This document shows positions 1 to 64,000 of a stretch of 64,000 bases of DNA, in pieces; position 1 is the stretch's first letter; the number at the start of each line of letters is the position of its first letter. This DNA is from an uncultured bacterium (GTDB taxonomy: Bacteria > Bacillota_I > Bacilli_A > RFN20 > CAG-826). Position numbers and translations under genes: made by a program. The stretch lies in contig CASFSS010000018.1 of assembly GCA_949297445.1 (NCBI GenBank), positions 62,001 through 126,000 of the forward strand, read 5' to 3'. The notes under the pieces are model-generated. The model was given only the letters and a program-made list of their open reading frames with translations, did not search any database and had not been told where the DNA came from.

Positions 1-487
1 TCATGTTTTCTTTGCGATAAACCATGAAACATTTAACCGATCTAACGCCATAGGAAGGTAATTTTGCAAATTCTTGTTCAATGGCAGCGTTAAAATCAGT
101 TATAGCAATATGAAAAGCGTAATCGACATAGGAAACATTCTTGGCTAAACTTTGTCGGCGCGACAAAATATCTAGAAGAGTGTCTCCTCTTTTTTGAATG
201 GCGTAATCGATATAGGTAGTTACGCCTCCATGTAGCGCAGCTCTTGAGCCGCTTTCGTAATCGTCAGTCGAAACAGTTCCCCCAAAAGGCATTGCCAAAT
301 GAACATGCGCATCGATAGCGCCGGGCAAAACATATTTATTTGTCGCATCAATTACTAAATCAAAATTTTTATCAGGGATGTTTGGCTCCACCGCAATAAT
401 TTTTTCGTTCTCGATTGCTATATCACCAATTTGAATGTGATCAAAAAATACAAGCGTTCCGTTTTTAATTAAAATTCGTTCTTTCAT
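1..487 (-). CDS. Dihydropyrimidinase/D-hydantoinase-like amidohydrolase (3' part beyond window)
   Basis: I translated the minus strand from ATG at 487; 162 codons are visible and the rest lies beyond the left edge. The start shows a metal-dependent amidohydrolase beta-strand region, then the family's metal-site motif D-A-H-V-H-L followed by MPFGGTVSTDD, and further on the segment GVRSVKCFMVYRKEN. These resemble dihydropyrimidinase/hydantoinase, which hydrolyses cyclic amides such as dihydropyrimidines. The ATG overlaps the stop of the upstream 59-residue gene (ATGA), so it is probably translationally coupled and belongs to the asnS operon. Allantoinase or dihydroorotase are less likely because of the MPFGGT motif. 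Exact substrate is unknown. Confidence 0.8.
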   Translation of the reverse strand, partial: MKERILIKNGTLVFFDHIQIGDIAIENEKIIAVEPNIPDKNFDLVIDATNKYVLPGAIDAHVHLAMPFGGTVSTDDYESGSRAALHGGVTTYIDYAIQKRGDTLLDILSRRQSLAKNVSYVDYAFHIAITDFNAAIEQEFAKLPSYGVRSVKCFMVYRKENM

Positions 488-663
488 AAATGAGTAAATA
501 TATAGACCAATTCATACACTAAAAGCCCAAAAAGTGCCAAATCAATAACAAAGAAAAACCAAAACAAGCGCAGTTTGCGCTTAGCGGCGTATTGAGCTTT
601 TAAATTTTCTTCGCCGTCTTCGTTTTGAATTCCTTCCGGATTAATCCGATTTTCTTGGTCCAT
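484..663 (-). CDS. Small single-pass membrane protein (59 aa)
   Basis: This short frame runs from ATG at 663 to TGA at 484-486. It has a strong ribosome binding site, AAAGGAGG, five bases before the ATG. The N-terminal half is acidic and polar (MDQENRINPEGIQNEDGEEN), followed by a basic patch (AAKRKLR) and one hydrophobic helix rich in Phe, Leu and Val up to the C terminus, so the charged half should stay in the cytoplasm. It sits 14 nt after asnS and its stop overlaps the hydantoinase start in ATGA. I recognise no family. The strong SD and the coupling on both sides make it a real gene rather than chance. Confidence 0.75.
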   Translation of the reverse strand: MDQENRINPEGIQNEDGEENLKAQYAAKRKLRLFWFFFVIDLALFGLLVYELVYIFTHL

Positions 664-677
664 TTTTGCCTCCTTTA

Positions 678-2099
678 CTAATATTTAATCGGATCGCTCG
701 TGCGCGGGAAAGGCTGAATATCACGAATGTTATTCACACCTGTTAAATACATTAAAAATCTATCAAAGCCAATGCCAAAACCAGAATGAACCGGGCAACC
801 GTATTTGCGCAATTCTAGGTACCATTCTAAACCGGACAAATTGCCAAGTTCTTCCATGCGAGCTTTTAAAACATCATAACGTTCTTCCCTTTGGGAACCA
901 CCAACAAGTTCGCCGACATAAGGAACTAACAAATCACAATTGGCAACCGTTTTGCCATCGTCGTTTTGTCGCATATAAAATGCTGTCATTGTTTTTGGAT
1001 AATTTGTGACAAAAGTTGGCCCCTTCATGACCTTTTCGGTAATATAACGTTCATGTTCACTTTGCAATCCATCTCCCCATTCGATATTTGGATTATCAAA
1101 TTTCACGCCACTAGCAATTGCTTTTTTTATTTCTTTGATTGCTTCTGTATATGTGATGTGCTTAAAGTTGGTATCACGAACATGCTCAAGACGTTTAATT
1201 AAATCGTGGTCTATATGTTCATTAAAGAAGGCCATCTCGTCTTTGCAATCGTCAAGGACATAGCCGATACAATAACGAATGCAATTCTCAATAACATTCA
1301 TATTATCGTTTAAATCGGCGAAGGACATTTCTGGTTCAATCATCCAAAATTCACTAGCGTGACGAACGGTATTAGAATGTTCGGCGCGGAAAGTTGGACC
1401 AAAAGTGTAAACATTACGATACGCTAAAGCAAATGCCTCCACATGCAATTGACCAGTAACAGTTAATACTACTGGTCTACCAAAAAATGCAGCCGGATCT
1501 TTGTCTTTTGTAACGACTGAAAATGTTTCGCCGGCTCCTTCTGCATCATTACAAGTAATCAAAGGTGTATGCACATACATGAATCTGTTCATTTGAAAAA
1601 ACGAGTGAATAGCCATCGATAACGAATTGCGCACTTTAAAAATAGCGCTCGATAAATTAGAACGAACACGCAAATGAGCAATGCTTCTTAAAAATTCTAC
1701 CGTATGGAATTTCTTTTGAAGTGGATAATCATCGGCGACATCAGCCAATATTTTTCCATCATAAACATGTATTTCAAATGGTTGTTTATTTTCGGGAGTC
1801 AAAACAAGCCGACCAACTAACTCAATAGCGGCACCACGATGCATTTTTTTGCATTCTAAATAAGTATTTTCTTCGTTTTGTTCACTGCTATAAACGATTT
1901 GAATATTGCGAAACGATGTGCCGTCGTTAAAATCGATAAAACCAACTGAACCATTATCGCGATTGCTTCTGACCCACCCACAAAGATGAACTAGATTTTT
2001 GGTCAAATCTTCCAAATCATTTTTGTGCTCTTCACAGCCACATTCAATTACTTCAAACAAGTCGGCGGCCAAGATATCGTAAACTGTCTTATCTTCCAT
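678..2099 (-). CDS. asnS: Asparaginyl-tRNA synthetase
   Basis: It charges tRNA-Asn with asparagine in the cytoplasm. The 473-residue protein has an N-terminal OB-fold anticodon-binding domain (about residues 35-130; LCGWVRSNRDNGSVGFIDFNDG) and a class II catalytic core. Motif 2 is visible as FGPTFRAEHSNTVRHASEFWMIEPEM and motif 3 near the end as GFGIGFDRFLMYLTG. The asparaginyl subtype is supported by the GQLHVEAFALAYRNVYTFGPTFRAE stretch. The length is normal. The ATG at 2099 follows an AAAGAGGT ribosome binding site. It heads an operon with a small membrane protein and a hydantoinase-like gene. Its presence implies direct Asn-tRNA charging. Confidence 0.96.
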   Translation of the reverse strand: MEDKTVYDILAADLFEVIECGCEEHKNDLEDLTKNLVHLCGWVRSNRDNGSVGFIDFNDGTSFRNIQIVYSSEQNEENTYLECKKMHRGAAIELVGRLVLTPENKQPFEIHVYDGKILADVADDYPLQKKFHTVEFLRSIAHLRVRSNLSSAIFKVRNSLSMAIHSFFQMNRFMYVHTPLITCNDAEGAGETFSVVTKDKDPAAFFGRPVVLTVTGQLHVEAFALAYRNVYTFGPTFRAEHSNTVRHASEFWMIEPEMSFADLNDNMNVIENCIRYCIGYVLDDCKDEMAFFNEHIDHDLIKRLEHVRDTNFKHITYTEAIKEIKKAIASGVKFDNPNIEWGDGLQSEHERYITEKVMKGPTFVTNYPKTMTAFYMRQNDDGKTVANCDLLVPYVGELVGGSQREERYDVLKARMEELGNLSGLEWYLELRKYGCPVHSGFGIGFDRFLMYLTGVNNIRDIQPFPRTSDPIKY

Positions 2100-2123
2100 T
2101 TTTTAAAACCTCTTTGTAAAGAT

Positions 2124-2129
2124 ATTATA
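2124..2129 (-). promoter_or_regulatory. -10 box of asnS
   Basis: TATAAT lies 24 nt upstream of the asnS start, leaving a leader of about 17-20 nt that includes the AAAGAGGT SD. I see no convincing -35 hexamer. This is the conventional, SD-bearing type of promoter in this window. Confidence 0.5.
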
Positions 2130-2172
2130 TTTATTCAAGACTTTTTTTTCTATAAAGAAACAATTTAAACCT

Positions 2173-3180
2173 TTAAAAATCTCGAAAACAATCAATTTGC
2201 CAATTAGGATCGGCGCTTATTAATAAATTGCACGTCAAACCATCTTTATAAAGATGTTCGGCAAGTTTGGCAATCATTGCAGCGTTATCGCCAGTACACC
2301 ATAACGGAGGAATAATTATCTCGATGTTTCTGTCTTTGAATAAACGAAGGATTTCTTCGCGCAAATAAGAATTAGCCGAAACACCACCAGCTAAAACAAT
2401 TTGTTTAACAGCATATTTTTCGCTAGCTCTTATCGTCCGATCAACAATCATTTTAATAGCCACATTTTCAAACGAACGGCATAAATCGGCTGTTCGTATC
2501 TCATTACCTTTTTGCTTTTCGTTATGAACTAGATTAATAATTGCTGTTTTAAGACCGCTATAAGAAAAATTAAATTCGCCATCAGCGTGCGGAAAAGGAA
2601 GATGGTATGTATCCTTGCCCTCTTTGGCTAATTTATCGATAATAACACCGCCAGGATATGGTAAACCTAATGTTCTAGCAACCTTATCAAAACATTCGCC
2701 AACCGCATCATCGCTCGTTTCTCCAATAATTTTAAAATCTAAAGGTTTCTCCATTAAAACTAATTCTGTATTTCCTCCGGAAACAACTACAGAGAGCAAA
2801 GGAAACTTCAGTTCCCCTACAAATTCATTAGCGTATATATGAGCTGCTAAATGGTGAACGGGAATAAGCGGTTTATTAAAAAGCATTGCCAATGTTTTTG
2901 CTACTTGCATTCCAATATGAAGAGCACCCACAAGCCCGGGACCGCGCGTAAAAGCATAAGCATCAACCTGTTCTAATGTTACATTTGCCTTGCGAAGTGC
3001 TTCATCTAAGACAAATAAAACATTTTCTGCATGTAAACGCGAAGCAACTTCCGGCATCACTCCACCAAAAAGTTGATGTGTTTTAATTTGGCTTGAGACG
3101 ACATTAGAAAGCAACTTGCCGTCTTCAATAATAGCAATACTTGTTTCATCACAACTTGATTCAATCGCTAAGATTATCAT
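2173..3180 (-). CDS. tsaD: tRNA N6-adenosine threonylcarbamoyltransferase TsaD
   Basis: TsaD transfers the threonylcarbamoyl group to A37 of ANN-decoding tRNAs (t6A), working with TsaB and TsaE. The 335-residue protein has the ASKHA ATPase start (AIESSCDETS, residues 5-14), the metal-binding HxxxH at His110 and His114 (HHLAAH) and a GDNAAMIA motif near residue 300. Length is typical. The ATG at 3180 lies inside the end of the tsaB-rimI gene (20 nt overlap), so it is expressed as the last gene of the tsaE / tsaB-rimI / tsaD operon. TsaC is not in this window. Confidence 0.96.
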   Translation of the reverse strand: MIILAIESSCDETSIAIIEDGKLLSNVVSSQIKTHQLFGGVMPEVASRLHAENVLFVLDEALRKANVTLEQVDAYAFTRGPGLVGALHIGMQVAKTLAMLFNKPLIPVHHLAAHIYANEFVGELKFPLLSVVVSGGNTELVLMEKPLDFKIIGETSDDAVGECFDKVARTLGLPYPGGVIIDKLAKEGKDTYHLPFPHADGEFNFSYSGLKTAIINLVHNEKQKGNEIRTADLCRSFENVAIKMIVDRTIRASEKYAVKQIVLAGGVSANSYLREEILRLFKDRNIEIIIPPLWCTGDNAAMIAKLAEHLYKDGLTCNLLISADPNWQIDCFRDF

Positions 3181-4234
3181 AATTACCTAATCGCTTAATA
3201 AAATATAAAGCGTCCTCACCGTTTTTATAATAACTTTTTTTGCATGTAACATACTCAAAACCATTCTTTTTATAAAAGGCTATTCCAGCCTCATTGCTTA
3301 CCCGCACTTCAAGGGTAACAAATTCGCAAAAATCATGCGTTTTGCTACATAATTTTTGCTCCATATTTTCTAACAATAATTTTCCGTATCCATGGCGTCT
3401 TTCGTCTTTAACAATCGCTATTTGTGAAATTGTAGCCGTATCAAACATATCTAAATAATTCAAGAAACCAATTATCTTTTTATTTTTTAGCAAAACAAGA
3501 AAATTATTTATTGGATTATTTTCTATTTCATAAAGCAAATCCTCTTTGCTCCATGCATCAATGAAACATTCTTGTTCAATTTTGAAAATGTCATCCAGCA
3601 TATCTTTAGTGGCTTTTATGATTTCGAGATGATCATTATTATCGTAATAATTTTTTAGATATAGCGGATTTAAAATAAAAATATTCTCGACAATATTATT
3701 CTTGTTTTTAGCTTTAAATAATTCGTCCAACATATCAAATTTATACGATTCCCGACCAAATAGATAAGCATCCCCGCATAATTCAAAGTCAGGATTATTA
3801 TCAATAAATGTCTTTGCCTCCTCTACAGTCATAATGCATGGTGAGATTATCTCTTTATTACCATCATAAACTGCAAAGTAGACTCGATTAGCTTTCGCAT
3901 TTAAAAGGCAAATAGAGGTTTTTTGCGGATTTTTTAATAGAAAAAGTGACGATACAGCAAATACTTTAAGTTTTAATGCATAAGCGATTGTCTTGGCAAT
4001 TGTAACCGCGATGCGAACGCCTGTATATGATCCTGGACCTATGCCGACAACAATAGAATCTAAATCACTTTTGTCGGTATTAGTTTGTTTCATTAGGTTA
4101 TTTATTTCATTTACCATAACCTCGCTTTGTCTTAAATAGGCATCATAAAAAACTCTACCGATAATTTTTTCATCGTCGCAGATTCCGACAGCTAAATATT
4201 TATTGGATGAATCTAGTAACAAAGTTCTACTCAT
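3161..4234 (-). CDS. tsaB: TsaB-RimI fusion (t6A scaffold fused to GNAT acetyltransferase)
   Basis: Two domains are visible. Residues 1 to about 190 are TsaB, the inactive TsaD partner needed for t6A, with LLLDSSNKYLAVGI at the start and IGPGSYTGVRIAV near residue 70. From about residue 205 a GNAT domain follows, like RimI that acetylates the N terminus of ribosomal protein S18. It has FIDAWSKEDLLYEI, the acetyl-CoA loop QIAIVKDERRHGYGKLL and VRVSNEAGIAFYKKNGFE. I take the ATG at 4234, because an upstream TTG at 4249 would add five residues inside tsaE. The start overlaps the tsaE stop (ATGAGTAG) and the end overlaps tsaD. Firmicutes usually encode tsaB and rimI as adjacent separate genes. 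Confidence 0.9.
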   Translation of the reverse strand: MSRTLLLDSSNKYLAVGICDDEKIIGRVFYDAYLRQSEVMVNEINNLMKQTNTDKSDLDSIVVGIGPGSYTGVRIAVTIAKTIAYALKLKVFAVSSLFLLKNPQKTSICLLNAKANRVYFAVYDGNKEIISPCIMTVEEAKTFIDNNPDFELCGDAYLFGRESYKFDMLDELFKAKNKNNIVENIFILNPLYLKNYYDNNDHLEIIKATKDMLDDIFKIEQECFIDAWSKEDLLYEIENNPINNFLVLLKNKKIIGFLNYLDMFDTATISQIAIVKDERRHGYGKLLLENMEQKLCSKTHDFCEFVTLEVRVSNEAGIAFYKKNGFEYVTCKKSYYKNGEDALYFIKRLGNYDNLSD

Positions 4235-4706
4235 TATTATTACCTGCAATCTTTTTTAAAAAATCTACATATAAGCCGCTTCTATCTAATATGGCAAACT
4301 CGCGCATTGACTCATCGATAATCCTAATTGAAATATCGATACGATTATTAGGTAATAGCGGGGCAATATAATTTGGCCATTCCACAAAACATATTCCATC
4401 ACCTTCTAAATAATCCTCTAATCCAAGCTCAATGTTTTGATCTTCTAATCGATAAGCATCGATGTGGTAGATGTGCGGTTTTATTTCAAAGTAGCATTTT
4501 AAAATATTAAATGTTGGTGAAACAACTGGTTTATCGTACCCTAAATTTGCCAAAACGCCGCCAACAAAAGTGGTTTTTCCGGCGCCTAAATCACCACTTA
4601 ATGTAATAAGAAAAGGCGCTTTTATATTGATGGCAAAATCACGAGCTAATTCCAATGTTTCCTCTTTATTTTTTAAATTAATTTTTACTTCAAATTCTTT
4701 TTCCAT
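4227..4706 (-). CDS. tsaE: tRNA threonylcarbamoyladenosine biosynthesis ATPase TsaE
   Basis: TsaE is the P-loop ATPase that recycles the TsaB-TsaD complex during t6A synthesis. The 159-residue length is normal. The Walker A motif is SGDLGAGKTTFV (about residues 37-48), followed by the family motifs SPTFNILKCY and HIDAYRLED, and later FVEWPNYI. It is the first gene of the t6A operon and overlaps tsaB. Its -10 box lies 16 nt before the ATG and overlaps the -10 of the divergent flavoprotein gene. No clear SD is seen. Confidence 0.94.
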   Translation of the reverse strand: MEKEFEVKINLKNKEETLELARDFAINIKAPFLITLSGDLGAGKTTFVGGVLANLGYDKPVVSPTFNILKCYFEIKPHIYHIDAYRLEDQNIELGLEDYLEGDGICFVEWPNYIAPLLPNNRIDISIRIIDESMREFAILDRSGLYVDFLKKIAGNNNE

Positions 4707-4722
4707 ATTTCAAAACCACTTT

Positions 4723-4732
4723 ATTATATAAT
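4723..4732. promoter_or_regulatory. Overlapping divergent -10 boxes (tsaE and 4739 gene)
   Basis: A 10-bp AT block holds TATAAT on both strands: minus strand 4723-4728 for tsaE and plus strand 4727-4732 for the flavoprotein. The two boxes share two bases, so polymerase cannot open both promoters at once. The plus box ends 6 nt before ATG 4739, putting the predicted transcription start at the start codon. Confidence 0.5.
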
Positions 4733-4738
4733 AAAAAT

Positions 4739-5644
4739 ATGAAAGATGTTCATTATAATGTTGTCATTGTTGGCGGCGGACCAATTGGTTTATATTTTGC
4801 CAATTTATTAGAAAAGAAAAATATTCCTTATATTCTTTTAGAAGCCACCGACAAACTCGGCGGTCAAATTACAAATCTTTATCCAAAAAAGGAAATTGTT
4901 GATCTTAACGACACTCCAACCATTATAGCGGAGAATTACATTAAGCAATTAGTAAGTAATATTAATTTAGATAAGGTTCGTTTTAATGAAGAAGTTCTTG
5001 ACGCCATTGAAATTGGCAATGAGGCTAAGGCAATATGCAAAAGCGGAAATGTTTATTGTTCAAAAAATATTGTGCTAGCCACCGGTTTAGGTTTTCCTAA
5101 ACCCCGTCCATTAGGAATTGATGGAGAGGAAAAATATCAAAACATTATTTATCACTTACATGATTTTTCTTTTTTAAAAAATAAAAAGGTTGCCATTTTT
5201 GGGGGTGGAGATAGCGCTTTAGACTGGGCAAAAGAAGTTTCTAAATTAACTGATGATGTCTTTTTGATTCACCGTCGCGATGAATTTCGAGGCAACGCAG
5301 AGACAATCAAAGACATTAAAACACTAAAATTATATTTATCTTATATTCCTAATTCATTTATTATCGAAAACGGAAAACTAGTTGGAATTACTATATCAAA
5401 GGTTGGCGATGCCAAGATAAAGGTGAACTTATCTATCGATTATATACTTGTGAATTTTGGCACAATACCTCAAAGTGCACCATTTAATCTCCAAAAAGAC
5501 AATGCCGGCCTAATTGTTGATGCGAATTGTCATTCTACCAAACATATTTTTGCGATTGGTGATAATGCGTCATACTTGAATAAAAAGAAAAGAATTGCGC
5601 CCGGCAATGAAGAAGCGCAAATCGTTGTTGATAACTTAAATTAA
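4739..5644 (+). CDS. Ferredoxin/flavodoxin-NADP reductase-like flavoprotein (YumC/TrxR-fold)
   Basis: A thioredoxin-reductase-fold flavoprotein of 301 residues. It has an N-terminal FAD site (VVIVGGGPIGLYFANLL), the LGGQITNLYPKKEIVDLND stretch typical of YumC-type ferredoxin-NADP reductases, a second nucleotide site (AIFGGGDSALDWA, near residue 160) with HRRDEFRG, and a C-terminal FAD-contact GDNAS. There is no CxxC, so it is not a thioredoxin reductase. It probably moves electrons between NADPH and ferredoxin or flavodoxin. It is somewhat shorter than the usual YumC length of about 330 and may lack the C-terminal helix region. It stands alone between divergent tsaE and convergent ntdp. No SD is seen; the -10 box is 6 nt from ATG. 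Confidence 0.8.
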   Translation: MKDVHYNVVIVGGGPIGLYFANLLEKKNIPYILLEATDKLGGQITNLYPKKEIVDLNDTPTIIAENYIKQLVSNINLDKVRFNEEVLDAIEIGNEAKAICKSGNVYCSKNIVLATGLGFPKPRPLGIDGEEKYQNIIYHLHDFSFLKNKKVAIFGGGDSALDWAKEVSKLTDDVFLIHRRDEFRGNAETIKDIKTLKLYLSYIPNSFIIENGKLVGITISKVGDAKIKVNLSIDYILVNFGTIPQSAPFNLQKDNAGLIVDANCHSTKHIFAIGDNASYLNKKKRIAPGNEEAQIVVDNLN

Positions 5645-5646
5645 AA

Positions 5647-6204
5647 CTAATTTATATTTTCAAATTCTTTATATAAAGTCTTGATTACATCATTGTCAAA
5701 AGGAAATTGATGATTTTGAATCATTTTAAACACCAAATCCACACTATTAGATAAGATATTTCTAATCTCATCAGGATAACCTAACGAATTAGCGTGCTTG
5801 CGATATTCTCCTACATCCAATAACTTGGTTGAGCCGTCGCCAAATAGTTTGATGTCCAAATCATAATCGATAAACTTAATGTAACCTTTATCATAAATTG
5901 ATGGAGAAGCGATGTTAACATAATAGGTGATTGTATTGTCATCTTTAAACATAGCAATTACATTAAACCATTGCTTTTTCGAAAAGATAAAAATAGATGG
6001 TTCTTTAGTGTGCCATTTGCGGCCGTTATGCTCAATTACGGCGCTACGATTACTAGCTAAAACAAAATAATCGTCATCATCGCGTAAAACATAATTAAAG
6101 CTCCAAAGACGATGAAATGTACCATCGTGCTTATAAGCTTGTATTTTTAACCATTTTCCCCGCAATGTCTCACCCATTTTATTTAATTTTGTTAAATTCA
6201 GCAA
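5647..6204 (-). CDS. Nucleoside tri-/diphosphate phosphatase Ntdp (DUF402)
   Basis: This 185-residue protein matches the Ntdp/YgaC family (DUF402). It contains IQAYKHDGTFHRLW near the start, then HTKEPSIFIFSKKQWFNVIAMF, a Y-Y-V-N-I-A-S-P segment, and YIKFIDYDLDIKLFGDGSTKLLDVGEY, which carries the conserved acidic residues of the metal site. Characterised members remove phosphate from nucleoside tri- and diphosphates. The start overlaps the preceding membrane-protein gene by 26 nt; a later ATG at codon 10 (MGETLRGKWLKIQ) would shorten the overlap. The gene ends 2 nt from a convergent gene. Confidence 0.85.
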   Translation of the reverse strand: MLNLTKLNKMGETLRGKWLKIQAYKHDGTFHRLWSFNYVLRDDDDYFVLASNRSAVIEHNGRKWHTKEPSIFIFSKKQWFNVIAMFKDDNTITYYVNIASPSIYDKGYIKFIDYDLDIKLFGDGSTKLLDVGEYRKHANSLGYPDEIRNILSNSVDLVFKMIQNHQFPFDNDVIKTLYKEFENIN

Positions 6205-7297
6205 TTATTTTTGAAGCAGTAAGTATGTTACTTTTATAAACATCTAATGGCTTTAAATCTAATGGATTTTGGAGTGGCAAAACCATCAAACCGTCATTAT
6301 AGCCAAGCAAGACATAACAGCGATTTTTCTTGAGACAAATCGACACATCTAACAAGTCTTTATCAGTGTGAAATTCTTTAATTAACTTTTTAATTTTGCT
6401 ATTCAAATATTTAGCATAATCTTTCGAGTTAGAGTAGATGACCATTTTTTCATCGTCATGCTGAATTTGAATTCCTTCCATATTGGTTGGCGGGATAAGT
6501 GTTTTATCATCGCCTTTTAAATAAATTACGATTGGGTCATCACAAGCATAGTTTGCTGGCGCACTGATAAATTTGCCGACAAAAACAGGTAGCAAGCGCT
6601 TCTCATATTTAACCGAACCGGCGCAATCTGTTACCATTATCGGAATGTCGTGAAAGTTGTAATTGATGATTGAACGGCTACCAACCTGAATTATGTTGCG
6701 ATAAAGATCTGTTTCAATGAACTGAATAGGTTCAATCTTATCGTTAGGCTTAACAACAACATTTTGATATTTGTCAGCATCAAAAACATAGTTACTCGTA
6801 TATTTATAATAATCTTCAAAATAAACTTTTGTACGATGTTTTAGATAGAAACGAATAGCAATAGCGTAGGCGATAAAAATAACGAGGCCGACAATTGCCA
6901 GGGTAATAGTAATCCAAATTTCCCAATCCCATAAGGTTCCACCTAGCCAAGCAAAAATTACAATACCTAAAGATAATATAGAAACGATCCATTTAAATAT
7001 ATTTTGAATTTTATAAATTTTTAAAAATTTTAAACGGCGAGAATCAAACTCTTGTAAAAACACCGAGTCAAAACGAGTTTCGGAATCAGTCAAAACGTGG
7101 CTTTCAACATTAATCTCATCTTTTTTATTAGGTGTGCCAGCACTTATTTCGTCTTCAACTTCTTTGTTTTTTTCTACTTGCTCAGCGTATTCGGTCGCAA
7201 GATTTTCATTAACGTTTTTAGTCGTATCATTAACAATTTCGGTTTCTAATAAATCAGTAATATCTGGTGTTTCTCGTTTTTCTTCGCTCTTATCCAT
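6179..7297 (-). CDS. Two-pass membrane protein, DUF3137-like
   Basis: The 372 residues begin with about 100 acidic, Glu/Asn-rich residues. Two hydrophobic helices follow (around residues 105-125 and 130-150: IFKWIVSILSLGIVIFAWLG and WITITLAIVGLVIFIAYAIA), then a soluble C-terminal domain of about 220 residues. The arrangement, with the phrase YYKYTSNYVFDADKY just after the second helix, resembles DUF3137 proteins, but I cannot confirm that. ATG at 7297 has a GGAG SD. It is co-transcribed with and overlaps ntdp. Function unknown. Confidence 0.65.
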   Translation of the reverse strand: MDKSEEKRETPDITDLLETEIVNDTTKNVNENLATEYAEQVEKNKEVEDEISAGTPNKKDEINVESHVLTDSETRFDSVFLQEFDSRRLKFLKIYKIQNIFKWIVSILSLGIVIFAWLGGTLWDWEIWITITLAIVGLVIFIAYAIAIRFYLKHRTKVYFEDYYKYTSNYVFDADKYQNVVVKPNDKIEPIQFIETDLYRNIIQVGSRSIINYNFHDIPIMVTDCAGSVKYEKRLLPVFVGKFISAPANYACDDPIVIYLKGDDKTLIPPTNMEGIQIQHDDEKMVIYSNSKDYAKYLNSKIKKLIKEFHTDKDLLDVSICLKKNRCYVLLGYNDGLMVLPLQNPLDLKPLDVYKSNILTASKIIAEFNKIK

Positions 7298-7380
7298 TGT
7301 TTTACTCCGTGCTTATAAATAATATATTTATTTTTTAATTATTACAAATAAATATCTATGTGGTAACAATATTTAATACA
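7298..7380 (-). promoter_or_regulatory. Possible promoter of the DUF3137-like gene
   Basis: On the minus strand TTGTTA and TGTAAT are separated by 17 nt, followed by an AT-rich leader and a CGGAG ribosome binding site before ATG 7297. Hexamer quality is moderate. Nothing else was seen in this spacer. Confidence 0.35.
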
Positions 7381-8394
7381 TCACGGTTCAATTTGTATAT
7401 TCGTTCTTTTTTGATATAAACGGTCTAAAAGGCATAATGGTTTATATAAAGCAATTAGCAAAACGAGCATAATTCCACCACTTGGTAAAACATATAGTGC
7501 ATTATAAGCAAGCGATTCAACAAAAGGCGTTTCATAAAGAATAATGCCTGATAGCGTAGCGAATAACAAGCGTAGACAAGTCACGACAAGCGAACCGACA
7601 ATAAGAAACAAAACACTTTTTACAGTATATTTTGTACTATCTGGTTGAATAATTAATGGTTTGAAAAATCCTAACAAAGCAATCGAGCCATAAGCTAACA
7701 AATAATCAAATGGGTATGTATATAAGCCCCAACCATCAAAAAGGCAGGTTATTAAACCATATATAATTCCTATGCCGATGAATCCTTTATAAGGACCTTG
7801 CCGCAACGCCAAAATTGCTAAAGGGACAGTCGTAAACGAAATAGAACCGCCCGATGCACCTAAACTAATTTTTAATGCGTCTAAATCTAATCCAACCGCC
7901 AAAGCGATTAAAGTCGCAGCTTCAACAATTTCATATACCGAATATTGATTTTGAGAATTGAGTAAATAAAAAATTAGCAAGCAAGATAGCGCTAGAAAAA
8001 TGGCATATGTTAATGTGTATGGTGAGGTTATAAACGCTATATCAACATTTGCAAATAGAGAAGCAAAATTAGGCAAAGTAAACAATAAAATGGTCGCGAG
8101 CAAATAAAAAATTAAAGAAACCAATTCGATGTCTTTTATTTTATTTTTTAAAAGAAGAAGGGATGAGCCGATTGCCGGCAATAAAATTATTAATAATACA
8201 TTGATAGAAAACTCATATTCAAAAGGTGCAAAAGTTAAAGCAAAACCGTATACGGCGTTAGATGAATCATAAAGGATAGGCAAAACAAACAAAATTAAGG
8301 AAAGAAAGCCAATCGAAACGCTAATCCAATAAAATACTTTGTTAACTATTTGACTATAATTTTTCTTGTTGTTCTCGTTAGAATGCGATTCCAT
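7381..8394 (-). CDS. Thiamine-type ECF transporter S component (ThiT-like) with N-terminal membrane extension
   Basis: This 337-residue integral membrane protein has about five hydrophobic helices in residues 15-150, then a domain resembling ThiT, the thiamine-binding subunit of ECF transporters (about residues 150-320). The ThiT-like part has PLAILALRQGPYKGFIGIGIIYGL and a later YPFDYLLAYGSIALLGF. ThiT itself is about 180-200 residues, so the first half is extra; I do not recognise it. The TPP riboswitch directly upstream supports thiamine or a thiamine precursor as substrate. The shared ECF ATPase and EcfT genes are not in the window. Confidence 0.8.
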   Translation of the reverse strand: MESHSNENNKKNYSQIVNKVFYWISVSIGFLSLILFVLPILYDSSNAVYGFALTFAPFEYEFSINVLLIILLPAIGSSLLLLKNKIKDIELVSLIFYLLATILLFTLPNFASLFANVDIAFITSPYTLTYAIFLALSCLLIFYLLNSQNQYSVYEIVEAATLIALAVGLDLDALKISLGASGGSISFTTVPLAILALRQGPYKGFIGIGIIYGLITCLFDGWGLYTYPFDYLLAYGSIALLGFFKPLIIQPDSTKYTVKSVLFLIVGSLVVTCLRLLFATLSGIILYETPFVESLAYNALYVLPSGGIMLVLLIALYKPLCLLDRLYQKRTNIQIEP

Positions 8395-8416
8395 AAAAAA
8401 TCCTCCTCGCGGAGGA
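8395..8416 (-). terminator. Riboswitch expression platform: SD-sequestering terminator hairpin
   Basis: On the minus strand TCCTCC-GCGA-GGAGGA forms a perfect six-pair hairpin followed by TTTTTT and then the ATG. The 3' arm contains the only SD of the transporter gene. The 5' arm CCTCCGC (8409-8415) can instead pair perfectly over seven bases with GCGGAGG at 8435-8441, the 3' strand of the riboswitch. This is a switch between a free SD and a closed hairpin that may also terminate. Confidence 0.75.
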
Positions 8417-8429
8417 AAAAATTCTTATC

Positions 8430-8516
8430 GATTCCCTCCGCTAGCATTATCTAGATCAGGTACGGTTTCATCTATTAGCAAGATGATCTCAGCCGAATTA
8501 ATTCAGCACCCAAAAC
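8430..8516 (-). promoter_or_regulatory. TPP riboswitch (THI element)
   Basis: Read on the minus strand, the element holds the hallmark blocks in order: GGGTGCTG, CTGAGATCATC, then ACCTGATCTAGATAATGC and AGCGGAGGGAA. These are the pyrimidine- and pyrophosphate-sensing helices of the thiamine pyrophosphate aptamer. It lies directly upstream of the ThiT-like transporter and should shut it down when TPP is abundant. Confidence 0.95.
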
Positions 8517-8518
8517 GT

Positions 8519-8548
8519 ATTATATAACAAATTAATTGTTCCAAACAA
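8519..8548 (-). promoter_or_regulatory. Promoter of the TPP-riboswitch transcript
   Basis: TTGTTT and TATAAT with an 18-nt spacer on the minus strand; predicted start is just before the riboswitch. The -35 region lies inside the 3' end of ung. Confidence 0.55.
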
Positions 8549-9185
8549 TCGGTGTCACACCATTTTTTTCAAGAAATTCATTCGCTCGTTTAAATTGATT
8601 TTTATAAAACCAACCTCCACGATTGGCACTTAAAGGCGAAGGATGTACTGTCTCAATTACACAATGATTTTTATTGGTTACAAGTGTGGCGTAGCGACGG
8701 GCAAAAGAACCCCAAAGCAAAAAAACAATTGGCCGATTGATTGTGTCTAAATAACGCATCACGTCGTCCAAAAAAGATTCATAAAATTTAAAACTGTGCG
8801 ATAGCGGAGTGCTCTCCTTAACAGTCAAATATGCATTTAAAAGCAGAACACCTTGTTTGGCTAGATATGTTAAGTCTCCATCGGGCTTCATTTTCGTTCC
8901 AAATTCTATTTCTATTTCGCGATAAATATTGAGTAAGGATGGCGGAAGAGGAACGCCAGAATTTACCGAAAAGGCTAGACCATTCGCCTGATGTTTTTCA
9001 TGGTAAGGATCTTGACCAATTATAACCACTTTTACTTTGTCAAAAGGACACATTTTAAAAGCACGAAATACATCTTTGCGGGGCGGAAAAACAACTTCTT
9101 TTTCATAAATTTGATTAATGAAGGTAATCATTTCATGAAAATAAGGTTGCTCTTTGATTTGTTCAAGAGTAAGTGCTTCGCTCAT
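8532..9185 (-). CDS. ung: Uracil-DNA glycosylase
   Basis: Ung removes uracil from DNA to start base-excision repair. The 217-residue protein has the family 1 water-activating motif GQDPYHE (Asp59), the LLLNAYLTV stretch and the C-terminal catalytic HPSPLSANRGG loop. Length is normal. There is no SD before ATG 9185. Instead a perfect extended -10 (TGATATAAT) ends 9 nt upstream, so the mRNA should start at or within two or three bases of the ATG. It is divergent from a glycosyltransferase operon. Confidence 0.96.
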   Translation of the reverse strand: MSEALTLEQIKEQPYFHEMITFINQIYEKEVVFPPRKDVFRAFKMCPFDKVKVVIIGQDPYHEKHQANGLAFSVNSGVPLPPSLLNIYREIEIEFGTKMKPDGDLTYLAKQGVLLLNAYLTVKESTPLSHSFKFYESFLDDVMRYLDTINRPIVFLLWGSFARRYATLVTNKNHCVIETVHPSPLSANRGGWFYKNQFKRANEFLEKNGVTPIVWNN

Positions 9186-9194
9186 ATCGTGATA

Positions 9195-9203
9195 ATTATA
9201 TCA
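9195..9203 (-). promoter_or_regulatory. Extended -10 promoter of ung inside a palindrome
   Basis: TGATATAAT (minus strand) is a textbook extended -10. It ends 9 nt before the ung ATG. The box is framed by CGTGAT-N6-ATCACG (9188-9205), an inverted repeat that could be an operator. Confidence 0.6.
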
Positions 9204-9228
9204 CGTGTAAAATTTTACTTTAACAATG

Positions 9229-9234
9229 TATAAT
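9229..9234 (+). promoter_or_regulatory. -10 box of the glycosyltransferase pair
   Basis: TATAAT ends 9 nt before ATG 9244. No SD and no strong -35 are visible. The in-frame ATG at 9226 overlaps this box, so it is unlikely to be the start. Confidence 0.55.
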
Positions 9235-9243
9235 ACTACTGAA

Positions 9244-10344
9244 ATGAAAATCCTCTTCGTTTTTAATCATCCCGCCCCATATAAAATTAAACTGTTTAAT
9301 GAATTGGCGCGCTACATGGATTTAGAAGTTGCATTTGAAAGAAAACGGGCTTCTAATCGAAATAAGCTTTTTTATAAAAATGCGGCTTATAATTTTAATC
9401 ATGTCTATTTACGTGGCATTCCTATTGGAAAAGAAAATCATTTTTCATTAGATTTAATTCACCTAATTAAAAACAATAATTACGATTTAATAATAATGAA
9501 TGGTTACTCAACATTAACCGAAATGATGACAATTAAATATCTTAATAATCATAAAATGCCATATGCATTATATATAAATGGCGGAATAATTCCTAAGCAA
9601 GAACCCAAGTGGAAAAAACGCCTCAAACGAAAATATATCTCGAGTGCAAAATATTTTTTCTCGCCGACAAAAGAATCAACTGATTATTTGCTTTATTATG
9701 GTGCGAACAAGAAAAATATCTATGAATATTCGTACTCCACATTAAACAAAATAGAATTACTAGATGAGCCTCTTTCCAGAGAACAAAAAGAAAAAATAAG
9801 GCAGGAATTAAATATTTCGTCATTTAAACATATTGCCACAACTATTGGCGAATTATGTCAAAGAAAAAATCAATTATATTTGCTTAAAATATGGAATACA
9901 ATGCCAAAAGATTTTTTGCTAATTATTATTGGTGAAGGAAAAGACAAAAAGAAAATAGAGCACTATATTAAAGAGAATAAATTGAATAATGTGCTTTTGA
10001 CGGGTTTTTTAGATAGAAAAAATACATTCAAATATATAAAGGCAAGTGATTTAACTATTTTTCCAACCCGGGAAGACATCTATGGTCATGTTGTGCTTGA
10101 ATCGCTATCTCAGTGGGTTCCCATTATAAGCTCTCCCAATGCTAATTCGGCATTAAAATATATTGTCAAAAATCGAACTGGCCTATTTTTGCCATTAGAT
10201 GATTCAGCGGCCGCTAAGGATATAATTATAAAAGGGTTAGATATCCTTATTGACAAAAATGACTTTAGCGTGGTTAAAGAGGCTACCATCGAAAAAAATG
10301 CTTTACGTCATTTTGAACAAATAGAGGAAATGCTTAGAAAATGA
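9244..10344 (+). CDS. Glycosyltransferase, GT-B fold (family 4 type)
   Basis: A cytoplasmic sugar-nucleotide-dependent transferase for surface glycan synthesis. The N-terminal half starts MKILFVFNHPAPYKIKLFNEL. The C-terminal Rossmann half has ATTIGELCQRKNQLYLLKIW, LLTGFLDRKNTFKYIKASDLTIFPTRED and VLESLSQWVPIISS, matching glycosyl transferase group 1 folds with the usual E-x7-E-like donor-site region. I choose ATG 9244 rather than 9226 because the latter lies in the -10 box. The 366-residue length is normal. Its stop overlaps the next gene by 4 nt (ATGA), forming a two-gene operon. Sugar specificity cannot be read. Confidence 0.85.
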   Translation: MKILFVFNHPAPYKIKLFNELARYMDLEVAFERKRASNRNKLFYKNAAYNFNHVYLRGIPIGKENHFSLDLIHLIKNNNYDLIIMNGYSTLTEMMTIKYLNNHKMPYALYINGGIIPKQEPKWKKRLKRKYISSAKYFFSPTKESTDYLLYYGANKKNIYEYSYSTLNKIELLDEPLSREQKEKIRQELNISSFKHIATTIGELCQRKNQLYLLKIWNTMPKDFLLIIIGEGKDKKKIEHYIKENKLNNVLLTGFLDRKNTFKYIKASDLTIFPTREDIYGHVVLESLSQWVPIISSPNANSALKYIVKNRTGLFLPLDDSAAAKDIIIKGLDILIDKNDFSVVKEATIEKNALRHFEQIEEMLRK

Positions 10345-11516
10345 ATATCATTGTCTTAACTTCATATATGGAAGATTCTTATTTTTCTAGCTATTTGGAT
10401 GAAGCTTCTATCAAACCGAATCCAAGCAATCAAAATTTTTATTACAAGCTGATTCAAGCTTTAAAAATTAATAATGATATCGATGTCATCTCATTACGTC
10501 CTTTTGCAAAAAATATGTTTGCGGAGAAAAAGTTAAACGAAAAGTATGATGACGTTGATGGCATTCATTACTTTTATCCACAAGTTAAGACATCTATTTT
10601 CTATAAACTATTATTCGAAAAAAATTATCTATACAAGGCAATTAATAATTATATCGCCAATCATCATCTCCGCGATTTTATCATCGTCGTCGATCCTTTA
10701 AGAATTAATCTAGGAAAAGTGGCTATTGATATTAAAAAGCGCTACGGAAAAAAATGTGTGGCTGTTCTTACCGATAATCCAAACAATTTATCTTCAGTAA
10801 ATAGGCACTATAAAAAACAATTCAATAAGTACATCCAAAATTTTGATGGTTATATATCCTTGACGCGCAAACTTAACGAATTATTTAATCCAGCTGATAA
10901 ACCTTGCTATTTTTTGGAAGGGCTAGCACTAGAAATGAAAAAAGGCACGCCAAAACCTCTTGGTAAATATATATTTTTTGGTGGTTCGCTTTATGAAAAA
11001 TATGGTGTAAAGAATTTGTTAGAAGCGTATAAAGAAATTGATATACCATACCGTCTAGTAATAGCAGGCGATGGCAAAATGCGCAAAGAAATATACAATT
11101 GGAGCGAAAGAATCGATACGCGCGTTTTATATCTTGGCATGGTTAATCGCGAAACAATTGAAAATCTAGAACAATTTGCAGAATTAAATATTAACCCGCG
11201 ACCATTTTCAAAGACACTCGATGAAGAATCCATCCCTTCTAAAGTCATTGAATATTTGTCTAGTGGAACATTGACAATGACAACGATGAACACACCTCTA
11301 TATAATTATTTTAAAAATGAGGCCATTTGGTTAAATGGCGACTCGGTTATTGACATTAAAAATGGTTTATTGCAATTTAATTCAATGTCAAAAGACGAAA
11401 AAAGAAATATGGCTAAAAAGGCTAAAAGCAAAGCAATCCATTTGTATGGCATGCAAAGTCAAAGTGCTGGATTGATGGAATTTTTAGTAAGATTAAAAAA
11501 AACAGTTATTTATTAA
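10341..11516 (+). CDS. Glycosyltransferase, GT-B fold
   Basis: A second glycosyltransferase of 391 residues, coupled to the first by ATGA. The C-terminal half shows the donor-binding pattern of GT4 enzymes: IFFGGSLYEKYGVKNLLEAYKE, YRLVIAGDGKMRKEI, VLYLGMVNRETIENLEQFAELNINPRP and IPSKVIEYLSSGTLT, where the last includes the conserved Glu. The N-terminal half is less typical. It ends with an 11-nt overlap of the convergent glycosyltransferase at 11506. It probably adds a sugar to the same surface polysaccharide as its partner. Confidence 0.8.
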   Translation: MNIIVLTSYMEDSYFSSYLDEASIKPNPSNQNFYYKLIQALKINNDIDVISLRPFAKNMFAEKKLNEKYDDVDGIHYFYPQVKTSIFYKLLFEKNYLYKAINNYIANHHLRDFIIVVDPLRINLGKVAIDIKKRYGKKCVAVLTDNPNNLSSVNRHYKKQFNKYIQNFDGYISLTRKLNELFNPADKPCYFLEGLALEMKKGTPKPLGKYIFFGGSLYEKYGVKNLLEAYKEIDIPYRLVIAGDGKMRKEIYNWSERIDTRVLYLGMVNRETIENLEQFAELNINPRPFSKTLDEESIPSKVIEYLSSGTLTMTTMNTPLYNYFKNEAIWLNGDSVIDIKNGLLQFNSMSKDEKRNMAKKAKSKAIHLYGMQSQSAGLMEFLVRLKKTVIY

Positions 11517-12699
11517 TAAGGGAATCTTCAAGTTCTGATTCAAATGAAATGACCAATTTTTCTATCGACAAATTATCTTTGTAATAGGCGCGATTTTTAT
11601 TGCCAAGTTCTTGTTTTTCTTTTTCGCTTAACGAGATTATATATTTCATCTTCTCAGCAATCTCTTCGACATCTTCGCTTGATATAATGCCACCGCCGGC
11701 GTCTTTTAATAATTTTTTACCATCGCCGCCAAGAATTCCCAAAATTGGTTTACCATATTTCAAATATTGAGTAAGTTTATTGGGGATTGTTTTAGAAACA
11801 TAGCTACCGTCGTTTTTAAGCGAAACAATTAAAGCGTCGGATTGATAAAAATACCTTTCAGCTTCTTCAATCGGCAAAGCTCCTTCATAAAGCACTTTTT
11901 CTTTTAAGAGCGGATTATTCAATTTTGCTAATACATCGTTGAGTTCACTGCCCATGCCCATTAAGTGCAAAGCACAATCATCTCTATCCAACTTTTCCAT
12001 AGCTAAAATGAGTAGGTCAATTAATTGCAGTTTTCCAATATTACCTGCGTATACAAAATTATGCTTTTTCTCATAGACAATAGGTGGTCGTTTTTCGTTT
12101 GAACTTAACGAGGGCTGATTAATATATTTATGTTTTTTAGATAATCCAAGTTCCTTTTCAAAGTAATCCTTAAATGAAGGTGAAGAGATTAATATTTTAT
12201 CGCAATTTTGATAGAGACTCTTTGACCACTTATACAAAATTCGGTACGCTAAAGAATTTTTTCTAATTGCCTTAGTTACCACCGTTGATTCGGGCCACAA
12301 ATCCATACAATATAAGACGTGAGGTACGTTATGTTTTTTGGCATATTTAACAGCCGGAGCAATCGAAATAACAGGCGACAATGAAAACGATAAAACAATG
12401 TCAGCAGCTATCTTGAGTCGATTGACAGCTCTTTTTGCATTGAGCCAAAAAGATAAATAATTTAGCGAAACAACAAAATGAGAATTTTTTCGAGCAATCA
12501 ATTTTACACGATGAATTTTGACTCCATCAATTTCTTCGTAGCGACACTTTTTGTAAGCTGGCAAAATATGACCATATCCATAATTTGGTAGGCCGGTTAA
12601 AACATGCACATCGTGTCCGCGACGCACTAATTCACGAGCGATATCATGTGTGCAAAAGCGCTCTGGGTAATAGAATTGGGTAACTATTAAAATTCTCAT
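11506..12699 (-). CDS. Glycosyltransferase family 4 (WbuB-like)
   Basis: A 397-residue GT4 enzyme. The start MRILIVTQFYYPERFCTHDIA and RGHDVHVLTGLPNYGYGHI are typical of WbuB/FucNAc-transferase-like proteins. The C-terminal part has FVYAGNIGKLQLIDLLILAM, the ALHLMGMGSEL strand, LYEGALPIEEAERYFYQSDALIVSL and IPNKLTQYLKYGKPILGI. It follows tldE by 19 nt with no SD that I can see. Its 3' end overlaps the plus-strand glycosyltransferase by 11 nt. Likely role: cell-surface polysaccharide assembly; sugar unknown. Confidence 0.85.
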   Translation of the reverse strand: MRILIVTQFYYPERFCTHDIARELVRRGHDVHVLTGLPNYGYGHILPAYKKCRYEEIDGVKIHRVKLIARKNSHFVVSLNYLSFWLNAKRAVNRLKIAADIVLSFSLSPVISIAPAVKYAKKHNVPHVLYCMDLWPESTVVTKAIRKNSLAYRILYKWSKSLYQNCDKILISSPSFKDYFEKELGLSKKHKYINQPSLSSNEKRPPIVYEKKHNFVYAGNIGKLQLIDLLILAMEKLDRDDCALHLMGMGSELNDVLAKLNNPLLKEKVLYEGALPIEEAERYFYQSDALIVSLKNDGSYVSKTIPNKLTQYLKYGKPILGILGGDGKKLLKDAGGGIISSEDVEEIAEKMKYIISLSEKEKQELGNKNRAYYKDNLSIEKLVISFESELEDSLINK

Positions 12700-12718
12700 T
12701 TTATGGAGTATTGCGGTC

Positions 12719-14041
12719 TTATTGCCCTGAAACCTTTATTTTTTTAATTAAAATGCTCGGAGTTAATGTAGAGGAGAAAGATGGTTTTGCATCATTGCCA
12801 ACAGCAACAATGTCGTTAAATAACTCGAGGATATTTCCGCTTATTGTTAAGATATCAAATGGATGATCAATTTTTCCATCTTTAATTTCGAAACCTTCCG
12901 CTTGAAGTGAGAAGTTTCCACTACGAGCATTTAAACCGGCATGTAAGCCTGTAACCGAAGTGATATAGACACCATTTTTCACTTTTGCAAAAAGTTGTTC
13001 TTGCGTAAGGCGTCCTTTCTTTAAAACTAAGTGTGTAGGCGCAATACCAATTGCCGCGCCGGCACGATAGCCGTTTCCGGTTGATTCCACTCCGTCTTTT
13101 TTAGCTGTTCTTAAATCATATAAGTATGTTTTTAGAACACCATTTTTAATGATGGTTAAATTTTTTGTTGCAACGCCTTCATCGTCAAAGCTAGATGCAA
13201 ATAAAGTCTTATCTAATGGACGATCTTCAACCGTCAAATGTTTGGACGCCACTTGCTTATCTAATTTACCTTCAAAAAGCGACGAGTGCTTTTGTACATC
13301 TTCGCTTGAAGCGTAGGAAACTAGAACATCTAATAAAGGTCGCACCACATCTGGATCTAAAACAGCGCGATATGTTTTTGTCTTGGCGGGTAGGCCACCT
13401 AATTTATTAAGAGCATCTTCGGCGGCTTCTTTAACAATTTTATCGATATTGAGTTTTGAATAATCGTTATCCAATTGGTACCCTATACCATTTTTTGTTA
13501 CTTTGCCGTCACTAGCAACCGCATAAGCGAACATGACAAAACTATTGCTTTTCGAAGTAAGTTTTAATCCTTTAGAATTTATAATAGTGCGTTTAGAAAC
13601 TTCTTCCTGATATTCAACTGCACCGACTTCGACAATTCGTTTATCGTAGGCACGAATTTTTTCTTCAATCGCCTTCGCGTCAGCAATTTTTGTTTCGGTT
13701 GGCACATCGCCAAGTTCTTTATTAAATAAATTTATTCTTTTGTATTTTGGGCTGCCTTCGAAAATAATTGACGGGTCATCGTTTTCAATAACACGTGCGT
13801 TATTAACAATATCGTCCACGAGTTTTTCAGCAATTTCATTATCATAATAATCAGATGTCGCGGTTCCGAATTTACCATTTATAATTCCGCGCGCTATAAT
13901 TCCTAAAGAATTATTGGCGGTATATTCATCAATTTCACCATGAAATATTGAAAAAGATAATGATTCTTCTTCGCCAATCGCCAAATCGCACTCTTCAATT
14001 CCGCGCTCTTTGGCTAATTCAAAAAATTTATCGTATTTCAT
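12719..14041 (-). CDS. pmbA: TldE/PmbA metalloprotease partner subunit
   Basis: PmbA/TldE forms a heterodimeric protease with TldD that trims peptides such as microcins or modified peptides in the cytoplasm. The 440-residue protein has the PmbA landmarks ERGIEECDLAIGEEESLSFS, GIIARGIINGKFGTATSDY, and in the C-terminal half STGNGYRAGAAIGIAPTHLVL and LHAGLNARSGNFSLQAEGF. It lacks the HExxxH motif, as expected for the non-catalytic partner. The start overlaps tldD by 4 nt, so the pair is coupled. No peptide substrate gene is seen nearby. Confidence 0.93.
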   Translation of the reverse strand: MKYDKFFELAKERGIEECDLAIGEEESLSFSIFHGEIDEYTANNSLGIIARGIINGKFGTATSDYYDNEIAEKLVDDIVNNARVIENDDPSIIFEGSPKYKRINLFNKELGDVPTETKIADAKAIEEKIRAYDKRIVEVGAVEYQEEVSKRTIINSKGLKLTSKSNSFVMFAYAVASDGKVTKNGIGYQLDNDYSKLNIDKIVKEAAEDALNKLGGLPAKTKTYRAVLDPDVVRPLLDVLVSYASSEDVQKHSSLFEGKLDKQVASKHLTVEDRPLDKTLFASSFDDEGVATKNLTIIKNGVLKTYLYDLRTAKKDGVESTGNGYRAGAAIGIAPTHLVLKKGRLTQEQLFAKVKNGVYITSVTGLHAGLNARSGNFSLQAEGFEIKDGKIDHPFDILTISGNILELFNDIVAVGNDAKPSFSSTLTPSILIKKIKVSGQ

Positions 14042-15438
14042 TTTAATTCGCCTCCTCGGCCACCAACTGTTACATTTCTTAAGCGAATGGTTGGCTGGCC
14101 AACATTGACACGGATTTGGCCACTAGATGCACCACACATGCCTTGTCCCATATCTAAATCATTACCTACCATGTCGATTTGTTTAAGTATTTCATGACCT
14201 TTGCCAATGAGAGTCGCGCCTTTCACCGGTTCACAAATTTTTCCATCGCGAACAATATAGGCTTCGCTACAACCAAAATTAAATTCGCCGGTCGAAGGAT
14301 TGACTGATCCGCCTTTAAATCCAACGGTATAAAGCCCTAATTTGGTTGCTGCAATAATTTCTTCTTTCGTCGATTTACCAGCTTCAATATAAGTATTTGA
14401 CATTCTCGAAGTTGGAATATGACGATAAGACTGACGACGACAGGCACCGTTTCCACCTTTATTCATTCGTCGGCCATTAAAATCATCAATCATAAAGCCA
14501 ACGAGTTTTCCATCTTTAATTAATTGTCGCTTTTCTCCTTTGTTGCCTTCATCATCAATGCCAATTGAACCCCAGGCACCGCTGATTGTCGAATCGTCTA
14601 CCGCGCTGACAATTGGCGAAGCAATCTCTTCCCCTATCATGTCGCTTTTAAAACACGATAATCCGCGAGCGGCCGAGCTAGCTTCAAGCGGATGACCACA
14701 AGCCTCATGGAATAAAACGCCACCCCAGCCATTACCTACGATGACATCCATAACGCCGGACGGACACTCTTTCGCTTCCAAGTTTTGTAATGCTGTTTCG
14801 ACAGTTTCTTTAGCAATTTTACGAATATCTTCTTTTTTGAAAAGGGAGATATCGCCTTGATAAGATAAAGCGTTAAAAGCATCTTCAAAACTTGTATCAT
14901 TAGCGACCATCACTTGATACATCAAGCGAGCGTATTCTTGTACGCGTGTGAACATCACACCTTTTGAGTTAAAGACGCTGACTTCGTTTCGGGTATTGGA
15001 AAAAATGCCAATGTGACGAACGATGCGAATATCGTTATAACTTTTAATTACATCTAGTCCTTCCTTCACCAACTCAATTTTTTTATCAATTGGTACATCA
15101 TTATACGACGTAGAAACTTTATTTGTATCTTTGTAATTTACCTTCTTTAATTCGCTGACAGATAATTGTCTATCGCCCGTAAACGATTTTGATAATTTGT
15201 CCGCCAAAGCAAGCAAACCTTTTTTCGTTAAGTTATTTGTATAGCCATAAATTTGGCGATTTTCTTTTAATAGGCGCAAACCGACGCCATGCAAATATGA
15301 ATTATTCGACTTATCGACTTTGCCGTTTTCAAACACCAATGAATATGCCGAAGTATTTTCGTAATAAATTTCTGCATAGTCGCCACCTGTTTCAAGCGCC
15401 TTATTTAACACTTCAAGTGCAATTTTTTTACTTATCAT
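14038..15438 (-). CDS. tldD: TldD metalloprotease
   Basis: The catalytic subunit of the TldD/TldE zinc protease. The 466 residues include the HExxxH zinc motif at 244-249 (FHEACGHPLEAS), the SIGIDDEGNKGEKRQLIKDG region, and the C-terminal QGMCGASSGQIRVNVGQP that supplies a conserved Cys. Length is normal. The ATG at 15438 follows an AAAGGAA SD, and TATAAT (15466-15471) lies 27 nt upstream. The partner tldE overlaps by 4 nt. The downstream glycosyltransferase may be in the same transcript. Confidence 0.95.
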   Translation of the reverse strand: MISKKIALEVLNKALETGGDYAEIYYENTSAYSLVFENGKVDKSNNSYLHGVGLRLLKENRQIYGYTNNLTKKGLLALADKLSKSFTGDRQLSVSELKKVNYKDTNKVSTSYNDVPIDKKIELVKEGLDVIKSYNDIRIVRHIGIFSNTRNEVSVFNSKGVMFTRVQEYARLMYQVMVANDTSFEDAFNALSYQGDISLFKKEDIRKIAKETVETALQNLEAKECPSGVMDVIVGNGWGGVLFHEACGHPLEASSAARGLSCFKSDMIGEEIASPIVSAVDDSTISGAWGSIGIDDEGNKGEKRQLIKDGKLVGFMIDDFNGRRMNKGGNGACRRQSYRHIPTSRMSNTYIEAGKSTKEEIIAATKLGLYTVGFKGGSVNPSTGEFNFGCSEAYIVRDGKICEPVKGATLIGKGHEILKQIDMVGNDLDMGQGMCGASSGQIRVNVGQPTIRLRNVTVGGRGGELK

Positions 15439-15465
15439 AAAATAAAAAATTCCTTTCTAATCGAA

Positions 15466-15471
15466 ATTATA
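15466..15471 (-). promoter_or_regulatory. -10 box of the tldD-tldE operon
   Basis: TATAAT on the minus strand, 27 nt before the tldD start, with an SD-containing leader of about 20 nt. No clear -35. Confidence 0.5.
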
Positions 15472-15510
15472 CACTTTTACAAAATTAAATTTGATAAAAA
15501 TAAATAATAT

Positions 15511-16434
15511 TTAGATAGATAATTTATTTAATAAATCGCGGGCGACAACTTTTGCATCATTTTCAGCAATGTAAATTTGTCTTGTCGGATAATTGGTCAC
15601 ATCACCAATTGCATATAATCCTTCTATCGGTGTCTTGCATGTTTCTTTGTCGACAATCATATTGCGATATTCATCTAAAACACCAGCAATTTTTATAAAT
15701 TCGGTATTGGGGTTTTGACCAACTAAAGGAAAAACGCCTTGCACCATGAGTTTCTCCACTTTATTCGTTTCAAGATTTCTAACCAATAAACCGATGAGAT
15801 GATCGTCTTTAATGAGGAATTCATCAACCACCGCCGGAGTTAAAAACTTTACATTCGCATTTTCTTTTAACTCATCGACCAAATATTGTTCAGCTCTAAA
15901 TTCCTTGCGACGATGAATTAAATACAAATTTTTAACAATTTTAGCTAGGTGGATAGCTTCTTTAAAAGCGCTGTTTCCGCCGCCTATTACCGCCACATCT
16001 AACCCGCGATAAAAATGACCGTCGCATAGTGCACAATACGACAACCCGTTGCCAAGCAACTCATCTTCATGAGGAAGTCCTAATTTCTTTTCTTTGGTGC
16101 CGCTAGCCACCACAACATTTTTCGCCACATAAGAATCGTCTAGGGTATCCACAATAAATTGATTGTCACTTTTTTCAATTTTAGTTACTTCATTATATTC
16201 GATAGGTAGCTTACTTTGTTGAGCCTTTTGGAATAGCTCCATCGCAAGTGATGGTCCATCGATTTTATCGTGATTAGGGTAGTTATCTACTCGAGGAGCA
16301 ATATTCACTTTTCCACCCGGCATCCCTTTTTCAATTATTAAAAAAGAAAGATTGGATTTACTAAGTTCAACACCAAGAGCAATGCCACCTGGACCTAAAC
16401 CGACAATAATTACATCAAAAACCTTTTTCAACAC
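15511..16434 (-). CDS. trxB: Thioredoxin reductase TrxB (copy 1)
   Basis: An NADPH-dependent flavoprotein that reduces thioredoxin. The 307 residues have the FAD site VIIVGLGPGGIALGVEL, the redox disulfide CALC at Cys134/Cys137 (YCALCDGHFYRG), an NADPH site AVIGGGNSAFKEA with HRRKEFRAE, and the C-terminal GDVTNYPTRQIYIAENDA. The annotated start is GTG at 16434. TAAAAT lies at 16441-16446, 6 nt from this GTG and 9 nt from an alternative in-frame TTG at 16431. There is no SD, so the message is probably leaderless. It is one of two TrxB paralogues in the window. Confidence 0.93.
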   Translation of the reverse strand: MLKKVFDVIIVGLGPGGIALGVELSKSNLSFLIIEKGMPGGKVNIAPRVDNYPNHDKIDGPSLAMELFQKAQQSKLPIEYNEVTKIEKSDNQFIVDTLDDSYVAKNVVVASGTKEKKLGLPHEDELLGNGLSYCALCDGHFYRGLDVAVIGGGNSAFKEAIHLAKIVKNLYLIHRRKEFRAEQYLVDELKENANVKFLTPAVVDEFLIKDDHLIGLLVRNLETNKVEKLMVQGVFPLVGQNPNTEFIKIAGVLDEYRNMIVDKETCKTPIEGLYAIGDVTNYPTRQIYIAENDAKVVARDLLNKLSI

Positions 16435-16553
16435 GATGTTATTTTACCTAAAACAATTTATAAACTCAAAGACAATGCATTCATCATTCAGCTTTTTAAA
16501 TTAATAATTTCTATCTCTTAGATAATTTTTTGTATAAAATTATTTGTAATAAG

Positions 16554-18065
16554 ATGAAAACAAATATTCATACTAATGTAATCGTAAATTTAATAAGAAC
16601 GGTTGTCCTTCTCGTTTTATCTTTCATTACTTTCCCATATATATGCCGTGTTTTAGGAGACGCTAATTTAGGAATTTATACTTGGGCAAATTCTTTCGTT
16701 TATTATTTTTTGATTTTGGCTCGTGTCTCCATTCCTAACATCGCTACAAGGGAAATTGTCAAAGTCAAAGATGATCCCGTCGCCCTATCAAAAAAGACCC
16801 AAGAATTTTTTATCATTCAAGCCATTACCACTTTATTATCGTTCGCTTTACTTTGCTTGATTCTTTTTACGGTCCCAGCTTTTAAAAACCAAACCGGAAC
16901 CGTCTATGACTATCAGCCAATAATTCTACTATTAAGTATCAACTTTTTATCTGGCGTATTTTCCTTCGAATGGATTTATACCGCGCTAGAAAAACACGTC
17001 TATATGGCGATAAGGTCGCTCGTGATTTTAACCATAGTTGATATATTAATTTTTCTACTTGTTATTTATCCAGAATATATTGCCGTCTATACAATGTGCA
17101 CTGTTTCTGTAACCATTTTAACAGTTATATCGAACTTGATATATTTGCCTAAGCTCGTCAAATTTAAAAAAGTCGATAAATATGATTTTAAACAATATCT
17201 AAAACCAATCGGCGTTTTATTTATGATTACTTTAATGATTGCCCTATATGAAAAAAGTGATAGTTTTATTTTAGGACTAATTGATAGCAGTAAAGTAAGT
17301 GTTGGTTCCTATGCTGTCGGCATAAAAGGGGTAGAAATTATTATTGGAATCGTAACATCTTTAAGTGTTGTTTTCATGCCACGAGCGACGCATTATTTAA
17401 AAAACAACGACCAAAAAAACTTTCAAAATTTGAATAAATACTCCGCAAATATCTGCTTTTTCATCGTTGTCCCAGCCATTGCGACGATGATTGCTTTAGC
17501 GAACCCTATCACTTCTTTGATATCGGGCAGTTATGATTCGCTTAACACATATAAAGAAGCGCCAATGGTATTAATTGCTCTTGCTAGTATGATGCTAACT
17601 TATTCGCTTTCGAACATTATTTATACGCAGATTCTTATTCCACTAAAAAAAGAAAAATTATATATTTATGCCTTAGGAATTGGTTTAATTTTTGATATCG
17701 GCCTTTCTCTTTTATTTGCCATGCTTTTATTGAAAGAAACACCTGCCTTAGGAGTCGCTATTGCCACATCGATTGCCGACTTAATTGTCCTAATAATTTT
17801 ATGCGCTCTCGTTTATAAAGATATCAAACGAGCTCTTTTCAATTGGAATAATTTAAAAATACTTGTAGTTGGCATTATTATCTTCTTGTTTGCTTTCTTT
17901 GTTGGCCCTTTAATTCAAGGAGCTTTATTAGAAAATTTAGGCGATGCCTACTCGCGGGTCGTTGAAATTGTAGCGGTCATCTTGATAGGTGCAATAATTT
18001 ATATAAGTTTACTTTTGCTTACAAAAGAAAAACTCATCAGCACAATTTTTAAAATTAAGCGATGA
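16554..18065 (+). CDS. Polysaccharide flippase (Wzx/MATE-like)
   Basis: An integral membrane protein of 503 residues with about 14 hydrophobic helices. The N terminus NLIRTVVLLVLSFITFPYICRVLGDANLGIYTWANSF carries the characteristic pattern of O-antigen/teichoic-type flippases (RxLG…GxY), which move lipid-linked oligosaccharides across the membrane. I start at ATG 16554; an ATG 24 nt upstream would overlap the TATAAA box (16533-16538). No SD is present. It is divergent from trxB and stands alone. Substrate is probably the glycan made by the glycosyltransferases at 9-13 kb. Confidence 0.88.
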   Translation: MKTNIHTNVIVNLIRTVVLLVLSFITFPYICRVLGDANLGIYTWANSFVYYFLILARVSIPNIATREIVKVKDDPVALSKKTQEFFIIQAITTLLSFALLCLILFTVPAFKNQTGTVYDYQPIILLLSINFLSGVFSFEWIYTALEKHVYMAIRSLVILTIVDILIFLLVIYPEYIAVYTMCTVSVTILTVISNLIYLPKLVKFKKVDKYDFKQYLKPIGVLFMITLMIALYEKSDSFILGLIDSSKVSVGSYAVGIKGVEIIIGIVTSLSVVFMPRATHYLKNNDQKNFQNLNKYSANICFFIVVPAIATMIALANPITSLISGSYDSLNTYKEAPMVLIALASMMLTYSLSNIIYTQILIPLKKEKLYIYALGIGLIFDIGLSLLFAMLLLKETPALGVAIATSIADLIVLIILCALVYKDIKRALFNWNNLKILVVGIIIFLFAFFVGPLIQGALLENLGDAYSRVVEIVAVILIGAIIYISLLLLTKEKLISTIFKIKR

Positions 18066-18085
18066 GTTTTGTTTATTAATAAAAA

Positions 18086-20617
18086 TTAAGCATCGTAACC
18101 AACTAGCATACCAACATAAGGCGATTCAGCCCATTTTGTATTTGCTAGATAATCCGCTAATAATGAATTAGGGACATATATCTTTCCAGAACCGTCGGCT
18201 ATTTTTGTTCCTTCAAAAGCGGTTTCATCAGCTAAATTTACAACTGCGCTAGATTGAATATACACGCTAGAAAGATTCGCACAGCCTTTAAACAATTCTT
18301 TGCTAATTGTTGTTAATGTAGTCGGCAAATAAATTGTTTCTAAAGACGTACAATTTTGGAATGTACTATCGCCAAACGAACGAAGACCAGCTGTTGATGT
18401 TGTCGGTAAGAAAGTGATATCGGTAAGCGATGTACATCCTGAAAAGGCTCCAGCCGCTATTGTTGTAACATTTTTAGGAACAATAAATGACGTCAAACTT
18501 ACACAATTTTGGAAAGCGTATTGGTTGATGGTGGTAAGCGAGGAATTATCAGATAAAGTAACATTAGCTAATGACGAACAATTTTGGAAAGCGTAACGAC
18601 CAATTTCACTGACAGAATCAGGAATGACAATCGATGTTAACATTAGACAATTTTGGAATGTACTATCACCAAGTGAACGGAGACCGACTGTTGATGTTGT
18701 CGGTAAGAAAGTGATATTGGTAAGCGATGTACATCCTGAAAAGGCTCCAATCGCTACTGTTGTAACATTTTTAGGAACAATAAATGACGTCAAACTTACA
18801 CAATTTTGGAAAGCGTATTGGTTGATGGTGGTAAGCGAGGAATTATCAGATAGAGTAACATTAGCTAATGCCGAACAATTTTGGAAAGCGTAACGACCAA
18901 TTTCACTGACAGAATCAGGAATGACAATTGATGTTAACATCGGACAATTTGCTAGCATATAGTCTGTCACCGTTTTAAATGAGCTATTGTTAGGAAGCAC
19001 AATATTGGCTAACAACTGACATCCATCGAAAGCATTGACACCGATAGAGGTTATAATGTCAGGAACTATAAAGGAGGTTAATGAAGTGCCTGAAAACGCA
19101 GAAGATCCAATTGACTTACAAACAGTTTCAAGAGGGAAATTGATTTCACGCAAAGAAGTTAAACCGGAAGCAAATGATCTAGCAATAAATGTCATTCCTT
19201 TACCAATATTGATAACTTCTACCGCAGTATTAGAAAAAAGATAAGAATCAGATGAACTGCTACCGAATGATTGAAGAGTGGAAGGAATACTTACTTCGTC
19301 ACGATTCGTAATAATATTTTTATTTTCATCAACTAAAACAAGTTCTTTGAAATTTGTACAATTACGGAAAATATTCGTTCCAGTTGTATATAGTCCGTAT
19401 TTACTTGCTGTCGCCGAATCAGTGTTTTCATAAGCGAATACTGATTTAAGATTTTGGGAGCCTTGGAAAGCGTATGCTTGAATATTACGTGTCGCAAACG
19501 GAATATAAAATTCTGTAATTGCCGTGTTGGCAAAAGCATAATTGCCGATAGTAGTGATTTTTGAATTCAATGAGAATTCATCGTTTACGTATGTCACACT
19601 CGCTAGCGATGTGCAATCATTAAATAGATAGGCAGAAATGGATGTGATATTTTCTGGGACTTCAAAGGAAAGAATTTTTGAACAGCCGGAAAAGGCACCT
19701 TCGCCTAAATAAGTTAAATTGGCAGTAAAAGATAAGTCTCCCGAAATTAAAGTGTTTTGGAAGGCATAGACACCTATGCTTTCAATTGTTTGCGGCAATA
19801 ATACATTTGTAAGTGCCGTGCAATCAGCAAAAGCATAATCGTCAATTTTTGTTACATTATCACCAATAAATACTGTTTCAAGTCCAGTACAGCCCTTGAA
19901 TAGATTGGTGACAATTTCATCGAATGTATCAGGAAAATCAACATACACCAAATTAGTTTGGCCGGCAAAAACACCTTCTGACATATAAGGTGTTTCATAT
20001 AGAGGTATTACCATCTCATATTCACCACTAGCCACCAAAATATCGTAAGTTTCCTCACTACTGGCGATGGCGGTCGGATAGGGCATCGTTCCTTTATATT
20101 TATATAAAAATTGCCCTATTTCCACTGGACCGTCGCTATGATTTTCGTACCACGCAGTATTTAAAAAAGCATCTGTTCCAATGGAAACTAAATCTCTTGG
20201 AGCGTTGAACTTTTCAAGTGATTTGCAGTTGGCAAAAGCGTGCATGCCAATCGAAGTAACCGTGTCAGGAATAATAACTTCTTTAATGTTTAATAGACCG
20301 GCAAAAGCACTGTCGGCAATTGCAACGACGGGATAGCCATCTAATACGTTTGGAATGCGAAATGTTTCAGGCAAATCAGGTGTATCTTCAATTGCCTCAA
20401 TCGTTACGCCCACCGGTTCACCTTCAGGAGTATCAATCCGATAAGAATATTCAATATATTCAACATTTAAATATTCAATAAAAACATTGGCAATTAAAAA
20501 GTAAGCCCCGGTGCCAATACCGGCTAAAAGAATTGCCAAAAGGGAGAAAACAACACTATAAAAAATGATCTTTTTCTTTTTGTTAGGAACCACAGGTGGT
20601 TGCTCGATATATTCCAT
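18086..20617 (-). CDS. BspA-like leucine-rich repeat surface protein
   Basis: The 843-residue protein has one N-terminal membrane helix (about residues 17-45) after a basic KKKK stretch, so it is anchored with its long C-terminal part outside. From about residue 80 it is built of BspA/TpLRR-type LRR_5 repeats of the form AF-x-x-C-x-S-L-x-x-I-x-I-P-x-x-V-x-x-I-G. The end, VYVPNSLLADYLANTKWA-like, is the usual closing module of such proteins. They often bind host proteins or other cells. Residues about 558-755 are a near-perfect tandem duplication of 99 residues. The ATG overlaps the oppF stop in TAATG, so it is translationally coupled to the peptide transporter. Confidence 0.9.
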   Translation of the reverse strand: MEYIEQPPVVPNKKKKIIFYSVVFSLLAILLAGIGTGAYFLIANVFIEYLNVEYIEYSYRIDTPEGEPVGVTIEAIEDTPDLPETFRIPNVLDGYPVVAIADSAFAGLLNIKEVIIPDTVTSIGMHAFANCKSLEKFNAPRDLVSIGTDAFLNTAWYENHSDGPVEIGQFLYKYKGTMPYPTAIASSEETYDILVASGEYEMVIPLYETPYMSEGVFAGQTNLVYVDFPDTFDEIVTNLFKGCTGLETVFIGDNVTKIDDYAFADCTALTNVLLPQTIESIGVYAFQNTLISGDLSFTANLTYLGEGAFSGCSKILSFEVPENITSISAYLFNDCTSLASVTYVNDEFSLNSKITTIGNYAFANTAITEFYIPFATRNIQAYAFQGSQNLKSVFAYENTDSATASKYGLYTTGTNIFRNCTNFKELVLVDENKNIITNRDEVSIPSTLQSFGSSSSDSYLFSNTAVEVINIGKGMTFIARSFASGLTSLREINFPLETVCKSIGSSAFSGTSLTSFIVPDIITSIGVNAFDGCQLLANIVLPNNSSFKTVTDYMLANCPMLTSIVIPDSVSEIGRYAFQNCSALANVTLSDNSSLTTINQYAFQNCVSLTSFIVPKNVTTVAIGAFSGCTSLTNITFLPTTSTVGLRSLGDSTFQNCLMLTSIVIPDSVSEIGRYAFQNCSSLANVTLSDNSSLTTINQYAFQNCVSLTSFIVPKNVTTIAAGAFSGCTSLTDITFLPTTSTAGLRSFGDSTFQNCTSLETIYLPTTLTTISKELFKGCANLSSVYIQSSAVVNLADETAFEGTKIADGSGKIYVPNSLLADYLANTKWAESPYVGMLVGYDA
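18351..18944 (-). repeat. Two tandem 297-bp direct repeats inside the LRR gene
   Basis: Copy 1 spans about 18351-18647 and copy 2 about 18648-18944. Both begin in CAATTTTGGAATGTACTATC-like sequence (plus strand) and each encodes 99 residues, so the frame is kept. They differ by scattered single bases only. The unit holds several LRR_5 modules. Confidence 0.9.
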
Positions 20618-21735
20618 TATTTATTTTCTCCTTTCTGCTCTTTTTTAATGATTTTTTTATAATCTTCCAACTCACTTTTATTAGCGCGTACAAAATGTCC
20701 TGGTTCCACTTCATAGAATTGAGGTAAATCATCGTAACGATAATGATGCATCATCGGATTGTATGAAATAATTTTCTTCGTTTTTTCCTCGCGTGGGTCA
20801 GGAATTGGAACAGCACTTAATAATGACTTGGTATATGGGTGTAGTGGCATGGCAAAAAGACGGTCGGCATTTGCAAGTTCTACCAGACGTCCATCATAAA
20901 TAACACCGATTCGGTCTGATATATATTTTACGACTGAAAGATCGTGAGCAATGAATAAAACAGTCATATTATTTTTGACTTGGAAATCTTTAATTAAATT
21001 CAAAACTTGCGCACGAATAGAAACGTCTAATGCAGAAATAGGTTCATCGGCAACGACAATTTCTGGATTCATAATCATACAACGGGCTATACCGATTCGC
21101 TGTCTTTGCCCACCTGAAAATTCGTGTGGATAGCGTTTTAAATGTTCCGGCCTTAATCCTACTTGAGCCATCATCGATTCAACTTTTTGTAGTCGCTCTT
21201 CTTCGCTTCCAAACATGTGGAAAGCGCGAATACCTTCAGAAACGATGTAGTCGATATTGGCTCTTTCGTTTAATGATGCGCTAGGATCTTGAAAAATCAT
21301 TTGAATCTTTGTCTTCAATTCACGTTTGCGCAAACTGGGAATTTTACCGGAAATTAAGTGACCATTATAACGAATTTCGCCACTCTTAATTGGAATAATT
21401 CGCATAATCGTTCGGCCAACTGTAGTTTTACCAGAACCTGATTCGCCAACTAAACCAAAAATCTCTCCACGCTTAATATCGAGATTTAAATTATCAACGA
21501 CAACCCGTTCGTTCATACCGCGCTTATAAGCGATTTTAACATCGCGCATTGTAATAATATTTTCCTCGTAACCCGGCAAAATATTACTTAATGATTTCTC
21601 TGGCGGCACGTGTAATTCGCGGCGCTTATCAATCAAATTGCGAATTTTATTAATCGGTTTGGCTGCCAACTTTTCTAAATTCACTTTTTTTTCATTATTT
21701 TTCTCTTTAGAGGCATAGTGACTGTATCTACTCAT
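20617..21735 (-). CDS. oppF: Oligopeptide ABC transporter ATPase OppF
   Basis: One of the two ATPases that energise peptide uptake. The 372 residues include Walker A GESGSGKTT, Q-loop MIFQDPSASLNERANI, signature FSGGQRQRIGIARC and Walker B IVVADEPISALD. The C-terminal extension has the LHPYTKSLLSAVPIPDP motif typical of OppF. An unusual N-terminal stretch of about 60 residues (rich in Lys/Asn) precedes the ABC domain. It overlaps oppD by 8 nt, and its TAA overlaps the LRR gene start (TAATG). Confidence 0.93.
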   Translation of the reverse strand: MSRYSHYASKEKNNEKKVNLEKLAAKPINKIRNLIDKRRELHVPPEKSLSNILPGYEENIITMRDVKIAYKRGMNERVVVDNLNLDIKRGEIFGLVGESGSGKTTVGRTIMRIIPIKSGEIRYNGHLISGKIPSLRKRELKTKIQMIFQDPSASLNERANIDYIVSEGIRAFHMFGSEEERLQKVESMMAQVGLRPEHLKRYPHEFSGGQRQRIGIARCMIMNPEIVVADEPISALDVSIRAQVLNLIKDFQVKNNMTVLFIAHDLSVVKYISDRIGVIYDGRLVELANADRLFAMPLHPYTKSLLSAVPIPDPREEKTKKIISYNPMMHHYRYDDLPQFYEVEPGHFVRANKSELEDYKKIIKKEQKGENK

Positions 21736-22813
21736 CTAAATCACCAACCTCTCTTTTAAGTTCTAAGCTTGCCGCTTTCATGCGCTCGCGTAGATTTTCA
21801 ATAATTGCTGGCTTTTTAACTTTCGGAGCGCGCGGATCGAGTAACCATGTTTTGGCAAAATGAGTTTCGGAATCACCGACGCGTTGCATTGGTGGCTCAC
21901 GGACATAATCGATGCGCATTGCATAATCATTTCGTGGGGCGAAAGAATCGCCAATAATTTCTTCGGTAAAGGCCGGCGGATTGCCCTTTATGTACACTAA
22001 AGGTTCATTTTTAGTGCCAAGTTGTGGGAGCGAAGAAAGAAGAGCCCACGTATAAGGATGAGCGGGACGATAAAATATATCTTCGGCAGTGCCAACTTCA
22101 ACAATTTGTCCGCCATACATAACGGCAATTCTATCTGCTACATTAGCAACCACGCCTAAATCGTGCGTAATAAAAATTGTTGTCCAGCGATATTCTTTTT
22201 GTAGTTCTTTAATTAGTTGAAGAATTTGTGCTTGAACAGTAACATCAAGGGCGGTTGTCGGCTCATCGCAAATGAGAATTTCTGGATGACACGCCAAAGC
22301 GATGGCGATGACAACACGTTGTCGCATACCACCACTATATTGGAACGGATAATCTTTCATTCTTTTTTCGGGCTCAGGGATTCTAACCTTTTGAAGAAGT
22401 GTGACCGCTTCCTGATGAGCTTCCTTGCGCGACATATGGTGATGAAGGCGTAGAACCTCTTCAATTTGATATCCAATAGTAAACAAAGGATTTAAAGATG
22501 TCATCGGGTCTTGGAAAATTGTAGCAATACGCTTTCCGCGAACTTGTGACCATTCTTTAGGCTTTTTAAATTTAGCTAAATCCCATTCGTGAAATAAAAT
22601 GGAACCACCAGATATGTATCCATTTGATTCTAACATGCCGGTAAATGTCTTAGTAAAGACAGATTTGCCAGAACCTGATTCACCGACAATTGCCAGTGTT
22701 TCGCCTTCGTATACATCCAAAGATATATCACGAATGACATCCATTTTTTTACCGTGACTTAAAAAGCCAACTTTGAGGTTTTTAACTTCGAGTACTTTTC
22801 TTTTTTCGTTCAT
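21728..22813 (-). CDS. oppD: Oligopeptide ABC transporter ATPase OppD
   Basis: The partner ATPase of the Opp transporter, 361 residues. It has Walker A GESGSGKSVF, Q-loop TIFQDPMTSLNPLFTIGYQIEE, signature YSGGMRQRVVIAIAL, Walker B ILICDEPTTALDVTVQAQ, and the C-terminal RPAHPYTWALLSSLPQLG with the PPAF segment that marks peptide-type ATPases. Its C terminus extends past the family core with a helical tail. It lies 14 nt after oppC with an AGGTGT-type SD. Confidence 0.94.
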   Translation of the reverse strand: MNEKRKVLEVKNLKVGFLSHGKKMDVIRDISLDVYEGETLAIVGESGSGKSVFTKTFTGMLESNGYISGGSILFHEWDLAKFKKPKEWSQVRGKRIATIFQDPMTSLNPLFTIGYQIEEVLRLHHHMSRKEAHQEAVTLLQKVRIPEPEKRMKDYPFQYSGGMRQRVVIAIALACHPEILICDEPTTALDVTVQAQILQLIKELQKEYRWTTIFITHDLGVVANVADRIAVMYGGQIVEVGTAEDIFYRPAHPYTWALLSSLPQLGTKNEPLVYIKGNPPAFTEEIIGDSFAPRNDYAMRIDYVREPPMQRVGDSETHFAKTWLLDPRAPKVKKPAIIENLRERMKAASLELKREVGDLDE

Positions 22814-22827
22814 AAGTCAAACACCTC

Positions 22828-23817
22828 CTAACGATGATTTTTAGGATCGGTCGCATCAGCTAAAACCAAACCTATATAAAAGAATGAAACGGTAAGCGGC
22901 ACCAAAACAATTAAAGGAACAATTAATAAGTAAGGATAAGACATCCACTCGTCTTGGGTTGCGGCCGTTAATAATTGTCCAAGCGTCACATCACCATTTG
23001 CGGGAGTAAATGATAAACCAAAGAAGGCTAAGCCAACTTCGCTAGAAATTGCTGCCGGTATCGCGGTTGAAACGACCGTAACAATGACTGAGATTAAATA
23101 AGGCAATAAATTGTGTGTAATCATCGTGCCCGCTGAAGATCCTAAAGAACGCGACGCAATATTATACTCGCGGTTACGAATTATGATAATTTGGTTACGC
23201 ATAAAGCCCGCTAATCCGAGCCAATCAAACATACAAAGCAAGAATACAATTGTCCAGAATGTCGGTTGCAAAAATTGCATCAACAAGAAGTATAGAAGCA
23301 AAGACGGCACATTATAAACAAAGTTTCTTATTTCAATCATGATTGGATCCAAACGGCGGAAATATCCCCACAAGGCACCAATAACAATACCTAAAATAGT
23401 ATCAATTATGGCAACAACAGTCCCCAAAAGCAAAGATAATCGCGAACCAACCCAAACGCATGACCAGAGGTCTAGACCATCAAAGAATGCCATTTTATTG
23501 CCACCGGTTCCGAACCAGTTAATGGAGTTTGGCGGTAAATATGGTTCAAATTGAACTATTTCAGTAGTTTCGTTTCCGACGATGTTATAATAGCGAATAA
23601 TTGGTCCAAAAATTGTAAAGAAAACAATTAAGAAAAGGAAAAACAAACAAACAAAAGTTAGGGGTTTTTTAAACAATTGTCGCAATGTCTCGCGCCAATA
23701 TGAATACGGAGCTGTTTGTAATTTTTCAATATTTTCGTCGCTAGCGCCAATAACGGCAAAGAGATCTTCTACATTATGGTAAGCAACCGAATCGATATCA
23801 CGAATTGAATTTGTCAT
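22828..23817 (-). CDS. oppC: Oligopeptide ABC transporter permease OppC
   Basis: An inner-membrane permease of 329 residues with about six helices: one near residues 53-75 and five in the BPD_transp_1 domain from about 120 on. It has the EAA-type loop (NIASRSLGSSAGTMITHNLLPYLISVI) that contacts the ATPases. About 50 soluble residues precede helix one. It is 13 nt after oppB with an AGGAGGTAAG SD. Confidence 0.92.
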   Translation of the reverse strand: MTNSIRDIDSVAYHNVEDLFAVIGASDENIEKLQTAPYSYWRETLRQLFKKPLTFVCLFFLFLIVFFTIFGPIIRYYNIVGNETTEIVQFEPYLPPNSINWFGTGGNKMAFFDGLDLWSCVWVGSRLSLLLGTVVAIIDTILGIVIGALWGYFRRLDPIMIEIRNFVYNVPSLLLYFLLMQFLQPTFWTIVFLLCMFDWLGLAGFMRNQIIIIRNREYNIASRSLGSSAGTMITHNLLPYLISVIVTVVSTAIPAAISSEVGLAFFGLSFTPANGDVTLGQLLTAATQDEWMSYPYLLIVPLIVLVPLTVSFFYIGLVLADATDPKNHR

Positions 23818-23830
23818 CTTACTTACCTCC

Positions 23831-25030
23831 TTATTCTCCGCCCGTTAGTTGAACGCGCGGATCAACTATCGCCGTAACAATATCGCCAACCAAATAAGCG
23901 ACGATTGAAATCAAAGCACTCACAATGATGATGCCTTGCAAAACATAATAGTCATTCGAATCGTTGGCCGTCACTAACAAACCGCCAACGCCTGGAATTG
24001 AATAAATTTTTTCGATATAGAACGAGCCTAACAAAGCACCCAAAACAGCACTAGGAATTGATCTTACTAATGGAACGATGGCGTTTCTTAAAATGTGTGT
24101 AAACATTATGCGGTTTTCAGAAAGACCTTTTGACCGAGCAAATTTAACATAATCGGAATTAAATTCGTCTAACATGAATCGTCTAACCCATAACGCAATG
24201 CCAGCCATACCGGTAAAGCCCATCGTCAGCGCTGGGGCTAAATAAGATAAGAAATTATCCGCGTTATAAACGGTTGGCAAGGCAATAAGAGCAAATATCC
24301 ACATCCAAATGTAATAATAGGCAACACCTGGAATAGCGTCGATAGAAATAATATAGGCTTTGCCTACTTTGTCAAAAACGCCATCTTTATATTTGGCCAT
24401 AAAAATACCGGCCGGATAACCGATGACTAGTTCAACAACCACGGCGATAATGCAAACATTAAACGATACGGCCATCTTTTCGCCAATGACATCTAAAACA
24501 TAGCTACCAACATAGCCACCAGGCATAAAAAATACACGTCCTAAATTCATCAAAACCGTTCGACAATCGTAGACGTAGGATTGATAAATTACATCTCCGG
24601 CAGATGTTGTTACTTGTTCAAAATCGGTCAAACAAACCGTCTTTGGAAATGGAAGAATATTGTAATAATAAGTAAATAAATCAACAAACCAGTTATCTGT
24701 AATGCCTAATTCAGCCTTCAAGTTAACACATTGAGCCTCACGAATAGCTTCACTCATGTGTGCCCAAGCCCCAATAGCTTGTTGACATATTTGTGTTCCT
24801 GTCGTCTGCACTTTGAATCTAATTAAGAAAAATGTTGCTGTTACAGCTAACAAAATCGAAATTAAAGCACTAATTATACGACGTATAGAGTATCTAAGGA
24901 GCGGATGTCCAAAGATTGTTTGCACCTTAACATTATGTTTGAAAATCCATTGATGGCTAACTAATTCAACAAATAAAACAAAAACTACAACAAGGAAGAT
25001 TACAGAATATCCAATAATATAAGTAGCCAT
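23831..25030 (-). CDS. oppB: Oligopeptide ABC transporter permease OppB (extended)
   Basis: The second permease, 399 residues. The first hydrophobic helix (residues 4-24) is extra; the usual OppB start resembles HPLLRYSIRRIISALISILLAVTATFFLIRF at about residues 43-73. The long extracellular loop (to about residue 180), then MAVSFNVCIIAVVVELVIGYPAGIFMAKYKD, the EAA loop YVKFARSKGLSENRIMFTHILRNA and GVGGLLVTANDSNDY complete the domain. OppB is normally about 310 residues, so the N-terminal helix and a longer loop are unusual. Three cysteines in the loop region (after QTTGTQICQQ) could form a disulfide. SD AAAAGGAGG is present. Confidence 0.9.
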   Translation of the reverse strand: MATYIIGYSVIFLVVVFVLFVELVSHQWIFKHNVKVQTIFGHPLLRYSIRRIISALISILLAVTATFFLIRFKVQTTGTQICQQAIGAWAHMSEAIREAQCVNLKAELGITDNWFVDLFTYYYNILPFPKTVCLTDFEQVTTSAGDVIYQSYVYDCRTVLMNLGRVFFMPGGYVGSYVLDVIGEKMAVSFNVCIIAVVVELVIGYPAGIFMAKYKDGVFDKVGKAYIISIDAIPGVAYYYIWMWIFALIALPTVYNADNFLSYLAPALTMGFTGMAGIALWVRRFMLDEFNSDYVKFARSKGLSENRIMFTHILRNAIVPLVRSIPSAVLGALLGSFYIEKIYSIPGVGGLLVTANDSNDYYVLQGIIIVSALISIVAYLVGDIVTAIVDPRVQLTGGE

Positions 25031-25078
25031 TAATACCTCCTTTTATACTATCACTTTACAAAGTGTAAATGTTTATAA

Positions 25079-25109
25079 AGTCAGGGTCAAGTAAGCCTTA
25101 ACCCTGACT
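25079..25109 (-). terminator. Intercistronic stem-loop between oppA and oppB
   Basis: AGTCAGGGT and ACCCTGACT form a perfect nine-pair stem with a 13-nt loop in the 104-nt gap between oppA and oppB. On the minus strand it is followed by TTTATAAAC, a weak T-tract. It may cause partial termination or protect the 3' end of the oppA message, so that the binding protein is made in excess over the permeases. Confidence 0.65.
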
Positions 25110-25134
25110 ATTTTTGTAACAAATAATTTAACGA

Positions 25135-27576
25135 TTAATCAAACGCTGGAGCGATTGTATCGTTATTAACTTCTTCAAGCGCAGCGGCTTTGCGTTCTGC
25201 TTGCAAATCACGTGCTGCTTGACGTTCAGCGGCAGTAGGAGCAGTCACAAGCACCCACATGCCTTTCATGATATTGTCGGCCAAACCGTAACTAGCTTGT
25301 GGATTTTCATATCCAGCTGCTCTAGAAACAGAAGCCACCCAACCTTGACTTGTCATTTGTGATGGTTTCATGATCCACAATTCATTTAGCAAATAATATT
25401 CTGCTTCCGCAAAAGCTTCATAACGAGCTGAGTTGGATTCAACAATTGCGTCGGCTGAATTAACCATTGCATTGAATTCGTCAAACATATATGTGTCATC
25501 TTTGACTAATGTACCAGCTTCATCCAAATGGTAATTGTCCAAATCGGTATTATTTCCGCACATGGCGCTCATTTCACCGTTGGTTACATAAGTATGAAGA
25601 TATGTTAATGGGTCAGCATAGTCGCCAATCCAACCCCAACCAGTATAAATGGTATATTCGCCGGATTCGGTCGCCGAAGAAAAGGCGGCTGAACTTGTGG
25701 GGCTATTCATCTTCATATAGAAATATGGATATGTAACATTACCACTAGAATCTTTCGCTTCGCATAATGGCAACCCTGATGTCGAAGACGAATTAATTGT
25801 ACAACCATTAATACGTTCGTTGAAACTACGGACAACACCTTGATCGTAAGTTAATGTTTCGGTGCTTAATGCCGAAGAGGATAAGTAACTTATTGTAACA
25901 GGCAAGGATACTAAACCTTGATTGGCAGCTTGTTGAATGGCGCTTCTAGCATCATTCATCATTGCCGACAAAGCATCACTGCCGTCGGTGTAGTTAATAC
26001 CAACATACTCGTTATTATCGGTCATATAAACGTCACTAACTTGTTGTGGGCCAACCGCCTTAACAGCTTCGTCGTAGGTAATACCTTTTCGTTCCGCATA
26101 TTCTTCATAATAATATTCAACATAATCTTTGTTGTTTTCATCTTGAATAAATCCACGCGGAGTATAGGTGTTAATTTGATATTGGTCATTATCTTCGGTT
26201 TGATTGCGTGTATTGAATAACGACATATCAATACCATTTAATACCGCTTTACGAACTTCTTTAATTTTCAAAGCAGCATTCGTGTTTTCAATTTGTGCCA
26301 CTTTAGCGGATTCGGTATTGATACCATCGTCAGCCCAGAAAGTATCATTTTGACCAGATACATCCGTACTACGGTTTGGATTTAAAACAAAATGATAAGT
26401 ATAAGAAATATCGTCTAATTCACGGCTATTGACACTACCATCATATGGTTGTTGAATTGTACCAGTTCCATCTGGACCAGTAATATATTGCTGCCAACCA
26501 ACTGTATCTTGTTGATTGAGAGTAAAGCCATCGATTTCACCGCTTTCATAAGCGTTACGCATATCAGCGTAAGTCATACTTGTATCGGCAACAGTGTAAT
26601 TGATTGTATCAATATGCACGCTATCGGCATCGTGATAATAAGGATTCTTCTTATAGGTCATCGATGTGGTTGACATATCATTTAAAAAATAAGGGCCAAT
26701 ATAAAGAATGCTGGCCTTATCTTTCCCATAATTTGAACGAAGACCACTATAGAAAGAACGGTTGATTGGCATATAAGGGGTATATGTCAAAACAGTTGGG
26801 AAATAAGAAGCGGAACGATTGAGAGTATAAACGAGCCACTCCTCACCATCAACAACCTCAACTTGAACACCAACACGCTCAAATTTAGAAATAGCTGAGA
26901 TGTCGCTACCAGTAATTGGATCAGCTGCACTACCGCTATATTCTTCGATGAGTACCATTAACTGTTCTGCTTGGGCATCATAGTCGCCTTTTAGCGTGCC
27001 ATAATCAAATCCGTTAACAACTTGTTGGTTAGAAATATATACCGACATCATGGTATATAAATAATATTCCCACGCATTGTCGATAAACAAAGTGTACATA
27101 TAATAAATCTCAGAATTGTTACTATATGTCAAAATTGCTTGTGCTGCTTGTAAAAAATCATCAGCGCATACTTTTTGTTCAACATATTCGCCGGTAGAAT
27201 TACGAGCCTTATAAATCTCACCATCATAGGTGCGCCAATAAACATCATCGCGGATACGAAATCTAAATTCTGTATTATCTTGATTGCGATATGCCTCAGC
27301 GGCTAAAGATTTACGCAAAATTCCATACTCGTCATTCATTAACAAAGTGTCAGAGAAGTTTGCAATATGCATAACATCAACGGCGTTTTGTGAAGTGATT
27401 GAACCTAATGTACTAGGAGCTTGTGTTATATATGCATTGTAATCTAATTTCGCAGCATAGCCTGTAAAATATGGACCAGTTACTGTCACTTGATTACTAC
27501 CGCCATCACATGCGCTAAGAGTAATCGAAAGCAAAGCAGCTAATCCGGCTATCATTACTTTTTTTGATTGATTCAT
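25135..27576 (-). CDS. oppA: Oligopeptide-binding lipoprotein OppA (large)
   Basis: The extracellular substrate-binding protein of the Opp system. A lipoprotein signal with lipobox LSAC (Cys23) is followed by an SBP family 5 domain. The family signature is seen in FRFRIRDDVYWR near residue 100 and in YKKNPYYHDADSVHIDTINY near residue 320. With 813 residues it is far longer than typical OppA (about 540); the extra length is spread over insertions such as residues 160-240 and 440-560. The C-terminal tail is Ala/Glu rich. It has a consensus GGAGGATAACAA SD and its own promoter. The substrate is presumably peptides, but the enlarged domain could favour longer ones. Confidence 0.92.
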   Translation of the reverse strand: MNQSKKVMIAGLAALLSITLSACDGGSNQVTVTGPYFTGYAAKLDYNAYITQAPSTLGSITSQNAVDVMHIANFSDTLLMNDEYGILRKSLAAEAYRNQDNTEFRFRIRDDVYWRTYDGEIYKARNSTGEYVEQKVCADDFLQAAQAILTYSNNSEIYYMYTLFIDNAWEYYLYTMMSVYISNQQVVNGFDYGTLKGDYDAQAEQLMVLIEEYSGSAADPITGSDISAISKFERVGVQVEVVDGEEWLVYTLNRSASYFPTVLTYTPYMPINRSFYSGLRSNYGKDKASILYIGPYFLNDMSTTSMTYKKNPYYHDADSVHIDTINYTVADTSMTYADMRNAYESGEIDGFTLNQQDTVGWQQYITGPDGTGTIQQPYDGSVNSRELDDISYTYHFVLNPNRSTDVSGQNDTFWADDGINTESAKVAQIENTNAALKIKEVRKAVLNGIDMSLFNTRNQTEDNDQYQINTYTPRGFIQDENNKDYVEYYYEEYAERKGITYDEAVKAVGPQQVSDVYMTDNNEYVGINYTDGSDALSAMMNDARSAIQQAANQGLVSLPVTISYLSSSALSTETLTYDQGVVRSFNERINGCTINSSSTSGLPLCEAKDSSGNVTYPYFYMKMNSPTSSAAFSSATESGEYTIYTGWGWIGDYADPLTYLHTYVTNGEMSAMCGNNTDLDNYHLDEAGTLVKDDTYMFDEFNAMVNSADAIVESNSARYEAFAEAEYYLLNELWIMKPSQMTSQGWVASVSRAAGYENPQASYGLADNIMKGMWVLVTAPTAAERQAARDLQAERKAAALEEVNNDTIAPAFD

Positions 27577-27593
27577 TTGTTATCCTCCTTTCT

Positions 27594-27611
27594 CAATCTT
27601 AAAAAAGATTG
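27594..27611 (-). promoter_or_regulatory. Stem-loop in the oppA leader just before the SD
   Basis: CAATCTT-TTTT-AAGATTG forms seven pairs with a 4-nt loop. It sits near the 5' end of the predicted oppA message, a few nt before GGAGG, where it could stabilise the transcript. Confidence 0.5.
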
Positions 27612-27616
27612 TGGCT

Positions 27617-27645
27617 AGTATATCACTTTTGCTAATTTACGACAA
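27617..27645 (-). promoter_or_regulatory. Promoter of the opp operon
   Basis: TTGTCG - 17 nt - TATACT, with TGA before the -10 (extended -10). Predicted start about 35 nt before the oppA ATG. This is one of the best promoters in the window. The rest of the 27577-27717 spacer shows nothing else. Confidence 0.75.
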
Positions 27646-27717
27646 TAATTTTCTATTTTGGTTGTCAAATGTCGTTCAAAACAGAAACTATCGGTTGCAT
27701 TTGTTGCTTTTTAATAA

Positions 27718-28071
27718 TCAAAATTTAAAGAAAGAAAAAACTATGCCGGCACATAGCGATAGCGCCGCAGCAACCAAAAAGGGAGCAAAAATGCGCCAGG
27801 TTTTAAATAAAAAATCTTGGTCTAATGGCTTGTCCCAATTTTTTGTTCGGTGGCGTTCTTTGGCCCGCATGAGATCTTGCCAGACAAAGCCAATCAAAAC
27901 ATATACAACGCAAGAAAACAAAAAGACATAAGATGGATAGTCGCTTGGCCACGTAATATCGCTTACGCCCATTACTACGCAAACTCGCGGAATAATAGCG
28001 ATTAAAGCAACGATAATAAAACCGACTACACCAGCAACATATGTATACCAAAGTTTAAATGCTCGTTTCAT
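27718..28071 (-). CDS. Small three-pass membrane protein (117 aa)
   Basis: The protein has three hydrophobic helices, at about residues 9-32, 46-65 and 94-115, with a basic/aromatic loop (RAKERHRTKNWDKPLDQDF) between the last two that should be cytoplasmic. I recognise no family. TATAAT (28081-28086) ends 9 nt before the ATG and there is no SD, as in several other genes here. It lies 141 nt before oppA on the same strand and is divergent from the TupA-like gene. Confidence 0.7.
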   Translation of the reverse strand: MKRAFKLWYTYVAGVVGFIIVALIAIIPRVCVVMGVSDITWPSDYPSYVFLFSCVVYVLIGFVWQDLMRAKERHRTKNWDKPLDQDFLFKTWRIFAPFLVAAALSLCAGIVFSFFKF

Positions 28072-28080
28072 AGCGTCGAT

Positions 28081-28086
28081 ATTATA
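28081..28086 (-). promoter_or_regulatory. -10 box of the 117-aa membrane protein gene
   Basis: TATAAT with exactly 9 nt to the ATG at 28071. No strong -35. Predicts a leaderless or nearly leaderless message. Confidence 0.55.
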
Positions 28087-28122
28087 AGATAAAAAAATTT
28101 CTTAATAAACTATTTAGGCTGT

Positions 28123-28151
28123 TTGAAGCAAAAATTTGAATGGCATATACT
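28123..28151 (+). promoter_or_regulatory. Promoter of the TupA-like gene
   Basis: TTGAAG (28123-28128) - 17 nt - TATACT (28146-28151). The -10 ends 7 nt before ATG 28159. The TTG that would give the longest reading frame is itself the -35 box, which argues for ATG 28159 as the start. Confidence 0.65.
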
Positions 28152-28158
28152 AAAAGAG

Positions 28159-29076
28159 ATGCCTATTAAAAATTTAAAAGAAAACAAAATTAAACGTTTC
28201 TTTGCGGTTTTAAGCCGTGATTTTATCAAAGCGATTTCTAAAACGCAGTATGTCAAGTGGCAATATAAATATATAACTCACCATAAATTAAATTTAAAAA
28301 ACCCTGTCCGCTATACCGAAAAATTACAATATTTACGCTTGTTTGTATATCCTTATGACAAAGAAGTAATTAGATGTGCGTCAAGAGCGACTGTAAGAGA
28401 CTATGTAAAAGAAAAAGGATTCGCCGATACTTTAATTCCAATTTATGGTCTATATGATGATTTTGACGAAATCGATTTTACTAAGTTAAGACCGCCATAC
28501 GTTCTAAAGTGCACGCACGCTTGCGCTTTTAACTACATCGTAAGAGATAGTGACGATTTAAACGATTTACCCCAACTGAGGAAAAAATTCAAAAAATGGC
28601 TACGGACAAATTACGGAAAGAAGACTGTTGAATTACATTATTCGCCTATCAAACCACAAATTATCATCGAAAAATACATTGGCGATATTGAAGAGTTACC
28701 TATTGAATACAAAATTCATGTTTTTAATGGCGTCGCTAAAAGTTTATATGTCGTCACTGGCCGCGGAAAAGATATCCGTTACAATAATCTTTATATCGAT
28801 TGGAAAGAATTTGATGGTTCGCAGTTTAATGGCTGGAAAAAGCGCGAAGAAGGCGTCAAGCAGCCAAATAACTTCCAACAAATGGTGCAAATGGCCGAAG
28901 AACTCGCTAAACCATTTCCCTTTGTACGCGTCGACTTATATAATATCGCCGGAAAAATTTATTTTAGCGAAATGACCTTTACACCAGCAAAAGGAACTCT
29001 CATCTTGGATGATGATAAAGTTGATTTTGAGATGGGGGAATGGCTCAATATCGAAAAATATATTAATTCCAAATAG
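28159..29076 (+). CDS. TupA-like ATP-grasp protein
   Basis: The 305-residue protein resembles the TupA-like ATP-grasp family, named after the Bacillus teichuronopeptide gene and common in polysaccharide clusters. Landmarks are NPVRYTEKLQYLRLFVYPYDK, the VRDYVKEKGFADTLIPIYGLYDDFDEIDF region, PPYVLKCTHACAFNYIV with an ATP-grasp-like Lys, QIIIEKYIGDIEELPIEYKIHVFNG and a final YFSEMTFTPAKGTLI. It may attach an amino acid or other group to surface polysaccharide. The start was set by the promoter (7 nt before ATG). Its 3' end overlaps the convergent lipoprotein gene by 14 nt. Confidence 0.8.
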   Translation: MPIKNLKENKIKRFFAVLSRDFIKAISKTQYVKWQYKYITHHKLNLKNPVRYTEKLQYLRLFVYPYDKEVIRCASRATVRDYVKEKGFADTLIPIYGLYDDFDEIDFTKLRPPYVLKCTHACAFNYIVRDSDDLNDLPQLRKKFKKWLRTNYGKKTVELHYSPIKPQIIIEKYIGDIEELPIEYKIHVFNGVAKSLYVVTGRGKDIRYNNLYIDWKEFDGSQFNGWKKREEGVKQPNNFQQMVQMAEELAKPFPFVRVDLYNIAGKIYFSEMTFTPAKGTLILDDDKVDFEMGEWLNIEKYINSK

Positions 29077-29881
29077 AATCAGGCAACATTACTTCATAAA
29101 GCATCAAAGCAAAATGACTAACTCCTTCTTTTGTCATATCGTCACTTAAATCGTCATAAATAGACTCTTTTAAAGAAAAAGTTAAAGACATTGCTTTCAC
29201 GCGGCTCATGATAGTTTGATAGGACGCTCCCATCACTTCGTCAAAATAAAAATTGACAAAATAGGTTCCGCCGCCAGCGTTCGTAATTAATTGAAATTCG
29301 CCGGTGTTAAAAAGATAAGCGTCATAGATATTGTCGTTATAATCATACGAATAAAATGTGATACACATTTCAATAGTTGGGAAAGTGGAAAATGTTCGCT
29401 CACAATCTGTTCCTCCACGAGCAGCAAAAGCAAACAAGTGATAACTATTCAACTCTTTCGGGAAGATGGTAGTGTAGCCTTGTTTATCGAGTTGAAGACG
29501 CGACAAGGCATAATAACCATCGCAACGAACCCTCCCATCATACAATTTAGATAAATATCCATAAGAGAAACTCGAATCGACCTTGCTCAAAGCTTTTGCG
29601 TATCCATATTGATCAGCGGCAAGTCCATCAAATTTATAATTTTGACGATCGATTGGTCGCAAACCATCTAAATTGTCACCAACATGAAGATATTCGCCAA
29701 CATTATATTCATTTTTAACACGAACATTATTTTTAATAGCAGGTACGTCATGCACATAATAGTTTTTCATAAAATCTGATGAATTATATTGATTGACATA
29801 ATAAAGCTCATCGACAGATCCAAAACAAGACGATAAAAAGAGAGGGAGAAAAGCCAACACAAAAAACATTTTTTTATTCAT
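29063..29881 (-). CDS. Lipoprotein of unknown function
   Basis: A lipoprotein signal peptide (MNKKMFFVLAFLPLFLSSC, Cys19) leads into a 250-residue extracytoplasmic domain rich in Tyr, Asp and Phe, with no family I recognise. It overlaps the upstream O-antigen-ligase-like gene by 8 nt, so the two are coupled and may act together at the membrane. The 3' end overlaps the TupA-like gene by 14 nt on the other strand. Confidence 0.75.
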   Translation of the reverse strand: MNKKMFFVLAFLPLFLSSCFGSVDELYYVNQYNSSDFMKNYYVHDVPAIKNNVRVKNEYNVGEYLHVGDNLDGLRPIDRQNYKFDGLAADQYGYAKALSKVDSSFSYGYLSKLYDGRVRCDGYYALSRLQLDKQGYTTIFPKELNSYHLFAFAARGGTDCERTFSTFPTIEMCITFYSYDYNDNIYDAYLFNTGEFQLITNAGGGTYFVNFYFDEVMGASYQTIMSRVKAMSLTFSLKESIYDDLSDDMTKEGVSHFALMLYEVMLPDSIWN

Positions 29882-31346
29882 TGTTATTCACCTCGGTATC
29901 ATGCTCGTTTTTATCATCGTCATTTTCAACAAAATCATATTCATCCGACGTAGTTTCTTTAGATTCATGCTTCTCGACAATAATATATCTTGCCATAAAT
30001 TCATCATCTAAATAACCAGGTAATAGATCCTGTTTAACAAAAATAGGAACAAAAATGTAACCGAGAATAAAGACGACTAGAAGCGTTGGCAATTCTCGAT
30101 AGAAAGATACATAAGTTGTCGTTTCATGCGCATAAGGAAAGGAGTCAAACGAAAAAGAAGAAAAGAGGAAAAACACCAGCAAAACACCAGCAAAAAGCAT
30201 TTTTACATCGCGGCTGTCCTTCGATTTGTCTAAATATTTAAGCACTAAAAGAAAAGCAAAAACTAGTAGTATCAACAAAGCAACAAAAGCAAAAAGCCCA
30301 CCTTCTTTTAAAATTTCAAATTCAAAAGAATGTGTTTCCACCAAAAGGGGATTTAGATTTGTACTTTGAATGCCAAAAAGATTATCCGTTTTTAATGCAT
30401 AACTCAGAAGTTCATTGATTGGAGCAATAACACGGTTAGTATTAAATATTCGATTTAAAAAGGCGTTCGAAACAATAAAATTCGATATAACTCCTTTGGC
30501 GTTTAAAATCACAATTAAAAAAGCAATGGCGCCAAGCGAACAAAGAACAATGAAAGTCCAAAAGAGTATTTTTTTAAGAAGTGGCCATTTTACAAAGCGA
30601 TATAAAATGGCAAAAAGCAGTAATGACAAAATATAAATTAACGCTTCAACATTTGGGGCCGTCACCAGCGACAACAATCCAACTGTTCCTAAAATAGCGA
30701 GTACAATGAATTTGTTTCTTTCCTTTTTTGGGGAAACAAATAGTAATGCCATAAGGCACGGAACGAGTAACAAACCAAATGTGCCCGTATAGTTTAGCGA
30801 CATTTCGGTAATGCTCAATCCCATTAACCACTGCATCTCATCGGTGATGTAATAGGGAAAACCATTATAAAAATAAATGGGGGTGTCTTTATAAATGAGA
30901 CTATAAAACATTCCATAATTAATCCAAGTAGCAACTGTCGATATAATTACTAAAATGGCCAAGCCTGCACCAATCGAAATTAATAAATAATCTATTTTGA
31001 TTTCTTTGCTACGGCGCGATAAAAATCCTAACAAGAAAAAAGATAAAACGGCCAAAAACAAGCCAATATTTGAAAAAAGAAAGCTGGTTGATGAATAGAG
31101 TTGACCAAAACTTACTAATGCAGCAACGATGACAAGAGGAATTGAAAAATAAACTAACTGTTTTATTTCTTCTTTTTTGCAGTAAATGAAAAATGGAATC
31201 ATTGTGAGAAGAACAATGAAACCAAGATAATAAAAAATAACATTTATGCCGCCTAACGCTAAGGCAGTTAGCGCTAAACATTCAAAAACAAAAAAAGCGG
31301 TAACTTTATTTGTCTTATAAATAAAATGATTCAACGTGTCACGCAT
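29874..31346 (-). CDS. O-antigen ligase/polymerase-like membrane protein
   Basis: A 490-residue polytopic protein with about 12 helices and one larger outside loop around residues 160-195 and another near 320-345. The layout, with the long periplasmic-type loops and the charged C-terminal tail (about residues 440-490, rich in Asp/Glu), is that of the Wzy/WaaL O-antigen ligase superfamily, which polymerise or transfer lipid-linked glycans outside the cell. Sequence similarity is weak, so the class is inferred from topology. TATAAT (31356-31361) ends 9 nt before ATG and no SD is present. Confidence 0.65.
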   Translation of the reverse strand: MRDTLNHFIYKTNKVTAFFVFECLALTALALGGINVIFYYLGFIVLLTMIPFFIYCKKEEIKQLVYFSIPLVIVAALVSFGQLYSSTSFLFSNIGLFLAVLSFFLLGFLSRRSKEIKIDYLLISIGAGLAILVIISTVATWINYGMFYSLIYKDTPIYFYNGFPYYITDEMQWLMGLSITEMSLNYTGTFGLLLVPCLMALLFVSPKKERNKFIVLAILGTVGLLSLVTAPNVEALIYILSLLLFAILYRFVKWPLLKKILFWTFIVLCSLGAIAFLIVILNAKGVISNFIVSNAFLNRIFNTNRVIAPINELLSYALKTDNLFGIQSTNLNPLLVETHSFEFEILKEGGLFAFVALLILLVFAFLLVLKYLDKSKDSRDVKMLFAGVLLVFFLFSSFSFDSFPYAHETTTYVSFYRELPTLLVVFILGYIFVPIFVKQDLLPGYLDDEFMARYIIVEKHESKETTSDEYDFVENDDDKNEHDTEVNNNE

Positions 31347-31355
31347 GTCTATTCA

Positions 31356-31361
31356 ATTATA
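31356..31361 (-). promoter_or_regulatory. -10 box of the O-antigen-ligase-like gene
   Basis: TATAAT with exactly 9 nt to ATG 31346. No -35 or SD seen. Confidence 0.55.
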
Positions 31362-31412
31362 AAACTATTATGATAAGAAAAAAAGTTTCACTAAAAACAA
31401 GCAATTTAATTA

Positions 31413-31421
31413 TGCTAAAAT
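31413..31421 (+). promoter_or_regulatory. Extended -10 promoter of the P-loop kinase gene
   Basis: TGCTAAAAT is an extended -10; it ends 7 nt before the GTG start at 31429, so the transcript should begin at or one base before the GTG. Confidence 0.6.
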
Positions 31422-31428
31422 ATACCTC

Positions 31429-31953
31429 GTGAAATATAAGCGTATTCTCATTCTTGGAAGTCCAGGTAGTGGCAAAACAACTCTTTCGCTCACTTTGCGC
31501 GACATCTTGAAATACGATGTTTATCATTTAGATAAGTATTTTCGCGTCCGGGACGAAAAAGAAATTGATTATGATTATGTAAGAGGAAAAATGCGCGAAT
31601 TTGTTTCTGGTGACACTTGGATTATCGAAGGCAATTATATGAAAACATTAGATATCCGATTAAAAAGAGCTGATTTTATAATTTTTATGGATCTGCCGAC
31701 AGAAATATGCTTAAAGCAAGCTAAAGAGCGATTTGAAGCGACGAAAGGTCAACAACGTTTTGATGCGCCACTTAATTTAATCGATTATGAATTAGATTAT
31801 TCATTTATGGATTATATCGCCAATTTTAAAAAAGAATATCGCGATTATCTTTATGAAGAAAGCATCGTTAAAACAAAATTGCCACATGTCGTTTTGAAAA
31901 GTCATCTTGATATCGCCATATTTACTAAAGAGGTAACCGTGTCATGGCATTAA
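31429..31953 (+). CDS. P-loop kinase / topology-modulation-like protein
   Basis: A 174-residue nucleotide-binding protein with Walker A LGSPGSGKTTL (residues 9-19, Lys16), VYHLDKYF that resembles the FlaR/adenylate-kinase-like family, and WIIEGNYMKTLDIRLKRADFIIFMD. It belongs to the small P-loop kinases called topology modulation proteins; the substrate is unknown. The start is GTG directly after an extended -10, without SD. It overlaps nrdG by 10 nt and is presumably co-transcribed with it. Confidence 0.75.
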   Translation: MKYKRILILGSPGSGKTTLSLTLRDILKYDVYHLDKYFRVRDEKEIDYDYVRGKMREFVSGDTWIIEGNYMKTLDIRLKRADFIIFMDLPTEICLKQAKERFEATKGQQRFDAPLNLIDYELDYSFMDYIANFKKEYRDYLYEESIVKTKLPHVVLKSHLDIAIFTKEVTVSWH

Positions 31954-32642
31954 AAATTGTCGGATTAGAAAAAATGTCGCTTGTCGACTATGACGACAAA
32001 CTATGCATTACTCTATTTTTAAATGGATGCAATATGCGCTGTCCTTTTTGTCATAATGGACCGCTGGTGTTCTCCACTACCGACGAAGAACATTCTTTAG
32101 AAGAGATTGAAAATTTATTAAAAGAGCGAATCGGCAAAATTGATGCCGTAACTATCACGGGTGGTGAACCAACTCTCCATAAAGATTTGCTTAATTTAAT
32201 TTTAATGATTAAAAAATATCCGTATTTAATTAAGTTGGACACCAATGGAACAAATCCAGATTTAATTCGTTATTTACACGAACGTAAGTTAGTAGATTAT
32301 TTTGCCATTGATGTTAAAAACTCTTTGTCCAAATATGAAGAAACAATCGGAATAAAAAATTTCCCCTTTCTTTCGCAAGTTCAAGCGTCAATCCAGTATT
32401 TAATTGCTAGTGACGCCGATTATGAATTTCGCACTACGCTAGTAAAAGAATTTCACGAAATAGAAGATATCAAGCAAATTGCAAAAGAAATAAAAGGTGC
32501 AAAAAGATGGCGATTACAAAAATTTATTCCCGCCGAAACTTGCATTCAACAAGGTCTACACGAAGTAGAAAGAGAAGAAGCAGATAAAATGCTTCAAGAA
32601 GCACGAAAGATAATTGATGATGTTGAATTAAGAAGTTATTAA
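31944..32642 (+). CDS. nrdG: Anaerobic ribonucleotide reductase activating protein NrdG
   Basis: A radical SAM enzyme that installs the glycyl radical on NrdD. The 232-residue protein has the CxxxCxxC iron-sulfur motif at Cys29, Cys33 and Cys36 (NGCNMRCPFCHNG), then VTITGGEPTLHKDL and KLDTNGTNPDL, the usual SAM-binding strands. ATG 31944 has an AAAGAGGT SD inside the upstream gene. It ends 1 nt from the convergent trxB, opposite the nrdD-trxB operon it must serve, so nrdG is not in the nrdD operon here. Confidence 0.9.
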   Translation: MALKIVGLEKMSLVDYDDKLCITLFLNGCNMRCPFCHNGPLVFSTTDEEHSLEEIENLLKERIGKIDAVTITGGEPTLHKDLLNLILMIKKYPYLIKLDTNGTNPDLIRYLHERKLVDYFAIDVKNSLSKYEETIGIKNFPFLSQVQASIQYLIASDADYEFRTTLVKEFHEIEDIKQIAKEIKGAKRWRLQKFIPAETCIQQGLHEVEREEADKMLQEARKIIDDVELRSY

Positions 32643-32643
32643 A

Positions 32644-33558
32644 TTAATTTTTAATTGCTAAATAATTAATGATGCTAATGGCCGCGATGGCTCCATCGTT
32701 TTCAGCCAAGACAATTTGCCGATATTTTTTATCGATACAATCGCCAGCAGCATATAGCCCGGTCGTTTTGGTTTGCATATTTTTATCAACGACAATAAAT
32801 CCGTTATTTAAATCGACAAGATTTTGATATCGTTCGTTGTTAGGCACCTGTCCAATCGCAACGAAACACCCATCAACTTTATAAAGAACTTCCTCTTCGG
32901 TTTGTGTGTTAACAAAGCGCAATCCTTCCAACTTTTCGTTACCTAAAAATTCCTTTAAAGACAAGTTAAAAGTCACGTCGATATTTGGAGCATCTTTAAG
33001 ACGGTCAATAAGAATTTTATCGGCAAATAAATGATCAAAAAGAGCGCAAATGTGGACTTTTTTCGATGTTTTTGCAAGAGCAAAGGCATACTGAAGGGCA
33101 CTATTAGCGTCCCCAATTACAACTATTTCCTTGTCCTTATAAAAGGCTCCATCGCACACCGCACAATAAGATAATCCGTGGCCGATAAAATGCTCTTCAT
33201 TATGCACACCGAGCTGACGATGAACTACTCCGCTAGCGATAATAGCTGTTTTGGCTTGGTATGTATTGTAATTAGTTTTTACAGTAAAAATATCCGCATC
33301 TTTCTCAACACTTTGAACTTCTTCTAATTCGAAATCAGTCCCGAGTTCGAGAACTTGATCAAAGAGTTTTGCAATATAATCTTCACCGCTGATTTCGACA
33401 ATCGAAGGAATATTTTCAATTCTGGGAGAGATGGCTACTTGGCCACCGACCGTTTCTTGCTCCAAAAGAAGGGTGGTAAGCCCTCCTCTTCGCAAATTTA
33501 AAGCGGCAGTAAGACCAGCGACTCCTGCGCCAATAACGATAGTATCGTAAACCATCAT
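32644..33558 (-). CDS. Thioredoxin reductase-like protein (copy 2), coupled to nrdD
   Basis: A 304-residue TrxR-fold flavoprotein with FAD site TIVIGAGVAGLTAALNL, GGQVAISPRIENIPS, the redox motif CAVC at Cys132/Cys135 (YCAVCDGAFYKD), NADPH-site EIVVIGDANSALQYAFAL (GDANS instead of the usual GGGNS) and C-terminal AAGDCIDKKYRQIVLAENDGA. The ATG overlaps the nrdD stop (ATGATGG), so it is translationally coupled to the ribonucleotide reductase with its fused glutaredoxin-like domain. It is therefore the likely reductase for that domain. The HRRxxxR NADPH-phosphate motif is absent here (CALFDHLFADKI in its place), so NADH or another donor is possible. Confidence 0.88.
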   Translation of the reverse strand: MMVYDTIVIGAGVAGLTAALNLRRGGLTTLLLEQETVGGQVAISPRIENIPSIVEISGEDYIAKLFDQVLELGTDFELEEVQSVEKDADIFTVKTNYNTYQAKTAIIASGVVHRQLGVHNEEHFIGHGLSYCAVCDGAFYKDKEIVVIGDANSALQYAFALAKTSKKVHICALFDHLFADKILIDRLKDAPNIDVTFNLSLKEFLGNEKLEGLRFVNTQTEEEVLYKVDGCFVAIGQVPNNERYQNLVDLNNGFIVVDKNMQTKTTGLYAAGDCIDKKYRQIVLAENDGAIAAISIINYLAIKN

Positions 33559-35927
33559 TCGGTTCTCGTCTCAATATATCTTTTAATATTTGAGGCATTC
33601 TCATAGTAAGAAATGCCACCATCTTGATTTGGCACTAATAAAGTTGGAGCTTTATGAACACCTAAACTAACTGTGCGATCGACTTCTTCTTCCGCATCGA
33701 TATAAACATACTTTATCTCGGCTTTGTCTAGAAGCATTTTAGCCATTTTGCAATTTGGACATGTTTTTGTTCCGAATAGTAAAATTTCACTAATTTTTGG
33801 TTGTGGAGTAACTTCCTCATTCACCAAAATTTCTTTGCCGTTTCGATTTAAATGCGAGTGATTAATATCGTAGGTTTTACGATTTTTAAATTCTTCTGTC
33901 TTACCAATGTTCCAATTTTGAATTGGTCGATAATAACCGGTAATGCGCGAATAAACTTCGGTGGTTTGTCCACAATGCGGACATTTATATACTTCACCGG
34001 TAATATAACCATGTTCGCGACACACCGAATAAGTAGGTGAAATAGTGTAATAAGGAATCTCATAATTTTCTGCTATTTTCCTAACCAAATTCATGCAAGA
34101 TTTCCACGAAGGCATTTTTTGGCCCAAGAAACAGTGAAAAACCGTGCCGCTTGTATATAAAGTTTGGAATTCGTTCTGAATATCTAAAGCTTTGAAAATG
34201 TCTTCGGTATAACCGACAGGTAAATGGGAGCTATTTGTATAATAAGGAGCATCAACATTATCGCTTGCCACGATGATATCGGGGTATTTTTTACGGTCGT
34301 GACGGGCTAAACGATAGGCAGTAGACTCAGCTGGTGTTGCCTCTAAATTATATAAATCACCATAGCGTTCTTGATAATCAGATAATTTTGAACGCATAAA
34401 ATTAAGAACGTCTTTGGTAAATTTTTGCGCCTTTTCGTGCGTCAAATCTTCTCTAATCCACCGCGCATTTAAACAAGCTTCGTTCATGCCAACTAAACCA
34501 ATTGTCGAAAAATGGTTATTGAAGGTACCTAGATAACGTTTGGTATATGGATATAAACCGGCTTCTAATAATGATGTAATTACATTTCTTTTAATTTTTA
34601 AAGAGCGAGCCGCAATATCCATCATCCTCGTCAATCTTGCGTAAAAATCTTTTTCATCGAGCGATAAATAAGCGATTCGTGGCATATTGATAGTAACTAC
34701 ACCAACTGAGCCGGTTGATTCACCGCTACCGAAGTAACCGCCTGATTTCTTTCTTAACTCGCGCAAATCAAGTCGCAAACGGCAACACATCGAGCGAACA
34801 TCGCTAGGTTCCATGTCGCTATTAATATAATTGGAAAAATAGGGCGTGCCGTATTTTGCGGTCATTTCAAATAATAATTTATTATTTTCGGTTTCTGACC
34901 AATCGAAATCCTTCGTAATCGAATAAGTCGGGATAGGATATTGGAAACCTCTGCCATTCGCGTCGCCTTCAATCATCACCTCGATAAAGGCCTTATTCAC
35001 CATGCGCATTTCTTCAACGCAATCTTTATATTTAAATGGCATTTCTTTACCACCGACAATAGCGTTCAATTCGGCCATATCGTTTGGGACAGTCCAATCG
35101 AGCGTTATATTGGTAAATGGGGCTTGTGTTCCCCAACGTGATGGAGTATTAACGCCATAAATGAAAGATTGGACACATTGTTTTACTTCTTTATAAGTTA
35201 GATTATCAGCTTTTACAAAAGGCGCTAAATATGTATCGAAAGAACTAAACGCCTGCGCGCCAGCCCACTCGTTTTGCATAATACCTAAGAAATTAGTCAT
35301 TTGATTGCATAAAGTAGATAAATGGGAGGCGGGAGAAGATGTTATCTTACCAGGAACACCACCAAGACCTTCCTGAATCAATTGCTTGAGCGACCAACCG
35401 GCGCAATACCCGGTGAGCATCGATAAATCGTGAATGTGAATATCCCCGTCACGATGAGCCTTTTCGATTTCTGGATCATACACTTCACTCAACCAATAAT
35501 TCGCGGTCACAGTGCCTGAATTTGAAAGAATTAGACCACCAACTGAATAAGTGACAGTTGAATTTTCTTTGACACGCCAGTCGTTAATCTTCAAATAATT
35601 ATCGACTGTTTGTTTATAGTCCAATTCAGTCGATCGGATTTGTCGCAAACTTTCGTGTTGCTTGCGATACAAAATATATGATTTAGCAATTTGAATATAT
35701 CCGGCTTGAATCAAAGCAATTTCAACTGCGTCTTGAATATCCTCAACATTGATGATGCCGTCTTTAATTTTAGATGAAAAATTGCTGGTTGTTTGTAATG
35801 CCAATAAACCAAGAATATCGTGGGTATATTCGGTATGTTCCGCTAAAAACGCTTTTTCGATTGCTGCTTCTATTTTTTTAATATCAAATTCAACAATTTT
35901 GCCATCTCTTTTTTTAACTTTGAACAT
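33555..35927 (-). CDS. nrdD: Anaerobic ribonucleotide reductase NrdD with C-terminal glutaredoxin-like domain
   Basis: Reduces ribonucleoside triphosphates to deoxy forms without oxygen. The 790 residues begin with an ATP-cone (about 1-90; KKRDGKIVEFDIKKIEAAI), followed by the glycyl-radical barrel (LSMLTGYCAGWSLKQLI, SMCCRLRLDL, GYFGSGESTGSVGVVTINMPR), a Cys4 zinc site (CREHGYITGEVYKCPHCG, near residue 640) and the glycyl-radical loop RITGYYRP. From about residue 705 a separate glutaredoxin/NrdH-like domain follows, with redox motif CPNC at 723-726 and the cis-proline APTLLVP. Most NrdD end near residue 700. SD GGAGGAG precedes the ATG. trxB copy 2 overlaps the stop by 4 nt. Confidence 0.95.
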   Translation of the reverse strand: MFKVKKRDGKIVEFDIKKIEAAIEKAFLAEHTEYTHDILGLLALQTTSNFSSKIKDGIINVEDIQDAVEIALIQAGYIQIAKSYILYRKQHESLRQIRSTELDYKQTVDNYLKINDWRVKENSTVTYSVGGLILSNSGTVTANYWLSEVYDPEIEKAHRDGDIHIHDLSMLTGYCAGWSLKQLIQEGLGGVPGKITSSPASHLSTLCNQMTNFLGIMQNEWAGAQAFSSFDTYLAPFVKADNLTYKEVKQCVQSFIYGVNTPSRWGTQAPFTNITLDWTVPNDMAELNAIVGGKEMPFKYKDCVEEMRMVNKAFIEVMIEGDANGRGFQYPIPTYSITKDFDWSETENNKLLFEMTAKYGTPYFSNYINSDMEPSDVRSMCCRLRLDLRELRKKSGGYFGSGESTGSVGVVTINMPRIAYLSLDEKDFYARLTRMMDIAARSLKIKRNVITSLLEAGLYPYTKRYLGTFNNHFSTIGLVGMNEACLNARWIREDLTHEKAQKFTKDVLNFMRSKLSDYQERYGDLYNLEATPAESTAYRLARHDRKKYPDIIVASDNVDAPYYTNSSHLPVGYTEDIFKALDIQNEFQTLYTSGTVFHCFLGQKMPSWKSCMNLVRKIAENYEIPYYTISPTYSVCREHGYITGEVYKCPHCGQTTEVYSRITGYYRPIQNWNIGKTEEFKNRKTYDINHSHLNRNGKEILVNEEVTPQPKISEILLFGTKTCPNCKMAKMLLDKAEIKYVYIDAEEEVDRTVSLGVHKAPTLLVPNQDGGISYYENASNIKRYIETRTE

Positions 35928-36061
35928 CGTCTTCTCCTCCGCAATAATTTAACACAAAAAAATATATTTTAATCGTTGATTAAGTTGGTTATTCCCAACA
36001 ACTACATGAGTTTCTCTCTACGCAGCATAATTATTGTATATAGATAGGTGGGACAAGGCAA
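35928..36061 (-). promoter_or_regulatory. nrdD promoter and 100-nt leader
   Basis: TTGCCT (36056-36061) and TACAAT (36033-36038) are 17 nt apart on the minus strand. The leader contains two short inverted repeats: TTGG-GAATAA-CCAA around 35985-36000 and TTAATC-AAC-GATTAA near 35970-35984, the second followed by a T-rich run about 40 nt before the GGAGG SD. A short frame, ATG CTG CGT ... TAG of eight codons, starts 4 nt after the -10. This may be an attenuator; the stems are AT-rich and weak. Confidence 0.5.
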
Positions 36062-36099
36062 CACAAATACTCACAAAAACTATACACTGTTTAAAAAGG

Positions 36100-36122
36100 C
36101 GCGACTAAGTGCGATAGTAGCG
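36100..36122. terminator. Weak bidirectional hairpin between nrdD and tmRNA
   Basis: CGC-x-ACTA-(7 nt)-TAGT-x-GCG pairs with one mismatch; T-runs follow on both strands. It could be a backup terminator for tmRNA (minus strand). No plus-strand gene ends here. Confidence 0.3.
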
Positions 36123-36149
36123 ACTTTTTTATTTTTAAAAATTTTTTCT

Positions 36150-36180
36150 AAAAATAAAAATTGATGCGATTGCATCAATT
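36150..36180 (-). terminator. Intrinsic terminator of tmRNA
   Basis: AATTGATGC-AATC-GCATCAATT is a nine-pair stem followed by TTTTATTTTT on the minus strand. It lies 13 nt after the encoded CCA end of tmRNA. Confidence 0.85.
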
Positions 36181-36192
36181 AATACTTACATT

Positions 36193-36581
36193 TGGTGGAG
36201 CCGACGGGAATTGCACCCGTGTCCAAGAATAGCCCTACGATGATGCCTACAGCTTAGCCAATCGTCATCTTTAATCTTGATTCAAATGTTGGCCTTTTTA
36301 TCAAGACGAGACAAACGTGATTTTATTTAAAGATAACTTGCCTACTTCCTTAAACTATCCTCTTGGTATGACACGTATTCCGAGCGTGAGAGGAAGAAAC
36401 CTCGGAGCGCGCGCTGCCTAGACTAAAGTCTAGAATCTATATCGATTGCTATTAAGCAGCAGCGTAACTGAGGCGCGAAGCACCCCTATAACTACTATTG
36501 GCAGTTATTTTCAAGATGATTACGTCATCACTCGGCTGCCATCAAAGAGAACGATACCCCTGTCGAAACTATATCGACCCC
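36193..36581 (-). ncRNA. ssrA: Transfer-messenger RNA (tmRNA)
   Basis: tmRNA rescues stalled ribosomes and tags their products for proteolysis. The 5' end GGGGTCG pairs with CGGCTCC before the encoded ACCA 3' end, forming the tRNA-like acceptor. The T-arm GGACACGGGTGCAATTCCCG (minus strand, near 36205-36225) and the 5' GTTTCGACAGGGG region are typical. The tag frame runs GCC (36500-36502) to TAA (36452-36454), then TAG. It encodes 16 residues, A-N-S-S-Y-R-G-A-S-R-L-S-Y-A-A-A, to which the first Ala of the charged tmRNA is added. The last residues are Y-A-A-A, not the widespread L-A-A. About 389 nt, single-piece form. Confidence 0.96.
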
Positions 36582-36591
36582 GAGTAACGGA

Positions 36592-36620
36592 ATTTTAACA
36601 CGATTATATTAATCATTCAA
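36592..36620 (-). promoter_or_regulatory. Promoter of tmRNA
   Basis: TTGAAT (36615-36620) - 17 nt - TAAAAT (36592-36597) lies just before the tmRNA 5' end, which RNase P would process. The -35 overlaps the last codons of the acyl-ACP thioesterase gene. Confidence 0.65.
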
Positions 36621-37314
36621 TTTTGATTTCAAAAATTCTTTCCTCACCAATCTTGCCTTCAACATAAATCGAAGAGGAGATGTTTCCATATAGTTCAATT
36701 GTACTTCCTTCGTACACTTCTTTTGAATAATTTATGTTTATTTTTTTCATTGAACGATTATGTATTTCTTTGCTCGTAAGTAGATTCAAAACCAAATCGA
36801 TATAACGAACATTATTCATGTGTCCGTTTAAATCAATATCGGTATATAAAACTTTATATTTTTCTAATAATGAGCCTTCTCCTTTTTCGATTCTAGCGGG
36901 AAAAGGCAACTCGCCAATATATGTTTCAGTAGACAAAGCTTCATCTAAATTTGGAATGGTAGTCGGTCTTCTTGTTTTTGAATCAATTAAAAACCATAGT
37001 GAAATCATTCTAATTAAAACTTCACCGTCGCTAGATTCGATAACATAGTGACGCGGATAAATAAAATGGCGCGATGGGCCGGGATAAGTTTTTAAAACAA
37101 TACTTTCTAAATATTTTGGCAGTCTATTAATTTCTATTTGGGTTCTTGTGATTATCCAAAGGAGATTGTTCTCGCGACATTTTTTACCGACGCCTTGGCT
37201 ATTTTCCACCGCTTCGACAGATATATCTTGCGTATATTTTAATAAACTAGATAACCGTAACAACAACGAATTATCTACGTCGCTAGGACCAACAATTATC
37301 TTTTTGCTAAGCAT
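36613..37314 (-). CDS. Acyl-ACP thioesterase
   Basis: Releases fatty acids from acyl carrier protein. The 233-residue protein has the double hot-dog arrangement of the acyl-ACP thioesterase family. The N-terminal half has LLKYTQDISVEAVENSQGVG and LLWIITRTQIEINRLPKYLE. The C-terminal half has IDLNGHMNNVRYIDLVLNLL with the catalytic Asn/His region. Length fits bacterial members. It overlaps the RsbW-like gene by 8 nt, so the two are coupled. No other fatty-acid genes are nearby. The start at 37314 is ATG; no strong SD is seen apart from coupling. Confidence 0.9.
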   Translation of the reverse strand: MLSKKIIVGPSDVDNSLLLRLSSLLKYTQDISVEAVENSQGVGKKCRENNLLWIITRTQIEINRLPKYLESIVLKTYPGPSRHFIYPRHYVIESSDGEVLIRMISLWFLIDSKTRRPTTIPNLDEALSTETYIGELPFPARIEKGEGSLLEKYKVLYTDIDLNGHMNNVRYIDLVLNLLTSKEIHNRSMKKININYSKEVYEGSTIELYGNISSSIYVEGKIGEERIFEIKIE

Positions 37315-37699
37315 AAATAATTTTCTTTCTAATTTTTAAAACATTTTTTCGATTGTAATAATTATAATTGATAGAATCGGATAATTTTTTAACTATAAAA
37401 ATTCCTAACCCTTTGTTTTTATTAGATGGATTACTGACATATTCTAAAGGGTTAAATGGTAGTCCGCCATCAATAAATGTTAATTCGACATATTCGTCAA
37501 CAATCGCCAAAGAAAAAGAAACCGTACCATCTTTGGTCAAATAAGCATACTCGGCTATATTGCTCCAAATTTCATCGGCAATTGTCTTAACTTCTTTTAT
37601 AGTCTTCCTATCGGCGCCTTCGTTAACTAAAGTTTTTTCAACTAGTTGTCCGATAATAAGACTACCATCTTCTTTAATAGATAACTCAATTGTTCGCAT
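37307..37699 (-). CDS. RsbW-like ATPase domain protein (anti-sigma factor kinase fold)
   Basis: A stand-alone GHKL ATPase domain of 130 residues. The N-box has Glu43 and Asn47 (ADEIWSNIAEYAY), the G1 box IDGGLPFNP (77-85) and the G2 box NKGLGIFIVKKLSD (95-108). This is the fold of RsbW/SpoIIAB, which bind sigma factors and phosphorylate STAS antagonists. No STAS or sigma-factor gene is close, and it is coupled with an acyl-ACP thioesterase instead. Function is therefore open; orphan RsbW-like domains also occur in other signalling systems. Confidence 0.8.
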   Translation of the reverse strand: MRTIELSIKEDGSLIIGQLVEKTLVNEGADRKTIKEVKTIADEIWSNIAEYAYLTKDGTVSFSLAIVDEYVELTFIDGGLPFNPLEYVSNPSNKNKGLGIFIVKKLSDSINYNYYNRKNVLKIRKKIIYA

Positions 37700-37711
37700 A
37701 CTGCACTTATA

Positions 37712-37720
37712 ATTTTAGCA
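37712..37720 (-). promoter_or_regulatory. Extended -10 promoter of the RsbW-like gene
   Basis: TGCTAAAAT on the minus strand, ending 12 nt before ATG 37699. A second candidate, TATAAG (37706-37711), ends 6 nt before the ATG. No SD is visible. Confidence 0.45.
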
Positions 37721-37754
37721 AACAAAACACATTTTGAAATCACTTCAATAAATA

Positions 37755-38252
37755 TTATTTATTCTTTGCTTTCTTATGTGACAATTCTTTTAATATTGTA
37801 AAAACAAGACATAAGGCAAAGCCAACTAGTAAAAAAGCGAACGCTAAATAAGGAGAAACAAATGCTGTTACAGTCGAAAAATCTAGGGCAGGATTAAAGT
37901 GTTCCGCGCTTAAAGGCAAGAAAAAAGCAGCGATTGCTAACGCCAAAGACAAAACCAAACAAAAATAACGATTTAAACGACCACGTGTCATCGTAAAAGC
38001 GGCGACGACACATAAAATATTTAGAAAATAAAAAGCGAATAAAATTATGTCAAAATTGAAAGTAATATCGTAAACGAAACCCCCATCGGTATAAAAAACC
38101 TCGCTAGCAAATAGCAATTGAAAACAATAGAAGGATACTTGTCCACCATCGCTTAAGGCCATTTGTAAAAATGGGACAAACAAAGAGATATAAGACAATA
38201 AAAAGACGCTGCCGGTAATCAAAGAATAAATTGTATCAAAACGCTTAGACAT
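37755..38252 (-). CDS. Four-pass membrane protein (165 aa)
   Basis: Four hydrophobic helices are visible at about residues 10-28, 66-86, 94-113 and 128-153, with a basic C terminus KELSHKKAKNK. The pattern suggests a small bacterial membrane protein of unknown function. I do not recognise a family. It starts at ATG 38252, 15 nt after TAAAAT, and shows no SD. It is divergent from the alpha/beta hydrolase gene. Confidence 0.7.
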   Translation of the reverse strand: MSKRFDTIYSLITGSVFLLSYISLFVPFLQMALSDGGQVSFYCFQLLFASEVFYTDGGFVYDITFNFDIILFAFYFLNILCVVAAFTMTRGRLNRYFCLVLSLALAIAAFFLPLSAEHFNPALDFSTVTAFVSPYLAFAFLLVGFALCLVFTILKELSHKKAKNK

Positions 38253-38291
38253 ATATTAATTTTCACTATTTTAGATAATTTTGCAAAGTAA

Positions 38292-38297
38292 TAAAAT
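38292..38297 (+). promoter_or_regulatory. -10 box of the alpha/beta hydrolase gene
   Basis: TAAAAT with exactly 9 nt to ATG 38307; no SD. Hexamer is good but AT-rich context lowers certainty. Confidence 0.4.
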
Positions 38298-38306
38298 AAT
38301 TTAATA

Positions 38307-39377
38307 ATGGAAACCACAAAGAAAAAGAAAATTATTAAGGGAACGATTATCGGGATAGGAATTTTTCTCGTGGCAAATATCGTTTTATATCTAGTAAGTA
38401 TGGCAATCGTTACACCGATTGTCTTCGATTCTATTTTTGCAAAGGCTGAATTACCTGATTATTCAATCACTCCAGGGCTAGTCACTTATGACCGGGTCGA
38501 TCAAAATAAATACAGTCGACGGGAAATAAATTTTTCTTCCTCAGAAGGAGAATTAGACGCCTATTTATATAACGAAAATGCTTCCTCAAATATGATTATA
38601 TTGGTCCCAGAAATGGGTTCAGGCGCCGACGATTATCTAAATTGGATTACTTATTTCGTCGACCAAGACTTTCAGGTTTTTTCTTTTGATCCAACCGGTA
38701 CTTATAATAGCGAGGGAGATAGCCAAATTGGTTTTGCCCAACGAGTATATGATTTAGATAGTGCCATCGATTATGTTTATAGCGATGTTGCAAATATAAA
38801 TTTTGATAATTTGTTTATTATCGGTCATTCGATGGGAGCCTACGCTGCGCTATTAATTCCCCATTTTCAAACGGCAATTGACGGCATTGTTTCTATTGCC
38901 GCTTTCAATCAATCAGAACAATTTATTTTGTCTTCAGCGAGCGATCATGTCGGATCTTTTTTAACCAATTTAACCGCTCCATTTGTCAACGTGTATGGAT
39001 CGATAAAATATGGTGAACTATCTACCTTAAAAGCTAGTGAAGTAACAAAAACTAGTGAAATTAAAACAATGATTGTTCATGGCCAAAAGGACGAAACAGT
39101 TAAATATGAACGAGATTCTGTTAATTTATACAAAGATGAAATAGATAATCCACTCGTTGAATTCGTGGACATTGAGGGAGAATATTCCGGCCACGTTTCT
39201 TTATTTTTAAGTGCGGAAAGCAACCAATATAGAGAAACGATTGACAAGCAATTAGAGAGCCTCCCTTTAGACGACGCAAATAGTAAAAAAGATATCGTTC
39301 AAGCGATGAATCATAATTTATATAGTGAAATTAATTACAATCTCTTTGATAAAATTAATAACTTTTTCTTGTCATAG
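38307..39377 (+). CDS. Membrane-anchored alpha/beta hydrolase
   Basis: The 356-residue protein has a membrane helix (about residues 10-40) after a Lys-rich start. The hydrolase domain has an oxyanion strand MIILVPEMGSGADDY, the nucleophile elbow GHSMG (Ser175), a likely acid Asp262 (HGQKDETV) and His296 (YSGHVSLF). The catalytic domain should lie outside the cell. Substrate unknown, perhaps an acyl ester. It stands before a multi-pass membrane protein on the same strand, 56 nt away. Confidence 0.8.
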   Translation: METTKKKKIIKGTIIGIGIFLVANIVLYLVSMAIVTPIVFDSIFAKAELPDYSITPGLVTYDRVDQNKYSRREINFSSSEGELDAYLYNENASSNMIILVPEMGSGADDYLNWITYFVDQDFQVFSFDPTGTYNSEGDSQIGFAQRVYDLDSAIDYVYSDVANINFDNLFIIGHSMGAYAALLIPHFQTAIDGIVSIAAFNQSEQFILSSASDHVGSFLTNLTAPFVNVYGSIKYGELSTLKASEVTKTSEIKTMIVHGQKDETVKYERDSVNLYKDEIDNPLVEFVDIEGEYSGHVSLFLSAESNQYRETIDKQLESLPLDDANSKKDIVQAMNHNLYSEINYNLFDKINNFFLS

Positions 39378-39433
39378 TTTCCTTAAATATTAATAATTGA
39401 ATTAGTAAGTATTTTAAGATAAACTTAACTATC

Positions 39434-40615
39434 GTGAAAACATTTAAACTCATTCTCAAAAGTCTAATCAACAATCAAGCTGTAATTGATGGGGCAAGAA
39501 AAAAGCCTTGGTATTTTGCAGTTATATTCTTCTTTTTGTCTGCTGTTTTGGCTGTTTTACCAATCATGGTTTCTTACTTAACGAGTTCGGGCAGCGATTT
39601 TATTAATAACCAAAATTATATTTACGGCTACGATGTTTCAACCTTACGATTTATCGAATCAATTAACGATAACGATATTGACATGATTGTAACCACCGAA
39701 ATAGATGGCACAAAATATCTTTCCGTTAATGAAGAAAAATGGAACGCGGTTTATGGCGAAAATCATCAAGAAGGCGACATTCGCTTTATTCATTTAAGAG
39801 CAAGCGACAACGCGGATGATTTAGATGTCTATTACACGAACACTTCCGGAGAAGCATTCAATAGTTATGTTACCGACGTATTAAATAATCGCGTGCCTGG
39901 TACCGATAAAATGAACAATTCACTAAATCTCACTAGACAAGCTTCGACAATTGTCTTTGGCAGATATGAATATGTCGCATATTTATATGAGTGTGGCTCG
40001 CAAACAGCCCTGGGCTATGTTTACGGAAACTACAATTATTTTGATGCTGGTTTCAATATCAAATCGCTAATTAAAGTCTATGATGGCGACATTTTAGTCG
40101 ACCGCAATTCCGTCGGCACACTTTATCAAGTTTATACCGAAGGCGTCTTTAACAATTTAAAGAGTTTTTATGATACCGGTTATATCGACTATCGCAACAC
40201 TTTAACGTGGCAATCAACTTTGATAATGTTTGGTATTGACGTCTTACTAACGATGTTTCTTGGTCTATTGATTTTCTTCTTAACAAGAGGCAAGACAAAT
40301 ATCTATCGCGTCATTACTTTCTGGGAAACTCAAAAGATTGCCTATTGGGCAACTTTATCCCCGGCAATCATTGCCCTTGTCGGCGGCTTCTTGCTCTCGA
40401 GCATGTCATATATTTTCTTCCCGTTATGCATCGGCATGCGCATAATGTGGTTGACAATGCGCTCATTAAGACCGCAATATACTGAAAATACTCAGCCAAC
40501 CGCTAAAGAGTTGGCCGCTTATGAAGCGAAACAAAAGTCGACCAAAAATAAGCAGGTTATTGATGCAGAAGTCAAAGATAAACCAGCTAAAAAAGAAAAG
40601 AAAAATAAAAAATAA
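39434..40615 (+). CDS. Multi-pass membrane protein, possibly DUF1189-like
   Basis: The 393 residues show one helix near 28-50, a large extracellular domain (about 55-255) rich in Tyr/Asp/Asn, and three or four helices between 258 and 345. A highly charged Lys-rich tail closes it (AKKEKKNKK). The overall layout resembles DUF1189 proteins (YvdJ-like), but I cannot confirm this. The start is GTG at 39434, with TAAGAT 13 nt upstream and no SD. It follows the alpha/beta hydrolase and may share its transcript. Convergent to the ABC permease. Confidence 0.65.
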   Translation: MKTFKLILKSLINNQAVIDGARKKPWYFAVIFFFLSAVLAVLPIMVSYLTSSGSDFINNQNYIYGYDVSTLRFIESINDNDIDMIVTTEIDGTKYLSVNEEKWNAVYGENHQEGDIRFIHLRASDNADDLDVYYTNTSGEAFNSYVTDVLNNRVPGTDKMNNSLNLTRQASTIVFGRYEYVAYLYECGSQTALGYVYGNYNYFDAGFNIKSLIKVYDGDILVDRNSVGTLYQVYTEGVFNNLKSFYDTGYIDYRNTLTWQSTLIMFGIDVLLTMFLGLLIFFLTRGKTNIYRVITFWETQKIAYWATLSPAIIALVGGFLLSSMSYIFFPLCIGMRIMWLTMRSLRPQYTENTQPTAKELAAYEAKQKSTKNKQVIDAEVKDKPAKKEKKNKK

Positions 40616-40634
40616 TATTTAATTTATAAATAAA

Positions 40635-43310
40635 TTATTCTATCGTCTTTAACGATTCTACCATTTTAATGCTTCGTGTCTTTAAGGCTAAATATATGGT
40701 GACTAGGAAAGCTGTTAAAAAAGTTAAAACGAAAGATATTATATAAGTAAGCGGATAGGTCGTGTATAAAAAATCCACCAAAGGCGTCTGATTGACAAAC
40801 AAAACAAGTTTTTGAAGCGGGAAGCCAACGGCTAAACCAATAAAAATACCAATCGTTGTTAAAAACATTATTTCCATTCCTAATGATTGTCCTATTTCAT
40901 ATCGTGTAAAACCTAAAACTTTTAGGGTAGCAATGTCGCGTATGCGCTCACGATAATTTAAAAGGGCTAAATTATATAGGACAATGACAGCCAGCAACAC
41001 TGCAAAAATCTTTACGGCCAGTGTCATTAAAGAAATCGAAGAAACATAACTGTTAATCTTCTCGCGGTTTTCTTCTTCGGTGGAAGCGGTCGAGATGCCA
41101 CTAATATCGTTTAACAAATCGACAACGGTAGTCTTGTCGTAGCCTTCCGTAACATCGACCCACGCCGATGTTAAATATTCATATATTTCGCCGTAATTTG
41201 AATAGGAGGCATTTAAATAAATGCCGTTTATATAAAAGGCGCTATTAATAAAGCCAATGGTGCCACTATATGTATTTCCCAAAACATTGAATGATATTGT
41301 GTCACCGACGTTTAATGACAACGAAGTGGCAACCTTATTTGAAACGGCAATTTCACTTTTTAATTGATAACCATCATCAAGAATAAAATGAGTGGAATTA
41401 TCTTGAACGGTATAAACCATTGTCGAAAATGATGTATCATTGGTAACAATAGATGTCGGTAGGACTGAATATTCTTCGCAATCTTTAACCCCTTCAATTG
41501 CCAATATTTCATCTTTTTTTGAGCTAGTTGAAGCATAAGTACAAGTGATATCAGAATCATAGAAATTGGCTAAATCATGCTTAATACCATTATCCAAAGT
41601 GTCGTCAATTCCAAAGCCACAAACAAGTAAACCAGTACAACCTAATACACCAATAATAACCATAATAGATTTCGGAATATTGACAGCAATATTTCTAAAA
41701 GCCATGCGCAAAGAAATACGAGTAGGAGAAATATCTCCTTTGGTGGAAGAGATAGTCTTTTTAATTGATTTAGGAGCAGCTGGCCGCATCGATTCAGCGG
41801 GTTTTAATTTGGCTTCTTTGCGAACAATTAAAAAGGTCACTAAAGCACCTAATAAAAGCACAACTAAAATAGAAATAATTGTTTCAGGCACAGCTAAAAC
41901 ATAGTTCATTGCTGGCAAAGTGTACAAAATGGCATATTTCTGATTCATAATCGATGGTAAAACAAATGGCCCTAAGACGACGCCAATCGATACGCCAATC
42001 ATGATAACGGAAAGAGCAAGAATTATATAATGGGTAACAATCTGCCAATATGAAATGCCGATTGCTTTCATTGTGCCAATAATTGTTCTATCTTTTAATA
42101 TTATTTGCGAAAGCGTTGTTAATACAACGAGAATTGCAACTAGGAAAAATATTAAGGGAAAAATATAGGCAAGTTGTTTAGCCTGCGAAATATCATTTTG
42201 AATAACGACGTTGCTAGTCAATGTATCGCGATCTTGAATCATCAATAAATTAGAAGTTTCCTTTTGCAAAAAATAGTCTTCAATGGCATCCATTGTTGCA
42301 TCCAATTTAGACAAATCAATAAGCCTAGTTACATATTGATTAACATTGAACGAAGAGATGACATAATTCGTCAACGTGTCCACTAAATTTTGACCGGTAA
42401 ATCGTTCAAGCAAATCAAAGAAGGTAATCAATAAATTATCCTCAGGGGTAGCCCCGCTTTGTGGCAAAGCAAAATTGGCGTTTGCAATCGCTTGAATAGT
42501 TGATTGAAAGTATAGACGATCGAGCAAAAAAGATGAATCGTTCATGACGGATGATTGAACATTTTCGGCAAAAACCATCGTTCCGGTGACTTGAAATTCC
42601 GCTTCTAAATAGGCACTATCAAATATATTTGTGCCACCATCGACAACACATAAATTTAATAAATCCATTGCTGTTTTAGCGTTCATCGAATCTTTCATTT
42701 CTTGTGTCATGAAAATTTCTAAATTTTCTAATGTCTCTTCACCTAATAAGTCCGATAAAATATCCCGCAAGCTAATTTCATAAAGCGCATCTCGATAGCT
42801 GGCAAAAGAAATTCCTACGGGCACTGATGCATAACTGCCGTCATCGTTTAACCAACTTGAACCGCTATCGACAGCTATTCCTAATAATTTTTCATCAATA
42901 ATGAAGAAGTTTTCCGTGGCGGTGTTGTCGGTTGAATATGGGCGATTGATAATTGGAATATCATCAGAAAGAAGAGCAATTCCAGGATGACCATTAATGG
43001 TGCTGGTAACGCTATAACGCGTTTGAGTTGCGCCATTATCACCGACAATTTTATTTATTTCATTTAAGTCGTTATCATCTAAAACGGTCGTTGTTGTCCA
43101 AATATCAGCCATCAAAGAACCTTCGTATAAATTGTTAACCCGATTTTCTAACCAGGTAGCATTACTAGCCAGCCCGATAAAAAGAGTAAACGCCAAAGCA
43201 GTTATAAAAATAACAGCAACAAATTGCGTAGGACTCCTCAAAAAAGTGCGCCAACGCGTGGTCGATAAAAGGCGATATAATGAACTATTTTTAGATTTAT
43301 TTTTTACCAT
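40635..43310 (-). CDS. FtsX/MacB-type ABC transporter permease
   Basis: An 891-residue permease with two FtsX-like domains. There is one helix near residues 27-48, a long extracellular domain (about 50-375), and three helices (385-500 region: AYIFPLIFFLVAILVVLTTL and following). A second anchor lies near residue 560, then an extracellular domain and three final helices (IFAVLLAVIVLYNLALLNYR onwards). This is the layout of large exporters for lipids or peptides. It overlaps the ATPase gene by 7 nt. Substrate unknown; antimicrobial peptide export or lipoprotein-type extraction are the usual ideas. Confidence 0.88.
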   Translation of the reverse strand: MVKNKSKNSSLYRLLSTTRWRTFLRSPTQFVAVIFITALAFTLFIGLASNATWLENRVNNLYEGSLMADIWTTTTVLDDNDLNEINKIVGDNGATQTRYSVTSTINGHPGIALLSDDIPIINRPYSTDNTATENFFIIDEKLLGIAVDSGSSWLNDDGSYASVPVGISFASYRDALYEISLRDILSDLLGEETLENLEIFMTQEMKDSMNAKTAMDLLNLCVVDGGTNIFDSAYLEAEFQVTGTMVFAENVQSSVMNDSSFLLDRLYFQSTIQAIANANFALPQSGATPEDNLLITFFDLLERFTGQNLVDTLTNYVISSFNVNQYVTRLIDLSKLDATMDAIEDYFLQKETSNLLMIQDRDTLTSNVVIQNDISQAKQLAYIFPLIFFLVAILVVLTTLSQIILKDRTIIGTMKAIGISYWQIVTHYIILALSVIMIGVSIGVVLGPFVLPSIMNQKYAILYTLPAMNYVLAVPETIISILVVLLLGALVTFLIVRKEAKLKPAESMRPAAPKSIKKTISSTKGDISPTRISLRMAFRNIAVNIPKSIMVIIGVLGCTGLLVCGFGIDDTLDNGIKHDLANFYDSDITCTYASTSSKKDEILAIEGVKDCEEYSVLPTSIVTNDTSFSTMVYTVQDNSTHFILDDGYQLKSEIAVSNKVATSLSLNVGDTISFNVLGNTYSGTIGFINSAFYINGIYLNASYSNYGEIYEYLTSAWVDVTEGYDKTTVVDLLNDISGISTASTEEENREKINSYVSSISLMTLAVKIFAVLLAVIVLYNLALLNYRERIRDIATLKVLGFTRYEIGQSLGMEIMFLTTIGIFIGLAVGFPLQKLVLFVNQTPLVDFLYTTYPLTYIISFVLTFLTAFLVTIYLALKTRSIKMVESLKTIE

Positions 43311-44008
43311 TCTATGTCCGCAACATCCAAAGGATGTTCATTTCTTTGGTCATAAATGATTTTGCCGTCTTGCACGCGAATAAGGCGATCGCCAACATCA
43401 GCAATTTTAGAATTGTGGGTAACGATAATAACAGTTTTATGATATTTCCGAGAAACATCTTGAAGCAATTTAATAATCTTAGCGCCTGTCTTGCTATCTA
43501 AAGCACCAGTCGGTTCATCACAAAGCAAAATGGTTGGATTCTTAACAATCGCGCGCGCAATAGCTACTCGCTGCTGTTCGCCTCCAGATAATTGAGATGG
43601 AAAATTTTTCTCGCGGCCTTTTAAACCGACCGATTGAAATATTTCAGCTACGTCAAAACCATTTTTGGCAACGCTTTTAGCCAATGAAACATTTTCTAAT
43701 GCAGTCAAATTAGGCATTAAATTGTAAAATTGGAAAACAAAACCAATTTCAGTTCTTCGAAATCTTCCTAAATCACGTTCATTTAATTTTGTTATATTCT
43801 TATCATTTATAGAGTAGGTGCCGTTAGTTGCATTATCCATGCCACCTAATATATTTAAAATTGTTGATTTACCAGCGCCTGAAGCACCTAAAATAATGAC
43901 AAATTCTCCTTCGTTGATTGAAAAAGAAATATCATCTAAAGCTTTTACTACATTGCTTTTCTCGCTTCCATATATTTTTGTAACGTGGTCAAAAACAAGT
44001 TGTGACAC
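43304..44008 (-). CDS. ABC transporter ATP-binding protein (MacB/LolD-type)
   Basis: A 234-residue ATPase with Walker [11 protein letters not shown]-loop [18 protein letters not shown], signature [14 protein letters not shown], Walker [17 protein letters not shown] and switch His in VIIVTHNS. The [16 protein letters not shown] pattern is typical of MacB/LolD-type ATPases that work with FtsX-like permeases. The start is GTG 44008 with an AGGA SD about ten bases upstream. It lies 17 nt after the UDP-sugar dehydrogenase gene and overlaps the permease. Confidence 0.93.
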
Positions 44009-44025
44009 GATTGCTGTATCCTCAC

Positions 44026-45336
44026 TTATATTTTTTTATTGACAGTCGGCCTACCGACAGAATGATATTCAACGCCATTCATCGCTTCAAGCGAAAAGAG
44101 ATTTCTTCCATCAAAAACAATTGGCTGATGCATCAAAGAAATAAAATCTTCATTCGTAAGTTTTTTAAATTCGCTGGTTTCGTTTAAAATGACCGCAAAA
44201 TCAGCGTTTTTTAGCGCCTCTTTGGCGTAATCGCAATATTTTATGCGCGTGTGGCGCGAAAACATTTTATGAAAATTATCTTCGGCTAAAGGATCGTACA
44301 AATTAAGTGTTGTGTTATAACTTAAAATGGCTTTAACAATGGTTAACGCTGGTGAATGACGAATATCATCGGTGCCACCTTTATAAGCAACACCTAAAAC
44401 GGCAATTGTCATATTATTGAGCGATTTAAAACGTTTGAATATTTTATCCAAGAAAAATTCTGGTTGGGTGTCATTAATTCGAGTCATTGCTTTTAATAAA
44501 GGCAATTCCACCTCGTTATTTTCTCCCATCCACCATAATGCGCTTGCATCTTTAGGCAAGCAAGCACCACCGTAGCCGATACCAGATTTCAAAAATGATG
44601 AACCAATTCGCGGATCAAGGCTCATTCCATAGGCAACCTTTTCAACATCAGTTCCTGTCTTCTCGCATAATCTAGCAATACTATTAATATAAGAAACTTT
44701 CATCGCCAAGAAGGCATTCGAACAATATTTAATCATTTCAGCATTTTCTAAACTTGTAACAACAACAGGTATATTTCTCCTAAATAAATCGCCGGCAAAG
44801 GACTTTACAAATTCAATTTCTTCTTGATTTTCAATTCCAATAACAAGGCGAGAAGGATTTAAAATATCGTAAACAGCTCGACCTTGTGACAAAAATTCTG
44901 GTAAATGGATTACTTCAAATTTAAATTTAGAACGTTTCTTTAAATATTCCTTCGTCAATCGGCAAGTTCCTACTGGAACGGTTGATCTGACAATAATATA
45001 TGAATCTCTAATTGCCTCTTTGGCAATTTCGTCAAGAACAGCATAATATGAAGAAAGATCTGGCTTTCCATCCTCATCAGGAGGCGTGCCGACAGCAATT
45101 AGAAAAACTCCGTTTGGGCGAATTGCATCTTTAAAATTTGTTGTAAATCGCAAATTCATACGCGATTCAGTTAACAAGGTTTGTAAGTTGGGCTCTTCAA
45201 GGGTAGCAACGCCTTCTTTTAATAGAGAGACTTTGTTTTTATCAATATCTAGCCCGATTACTTTGTGATCATAAGACGCTAAAACAATCGCATTAACCAA
45301 TCCGACATAGCCTAAACCAATTACTGTAATATTCAT
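44026..45336 (-). CDS. UDP-glucose/UDP-ManNAc 6-dehydrogenase
   Basis: Oxidises a nucleotide sugar to the uronic acid for surface polysaccharides. The 436 residues have the NAD site ITVIGLGYVGLVNAIVLA, the AVGTPPDEDGKPDLS loop, the active-site Cys259 in GYGGACLPKDASAL, and the C-terminal VAYKGGTDDIRHSPAL. Length is normal. The motif set suits UDP-glucose dehydrogenase, but ManNAc dehydrogenases share it. The next gene on either side is an ATP-grasp enzyme and an ABC exporter ATPase, so it belongs to a small operon with them. Confidence 0.9.
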   Translation of the reverse strand: MNITVIGLGYVGLVNAIVLASYDHKVIGLDIDKNKVSLLKEGVATLEEPNLQTLLTESRMNLRFTTNFKDAIRPNGVFLIAVGTPPDEDGKPDLSSYYAVLDEIAKEAIRDSYIIVRSTVPVGTCRLTKEYLKKRSKFKFEVIHLPEFLSQGRAVYDILNPSRLVIGIENQEEIEFVKSFAGDLFRRNIPVVVTSLENAEMIKYCSNAFLAMKVSYINSIARLCEKTGTDVEKVAYGMSLDPRIGSSFLKSGIGYGGACLPKDASALWWMGENNEVELPLLKAMTRINDTQPEFFLDKIFKRFKSLNNMTIAVLGVAYKGGTDDIRHSPALTIVKAILSYNTTLNLYDPLAEDNFHKMFSRHTRIKYCDYAKEALKNADFAVILNETSEFKKLTNEDFISLMHQPIVFDGRNLFSLEAMNGVEYHSVGRPTVNKKI

Positions 45337-45344
45337 CTTTCCCT

Positions 45345-46241
45345 CTATCTTTTTATCATTCGCTTTTGTAAGCGAAAATTAATTTTACACTCATTTGCAA
45401 TTTTTAGACATATTTTTGCATGTGACACTGTTTCCATTAAGGTAGTGCGTGGCCTTGCGTTAACTTCAGTTACCAAATAATTACCTAAATCATCGACAAC
45501 AACATCAACTCCAGCATATGTACACCCTAAAGCTTTAGTTGCCATAACCGCTATCTTTTTCATTCGGCGAGGTATATTGGCAACGCTTCCCATCACTATA
45601 TTGCGATGTGGGTAGCGATTAAAGTTGCCTTCAAATATTTTCTCTGCACCGCAAAGGCATTTACTATTTAAGGCGATTAAGCGGTAACTGCGGCCACGGC
45701 CTTCAGGAATAAATTCTTCTAAAACAATTTCCTTTTGACGAAGGTGTTGCATTATTCGCTTCAAATAAAGTTCATTAGCGGCCAAATAAAATTGCTCGTT
45801 TTTATTGATATAGCGTTCCTTGACAACAAAAGGATAAGTTAATTTTTCTTCCACAATTAATTCTTTTATTCGAGCAAAATTAGCCAAAGTGTCGCCACTT
45901 TCCAAAAAAGGTGGCACGACCATTTTAGTGGTCGGAACAAACTTTTGATTAAGTATAAAATGGGTTAACGCTCGATCGTTAGATGCTCGGATAGCTCTTG
46001 ACGAATTAAAAACCGGTAAGCCTCTTCTTTCAATTGCTTCCGCTAAAGAGGCGTCGCTATCCCACATAAAAACAAAGGAAAGATAATCAAAGAAACGGTT
46101 AGTAAAATCTAATGCTTTAGAATTATCAACAATAAGCATTTCGACGCCGAGATGGCAAAAGGAGCGAACAAAAGAATTTATTTGTTGTTCCCATTCCTTG
46201 TTCTTTTTAACAGCTGAATTATGTACGAATAGTGCCTGCAT
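45345..46241 (-). CDS. ATP-grasp ligase, RimK-like
   Basis: A 298-residue ATP-grasp enzyme. The central part has YPFVVKERYINKNEQF (ATP-binding Lys), KEIVLEEFIPEGRGRSYRLIAL, and the C-terminal metal-site GVDVVVDDLGNYLVTEVNARP. These fit the RimK group of glutamate or other amino-acid ligases. I choose ATG 46241, since the longer frame from 46301 adds twenty residues without typical N-terminal sequence. It sits 9 nt before the UDP-sugar dehydrogenase, suggesting an amino-acid modification of a surface uronic-acid polymer. Alternative: a peptide or cofactor ligase. Confidence 0.75.
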   Translation of the reverse strand: MQALFVHNSAVKKNKEWEQQINSFVRSFCHLGVEMLIVDNSKALDFTNRFFDYLSFVFMWDSDASLAEAIERRGLPVFNSSRAIRASNDRALTHFILNQKFVPTTKMVVPPFLESGDTLANFARIKELIVEEKLTYPFVVKERYINKNEQFYLAANELYLKRIMQHLRQKEIVLEEFIPEGRGRSYRLIALNSKCLCGAEKIFEGNFNRYPHRNIVMGSVANIPRRMKKIAVMATKALGCTYAGVDVVVDDLGNYLVTEVNARPRTTLMETVSHAKICLKIANECKINFRLQKRMIKR

Positions 46242-46515
46242 AATCTCTTGTATTATTTTGCAATATTTGCAAAGAAAATACAACCTACCCAATATTGTCA
46301 AGCAAGCAGATTAGGCAAACCGTCTATAACTTTTTCGGCTTCAGTTTGGGCCAATTCAAAATTAATTTATTTTTAAATTTATTAAAAAATATGATGCATG
46401 ACTCAAGTAATAGAAGTTGTTTGTTAAATGCTATTCATAAGTGCTTATACAAAAAATACGAATCCAAAAAACAATAAAAATCAAAGTTTAGGAGATAATG
46501 AAATTAATATAAAAA
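46242..46515. other. Gene-poor 274-nt region with a possible decayed frame
   Basis: No complete gene fits here. On the minus strand 21 sense-looking codons end in TGA near 46301 (N-F-E-L-A-Q-T-E-A-E-K-V-I-D-G-L-P), preceded by stops. They resemble the tail of an L7/L12-C-type domain and may be a gene remnant. A TTGACA hexamer lies near 46298-46303 but the -10 at proper distance is poor. No terminator was recognised after the gene that ends at 46516. Confidence 0.3.
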
Positions 46516-46854
46516 CTAATCACCGTAGTCTGACCCACGCGATTTATCTTCGACATATATATGCAAATGGTTAGTTATATCTTCAATTTCCACATAAATA
46601 AAATCATCATAATTGACATATGGTGATTCAAAGTCGTGAGTAAAAATAACCTTCTTATTCTTATGAACAATACTTTCCATTTTATCAATGATTTGATTAT
46701 ATTTATCTGGATAAATTTCTTCTAGTCTATTCAGTTGTGTGTAAAACATTGGTTCAATATAAAAACATGATCCATCGGAATAAAAATAACACCTGCAAAA
46801 GGGAAAAAGTTTGTCTTGACTTACTATCAAATTATCCCATTCTTTATAATTCAC
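46516..46854 (-). CDS. Hypothetical protein, 112 aa, GTG start
   Basis: A small soluble protein rich in Tyr, Asp and Ile with no signal peptide; residues near the start contain FPFCRCYFYSDGSCFYIEP. I recognise no family. I choose GTG 46854 (next residues NYKEWDNLIV): TATATT ends 7 nt upstream. The longer frame from TTG 46908 would run through the divergent gene's promoter and has hydrophobic nonsense at its start. It has normal codon use and no SD. It is divergent from the HAD phosphatase. Confidence 0.55.
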   Translation of the reverse strand: MNYKEWDNLIVSQDKLFPFCRCYFYSDGSCFYIEPMFYTQLNRLEEIYPDKYNQIIDKMESIVHKNKKVIFTHDFESPYVNYDDFIYVEIEDITNHLHIYVEDKSRGSDYGD

Positions 46855-46861
46855 AATGAAA

Positions 46862-46884
46862 AATATAACGAAATATTGTAAAAT
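46862..46884. promoter_or_regulatory. Back-to-back divergent -10 boxes
   Basis: TATATT on the minus strand (46862-46867) ends 7 nt before GTG 46854. TAAAAT on the plus strand (46879-46884) ends 13 nt before ATG 46898 of the HAD gene. Neither gene has an SD. Confidence 0.4.
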
Positions 46885-46897
46885 AAACAAGCGACCT

Positions 46898-47692
46898 ATG
46901 AAAGACAACGATATAAAAATTATTTTTACTGATATCGATATGACCCTTTATCAGCAAAAAACAAAAACTGTTCCTGCCAGTGCAATTGAGGCAATAAATA
47001 AATTGCGCGCTAAAGGAATTAAGGTTTTTTTATGTTCCGGCAGAAACTTTTATTTGATTCGAAAAACTGGAATTTTAGATATGGTAAAATTCGATGGTTT
47101 AATTACCATGAATGGCGCTAATGCAATTATAGATAATAAAGTAATTTATCGATATCCCATTCCAAGTGAAGTCGTTGACGCCATTATAAAATTCTCCAAA
47201 CGTTTAAAGTTTGGTTTAACACTCATTGAAGAAAGCGAAGGACATATAAATTATATTGATGACCGGGTAATTTCGGCCCACGAAAAATATGGAACTCGCT
47301 TCCCACAACCACGTTCTTATCCGGACCATTATGACCGGGTAGTATATCAAATGATTGCTTTTTGTGACGAGTTAGATGAGTCGCTCTTTTTACCTCACTT
47401 AAAAAATTGCAAATCGGCTAGATGGGATGAATATGCAGTCGATATTATGCTAAAAGACAGCGACAAGGCCAAAGGTATTTTAGCCGTTTTACAATACTAC
47501 GGCTATAAACCAGAAAACGCGATGAGTTTAGGAGATAATCCAAACGATATCGAAATGTTACAATTCACTGGTGTTTCTGTTGCGATGGGCAACGCGACCA
47601 ACGAGGTAAAAGCCGTGGCCGATTACGTTACTGACGATATAGATAATGATGGCTGGGCAAAAGCCATGAAGCATTATAATTTAATTGATTAA
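46898..47692 (+). CDS. Cof-type HAD hydrolase
   Basis: A 264-residue phosphatase of the Cof/HAD IIB subfamily, which dephosphorylates small phosphorylated metabolites. The motif I Asp pair lies at FTDIDMTLY (residues 10-18), motif II is CSGR near 45, and motif IV GDNPNDIEML near 220. The ATG 46898 is used because the longer frame from 46856 adds a tail that overlaps the divergent promoter. There is no SD (GCGACCT before the ATG). The 3' end overlaps walJ by 4 nt, convergent. Confidence 0.88.
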   Translation: MKDNDIKIIFTDIDMTLYQQKTKTVPASAIEAINKLRAKGIKVFLCSGRNFYLIRKTGILDMVKFDGLITMNGANAIIDNKVIYRYPIPSEVVDAIIKFSKRLKFGLTLIEESEGHINYIDDRVISAHEKYGTRFPQPRSYPDHYDRVVYQMIAFCDELDESLFLPHLKNCKSARWDEYAVDIMLKDSDKAKGILAVLQYYGYKPENAMSLGDNPNDIEMLQFTGVSVAMGNATNEVKAVADYVTDDIDNDGWAKAMKHYNLID

Positions 47693-48432
47693 TGCCGCAC
47701 AAAAATAGATTCGTATTGCTTGGCACATTGCACATGTATTTTTTCTAATGAGATGTGACTTTTTTTAAAAAATTTGGTGAGAGTTTTTAACGCTAGTTCA
47801 GGTGTGTTTGCTTCTTCAGAAATATGCGCTAAAACAATATCGGTAGTCTTATCGCCGACAAGCATCGATAAATACATTGCCGCATCCTCATTACATAGAT
47901 GGCCCATGTCGGAAAGAATTCGGAGTTTCAATAAAGCTGGCCGATTTGTTTTGTGCAACATCTTTTGGTTATGATTGCTCTCAAAAACATAATAGTTCGC
48001 GTTTTTCATATAACGTAGCGAGCGATTAGGAATCATACCAGTATCGGTTACATAAACGAGTTTTTCTTTACCATCCTTAATAATATAACCGACCGGATTA
48101 GAGGCATCGTGAGAAGTAGAAATCGGTCTAATTTCCATACCAGCAATTTTTGTTTTTTGATATGGGATTAATGGATTAATCTCCCCTTTAGGGCATGTTT
48201 CTTCTGTACAAAATATCGGAGTATTGCGGAGATATCTTAGTCCTTTAATATGGTCGCTATGCTCGTGTGTAAGCAAAATTGCTTCAATTGACTCAACATT
48301 CAAATCGTATCTGGCCATTTCATCAACTAAATAGGAAAGCGACACGCCCATATCAATCAAAATGAGATGCCCATTATTTTCAACAATCGTTGCGTTTCCT
48401 TTAGAACCGCTAGCCAATATGTAAATGTTCAT
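47689..48432 (-). CDS. walJ: Metallo-beta-lactamase-fold hydrolase WalJ/YycJ
   Basis: A 247-residue hydrolase with the metal motif HEHSDH at 56-61 (LLTHEHSDHIKG), Asp27 region LILIDMGVS, and later FESNHNQKML and GHLCNEDAAM. It is the WalJ/YycJ family linked to DNA replication and cell division in Firmicutes; the family is known as dsDNA exonuclease-like. It lies 6 nt after dnaB, in the rplI-dnaB-walJ operon. Here it is not beside the WalRK kinase genes where it usually lies. Confidence 0.88.
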   Translation of the reverse strand: MNIYILASGSKGNATIVENNGHLILIDMGVSLSYLVDEMARYDLNVESIEAILLTHEHSDHIKGLRYLRNTPIFCTEETCPKGEINPLIPYQKTKIAGMEIRPISTSHDASNPVGYIIKDGKEKLVYVTDTGMIPNRSLRYMKNANYYVFESNHNQKMLHKTNRPALLKLRILSDMGHLCNEDAAMYLSMLVGDKTTDIVLAHISEEANTPELALKTLTKFFKKSHISLEKIHVQCAKQYESIFVRH

Positions 48433-48438
48433 AAAAAT

Positions 48439-49902
48439 TTAATCGAAATCTTCGCCGTTTAGCATATTGTCGTTTATGCTATTGAATTGCTCGGTGAATT
48501 CCTGCGATGGCGTATCAAATTTCATGTAATCCCTTCTAAAGACTAATTGGACACGACCCGTTCGACCATTTCTATTTTTCGCAATATTTATGTTAGTTAA
48601 AGAGATGCTTGGATCACCTTTTGTCTCTTTCGATTCTAGTGTTTTTTCTACGCTTTCATTAAAATTATCTTTTTTAGATTTTTTCGCGTTAGCGTAATAA
48701 TCGTCTCGCCACATGAGCAAAACGACATCGGCGTCTTGCTCAATCGAACCAGATTCACGCAAATTGGATAATTCGGGAGAATGGCCTGGGTTTTCATCGG
48801 CCTTACGATTTAACTGCGCGATAGCAATCACTGGAACTTTTAATTCCATGGCAATTCTTTTTAAGTAGATAGAAATGGTTTGCACTACTTCCTGTCTAGA
48901 TTTGATGTTTTTATCGGCTTCCACAAGACCAATATGGTCAACAATTATTAAACCGAGATCGGGCTCTTTTGCTTTTAGTTGACGACATTTTGCTAAAATG
49001 TCTAAAACTTGAATGCCTTGCGCGTCGTGAATAAATATTTTGGTTTTAGAAATGATACGACATGCTTCGCTGACAGCGATTCTATCTCGGGGTTTAATAA
49101 AACCAGTGGTAAGACTATCATGTGAAACGTTTGCTTCAGCGGCGACAATTCGTTTGACAAGAGTTGTCGCGGGCATTTCAAGGGAGAATATCGCCACCGG
49201 AACATTTCCTTTGGTGGCGGCATTATACGCTAAATTCAAGGCAAAGGCAGTTTTACCAACGCCAGTTCGAGCGGCTAAAATAATCAAGTCTCCTCGCTGA
49301 AAACCATGAAGAATATTATTTAATTGTGAATAACCTGTTGTGACACCAGTTAAAGAAGCGTTGCCAGCTTTGGTTGACTCCTTTAGAATGTCGATTTCTT
49401 TTTCCAACATCTCCGTCACTTCGCTAACTGGCTTAAAGTCAGAAATTCTTCGCCTTCTTGTCACCGAAGTAATGGCTTCTTCAGCTTGGCCTACAAACTG
49501 CGACATATCGCTAATTTTATTCGAATTATATTCGTTAATAATATTGCGCATCGTCTCGAGCAAGTCGCGCATCGATGTTGTGTCTTTTAAAATTGATATA
49601 TAATGTTCTAAATTGGTAAAAGGTACTGCCGAATCAGACAATTCCAAAAGGTAGTCGGCACCACCAATAAGTTCGAGTTGTTTCGAATTTGTTAATTCGG
49701 TTGTAATGGTAGTAGTATCAACAGGATTTTTCTTGTTGTACAAGCTTAACATTGCGTTAAAAACAATTTTGTTTTTATTATCAAAAAAGTCCGACTCGTT
49801 TAAAACACCTAAACAATCGCTCAAGGCCGTAGGCGAAATAATCATAGCGCCCAAGAGAGCCTGTTCGACATTATAGTTATTTGGTGGTTTACGATTAGCC
49901 AT
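48439..49902 (-). CDS. dnaB: Replicative DNA helicase DnaB
   Basis: The ring-shaped 5'-3' helicase of the replication fork. The N-terminal DnaG-interacting domain (about 1-110; NVEQALLGAMIISP) and RecA-type C domain have Walker A ILAARTGVGKTAFAL (Lys217), VAIFSLEM and IIVDHIGLVE (Walker B), and IAQLNRKAD...SNLRESGSIEQDADVVLLM. The ending carries the arginine-finger NRNGRTGRVQLVF. Length 487 is slightly above the usual 450. The ATG overlaps the rplI stop in TAATG. Confidence 0.96.
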   Translation of the reverse strand: MANRKPPNNYNVEQALLGAMIISPTALSDCLGVLNESDFFDNKNKIVFNAMLSLYNKKNPVDTTTITTELTNSKQLELIGGADYLLELSDSAVPFTNLEHYISILKDTTSMRDLLETMRNIINEYNSNKISDMSQFVGQAEEAITSVTRRRRISDFKPVSEVTEMLEKEIDILKESTKAGNASLTGVTTGYSQLNNILHGFQRGDLIILAARTGVGKTAFALNLAYNAATKGNVPVAIFSLEMPATTLVKRIVAAEANVSHDSLTTGFIKPRDRIAVSEACRIISKTKIFIHDAQGIQVLDILAKCRQLKAKEPDLGLIIVDHIGLVEADKNIKSRQEVVQTISIYLKRIAMELKVPVIAIAQLNRKADENPGHSPELSNLRESGSIEQDADVVLLMWRDDYYANAKKSKKDNFNESVEKTLESKETKGDPSISLTNINIAKNRNGRTGRVQLVFRRDYMKFDTPSQEFTEQFNSINDNMLNGEDFD

Positions 49903-50351
49903 TATTTTTTCGCATTGACATGGACAATGACCACGCCTTTAACTCCTTTATAAAGTTCAATTTGAAGGCGAGTATAACCGAGTCGATCGACTGGCGTTCG
50001 ATCAATAAATTTTCTTTTATCGATTGTAATGTCATATTCGCTCTTCAATTTTTCTTCAATTTGTTTATAAGAAATTGTTCCGAACATTTTTCCGTCTTTG
50101 CCAATATTAGCGTCAAACTCAAGAACAATTTTTTCTAATTGTTTAGCCGCGTTGCGCGCTTCATCTTCCGCTTTAATCTTAGCGTTTAGTGCATCTTGAT
50201 TTTGTTTGTCTAAAACTTCCAATGAACGGTCCGTTGCTTTGACGGCAAAACCACGTGGAATTAACATATTAATGGCATAACCATCTTTCACAGATAAAAT
50301 CTGTCCTTTTTTGCCAACACCTTTAACATCTTTTAATAAAACGATTTTCAT
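49902..50351 (-). CDS. rplI: 50S ribosomal protein L9
   Basis: L9 of the large subunit, 149 residues. The start KIVLLKDVKGVGKKGQILSVKDGYAINMLIPRGFAV is the RNA-binding N domain; a long helix (about 40-75) and the C domain GKMFGTISYKQIEEKLK...DRTPVDRLGYTRLQI follow. SD GAGGT precedes ATG. Neighbours gdpP and dnaB are the common Firmicutes order. Confidence 0.97.
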   Translation of the reverse strand: MKIVLLKDVKGVGKKGQILSVKDGYAINMLIPRGFAVKATDRSLEVLDKQNQDALNAKIKAEDEARNAAKQLEKIVLEFDANIGKDGKMFGTISYKQIEEKLKSEYDITIDKRKFIDRTPVDRLGYTRLQIELYKGVKGVVIVHVNAKK

Positions 50352-50423
50352 AGTCTTACCTCATAACTGCTATTTATAATTGTTTATCAATTAAGTTATT
50401 TTAGCAATGGAATAACACAAAAC

Positions 50424-52430
50424 CTATCGCGGAGCCTTCCTTGCGTCGTTCAAATACTCCGCCAAGACTTCTAATAGGCGACTTTCGACATTTTCGATGC
50501 TTGAATTTTTAAATAAAGAAGCTGAAGCAGTAAAGTGTCCACCACCGTTCATTTTTTCAGCAAGTAACTGCACGTTGACCGTTCCATCGCTTCTACAAGA
50601 AATTCTTGTTTCCTTTTCACCAGTATTGCCGATGACAAAACAAGCGTTAACACCCTTCATTTGCATACATTGATTGGCAACTTTAGCAATCGTGGCTTGT
50701 TCAATAATATCGTCATCCTCTGCTTTGCAGTAGACAACACCGTAGTATGGTGTTTTCATCGTCGAAATTATTCTTGTAATTAACGAATATTCTTCGAATT
50801 CATCTTTTAAATAATCATCGGCTGTAGAGTTATCCGCGCCATATTCTTTTAAAATCATCGAAGCTTCAAATGTACGGATACCGCAAGATTTGGCTTTGTA
50901 ATAATTCGTATCCATGAATATGCCTGATAGCATAATTGTCGCATAAGTTGATGGAATAACGACCCGTGGGTTGCAACCAGAATAACGAATTAATTCAGCG
51001 ATTAATTCGCAAGAACTCGAGGCGCTTGGTTCAATATAAGAGAAAATTGGATTCTCGATAAACTCTTCGGCCCGGCGATGGTGATCAATTACCAACACTT
51101 TGGTTGCTTTATCTAAGAGCTTAGGAGCAAGCGTCATGCTAGGTCTATGCACATCGACGACAACTACTAACGTATTAGTTTTTAGTTTGTCTAAAGCATC
51201 GTTAGGAGAAACTGTTAGTTTAGAAATTTCTTCGCGTGAAAATGCGCTCGTCACCGCACCGCGCGTCTTTCTTTCAGTTAGTTTGGCATCATAAACAATA
51301 TAACAATCTTTTTCAAAATATTTTGCGATAGAGGCAATACCTAAACAAGCACCAAAAGCATCCATATCGGTTTGAGTATGACCCATGATAATGATATTTT
51401 TTGAATTTTTAATTAACGAAAAAATTGAGTCCGCCAAAACACGCACTTTCACCTTGTTGCGAGCTTCTTGTGCTTCGGTTTTACCACCGAAGAAAGCTAG
51501 TTCCTCACCGTATTTACTAACGACTACTTGGTCACCGCCACGGGACATGGCTATGTCGATAGCGGATGTCGCCATCTCATTTAATTTGTTGGCATCAGGG
51601 AACTCATGTGCAAAACCAATTGATAGTGTTGGCGGCGTATCTTCTTTTTCACCAATGCGATGAACCTTTTCTAAAAGCGAAAATTTATCTTGCTCCATCT
51701 TTTCTAGCGATTGATAATCGCAAATAGCAAAATAGGCATCATTACGATAACGTCTTAAAAGAACATGGTACTCTTTTGCATAATCAAATATGGCATTACG
51801 AACTTTCGATATGACATCGTTTGTGTCATCGGCCGTGCCAGAAACATCGCTATAATTATCAATCATGATAATTCCAATTACTAATGCATGGTCTTTTGCG
51901 TATTCATCAAGAGTATAAAATTCTGTAATATCTTTGAAAATATATAAGCCAGCTTCAGGCAGAAACTTTACTTCGTAGTTGCGCGAATGAACTTCAACTC
52001 GCACCACATTATCGCTGGTGGCATCTTTAAGCAAGGGTTGCCATTCCAAAATATTTGTATCAATAATATCGATTTGTCGTTCTTTGAATAATTCGCTCGT
52101 CCATAAGACAACTCCGTCGTCGTTACAAACGGCTAAACCAATCATTCCAAAGTTATATGCTTCTTGAATGTCGGTGCCAATTAAATCAGCGGCAATTAAA
52201 TCGCTGCTTCTACGAATTTTATTAAATTTAAATAGTGATATCCAAATTAATAGCAAATCAATGATAAGAAGAACACCTAAAACAATAACTAAATATAACG
52301 GAAGACTATCAAATGATTTTAAACCAAAAAAATCATAATAATAGGCAAAACAAAATAGGGTTATGGTTGCAATTTCAATGATAGCTACAATAAATGTTGT
52401 TAAGCGAAGACTCTTTAATTCTTTGTTCAT
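50424..52430 (-). CDS. gdpP: Cyclic-di-AMP phosphodiesterase GdpP
   Basis: A membrane-bound enzyme that degrades c-di-AMP. The 668 residues have two helices (about 10-33 and 41-65), a PAS-like sensor (about 80-170), a degenerate GGDEF domain (about 175-310), then the DHH/DHHA1 domain with IIIMGHTQTDMDAFGACLG, VVVDVHRP, the VIDHHRR motif and C-terminal GGGHFTASASLF. Length and layout match Bacillus GdpP. Extended -10 TGCTATAAT lies 11 nt before the ATG with no SD, so its message should have at most a few leading bases. Confidence 0.96.
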   Translation of the reverse strand: MNKELKSLRLTTFIVAIIEIATITLFCFAYYYDFFGLKSFDSLPLYLVIVLGVLLIIDLLLIWISLFKFNKIRRSSDLIAADLIGTDIQEAYNFGMIGLAVCNDDGVVLWTSELFKERQIDIIDTNILEWQPLLKDATSDNVVRVEVHSRNYEVKFLPEAGLYIFKDITEFYTLDEYAKDHALVIGIIMIDNYSDVSGTADDTNDVISKVRNAIFDYAKEYHVLLRRYRNDAYFAICDYQSLEKMEQDKFSLLEKVHRIGEKEDTPPTLSIGFAHEFPDANKLNEMATSAIDIAMSRGGDQVVVSKYGEELAFFGGKTEAQEARNKVKVRVLADSIFSLIKNSKNIIIMGHTQTDMDAFGACLGIASIAKYFEKDCYIVYDAKLTERKTRGAVTSAFSREEISKLTVSPNDALDKLKTNTLVVVVDVHRPSMTLAPKLLDKATKVLVIDHHRRAEEFIENPIFSYIEPSASSSCELIAELIRYSGCNPRVVIPSTYATIMLSGIFMDTNYYKAKSCGIRTFEASMILKEYGADNSTADDYLKDEFEEYSLITRIISTMKTPYYGVVYCKAEDDDIIEQATIAKVANQCMQMKGVNACFVIGNTGEKETRISCRSDGTVNVQLLAEKMNGGGHFTASASLFKNSSIENVESRLLEVLAEYLNDARKAPR

Positions 52431-52441
52431 AAATCAATGTA

Positions 52442-52450
52442 ATTATAGCA
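52442..52450 (-). promoter_or_regulatory. Extended -10 promoter of gdpP
   Basis: TGCTATAAT on the minus strand (TATAAT at 52442-52447). TTGTAT lies 16 nt upstream as a fair -35. The box ends 11 nt before ATG 52430. Confidence 0.6.
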
Positions 52451-52551
52451 ACATTCTAAACATATACAAAGTTGAAATAAATAAAATCGCAAAACGATTT
52501 AATTTATATTTTATCATTTTTAACCGATAGGAAAAACCGATAAAAATAAAA

Positions 52552-52567
52552 AGCCCCATAAGGGGCT
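52552..52567 (-). terminator. Intrinsic terminator of the rpsF-ssb-rpsR operon
   Basis: AGCCCC-TTAT-GGGGCT followed by TTTTATTTTT on the minus strand, 20 nt after the rpsR stop. The strongest terminator in the window. Confidence 0.9.
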
Positions 52568-52587
52568 CCCATCTTCTTTTTTTTCGT

Positions 52588-52815
52588 TTAGTCTTGCACG
52601 TAAGGTAACAAAGCCATATAACGAGCGTTTTTAATAGCTTTGGCTAATTCACGTTGATATTTCGCGGATGTTCCTGTCGAATGACGAGGAGCAATCTTAC
52701 CAGCTGGTGTGATAAAGCGCTTTAATAATTCAACATCCTTATAATCAATGTGAGTTATTTTGTTTTTTGTAAAATAACAAGCTTTACGATGCGGACGCAT
52801 TTTCTTGAATTTCAT
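52588..52815 (-). CDS. rpsR: 30S ribosomal protein S18
   Basis: A 75-residue small-subunit protein. It has the typical [26 protein letters not shown] and [45 protein letters not shown]. Last gene of rpsF-ssb-rpsR. S18 is the classical substrate of RimI, which in this genome appears fused to TsaB. Confidence 0.97.
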
Positions 52816-52828
52816 TTAATGTACCTCT

Positions 52829-53257
52829 CTAAAATGGCAAATCGTCATCAGTAACATCAATCGATTCTAAATTTTTAGAATCATCGACAGGTGTTTCATC
52901 GACAATATAGCCTTGATCTTCTGGGCGATCACTTTTTGGTTCTAAGAATGTAACTGAATCAGCAATTACTTCAATAACAGAGCCTTTTGAGCCATCGCGT
53001 CTTTCAAAATTTCTTTGTCTAATTCTTCCATCGACTGCCACCAAAGAACCTTTACGGCAATATTTGGCAACATTTTCTGCTTGATTATTCCAAACAGTAA
53101 CACCGATGAAAGTGGTCGTTTTTTGGCCATCTGGACCTTTGAAACGATCATCAATTGCGATTGTGAATGAGGAGACCGGAACATCGCTACCTGTACGACG
53201 CAATTCGGGGTCGCGTGTAAGACGTCCTGCCAAAACAATTCGATTAAGCATTTTCAT
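52829..53257 (-). CDS. ssb: Single-stranded DNA-binding protein
   Basis: Binds ssDNA in replication and repair. The 142-residue protein has the OB fold (MLNRIVLAGRLTRDPELR...GVTVWNNQAENVAKYCRKGSLV, about 3-110) and the acidic C-terminal tip DDDLPF that recruits partners. It lies between rpsF and rpsR, the standard Firmicutes order. Confidence 0.97.
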   Translation of the reverse strand: MKMLNRIVLAGRLTRDPELRRTGSDVPVSSFTIAIDDRFKGPDGQKTTTFIGVTVWNNQAENVAKYCRKGSLVAVDGRIRQRNFERRDGSKGSVIEVIADSVTFLEPKSDRPEDQGYIVDETPVDDSKNLESIDVTDDDLPF

Positions 53258-53265
53258 TGTCCTCC

Positions 53266-53550
53266 TTACTTAATTGTTGTTATCAAATGACGAACAACAT
53301 TGCGGTCAATTTTCGCCAAGCGCGTAAATTCTTTAAGCGCTTCATTATCCGCTTCAACTTCAATGACCACGTAATAACCCTTGGTCATAAAATCAATTGG
53401 ATAAGCGAAATCGCGTAAGCCCCATTCTTTTACTTCTTGGACTTTCGCACCTTTACCCTGAAGAATGCCATGTAACTTTTCGATTTCTGCCTTGCGGCCT
53501 TCTTCGTCCATGTCAGCTTTCAAGATGTACATGATTTCGTACTTTTTCAT
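53266..53550 (-). CDS. rpsF: 30S ribosomal protein S6
   Basis: A 94-residue protein with YEIMYILKADMDEEGRKAEIEKL and GLRDFAYPIDFMTKGYYVVIEVEA, matching S6 that pairs with S18. GGGAGGT SD. First gene of the operon; a good sigma-A promoter and a leader hairpin precede it. Confidence 0.97.
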   Translation of the reverse strand: MKKYEIMYILKADMDEEGRKAEIEKLHGILQGKGAKVQEVKEWGLRDFAYPIDFMTKGYYVVIEVEADNEALKEFTRLAKIDRNVVRHLITTIK

Positions 53551-53576
53551 GATTTCTACCTCCCTTTGGACATCTG

Positions 53577-53598
53577 GCTATTCTGTAAAGCGAATAGC
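53577..53598 (-). promoter_or_regulatory. Leader hairpin of rpsF (possible S6:S18 autoregulatory site)
   Basis: GCTATTC-(8 nt)-GAATAGC forms a seven-pair stem about 12 nt before the SD of rpsF. In many bacteria the S6:S18 complex binds an rpsF leader RNA to repress its own synthesis; this stem is a candidate, but I did not match the known consensus. Confidence 0.4.
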
Positions 53599-53622
53599 AG
53601 AGAGTTTGCTTGCGCGCTCAAT

Positions 53623-53651
53623 ATTGTAATAGTTATTTATTAACTTGTCAA
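53623..53651 (-). promoter_or_regulatory. Sigma-A promoter of rpsF-ssb-rpsR
   Basis: Perfect TTGACA (53646-53651), 17-nt spacer, TACAAT (53623-53628). Predicted start about 65 nt before the rpsF ATG. Confidence 0.85.
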
Positions 53652-53654
53652 AAA

Positions 53655-53721
53655 TAAATGCGCGCATTTAATATCAACAGCGCCTCCTTTCACTTAAAAA
53701 TAGTGATGGAAAGCGCTGTTG
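53655..53721 (-). terminator. Hairpins at the lysS 3' end
   Basis: CAACAGCGC (minus strand, 53721-53713) pairs with GCGCTGTTG (53683-53675) around an inner stem (TCACT/AGTGA). A second palindrome TAAATGCG/CGCATTTA (53655-53670) is followed by TTTTT. The second, with its T-run, merges into the -35 box of rpsF, so lysS termination and rpsF initiation abut. Confidence 0.6.
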
Positions 53722-53743
53722 TGTCGTTTAAATTTCTTAAAAA

Positions 53744-55234
53744 TTAATCGTTTTCGTCACGCATGCAAGGGAATAAAATAACTTCGCGGATTGATTGCTG
53801 ATTTGTCATTAACATTACCATGCGGTCAATTCCGATGCCAATACCGCCGGCTGGAGGCATGCCGTATTCTAATGCATTTAAAAAATCGCGATCTAAGTCG
53901 TTCGCTTCTTCATCGCCACGATTTTTAGCTTCTAATTGTTTAATGAAACGCTCTCTTTGGTCGAGCGGGTCATTCAATTCACTATATGCATTGGCAAATT
54001 CAGTCGCATTTATAAATAATTCAAAGCGCTCCGTAAAGCGTGGATCAATTGATTTTTTGGCCAACGGGGTCACTTCGATTGGATATGTATGAACAAAGGT
54101 TGGTTGAATCAATTTCTGTTCGCATTTTTCTTCGAAAAACGCGTTAATAATATATCCTACGCTGTTCCAATGTTTTTCTAGAGGAACATTGTGTTCTTTG
54201 GCAAGTTGAACAGCTTCTTCTAAAGACATTTCTTTTGAAAAATCAACGCCGGTTTCTTCTTTAATAAGTTCAACCATAGAAACCCATCTAAATGGTTTTG
54301 AAAAATCAATTTGTTTGTCGCCATAAGGAACAATTTCATCACCAACAATTTCTCGCGCAACCGTTTTAAAAAGTTCCTCGCATAAACTGGCCATATCACG
54401 GAGGTCGGCATAGGCTTGATACGCTTCGACGGTTGTAAACTCGGGATTATGTTTTGTATCCATACCTTCGTTTCTAAATAAGCGACCAATTTCGTATACT
54501 CTTTCTAAACCGCCAACGAGCAATTTTTTAAGTGGCAGCTCAGTGGCAATACGTAAATAAAAATCTTTATCTAAAGTATTATGGTGAGTAATAAATGGAC
54601 GAGCGGATGCACCACCAGCGATTGGCGATAAAACGCTTGTTTCAACTTCGATGAAGCCTCTATTATCAAGAAATCGCTGCAAAACCCTAATAATTTTAGT
54701 TCTTTTGATTGCTACATCTTTAGCAAAGTCATTCATTATTAAATCGACATATCGATGGCGATAACGTTCCTCGACATCAACTAATCCATGAAATTTTTCA
54801 GGGAGTGGTTTCAACGCTTTTGTTAAGTGGGTGAACTTACGAACTTTGACGGTGAGTTCGCCTGTTTTGGTTCGCATTAAATTGCCTTCTAAACCAACTA
54901 TATCTCCTATATCTGACAATTTAAAAATGGTGTAAGCTTCCTCACCAATTATATCTAATGCGACATAGCCTTGCATTTTGCCGGAGCGATCTTTGATAGT
55001 TAAAAAAGAAGCTTTGCCCATTTTGCGTAATGAAATAATACGGCCAGCAATTGTAGCAACTATATTTTGCTTTTCTAACTGCTCATCGCTCAATGCATCA
55101 CATTTTTCGTGCAATGAACTGGCGGAATCTGTCACTATAAATTTTTGGCCAAACGGATTTACTCCTAATTCCTTATATTTGTTTAATTTATCTCGTCTTG
55201 CTCTCTCTTGATCGGTAAGTTTTAATTCTTCCAT
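53744..55234 (-). CDS. lysS: Lysyl-tRNA synthetase (class II)
   Basis: Charges tRNA-Lys. The 496 residues have an N-terminal OB domain (about 60-150; AGRIISLRKMGKASFLTIKDRSGKMQGYV) and a class II core with motif 2 YEIGRLFRNEGMDTKHNPEFT and motif 3 PAGGIGIGIDRMVML. Length and motifs are normal. SD GAGGTC. The extended -10 TGTTATAAT gives a leader of about 15 nt; there is no room for a T-box. Confidence 0.97.
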   Translation of the reverse strand: MEELKLTDQERARRDKLNKYKELGVNPFGQKFIVTDSASSLHEKCDALSDEQLEKQNIVATIAGRIISLRKMGKASFLTIKDRSGKMQGYVALDIIGEEAYTIFKLSDIGDIVGLEGNLMRTKTGELTVKVRKFTHLTKALKPLPEKFHGLVDVEERYRHRYVDLIMNDFAKDVAIKRTKIIRVLQRFLDNRGFIEVETSVLSPIAGGASARPFITHHNTLDKDFYLRIATELPLKKLLVGGLERVYEIGRLFRNEGMDTKHNPEFTTVEAYQAYADLRDMASLCEELFKTVAREIVGDEIVPYGDKQIDFSKPFRWVSMVELIKEETGVDFSKEMSLEEAVQLAKEHNVPLEKHWNSVGYIINAFFEEKCEQKLIQPTFVHTYPIEVTPLAKKSIDPRFTERFELFINATEFANAYSELNDPLDQRERFIKQLEAKNRGDEEANDLDRDFLNALEYGMPPAGGIGIGIDRMVMLMTNQQSIREVILFPCMRDEND

Positions 55235-55251
55235 AGTTTTGACCTCGATTA

Positions 55252-55260
55252 ATTATAACA
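55252..55260 (-). promoter_or_regulatory. Extended -10 promoter of lysS
   Basis: TGTTATAAT on the minus strand (TATAAT 55252-55257), about 18 nt upstream of the ATG. An SD lies between. Confidence 0.55.
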
Positions 55261-55328
55261 TCATGGAAAAAATCTAAAAGCACATTAAAATAAAAAACAT
55301 TTCTACTTCTTATATTGATTTTATCTAT

Positions 55329-55334
55329 TATAAT
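55329..55334 (+). promoter_or_regulatory. -10 box of the zinc-ribbon/patatin operon
   Basis: TATAAT, 24 nt before ATG 55359, with an AGGGAG SD between. This plus-strand operon is thus SD-led, unlike most single plus-strand genes here. Confidence 0.5.
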
Positions 55335-55358
55335 AAAATAGATTAGGGAGATACTTCT

Positions 55359-56093
55359 ATGTATTGTAAGAATTGTGGTTTTATAACGCGAGGCCACGAA
55401 ACCTCCTGTCCTTATTGTGGCACAAAATACGAAAAAGAAAAATTTTATGACCGGCGTTTTATTTTTTGCAATTGGTTTGAAACATCAATTCGCACATTAG
55501 TCAATATTGCTGCAACCAATCTATTTTTGCTGCTCGTAATATTAGATTTAATTTTATTTTTTGTACCGAGCGTTAAAGCTAATTATAATTTGTCATTTTA
55601 CGGATTTGTTATTATCTATGGATTAGTTTTTATCGTTAATGACTTAATATTCGCGAAAGACTACCACCGCAATTTCTATTTTTTGAAGGTTTATGGCTAT
55701 GTAATCATCGCTTCAATAATTATGATGCTATCTTTCCCAAGCTGGGACGCTACTATTAAACCCGCTTTTGACATTTTCGCCTTAACAGGCACGAGTTCGT
55801 TTAGCATCTCATTTGGATATGTATATCCGTGTCTAATTATTGGTCTTATTTTAGTTGGTACAATCCGCTTTATAGCGTATCGAAACTTAAATATCTTTTC
55901 ATCATTTTTCTATGTATTAATTTTGTTATGTTCATCATTAATTATCTTCATAATGTCTTTCTTTAACGTGCTTGGATTTAGTGATATCCAAAGGATACTA
56001 ATTTATATTTCGTTTGGTCTAACCGTTATTGTTTTATTAAATTGTGCAATCTTTTTTACTTTAAAATTTCGAACTCGCGAGGTTGAAAAATAG
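55359..56093 (+). CDS. Zinc-ribbon multi-pass membrane protein
   Basis: A 244-residue protein. It opens with a zinc-ribbon of two CxxC pairs (MYCKNCGFITRGHETSCPYCGTKYE) followed by about six hydrophobic helices from residue 47 onward. No catalytic motif is visible. It is the first gene of a three-gene operon with two patatin-like proteins; its stop overlaps the first patatin start (TAGTGAG region, GTG start). It may anchor or regulate the patatins at the membrane. Confidence 0.75.
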   Translation: MYCKNCGFITRGHETSCPYCGTKYEKEKFYDRRFIFCNWFETSIRTLVNIAATNLFLLLVILDLILFFVPSVKANYNLSFYGFVIIYGLVFIVNDLIFAKDYHRNFYFLKVYGYVIIASIIMMLSFPSWDATIKPAFDIFALTGTSSFSISFGYVYPCLIIGLILVGTIRFIAYRNLNIFSSFFYVLILLCSSLIIFIMSFFNVLGFSDIQRILIYISFGLTVIVLLNCAIFFTLKFRTREVEK

Positions 56094-56944
56094 TGAGAAT
56101 AGGGCTTTGCATATCAGGTGGTTTCGCTAGAGGTTCGGCGCAAGCTGGTTTTTTAAAAGCGATGTTTGAAGTCATCAAGCGTGAAGATATAGCCTTAATA
56201 ACTTCTTCTTCCATTGGAGCAATCAACGCTATTTGTATTTCGAATAACACGATGGACTATTTGGAATTTTTATGGAAAACAATTGATGTCTTTGACATGA
56301 AAAATTTAAAGATTAATTTGGGAAATAAAGTTGTTGATAGACTATTAGAGGATATCGTTACTCTTGATCGAAAGTTAGAAATACCTACTTATATGACCGG
56401 CACTTGTTTAAATAATCTTTCAACGCACTACTTTTATTGTGATGAACATAGCAATAACGAAGAGATTCATAAAATATTAAATGTCACCTTAACATTCCCC
56501 TTTGTAAATGGTTTGTTTAGGAAGTCATTTGGCCGCTTTTATATCGACGGAGGAGGCACAGATAATATACCTGTCTATCCATTTTATTATCGTAATGACG
56601 TCGACATGATTATAATCCTTCATTGTTATCCGCATTATTTGCCTCCTAAAAAGGCGATTGAGAGTGGCATTCCGATTGTCGATGTTGATGTAACAGCGCT
56701 AGTCGGCAATACTTTATCAACTTATTCTTTTTCACAAAAAAATCTACGCGCTCTTTATGATTCTGGCTACGAATATGGAAAAATTTTTGCAAAGGATGTT
56801 TTAGAAGGATTAACAAAAGAAAATACCAAAGAAAGATTTCAAGCTTTTATAAGAAAATATGCACCAATCAGAAACAAAAATAAAATTAATCTTAGTGCGG
56901 CTGTTTTCTTTAATAAATTACAATTTTCGAGGTATTTAAAATGA
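56093..56944 (+). CDS. Patatin-like phospholipase (variant nucleophile elbow)
   Basis: A 283-residue patatin-fold acyl hydrolase. It starts LCISGGFARGSAQAGFLKAMFE, where the G-G-F-A-R-G oxyanion loop is as expected. The nucleophile motif is S-S-S-I-G at 38-42 instead of G-x-S-x-G, with Ser40 the likely nucleophile. The dyad partner is Asp152 in IDGGGTDNIPV. The start is GTG 56093. It is followed without gap by a second patatin (4 nt overlap, ATGA). Substrates may be membrane phospholipids. Confidence 0.85.
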   Translation: MRIGLCISGGFARGSAQAGFLKAMFEVIKREDIALITSSSIGAINAICISNNTMDYLEFLWKTIDVFDMKNLKINLGNKVVDRLLEDIVTLDRKLEIPTYMTGTCLNNLSTHYFYCDEHSNNEEIHKILNVTLTFPFVNGLFRKSFGRFYIDGGGTDNIPVYPFYYRNDVDMIIILHCYPHYLPPKKAIESGIPIVDVDVTALVGNTLSTYSFSQKNLRALYDSGYEYGKIFAKDVLEGLTKENTKERFQAFIRKYAPIRNKNKINLSAAVFFNKLQFSRYLK

Positions 56945-58143
56945 AAAAAATCGGCCTTGCTCTTGCCGGTGGAGGCGCACTTGGCGCTTACGAAGTTGGC
57001 GCACACAAATTTTTAGAAGAACAAGGATATAAATTTGACATTATCACCGGAACATCTATTGGGGCATTGAACGGCGCGTTTATTACAACTGGCAACATTC
57101 AAAAAATGCGCGATCTTTGGTCTGACATAACTCCAGATAAAATAATGGTAGATGGAATCAACCTTAAATACGATATCAAATATAATTTCAATGAGCCTGA
57201 TTTAGGCCCATTTTTAAAGCGTTATTTAACAAATAAAGGTGCTGATATAACTCCCTTTAAAAAGTTAATAAAAAAATACGTGGATCCGTCCGCCATCAAA
57301 AAAAGCAAAAGAAAACTAGGAATCATTACAACAACATTCCCTGCTCTAAAAGAAGTAAAATTGGCCGTCAACGAGCTACCAGAGAATAAAATCATTCCTT
57401 TTTTGCATGCTAGTAGTGCTTGTTTTCCATTTTTCCCTATTGAGGAAATTGATGGCGTTAAATATGTCGATGGCTTTTATCGAAACAACCTTCCAATTGA
57501 TTATTGTTTTGAACTTGGAGCCGACGAAGTTGTTGCTATTGATTTAAAACTATTTGGCAGCAAGGCACAAAATTTTTATTTAACGCAGATGTCTAATGTT
57601 ACCTATATTTCGCCAAATGTTTCGCTTGGCTCGATGCTTGATTTCACTCAAGAAACAATTCAAAAAAACATAAAGCGTGGGTATCATGATGCCATGAAAA
57701 AGTTCAATAAGGCGCGAGGCTATGTTTACACATTCTATGATGACCCGAAGTTTGATTTACTGGCTAAACGCTTCTTCGACATATTAATAAAACATGAATA
57801 CGACGGAACAATTAGAGCAAGAAAATTTTTATATGAACAATCTCTTGAAGAAAATACACCGTTTAATAAGAGCGATTCTTTATTAATTATTGCCTTAGAA
57901 CATTTAGCGTGGAAATATGAAATTCCCGATGAAGAAATATACGATGTCGTAGACTTTTATAAATTAATTTTACAGGCTTCCGATAAGAAACAATTATCGC
58001 TTCGCCGCTTTATAACAAGGGCTCGCAATTATGTCAGCGAAGCCATTAATGAAGAAAAAATTAATATAAACGAAAAAGGTTCATTAAATCAGGATGATAA
58101 TTTGTTAATATATCTTGAATACGCGTTTAAAAGAGTTAAATAA
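56941..58143 (+). CDS. Patatin-like phospholipase
   Basis: A 400-residue patatin protein. It has LALAGGGALGAYEVGAHKFLEE, the canonical elbow GTSIG (Ser39) and Asp177 in YVDGFYRNNLPID. A C-terminal extension of about 160 residues after the core is charged and helical, perhaps an interaction domain. It is coupled to the first patatin. Cytoplasmic, with no signal peptide. The pair may work as a heterodimer, or the first may have shifted specificity. Confidence 0.9.
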   Translation: MKKIGLALAGGGALGAYEVGAHKFLEEQGYKFDIITGTSIGALNGAFITTGNIQKMRDLWSDITPDKIMVDGINLKYDIKYNFNEPDLGPFLKRYLTNKGADITPFKKLIKKYVDPSAIKKSKRKLGIITTTFPALKEVKLAVNELPENKIIPFLHASSACFPFFPIEEIDGVKYVDGFYRNNLPIDYCFELGADEVVAIDLKLFGSKAQNFYLTQMSNVTYISPNVSLGSMLDFTQETIQKNIKRGYHDAMKKFNKARGYVYTFYDDPKFDLLAKRFFDILIKHEYDGTIRARKFLYEQSLEENTPFNKSDSLLIIALEHLAWKYEIPDEEIYDVVDFYKLILQASDKKQLSLRRFITRARNYVSEAINEEKININEKGSLNQDDNLLIYLEYAFKRVK

Positions 58144-58163
58144 AACCGCAAAACACATTTAAA

Positions 58164-59522
58164 TTAGTTTAAAAACAACGAATCGATATCGATAGTAGTT
58201 GAGCCTAAATTGTTAAAAATAGAAGATATATTTTTTTCAATAATATAAGTTTTATTGCTTTCAATTATCGTATAGGTTATTTTTGCCTCAACAGCCATTA
58301 TTGCAAAAGTTGAGTAAGTTTGGATATTCAAATTATCTAGATAGTTGAACGTGAATGGTGTAGCATCTTCTAAACAAAACGCATCTTTGAGCGTTTCTAA
58401 AAAAATCTTAGCCTCGTTAGTTTCTTGATAATTAGATTTTAAAGAATATTGATTGATTAATAGATAATCGTCTTCTAAAAATTTCTCATATTGTTCATCG
58501 CTAATATTTATAATATCTAACATTGATTTTTCATTATCGCTCCAATTACCAACTGATGATTGACCAGTCCATTCAGAGGTTGAATCGGTTCTATAATATG
58601 TCCAATATTTAGAATTTGTCTCGTCGTTTAAAAAGAGTTTTTCGTAACTGCTACTTTTATAATAAGCAGCGTCTTTAGTAACTTTTAAATTAGAACTCGA
58701 ATTGAGCGAAGAAATTAGTGTGTCACTAACCACAGAACCATGGTTGTCACGTTTTGTGCTATATTTATCGGTTGTGACATTCGTGGAAACTGAATAATTT
58801 AAAGATATAAAATGATTGTCAATGAAATTAGCGAGGTTAAAATTGGATGTCGGTATATCGCCACTTTGGATGTAATTGTTTAACGCTTCGATTGAGGTGG
58901 TATTTACATCATAAATTTCATAGGTAAATAAGCGCGATGCTTCGTTCCAAAGGGAATAAGCTAAACGATTATTTTGATTCATGCCTAATGAAACTTTTGT
59001 TATCACAGATTCTCCAATAATGCCTTGACCAAATGGGATGGTTGAAGAGTCTTCAACCAAGTAGTCGAGTTCATTTGTTTCTTGATTATAAATAAAGAAC
59101 GATAGATCAATATTTGACAAGTCTTCAAAAACTGGACTTTCCTCCGATGATGTCATACGAACATTTAAAGAAGTTGCATCGGCAACATCGTTCATCGTAA
59201 AACTATGCCATAAATTGTCGCTTAAAAGCACTTGCCCGCTGGTAAAAACAAATGTTCCTGTTGTAATCGAAGTAGCTTGGTAATTTGCATTTTGATAAAC
59301 GATAGTAATGTTACTAGAAATAGTAAAATTAGTTGAAGCACCATCAAGATATGCTTCAATTAGACCACGTAATTCTTCTTCTAACAAAGTTACATCTTCG
59401 CTAGTTGAGGTAGAACTAGAAGATGTATCGGTAGAAGGCGGTAAAGAAACTGTTGCACGTTGTTCGGTGCATGAAGCAAGTAAGACGACTGTTAATATTG
59501 GAAAAATGCTAATTTTGTTCAT
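58164..59522 (-). CDS. Lipoprotein of unknown function with Ser/Thr-rich linker
   Basis: A lipoprotein signal (Cys18 in LLASC) is followed by a Ser/Thr-rich linker to about residue 45 and a 400-residue extracellular domain full of Asn, Ser and Thr, with beta-type patterning. I recognise no family. ATG 59522; upstream GAGAAGAA is a weak SD. It stands between convergent patatins and dus. Confidence 0.75.
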   Translation of the reverse strand: MNKISIFPILTVVLLASCTEQRATVSLPPSTDTSSSSTSTSEDVTLLEEELRGLIEAYLDGASTNFTISSNITIVYQNANYQATSITTGTFVFTSGQVLLSDNLWHSFTMNDVADATSLNVRMTSSEESPVFEDLSNIDLSFFIYNQETNELDYLVEDSSTIPFGQGIIGESVITKVSLGMNQNNRLAYSLWNEASRLFTYEIYDVNTTSIEALNNYIQSGDIPTSNFNLANFIDNHFISLNYSVSTNVTTDKYSTKRDNHGSVVSDTLISSLNSSSNLKVTKDAAYYKSSSYEKLFLNDETNSKYWTYYRTDSTSEWTGQSSVGNWSDNEKSMLDIINISDEQYEKFLEDDYLLINQYSLKSNYQETNEAKIFLETLKDAFCLEDATPFTFNYLDNLNIQTYSTFAIMAVEAKITYTIIESNKTYIIEKNISSIFNNLGSTTIDIDSLFLN

Positions 59523-59544
59523 TTCTTCTCGCTTAAATTATACA

Positions 59545-60543
59545 CTAAATCAAAGATTTGTCTTGCGACAATATGTCTCCTTTTATAGTTTCAACAATTG
59601 TGTAAATGTCTTCTTCACAATTAATTGATGTGGAAAGAAGATTTCGATAATAACGATTTCTAGGAAATTTCATTAAAAATTTAGGAGCAATCCCTCTTAG
59701 ACATTTAATTGCCCTAACCTCGCCTTTTTCTTTAATGAGCAAATGGGTATATTGCAATAAATAGTCTAATTGCTCCATAAAAGTAGGTTCGTCTATTAGT
59801 TCACCATCATTAAAATATTTTTCAATTTTCTTAATTAAGAAAGGATTGCCAACGCCGCCGCGAGCCACCATTATCGCATCGCACTTTGTAATTTCTTTTG
59901 CACGAATAGCGTCCTCTAGAGTAAATATATCACCACTAATAATTAAAGGGACATGCATCTTATCACGAAGGTTCGTTGCCATCTCATAATGTGCTTTACC
60001 AGAATAAAGTTCCGCTGCTGTTCTTAAGTGTAAGGCAATAGCCTTAACACCACTTTTTTCTAACGTAGCTATAGTATCTAAAAAATTAATTGAATCTTTG
60101 TCTATACCTAAACGAATCTTTGCTGTAACAGGTTTAGAAGATGCTTTAGTAATAGCAGACATTAAATCCCCTAATTTGTCTAAATCTTTTAGCAAAGCAC
60201 TACCAGCCCCGCTCTTTGTCACTTTCGGAACAGGGCAAGCTAAATTAATATCCAAAATGTCATAGTTGAGATTGGAATTTTCTAAAATACTTATCGCTTT
60301 AACTAATGTCTCTTTTGACGAACCAAATAATTGGACGGCAATCGGATGATCGCTTTCGTCTATTTTTAGTAATTCCCAAGTATTGGGATTTCCATATATC
60401 AGCCCACAATCACTAATCATTTCTGTGTAAGTTAATGCAACACCAAATGGCCGCATAAAAGTTCGATAAGCTTCGCTGGTAATCCCGGCCATCGGAGCTA
60501 GCACAGAGGTCGAATTAATTTTTAAATCACCGATATAAAACAT
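59545..60543 (-). CDS. dus: tRNA-dihydrouridine synthase
   Basis: Reduces uridines in the D-loop of tRNA with FMN. The 332-residue form starts MFYIGDLKINSTSVLAPMAGIT, the common Dus beginning. It has DINLACPVPKVTKSGAGSALL with the catalytic Cys, KIRLGIDKDS, LHLRTAAELYSGKAHYE and IMVARGGVGNPFLI. I take ATG 60543; ATG 60573, overlapping the ftsH stop in TAATG, would add ten residues through the terminator hairpin. Both are possible. Confidence 0.92.
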   Translation of the reverse strand: MFYIGDLKINSTSVLAPMAGITSEAYRTFMRPFGVALTYTEMISDCGLIYGNPNTWELLKIDESDHPIAVQLFGSSKETLVKAISILENSNLNYDILDINLACPVPKVTKSGAGSALLKDLDKLGDLMSAITKASSKPVTAKIRLGIDKDSINFLDTIATLEKSGVKAIALHLRTAAELYSGKAHYEMATNLRDKMHVPLIISGDIFTLEDAIRAKEITKCDAIMVARGGVGNPFLIKKIEKYFNDGELIDEPTFMEQLDYLLQYTHLLIKEKGEVRAIKCLRGIAPKFLMKFPRNRYYRNLLSTSINCEEDIYTIVETIKGDILSQDKSLI

Positions 60544-60568
60544 AAAAGAAAGGGAGGCTAACCTCCCT
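60542..60568 (-). terminator. Hairpin at the ftsH-dus junction
   Basis: AGGGAGG-TTAG-CCTCCCT is a seven-pair stem followed by TTCTTTT on the minus strand. The T-run leads directly into ATG 60543 of dus, and GGGAGG in the stem is also SD-like. It may terminate part of the ftsH transcripts or control dus. Confidence 0.7.
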
Positions 60569-60572
60569 AACA

Positions 60573-62732
60573 TTATTCATCTTTTTTCTTAGCAGGAGAA
60601 GTTTTTTTGCTTGCGCGCTTAACTTTTGGCTTTGTTTCGTTTTCGCTACCATTAGCTAAATCTTCCGCAATTTGTTCTTCGACTTTCTTAACTTCTTCTT
60701 GAGCCTCAGCAATAGGCGCTTCCACTACTTTGCTAGGTAAATTTCCATGCGTCAATAAATAATCAATTTCGTCGGCTGTAATAGTTTCGTTTTCTAGCAA
60801 AGTTTCAGCGATTAAAGTAACTTCCTTCTTATATTTAGTAATAATTTCAATCGCTTTAGTGTGTGCTTCATCAATTATTTTGCGAACTTCCTTATCAATT
60901 TCGTACGCAACTTGTGTTGAAAAATTACGCTGGGTTGAGGTATAGTCACGACCCAAGAAAACGGAACCAGAATCTTTTTCATACTGAATTGGTCCTAAAG
61001 TTGACATACCATATTCTGTAACCATTAATCGCGCGATACGAGTGGCTACCTCGATATCATTTTGTGCGCCTGTGGATACATCTTTAAAGAAGACTTCTTC
61101 ACTAGAGCGGCCACCTAAATAGCCAACAATGCGAGCTTCTAATTCGGGCTGCGATAATAAGAAGCGATCTTCTTCGGGTGTCATTAATACATGACCGCCT
61201 GTTCTACCGCGAGGAATTATTGTAATTTTTTGAACCTTATCGGAATTCTTTAGTTTCAATCCAATAATGGCGTGTCCAGCTTCGTGATAAGCAACACGTT
61301 TGCGTTCGCTATCGCTTAGTCCGCGCGAAGATTTAGCGGGACCAGCAATACGCCTGTCGATTGCTTCGTCGATATCTTTCATATCAATTCGGTCTTTATT
61401 TTCCCGAACAGCTAAAATAGCCGCCTCATTTAAGATATTTTCAATATCTGCGCCGGAAAAACCAACTGTTCGTCTAGATAAGGACTCAAAATTGACCTCG
61501 GGATCGATTGTTTTGCCGCGCGCATGAACCTTGAAGATTGCTTCGCGTCCTTTTCTATCAGGCAAATTGACGGTGATTGTTCTATCAAAACGGCCAGCAC
61601 GAAGCAAGGCAGGGTCTAAAACATCCTCACGGTTTGTTGCTGCAATAACAATGATTCCAGAATTATCCGAAAAACCGTCCATTTCAACTAAAAGCTGATT
61701 TAATGTTTGTTCTCTTTCGTCGTTGCCACCGCCTAAGCCGGCACCTCTTTGACGACCAACTGCATCGATTTCATCAATGAAGATTAAGCAGGGGGCATTT
61801 TGTTTTGCCTTCCTGAACATGTCACGAACACGGCCAGCACCAACACCGACAAACATTTCAACGAAATCTGAACCAGAAATTGAATAAAAAGGTACGCCAG
61901 CTTCGCCGGCAACAGCTTTGGCCAATAATGTTTTACCACAGCCTGGCGGGCCAATTAATAAGATACCTTTCGGCAACTTTGCGCCAAATTTAGAAAATTT
62001 CTTTGGCTCTTTTAAATATTGCACCACTTCGACCATCTCGGCTTTTTCTTCATCACAACCAGCCACATCGGCAAATTTTACTTTTGATGTGTCAACGCGT
62101 CTTGCTCGCGAACGATTAAAATCAAGAGCTTTATTGTTTGAAGAATTAACCGATCTAGACAAGCCAGAGAAGAGGATTATCATTAGTAAAACGCCAACAC
62201 CAACAATAATAATTGTTGGACCCCAAGTGGACCAAAAATCTGCTTGGTATAAATCGTTAATTACAAGATAAGATCCTGAAGTGGTTTGGAATAAGGTTTG
62301 ATACTCATTAATCTCGTTTAAAAACAATGTGTGGTATGAATAGTGATAAATAATCGTATCGCTTCCACTCGTTATCGTATAGGTATAGCCGTCACTAGCC
62401 TCTGTAACAACGAAGTCATTGTTGTATACTTCGTTATCTAAAACAACACTGAAGGAGCGTTCATTATTAGGATTGTTGGTAGCGTCTGGCAAATATGTAC
62501 CGGTAATAGTGGTTGCTTTTTCGTTTTGACTGACTGTTGCATTTTTTATGACATAGGTGCTTAAACATTCATCTAAGCGTGAGTATGCCCAACTATCGCT
62601 GTTATTACTATTGAGCATAACAATCAATGTAATGAGCCCAGCAATGGCTAAACCAACCAATAAATATGGCAAAATGTAACTAAATATGCTTCGACGAGGA
62701 GCGTTATTTGGCTGTTGATTATCGTTTGGCAT
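60573..62732 (-). CDS. ftsH: ATP-dependent zinc metalloprotease FtsH
   Basis: A membrane-anchored AAA+ protease for quality control. The 719 residues have two helices (about 17-40 and 170-192) around an extracytoplasmic domain, Walker A GPPGCGKT (261-268), Walker [10 protein letters not shown], and the HEAGH zinc motif (483-487). The tail is rich in Glu, Lys and Ala. SD AAGGAG. Next to tilS as in most Firmicutes, but hpt is absent between them. Confidence 0.97.
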
Positions 62733-62805
62733 AGTGTTTCTCCTTTATATTTTGTTGAAGTACTTTATTTAACAAGCATGCGCCTAAATATACGCATTAA
62801 TAAAT

Positions 62806-62835
62806 AATATAAGATTAATTTTGTTGTTGTCGCAA
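62806..62835 (-). promoter_or_regulatory. Possible ftsH promoter
   Basis: TTGCGA - 18 nt - TATATT on the minus strand in the 137-nt spacer between tilS and ftsH. A weak ATGCG/CGCAT hairpin lies near 62778-62796 in the leader. Moderate support only. Confidence 0.4.
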
Positions 62836-62869
62836 GTTAATTGCCCTCATATTTGACAAAAATTTATAA

Positions 62870-64000
62870 TCACGTAATTTTTATAACAAACTTTGATGTG
62901 TGACCATCATCTTTAGCGTAATTTTTTCGATAGCGCGGTATATAAATAATCGAACCGTTTTTATCGACAACCACCGGCCACATTCTGCGAAGTCTTAGAG
63001 GCATTTTCCAATCAATAAATAAGCGCGTCAAATGACAACGGTTATCACCAATAAAATATTCGTCATCTTGTTTCGGACTTCTTATTGTAATTGGATAAGA
63101 TGTCTTTTTAATATTTCGGTCGAGCGCTCCATCGGTAAAATCAATTTCAAATTCCGGACATTGAAACTTTGTCGGCGCATCAAAAGTATAGGAGTATGGT
63201 TTAATTTCTTTATAACGCGATAAAACCAAAACATCATATTCTTTGACTATTGATATTCCCTTCCCTAAATCCATTGCTATATTAGGCTTATTAGATAAAC
63301 ACATTTTTCTAATTTCCTCGATGCGTCCACTAGAAATATCAATATGTTCACCGCTTGTTTCAACAAACTGATTGATCGTTTCTTGAAATTCTTCTTTTGT
63401 AAGAGCAATAATCTCTCGAATATCTAGTTCATTATCAATTTGTACTTTATCCTTTAATTCGTCGAGAAATTTTTTGTGACGAACATTATTTTCAAAAATT
63501 TCTTCAAGATGAGCCTCTCTTTCATTTGGCGACAATTTAGCAATTACGTCGCGTCGAATTTGGTTGCGCAAATAATTCGTTTCGAAATTAGACATATCCA
63601 TCGAAAAAGGAACACAGTTTTCTAAATTATATTCAAGCAAATCTTCCTTCGTATAATTTAATAAAGGACGAATTACAGTCATTCCGCGCAATTTCGATAC
63701 ACCATTCAAACCATACTGTTTTACAAGGGATTTGCGGTTTTTTTGAATAAGATACGTTTCAATTAAGTCATCTTGATGGTGCGCCACAACTATGCCAGCT
63801 GCATCATATTTGTTATACATTCTTTCAAAAAAATCATAGCGAATTTCTCTTGCCCATTCTTGAAAATTTCCTTCGACAACCATGCCTTCAGTGTCGAGAT
63901 ATTCAAATGTTATATTTCGTTGCGCACAATATTCTTTAAGGGCCTCTGCTTCAGAATTCGAGACATCTCTTTTATGGTAATTAACATGACAAACGATGAC
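62870..64000 (-). CDS. tilS: tRNA(Ile)-lysidine synthase TilS (N terminus beyond window)
   Basis: TilS converts C34 of tRNA-Ile(CAU) to lysidine. The open frame continues past the ATG at 63883 to the right edge (VIVCHVNYHKRD...), so the real start and the PP-loop SGGxDS are outside. Visible landmarks are CHVNYHKR, YLDTEGMVVEGNFQEWAREIRYDFFERMYNKY, VAHHQDDLIETYL, MTVIRPLLNYTKEDLLEYN and the C-terminal TilS domain (RLFIDWKMPLRLRRMWPVV). About 377 codons are seen. It precedes ftsH on the same strand. Confidence 0.95.
   Translation of the reverse strand, partial: VIVCHVNYHKRDVSNSEAEALKEYCAQRNITFEYLDTEGMVVEGNFQEWAREIRYDFFERMYNKYDAAGIVVAHHQDDLIETYLIQKNRKSLVKQYGLNGVSKLRGMTVIRPLLNYTKEDLLEYNLENCVPFSMDMSNFETNYLRNQIRRDVIAKLSPNEREAHLEEIFENNVRHKKFLDELKDKVQIDNELDIREIIALTKEEFQETINQFVETSGEHIDISSGRIEEIRKMCLSNKPNIAMDLGKGISIVKEYDVLVLSRYKEIKPYSYTFDAPTKFQCPEFEIDFTDGALDRNIKKTSYPITIRSPKQDDEYFIGDNRCHLTRLFIDWKMPLRLRRMWPVVVDKNGSIIYIPRYRKNYAKDDGHTSKFVIKIT

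What the first reader, a model, noticed from the sequence alone, without database searches (positions are those of the whole stretch)
8395..8516. TPP riboswitch with a combined SD-sequestering and terminator switch
The 3' strand of the aptamer (GCGGAGG, 8435-8441) and the SD arm of the downstream hairpin (GAGGAGGA) compete for the same partner, CCTCCGC (8409-8415). Pairing in one state frees the ribosome binding site; in the other a hairpin closes it and is followed by six Ts right at the ATG. One hairpin thus could act at both transcription and translation level. The logic is visible in sequence; ligand response is inferred from the family.
Basis: partly seen in the sequence, partly recalled or inferred. 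Interest (0 to 1): 0.5.

Follow-up and report, generated by a model that had tools for sequence, protein, structure and literature searches.

The report
TPP riboswitch fused to start signal
A vitamin B1 sensor in the messenger RNA of a thiamine-uptake gene appears able to stop transcription and hide the ribosome-binding site with one hairpin; this design is already described, but the relatives of this bacterium seem to carry an unusually stripped-down form of the sensor that begins right at the promoter.

Summary
Rfam finds one TPP aptamer at 8523-8416 (64.4 bits), upstream of a ThiT-like thiamine transporter ORF (ATG 8394). CCTCCGC (8415-8409) can pair with aptamer strand GCGGAGG (8441-8435) or with the Shine-Dalgarno arm GAGGAGGA (8408-8401), which is followed by T6 and ATG. 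Folding from the predicted start gives -32.5 kcal/mol for the antiterminator state and -29.5 for aptamer plus hairpin, so ligand-free RNA should be ON and TPP should turn it OFF.

Comparison supports a dual platform. In 150 TPP loci of the same family, 68 place the main hairpin over the Shine-Dalgarno; 63 of those 68 have at least 5 T in the 8 nt before the start codon, against 7 of 74 loci with a separate terminator and 10 of 146 ordinary starts. Six use the aptamer's own strand as Shine-Dalgarno. Dual platforms were described by Barrick and Breaker in 2007: a new member of a known kind.

The unexpected result is upstream. In this family a -10 box ends 4-12 nt before P2 in 129 of 150 loci (shuffle mean 25), and P1 pairing is barely above shuffles; 31 of 45 control loci keep P1. 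The transcript probably starts at P2, without P1. Start sites and ligand response are untested.

The parts
8543..8548 (-). weak -35-like TTGTTT, 18 nt upstream of the -10 box
   Evidence: read; only TTG matches the consensus; inference
8519..8524 (-). -10 box TATAAT; its last base lies 7 nt before the first P2 nucleotide (8512)
   Evidence: sequence; a -10 box is phased to P2 in 129 of 150 family loci
8512..8512 (-). predicted transcription start, first nucleotide of P2 (inferred, not mapped)
   Evidence: standard -10 to +1 spacing (recalled)
8416..8523 (-). TPP riboswitch aptamer as matched by Rfam RF00059
   Evidence: cmscan 64.4 bits, E 2.3e-10
8435..8441 (-). aptamer 3' strand GCGGAGG (end of P5, J5-4, P4 3' strand): first partner of CCTCCGC
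8409..8415 (-). CCTCCGC: shared partner of the aptamer strand and of the Shine-Dalgarno arm
8401..8416 (-). terminator and sequestor hairpin U-CCUCC-GCGA-GGAGG-A (-9.7 kcal/mol)
8402..8407 (-). Shine-Dalgarno AGGAGG inside the 3' arm of the hairpin
8395..8400 (-). T6 tract: U tract of the terminator and spacer to the start codon
7381..8394 (-). thiT-like ORF, 337 aa; Thia_YuaJ domain at residues 157-318
   Evidence: PF09515, 65.5 bits, cut-off 25.8; TIGR02357 only 47.7 bits, cut-off 108.45
8532..9185 (-). upstream neighbour ung (uracil-DNA glycosylase), with 7 nt between its stop codon and the -10 box
   Evidence: NF003592, 258.9 bits; coordinates

Best explanation
A TPP-sensing OFF switch for thiamine uptake with a dual expression platform. 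Transcription starts near 8512, at P2 (inferred from the -10 box). The nascent RNA first folds the aptamer core P2-P5 (predicted). Without TPP, the emerging CCUCCGC invades P4 and J5-4 and pairs with GCGGAGG; the Shine-Dalgarno stays free and thiT is expressed (predicted). With TPP bound, P4 is held, CCUCCGC pairs with the Shine-Dalgarno arm, and RNA polymerase meets a hairpin followed by U6 immediately before the AUG. Most transcripts then end there, and transcripts that read through carry a closed ribosome-binding site (inferred). One CCUCC element can serve both states because the conserved aptamer 3' strand GGAGG is itself Shine-Dalgarno-like.
For: RF00059 match. Thia_YuaJ ORF starting at the T tract. 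From the predicted start the MFE of the 80-96 nt transcripts has the aptamer helices P2-P5; at 118 nt the antiterminator state is -32.5 and aptamer plus terminator -29.5 kcal/mol. Both other genomes of the genus are fused. Family survey of 150 loci: 68 fused, 74 with a separate terminator, 74 of those 74 with at least 5 U of 8 after the stem. At least 5 T in the 8 nt before the start: 63 of 68 fused, 7 of 74 separate, 10 of 146 starts of this genome. Own aptamer-arm pairs beat swapped pairs in both classes: fused -11.86 vs -11.05 (56 loci), separate -11.03 vs -8.95 kcal/mol (71 loci). Of 33 loci that I place outside the group by record title, 31 have an SD hairpin at or below -6 kcal/mol.
Against: No measurement of termination, translation or TPP binding. 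The hairpin has only 6 bp. A terminator scan of the region is not above chance. Own and swapped pairs are not phylogenetically independent, and the fused difference is small (0.8 kcal/mol). Five fused loci (four of genus g6, and L147) have the SD hairpin without a T tract, so sequestration alone may suffice in relatives. The RNA-level evidence is predicted energies only, without tertiary contacts or ligand.
Confidence: 0.8

Rival explanations
1. Translation-only switch: the hairpin hides the Shine-Dalgarno and T6 is merely an AT-rich spacer.
For: Four loci of genus g6 and L147 have an SD hairpin without a T tract. The hairpin is short.
Against: 63 of 68 fused loci have at least 5 T in the 8 nt before the start, against 7 of 74 loci of the same family with a separate terminator and 10 of 146 SD-coupled starts of this genome. 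A T-rich spacer is thus tied to the fused arrangement.
Confidence: 0.15
2. Transcription-only switch: the Shine-Dalgarno lies in the terminator stem simply to save space, and translation control contributes nothing.
For: 74 of 150 relatives use a separate terminator plus separate Shine-Dalgarno, so termination is common here. Terminated RNAs lack the ORF anyway.
Against: The hairpin pairs GGAGG of the Shine-Dalgarno, so read-through RNA in the bound state would be closed by the same pairing. In genus g6 (4 loci) and g9 (5 loci) no terminator was found and hiding the Shine-Dalgarno is the only visible route.
Confidence: 0.25
3. P1 does form, because the RNA starts further upstream, for example by read-through from ung; the -10 phasing is incidental.
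For: Rfam aligns the whole model, P1 region included. P1 pairing in the family is slightly above shuffles, 0.45 vs 0.42, 15 of 500 shuffles as high. The ung stop codon is 7 nt upstream of the -10 box.
Against: The same test gives 0.75 vs 0.42 in 45 loci of other families; a -10 box is phased to P2 in 129 of 150 family loci against a shuffle mean of 25. P2 pairs strongly (131 of 150 fully paired vs 73 shuffled).
Confidence: 0.2

Closest known systems
Dual transcription/translation expression platform of riboswitches (Barrick and Breaker 2007, PMC2258182, passages and section 9 seen; they say the same mechanisms were predicted for TPP in their ref. 48, which I recall as Rodionov et al. 2002 and have not read)
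   Same: [quoted passage not shown] their distance rule (10 nt or less between hairpin and start codon) is met here (6 nt).
   Different: The aptamer here appears to lack P1, whereas their Figure 2 (legend seen) depicts OFF switches with a P1 switching helix; here the switching strand is the P4 3' strand and J5-4.
Direct translation attenuation by TPP aptamers (RBS in the aptamer core; same paper)
   Same: Found in relatives: genus g9 (5 loci) and L071 (g23) have GCGGAGG as the Shine-Dalgarno.
   Different: Not the mechanism of the window locus, which has a separate Shine-Dalgarno.
TPP riboswitches acting at two levels: forms with Rho-dependent termination (passage in review PMC10907184) and Enterococcus faecium thiT, which responded in both translational and transcriptional fusions (passages of PMC12632268)
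   Same: Control at two levels by one TPP aptamer, in one case on thiT.
   Different: In the first the transcription part is indirect, through Rho; for the second no shared SD-terminator hairpin was described in the passages seen.
Covariation model of transcriptional TPP riboswitches (PMC13273304, passages seen)
   Same: Aptamer and terminator compete for aptamer 3' nucleotides.
   Different: Their model has two nucleotides shared between aptamer and platform; here the 7-nt GCGGAGG is shared.

Membership tests
TPP riboswitch (Rfam RF00059) | covariance-model score above the gathering score | tested here: met
   64.4 vs 54.3 bits
TPP riboswitch (Rfam RF00059) | conserved P2-P5 core with CUGAGA and the P4/J5-4 strand | tested here: met
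   alignment; P2 covariation in the family
TPP riboswitch (Rfam RF00059) | P1 helix closing the junction | tested here: inconclusive
   family-level P1 pairing 0.45 vs 0.42 shuffled; 0.75 vs 0.42 in 45 control loci. In the window the Rfam alignment flags non-standard pairs in the outer stem. Start site not mapped.
TPP riboswitch (Rfam RF00059) | controls a thiamine gene | tested here: met
   PF09515 Thia_YuaJ downstream; also in the 5 relatives given to Pfam of 12 translated
TPP riboswitch (Rfam RF00059) | binds TPP and changes expression | not testable with these tools
   needs an experiment
Dual expression platform (Barrick and Breaker 2007) | intrinsic terminator hairpin followed by a U tract | tested here: met
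   6-bp hairpin, -9.7 kcal/mol, then U6; sequence feature only, termination not measured
Dual expression platform (Barrick and Breaker 2007) | RBS inside the terminator's 3' arm, hairpin within 10 nt of the start codon | tested here: met
   AGGAGG 8407-8402 in the hairpin; 6 nt to ATG
Dual expression platform (Barrick and Breaker 2007) | mutually exclusive antiterminator with the aptamer | tested here: met
   10-pair helix in the MFE fold; swap test
ECF thiamine transporter ThiT | TIGR02357 equivalog cut-off | tested here: not met
   47.7 vs 108.45 bits; hence called ThiT-like

The most novel reading that the evidence does not exclude
A whole uncultured family of Bacilli (and its sister family f2, 4 loci) uses a minimal TPP riboswitch that lacks P1. 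The promoter's -10 box lies right before P2, where the P1 5' strand would be, the RNA begins at P2, P2 is reduced to 3 bp and J2-4 usually to 2 nt, and switching runs through P4 and J5-4. On this minimal aptamer the lineage has exchanged three platforms, probably more than once: separate terminator, fused Shine-Dalgarno terminator, and aptamer-embedded Shine-Dalgarno.
Probability: 0.6. Interest if true: 0.5.

Novelty: new variant of a known kind. Interest (0 to 1): 0.36.

Why it matters
The dual hairpin itself is known, but this family offers a natural series in which relatives carry the same aptamer with a separate terminator, with the fused form, or with Shine-Dalgarno hiding only, so the contribution of each level could be compared directly. 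If the RNA truly starts at P2, TPP sensing does not need P1, which would revise the minimal aptamer. It may also explain why only 66 of 196 genomes pass the Rfam gathering score although 181 of 196 have a match at E 0.001 or better, so annotation that uses that score may miss many of them.

Tried and rejected
A reading in which T6 is only a spacer was tested against start-codon spacers of the same genome and of the family, and is disfavoured. Folding with upstream sequence hid the aptamer; folding from the predicted start showed it (there P2 pairs as GGU/ACC, a register slightly different from the 3-bp P2 scored). A genome-wide count of GGAGGN{0,2}TTTTTTATG found 6 places. Four (L238-L241) begin with one identical ORF stretch beside tRNA-like sequence and show no TPP aptamer in the stretch viewed. 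One (C16) precedes a rubrerythrin-like ORF without an obvious hairpin (name and absence judged by eye). One is thiT. So that spacer motif alone is not diagnostic.

Parsing errors to know of. The first classification chose wrong starts in several loci; searches use starts set by hand for L066, L102, L120, L144, L056 and L122. The swap test still uses the classes. In one search the U count after the stem can include the T of ATG, and gives 61 of 68; L121 and L144 fail there only because the script chose another hairpin end. One search counts the 8 nt before the start, as the background does, and gives 63 of 68. The first P2 parses misplaced the 3' strand in some loci; one search replaces them, and the window's own row (L001) is still misparsed there and counts as unpaired. 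The P1 controls drop 3 of 48 loci (L286, L296, L300) and one more (L329); one of the 150 family loci was left out (149 used).

Results against a unique P1 loss. The 45 control loci include the 30 best-scoring of the class search, and the score rewards P1, so they favour P1. With 28 further genomes from families that I picked because P1 looked weak there, 33 of 72 control loci (my sum over, f2 left out) have at least 4 of 5 pairs: clear in f10 (9 of 9) and f19 (7 of 7), weak in f13 (1 of 11), f22 (1 of 7), f5 (0 of 3), f20 (0 of 2), f6 (2 of 6) and f17 (2 of 6); f22 may use a register shifted by one (by eye). Nine Chloroflexi loci also lack P1 in the canonical register (0.40 vs 0.43 shuffled), while 24 other outside loci have it (0.66 vs 0.50; 13 of 24 with at least 4 of 5 pairs). 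13 of 45 control loci also have a -10-like hexamer within 11 nt of P2.

Rfam at gathering thresholds on 368 kb of the contig found no other riboswitch. Literature searches aimed at a P1-less TPP riboswitch showed none that I recognised in the listings; one search listed only 20 of 131 papers, only 10 of 12, only 8 of 9, and subscription journals are mostly not held. Searches for dual platforms were.

Full report
What is there. The element lies on the minus strand. Rfam places one TPP aptamer at 8523-8416, 64.4 bits against a gathering score of 54.3; the search of the held 1.12-Mb genome gave no second match at E 0.001 or better. It follows ung (8532-9185) and precedes a 337-aa ORF (7381-8394) whose residues 157-318 match Thia_YuaJ. 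That ORF fails the stricter TIGR02357 cut-off, so I call it ThiT-like.

The switch. From the predicted transcription start (8512), transcripts of 80-96 nt show the aptamer helices P2-P5 in the MFE prediction. When CCUCCGC emerges, the lowest-energy fold contains the 10-pair helix GCGGAGGGAA/UUUCCUCCGC, -32.5 kcal/mol for the 118-nt RNA. Keeping the aptamer and closing the hairpin costs 3 kcal/mol (-29.5). So without ligand the Shine-Dalgarno is predicted free; TPP binding would need to supply about 3 kcal/mol to close it. Predicted energies do not show what happens in a cell.

Comparative survey. RF00059 is found in 181 of 196 genomes of the family at E 0.001 or better, 66 of 196 above the gathering score. 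I read 150 loci from 149 genomes (count): the three of the genus and the places listed. Weaker matches that one search did not list were not read, except six fetched later (L276-L281) and not counted. Classified without requiring a U tract: 68 of 150 have the strongest hairpin ending 13 nt or less before the start codon; 74 have it further upstream, all 74 with at least 5 U in the next 8 nt; 6 have the start codon just after the aptamer, with GCGGAGG as Shine-Dalgarno; 1 has no hairpin; 1 has no start. Genera g13, g18, g22, g24, g26 and g30 contain both fused and separate forms (in g26 the fused one is L147, without a T tract), so the platform seems to change readily. I did not build a tree.

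Is the T tract a terminator or a spacer? At least 5 T in the 8 nt before the start codon: 63 of 68 fused loci, 7 of 74 loci with a separate terminator, and 10 of 146 SD-coupled ATG starts in 368 kb of this genome. The T tract thus goes with the fused hairpin, which favours selection for termination. The pairing competition is supported by a swap test: own aptamer-arm duplexes average -11.86 kcal/mol vs -11.05 swapped in 56 fused loci, and -11.03 vs -8.95 in 71 separate-terminator loci, classes as. Shared ancestry inflates such tests.

Outside the family. A pattern scan of the genome collection (84,980 species) returned 68 stretches with the aptamer 3' end, GGAGG, T5 and ATG. By record title I place 33 outside the uncultured Bacilli group, in Clostridium, Anaerococcus, Diplocloster, other Lachnospiraceae, Anaerolineales, Treponema and others (assignment by title only). 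31 of these 33 have an SD hairpin at or below -6 kcal/mol. The architecture is therefore widespread. It was described by Barrick and Breaker in 2007 as a dual expression platform, next to the direct form with the RBS in the aptamer core (PMC2258182: passages, section 9). A thiT TPP riboswitch of Enterococcus faecium responded in both translational and transcriptional fusions (PMC12632268, passages).

The unexpected part: no P1. In the 150 loci a TATAAT-like hexamer (at least 5 of 6) ends 4-12 nt before the first P2 nucleotide in 129, against a mean of 25 and a maximum of 32 in 50 dinucleotide shuffles; the peak is 7 nt. By the usual spacing (recalled) the first transcribed base is then the first base of P2. 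The P1 strands pair in 0.45 of cells vs 0.42 when partners are shuffled, and 20 of 149 loci have at least 4 of 5 pairs vs 15.0 shuffled. In 45 loci from other families of the class the figures are 0.75 vs 0.42 and 31 of 45 vs 5.9; there the nearest -10-like hexamer lies 12 nt or more away in 28 of 45, within 11 nt in 13, and is absent in 4. P2 is under selection: all three pairs form in 131 of 150 vs 73 shuffled, with C-G 59, T-A 33, T-G 30, G-C 5 and A-T 5 at the closing pair and G-C 119, C-G 24 at the second. J2-4 is 2 nt in 104 of 150. The sister family f2 looks similar (4 loci, two of them near-identical: P1 0.30 vs 0.32, a -10-like hexamer within 11 nt in 4 of 4).

Limits of that claim. 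The control loci include the 30 best-scoring of the class search, and the score rewards P1; 28 further genomes from families that looked weak bring the controls to 33 of 72 loci with at least 4 of 5 pairs (my sum over). P1 weakness is therefore not unique to this family, and Chloroflexi loci show it too. The close phasing of the -10 box to P2 is the distinctive feature. Within the family, selection by the same score runs against finding P1-less loci.

Why one CCUCC can serve both states. The aptamer's 3' purine strand GGAGG resembles a Shine-Dalgarno, as Barrick and Breaker noted for direct attenuation. An anti-Shine-Dalgarno therefore automatically competes with the aptamer, which may make the fused platform easy to evolve (inference).

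Taxonomy. Two members of the genus have contigs of the same lengths (67,499 and 8,957) as CASFQR010000002.1 and CASFSG010000032.1, records titled 'uncultured bacterium' (match by length). Titles of many matching relatives read uncultured Bacilli or Erysipelotrichaceae. GTDB order RF39 is my recollection of a likely home, not a result.

Verdict. The dual hairpin is a new member of a known kind. The probable P1-less, promoter-abutting aptamer is the new variant worth testing.

Noticed in passing
L238-L241; G000 contigs C1, C8, C9, C10: An ORF with an identical start (MKLTLEEKLRLVKLHIFDGVPIREIHEK...) and identical leader sits beside different tRNA-like sequences, near contig ends in at least C8 and C9; it looks like a mobile element inserted next to tRNAs (tRNAs judged by eye).
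   Followed up: partly
window 7381-8394 and relatives: The ThiT-like proteins of several relatives carry an N-terminal membrane-type extension of about 150 residues before the Thia_YuaJ domain; others (L013, L080) are of standard length.
   Followed up: partly
L013, L035, L040, L041, L088 (genus g9) and L071 (g23): The aptamer strand GCGGAGG is itself the Shine-Dalgarno, a few nt before ATG, with no further expression platform seen.
   Followed up: partly
L052, L064, L080, L081 (genus g6): SD-sequestering hairpin without a T tract: apparently translation-only relatives.
   Followed up: partly
window 5647-6204 and 6179-7297, minus: Two minus-strand ORFs overlap by 26 nt: an NtdP/DUF402-like protein starting at TTG, and an orphan 372-aa ORF without Pfam or NCBIfam match at E 0.001.
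   Followed up: no
window 36193-36581, minus: tmRNA gene, tag ANSSYRGASRLSYAAA.
   Followed up: no
L053, L055: TPP leaders with about 236 nt between aptamer and start codon, far longer than in most of the 150 loci.
   Followed up: no
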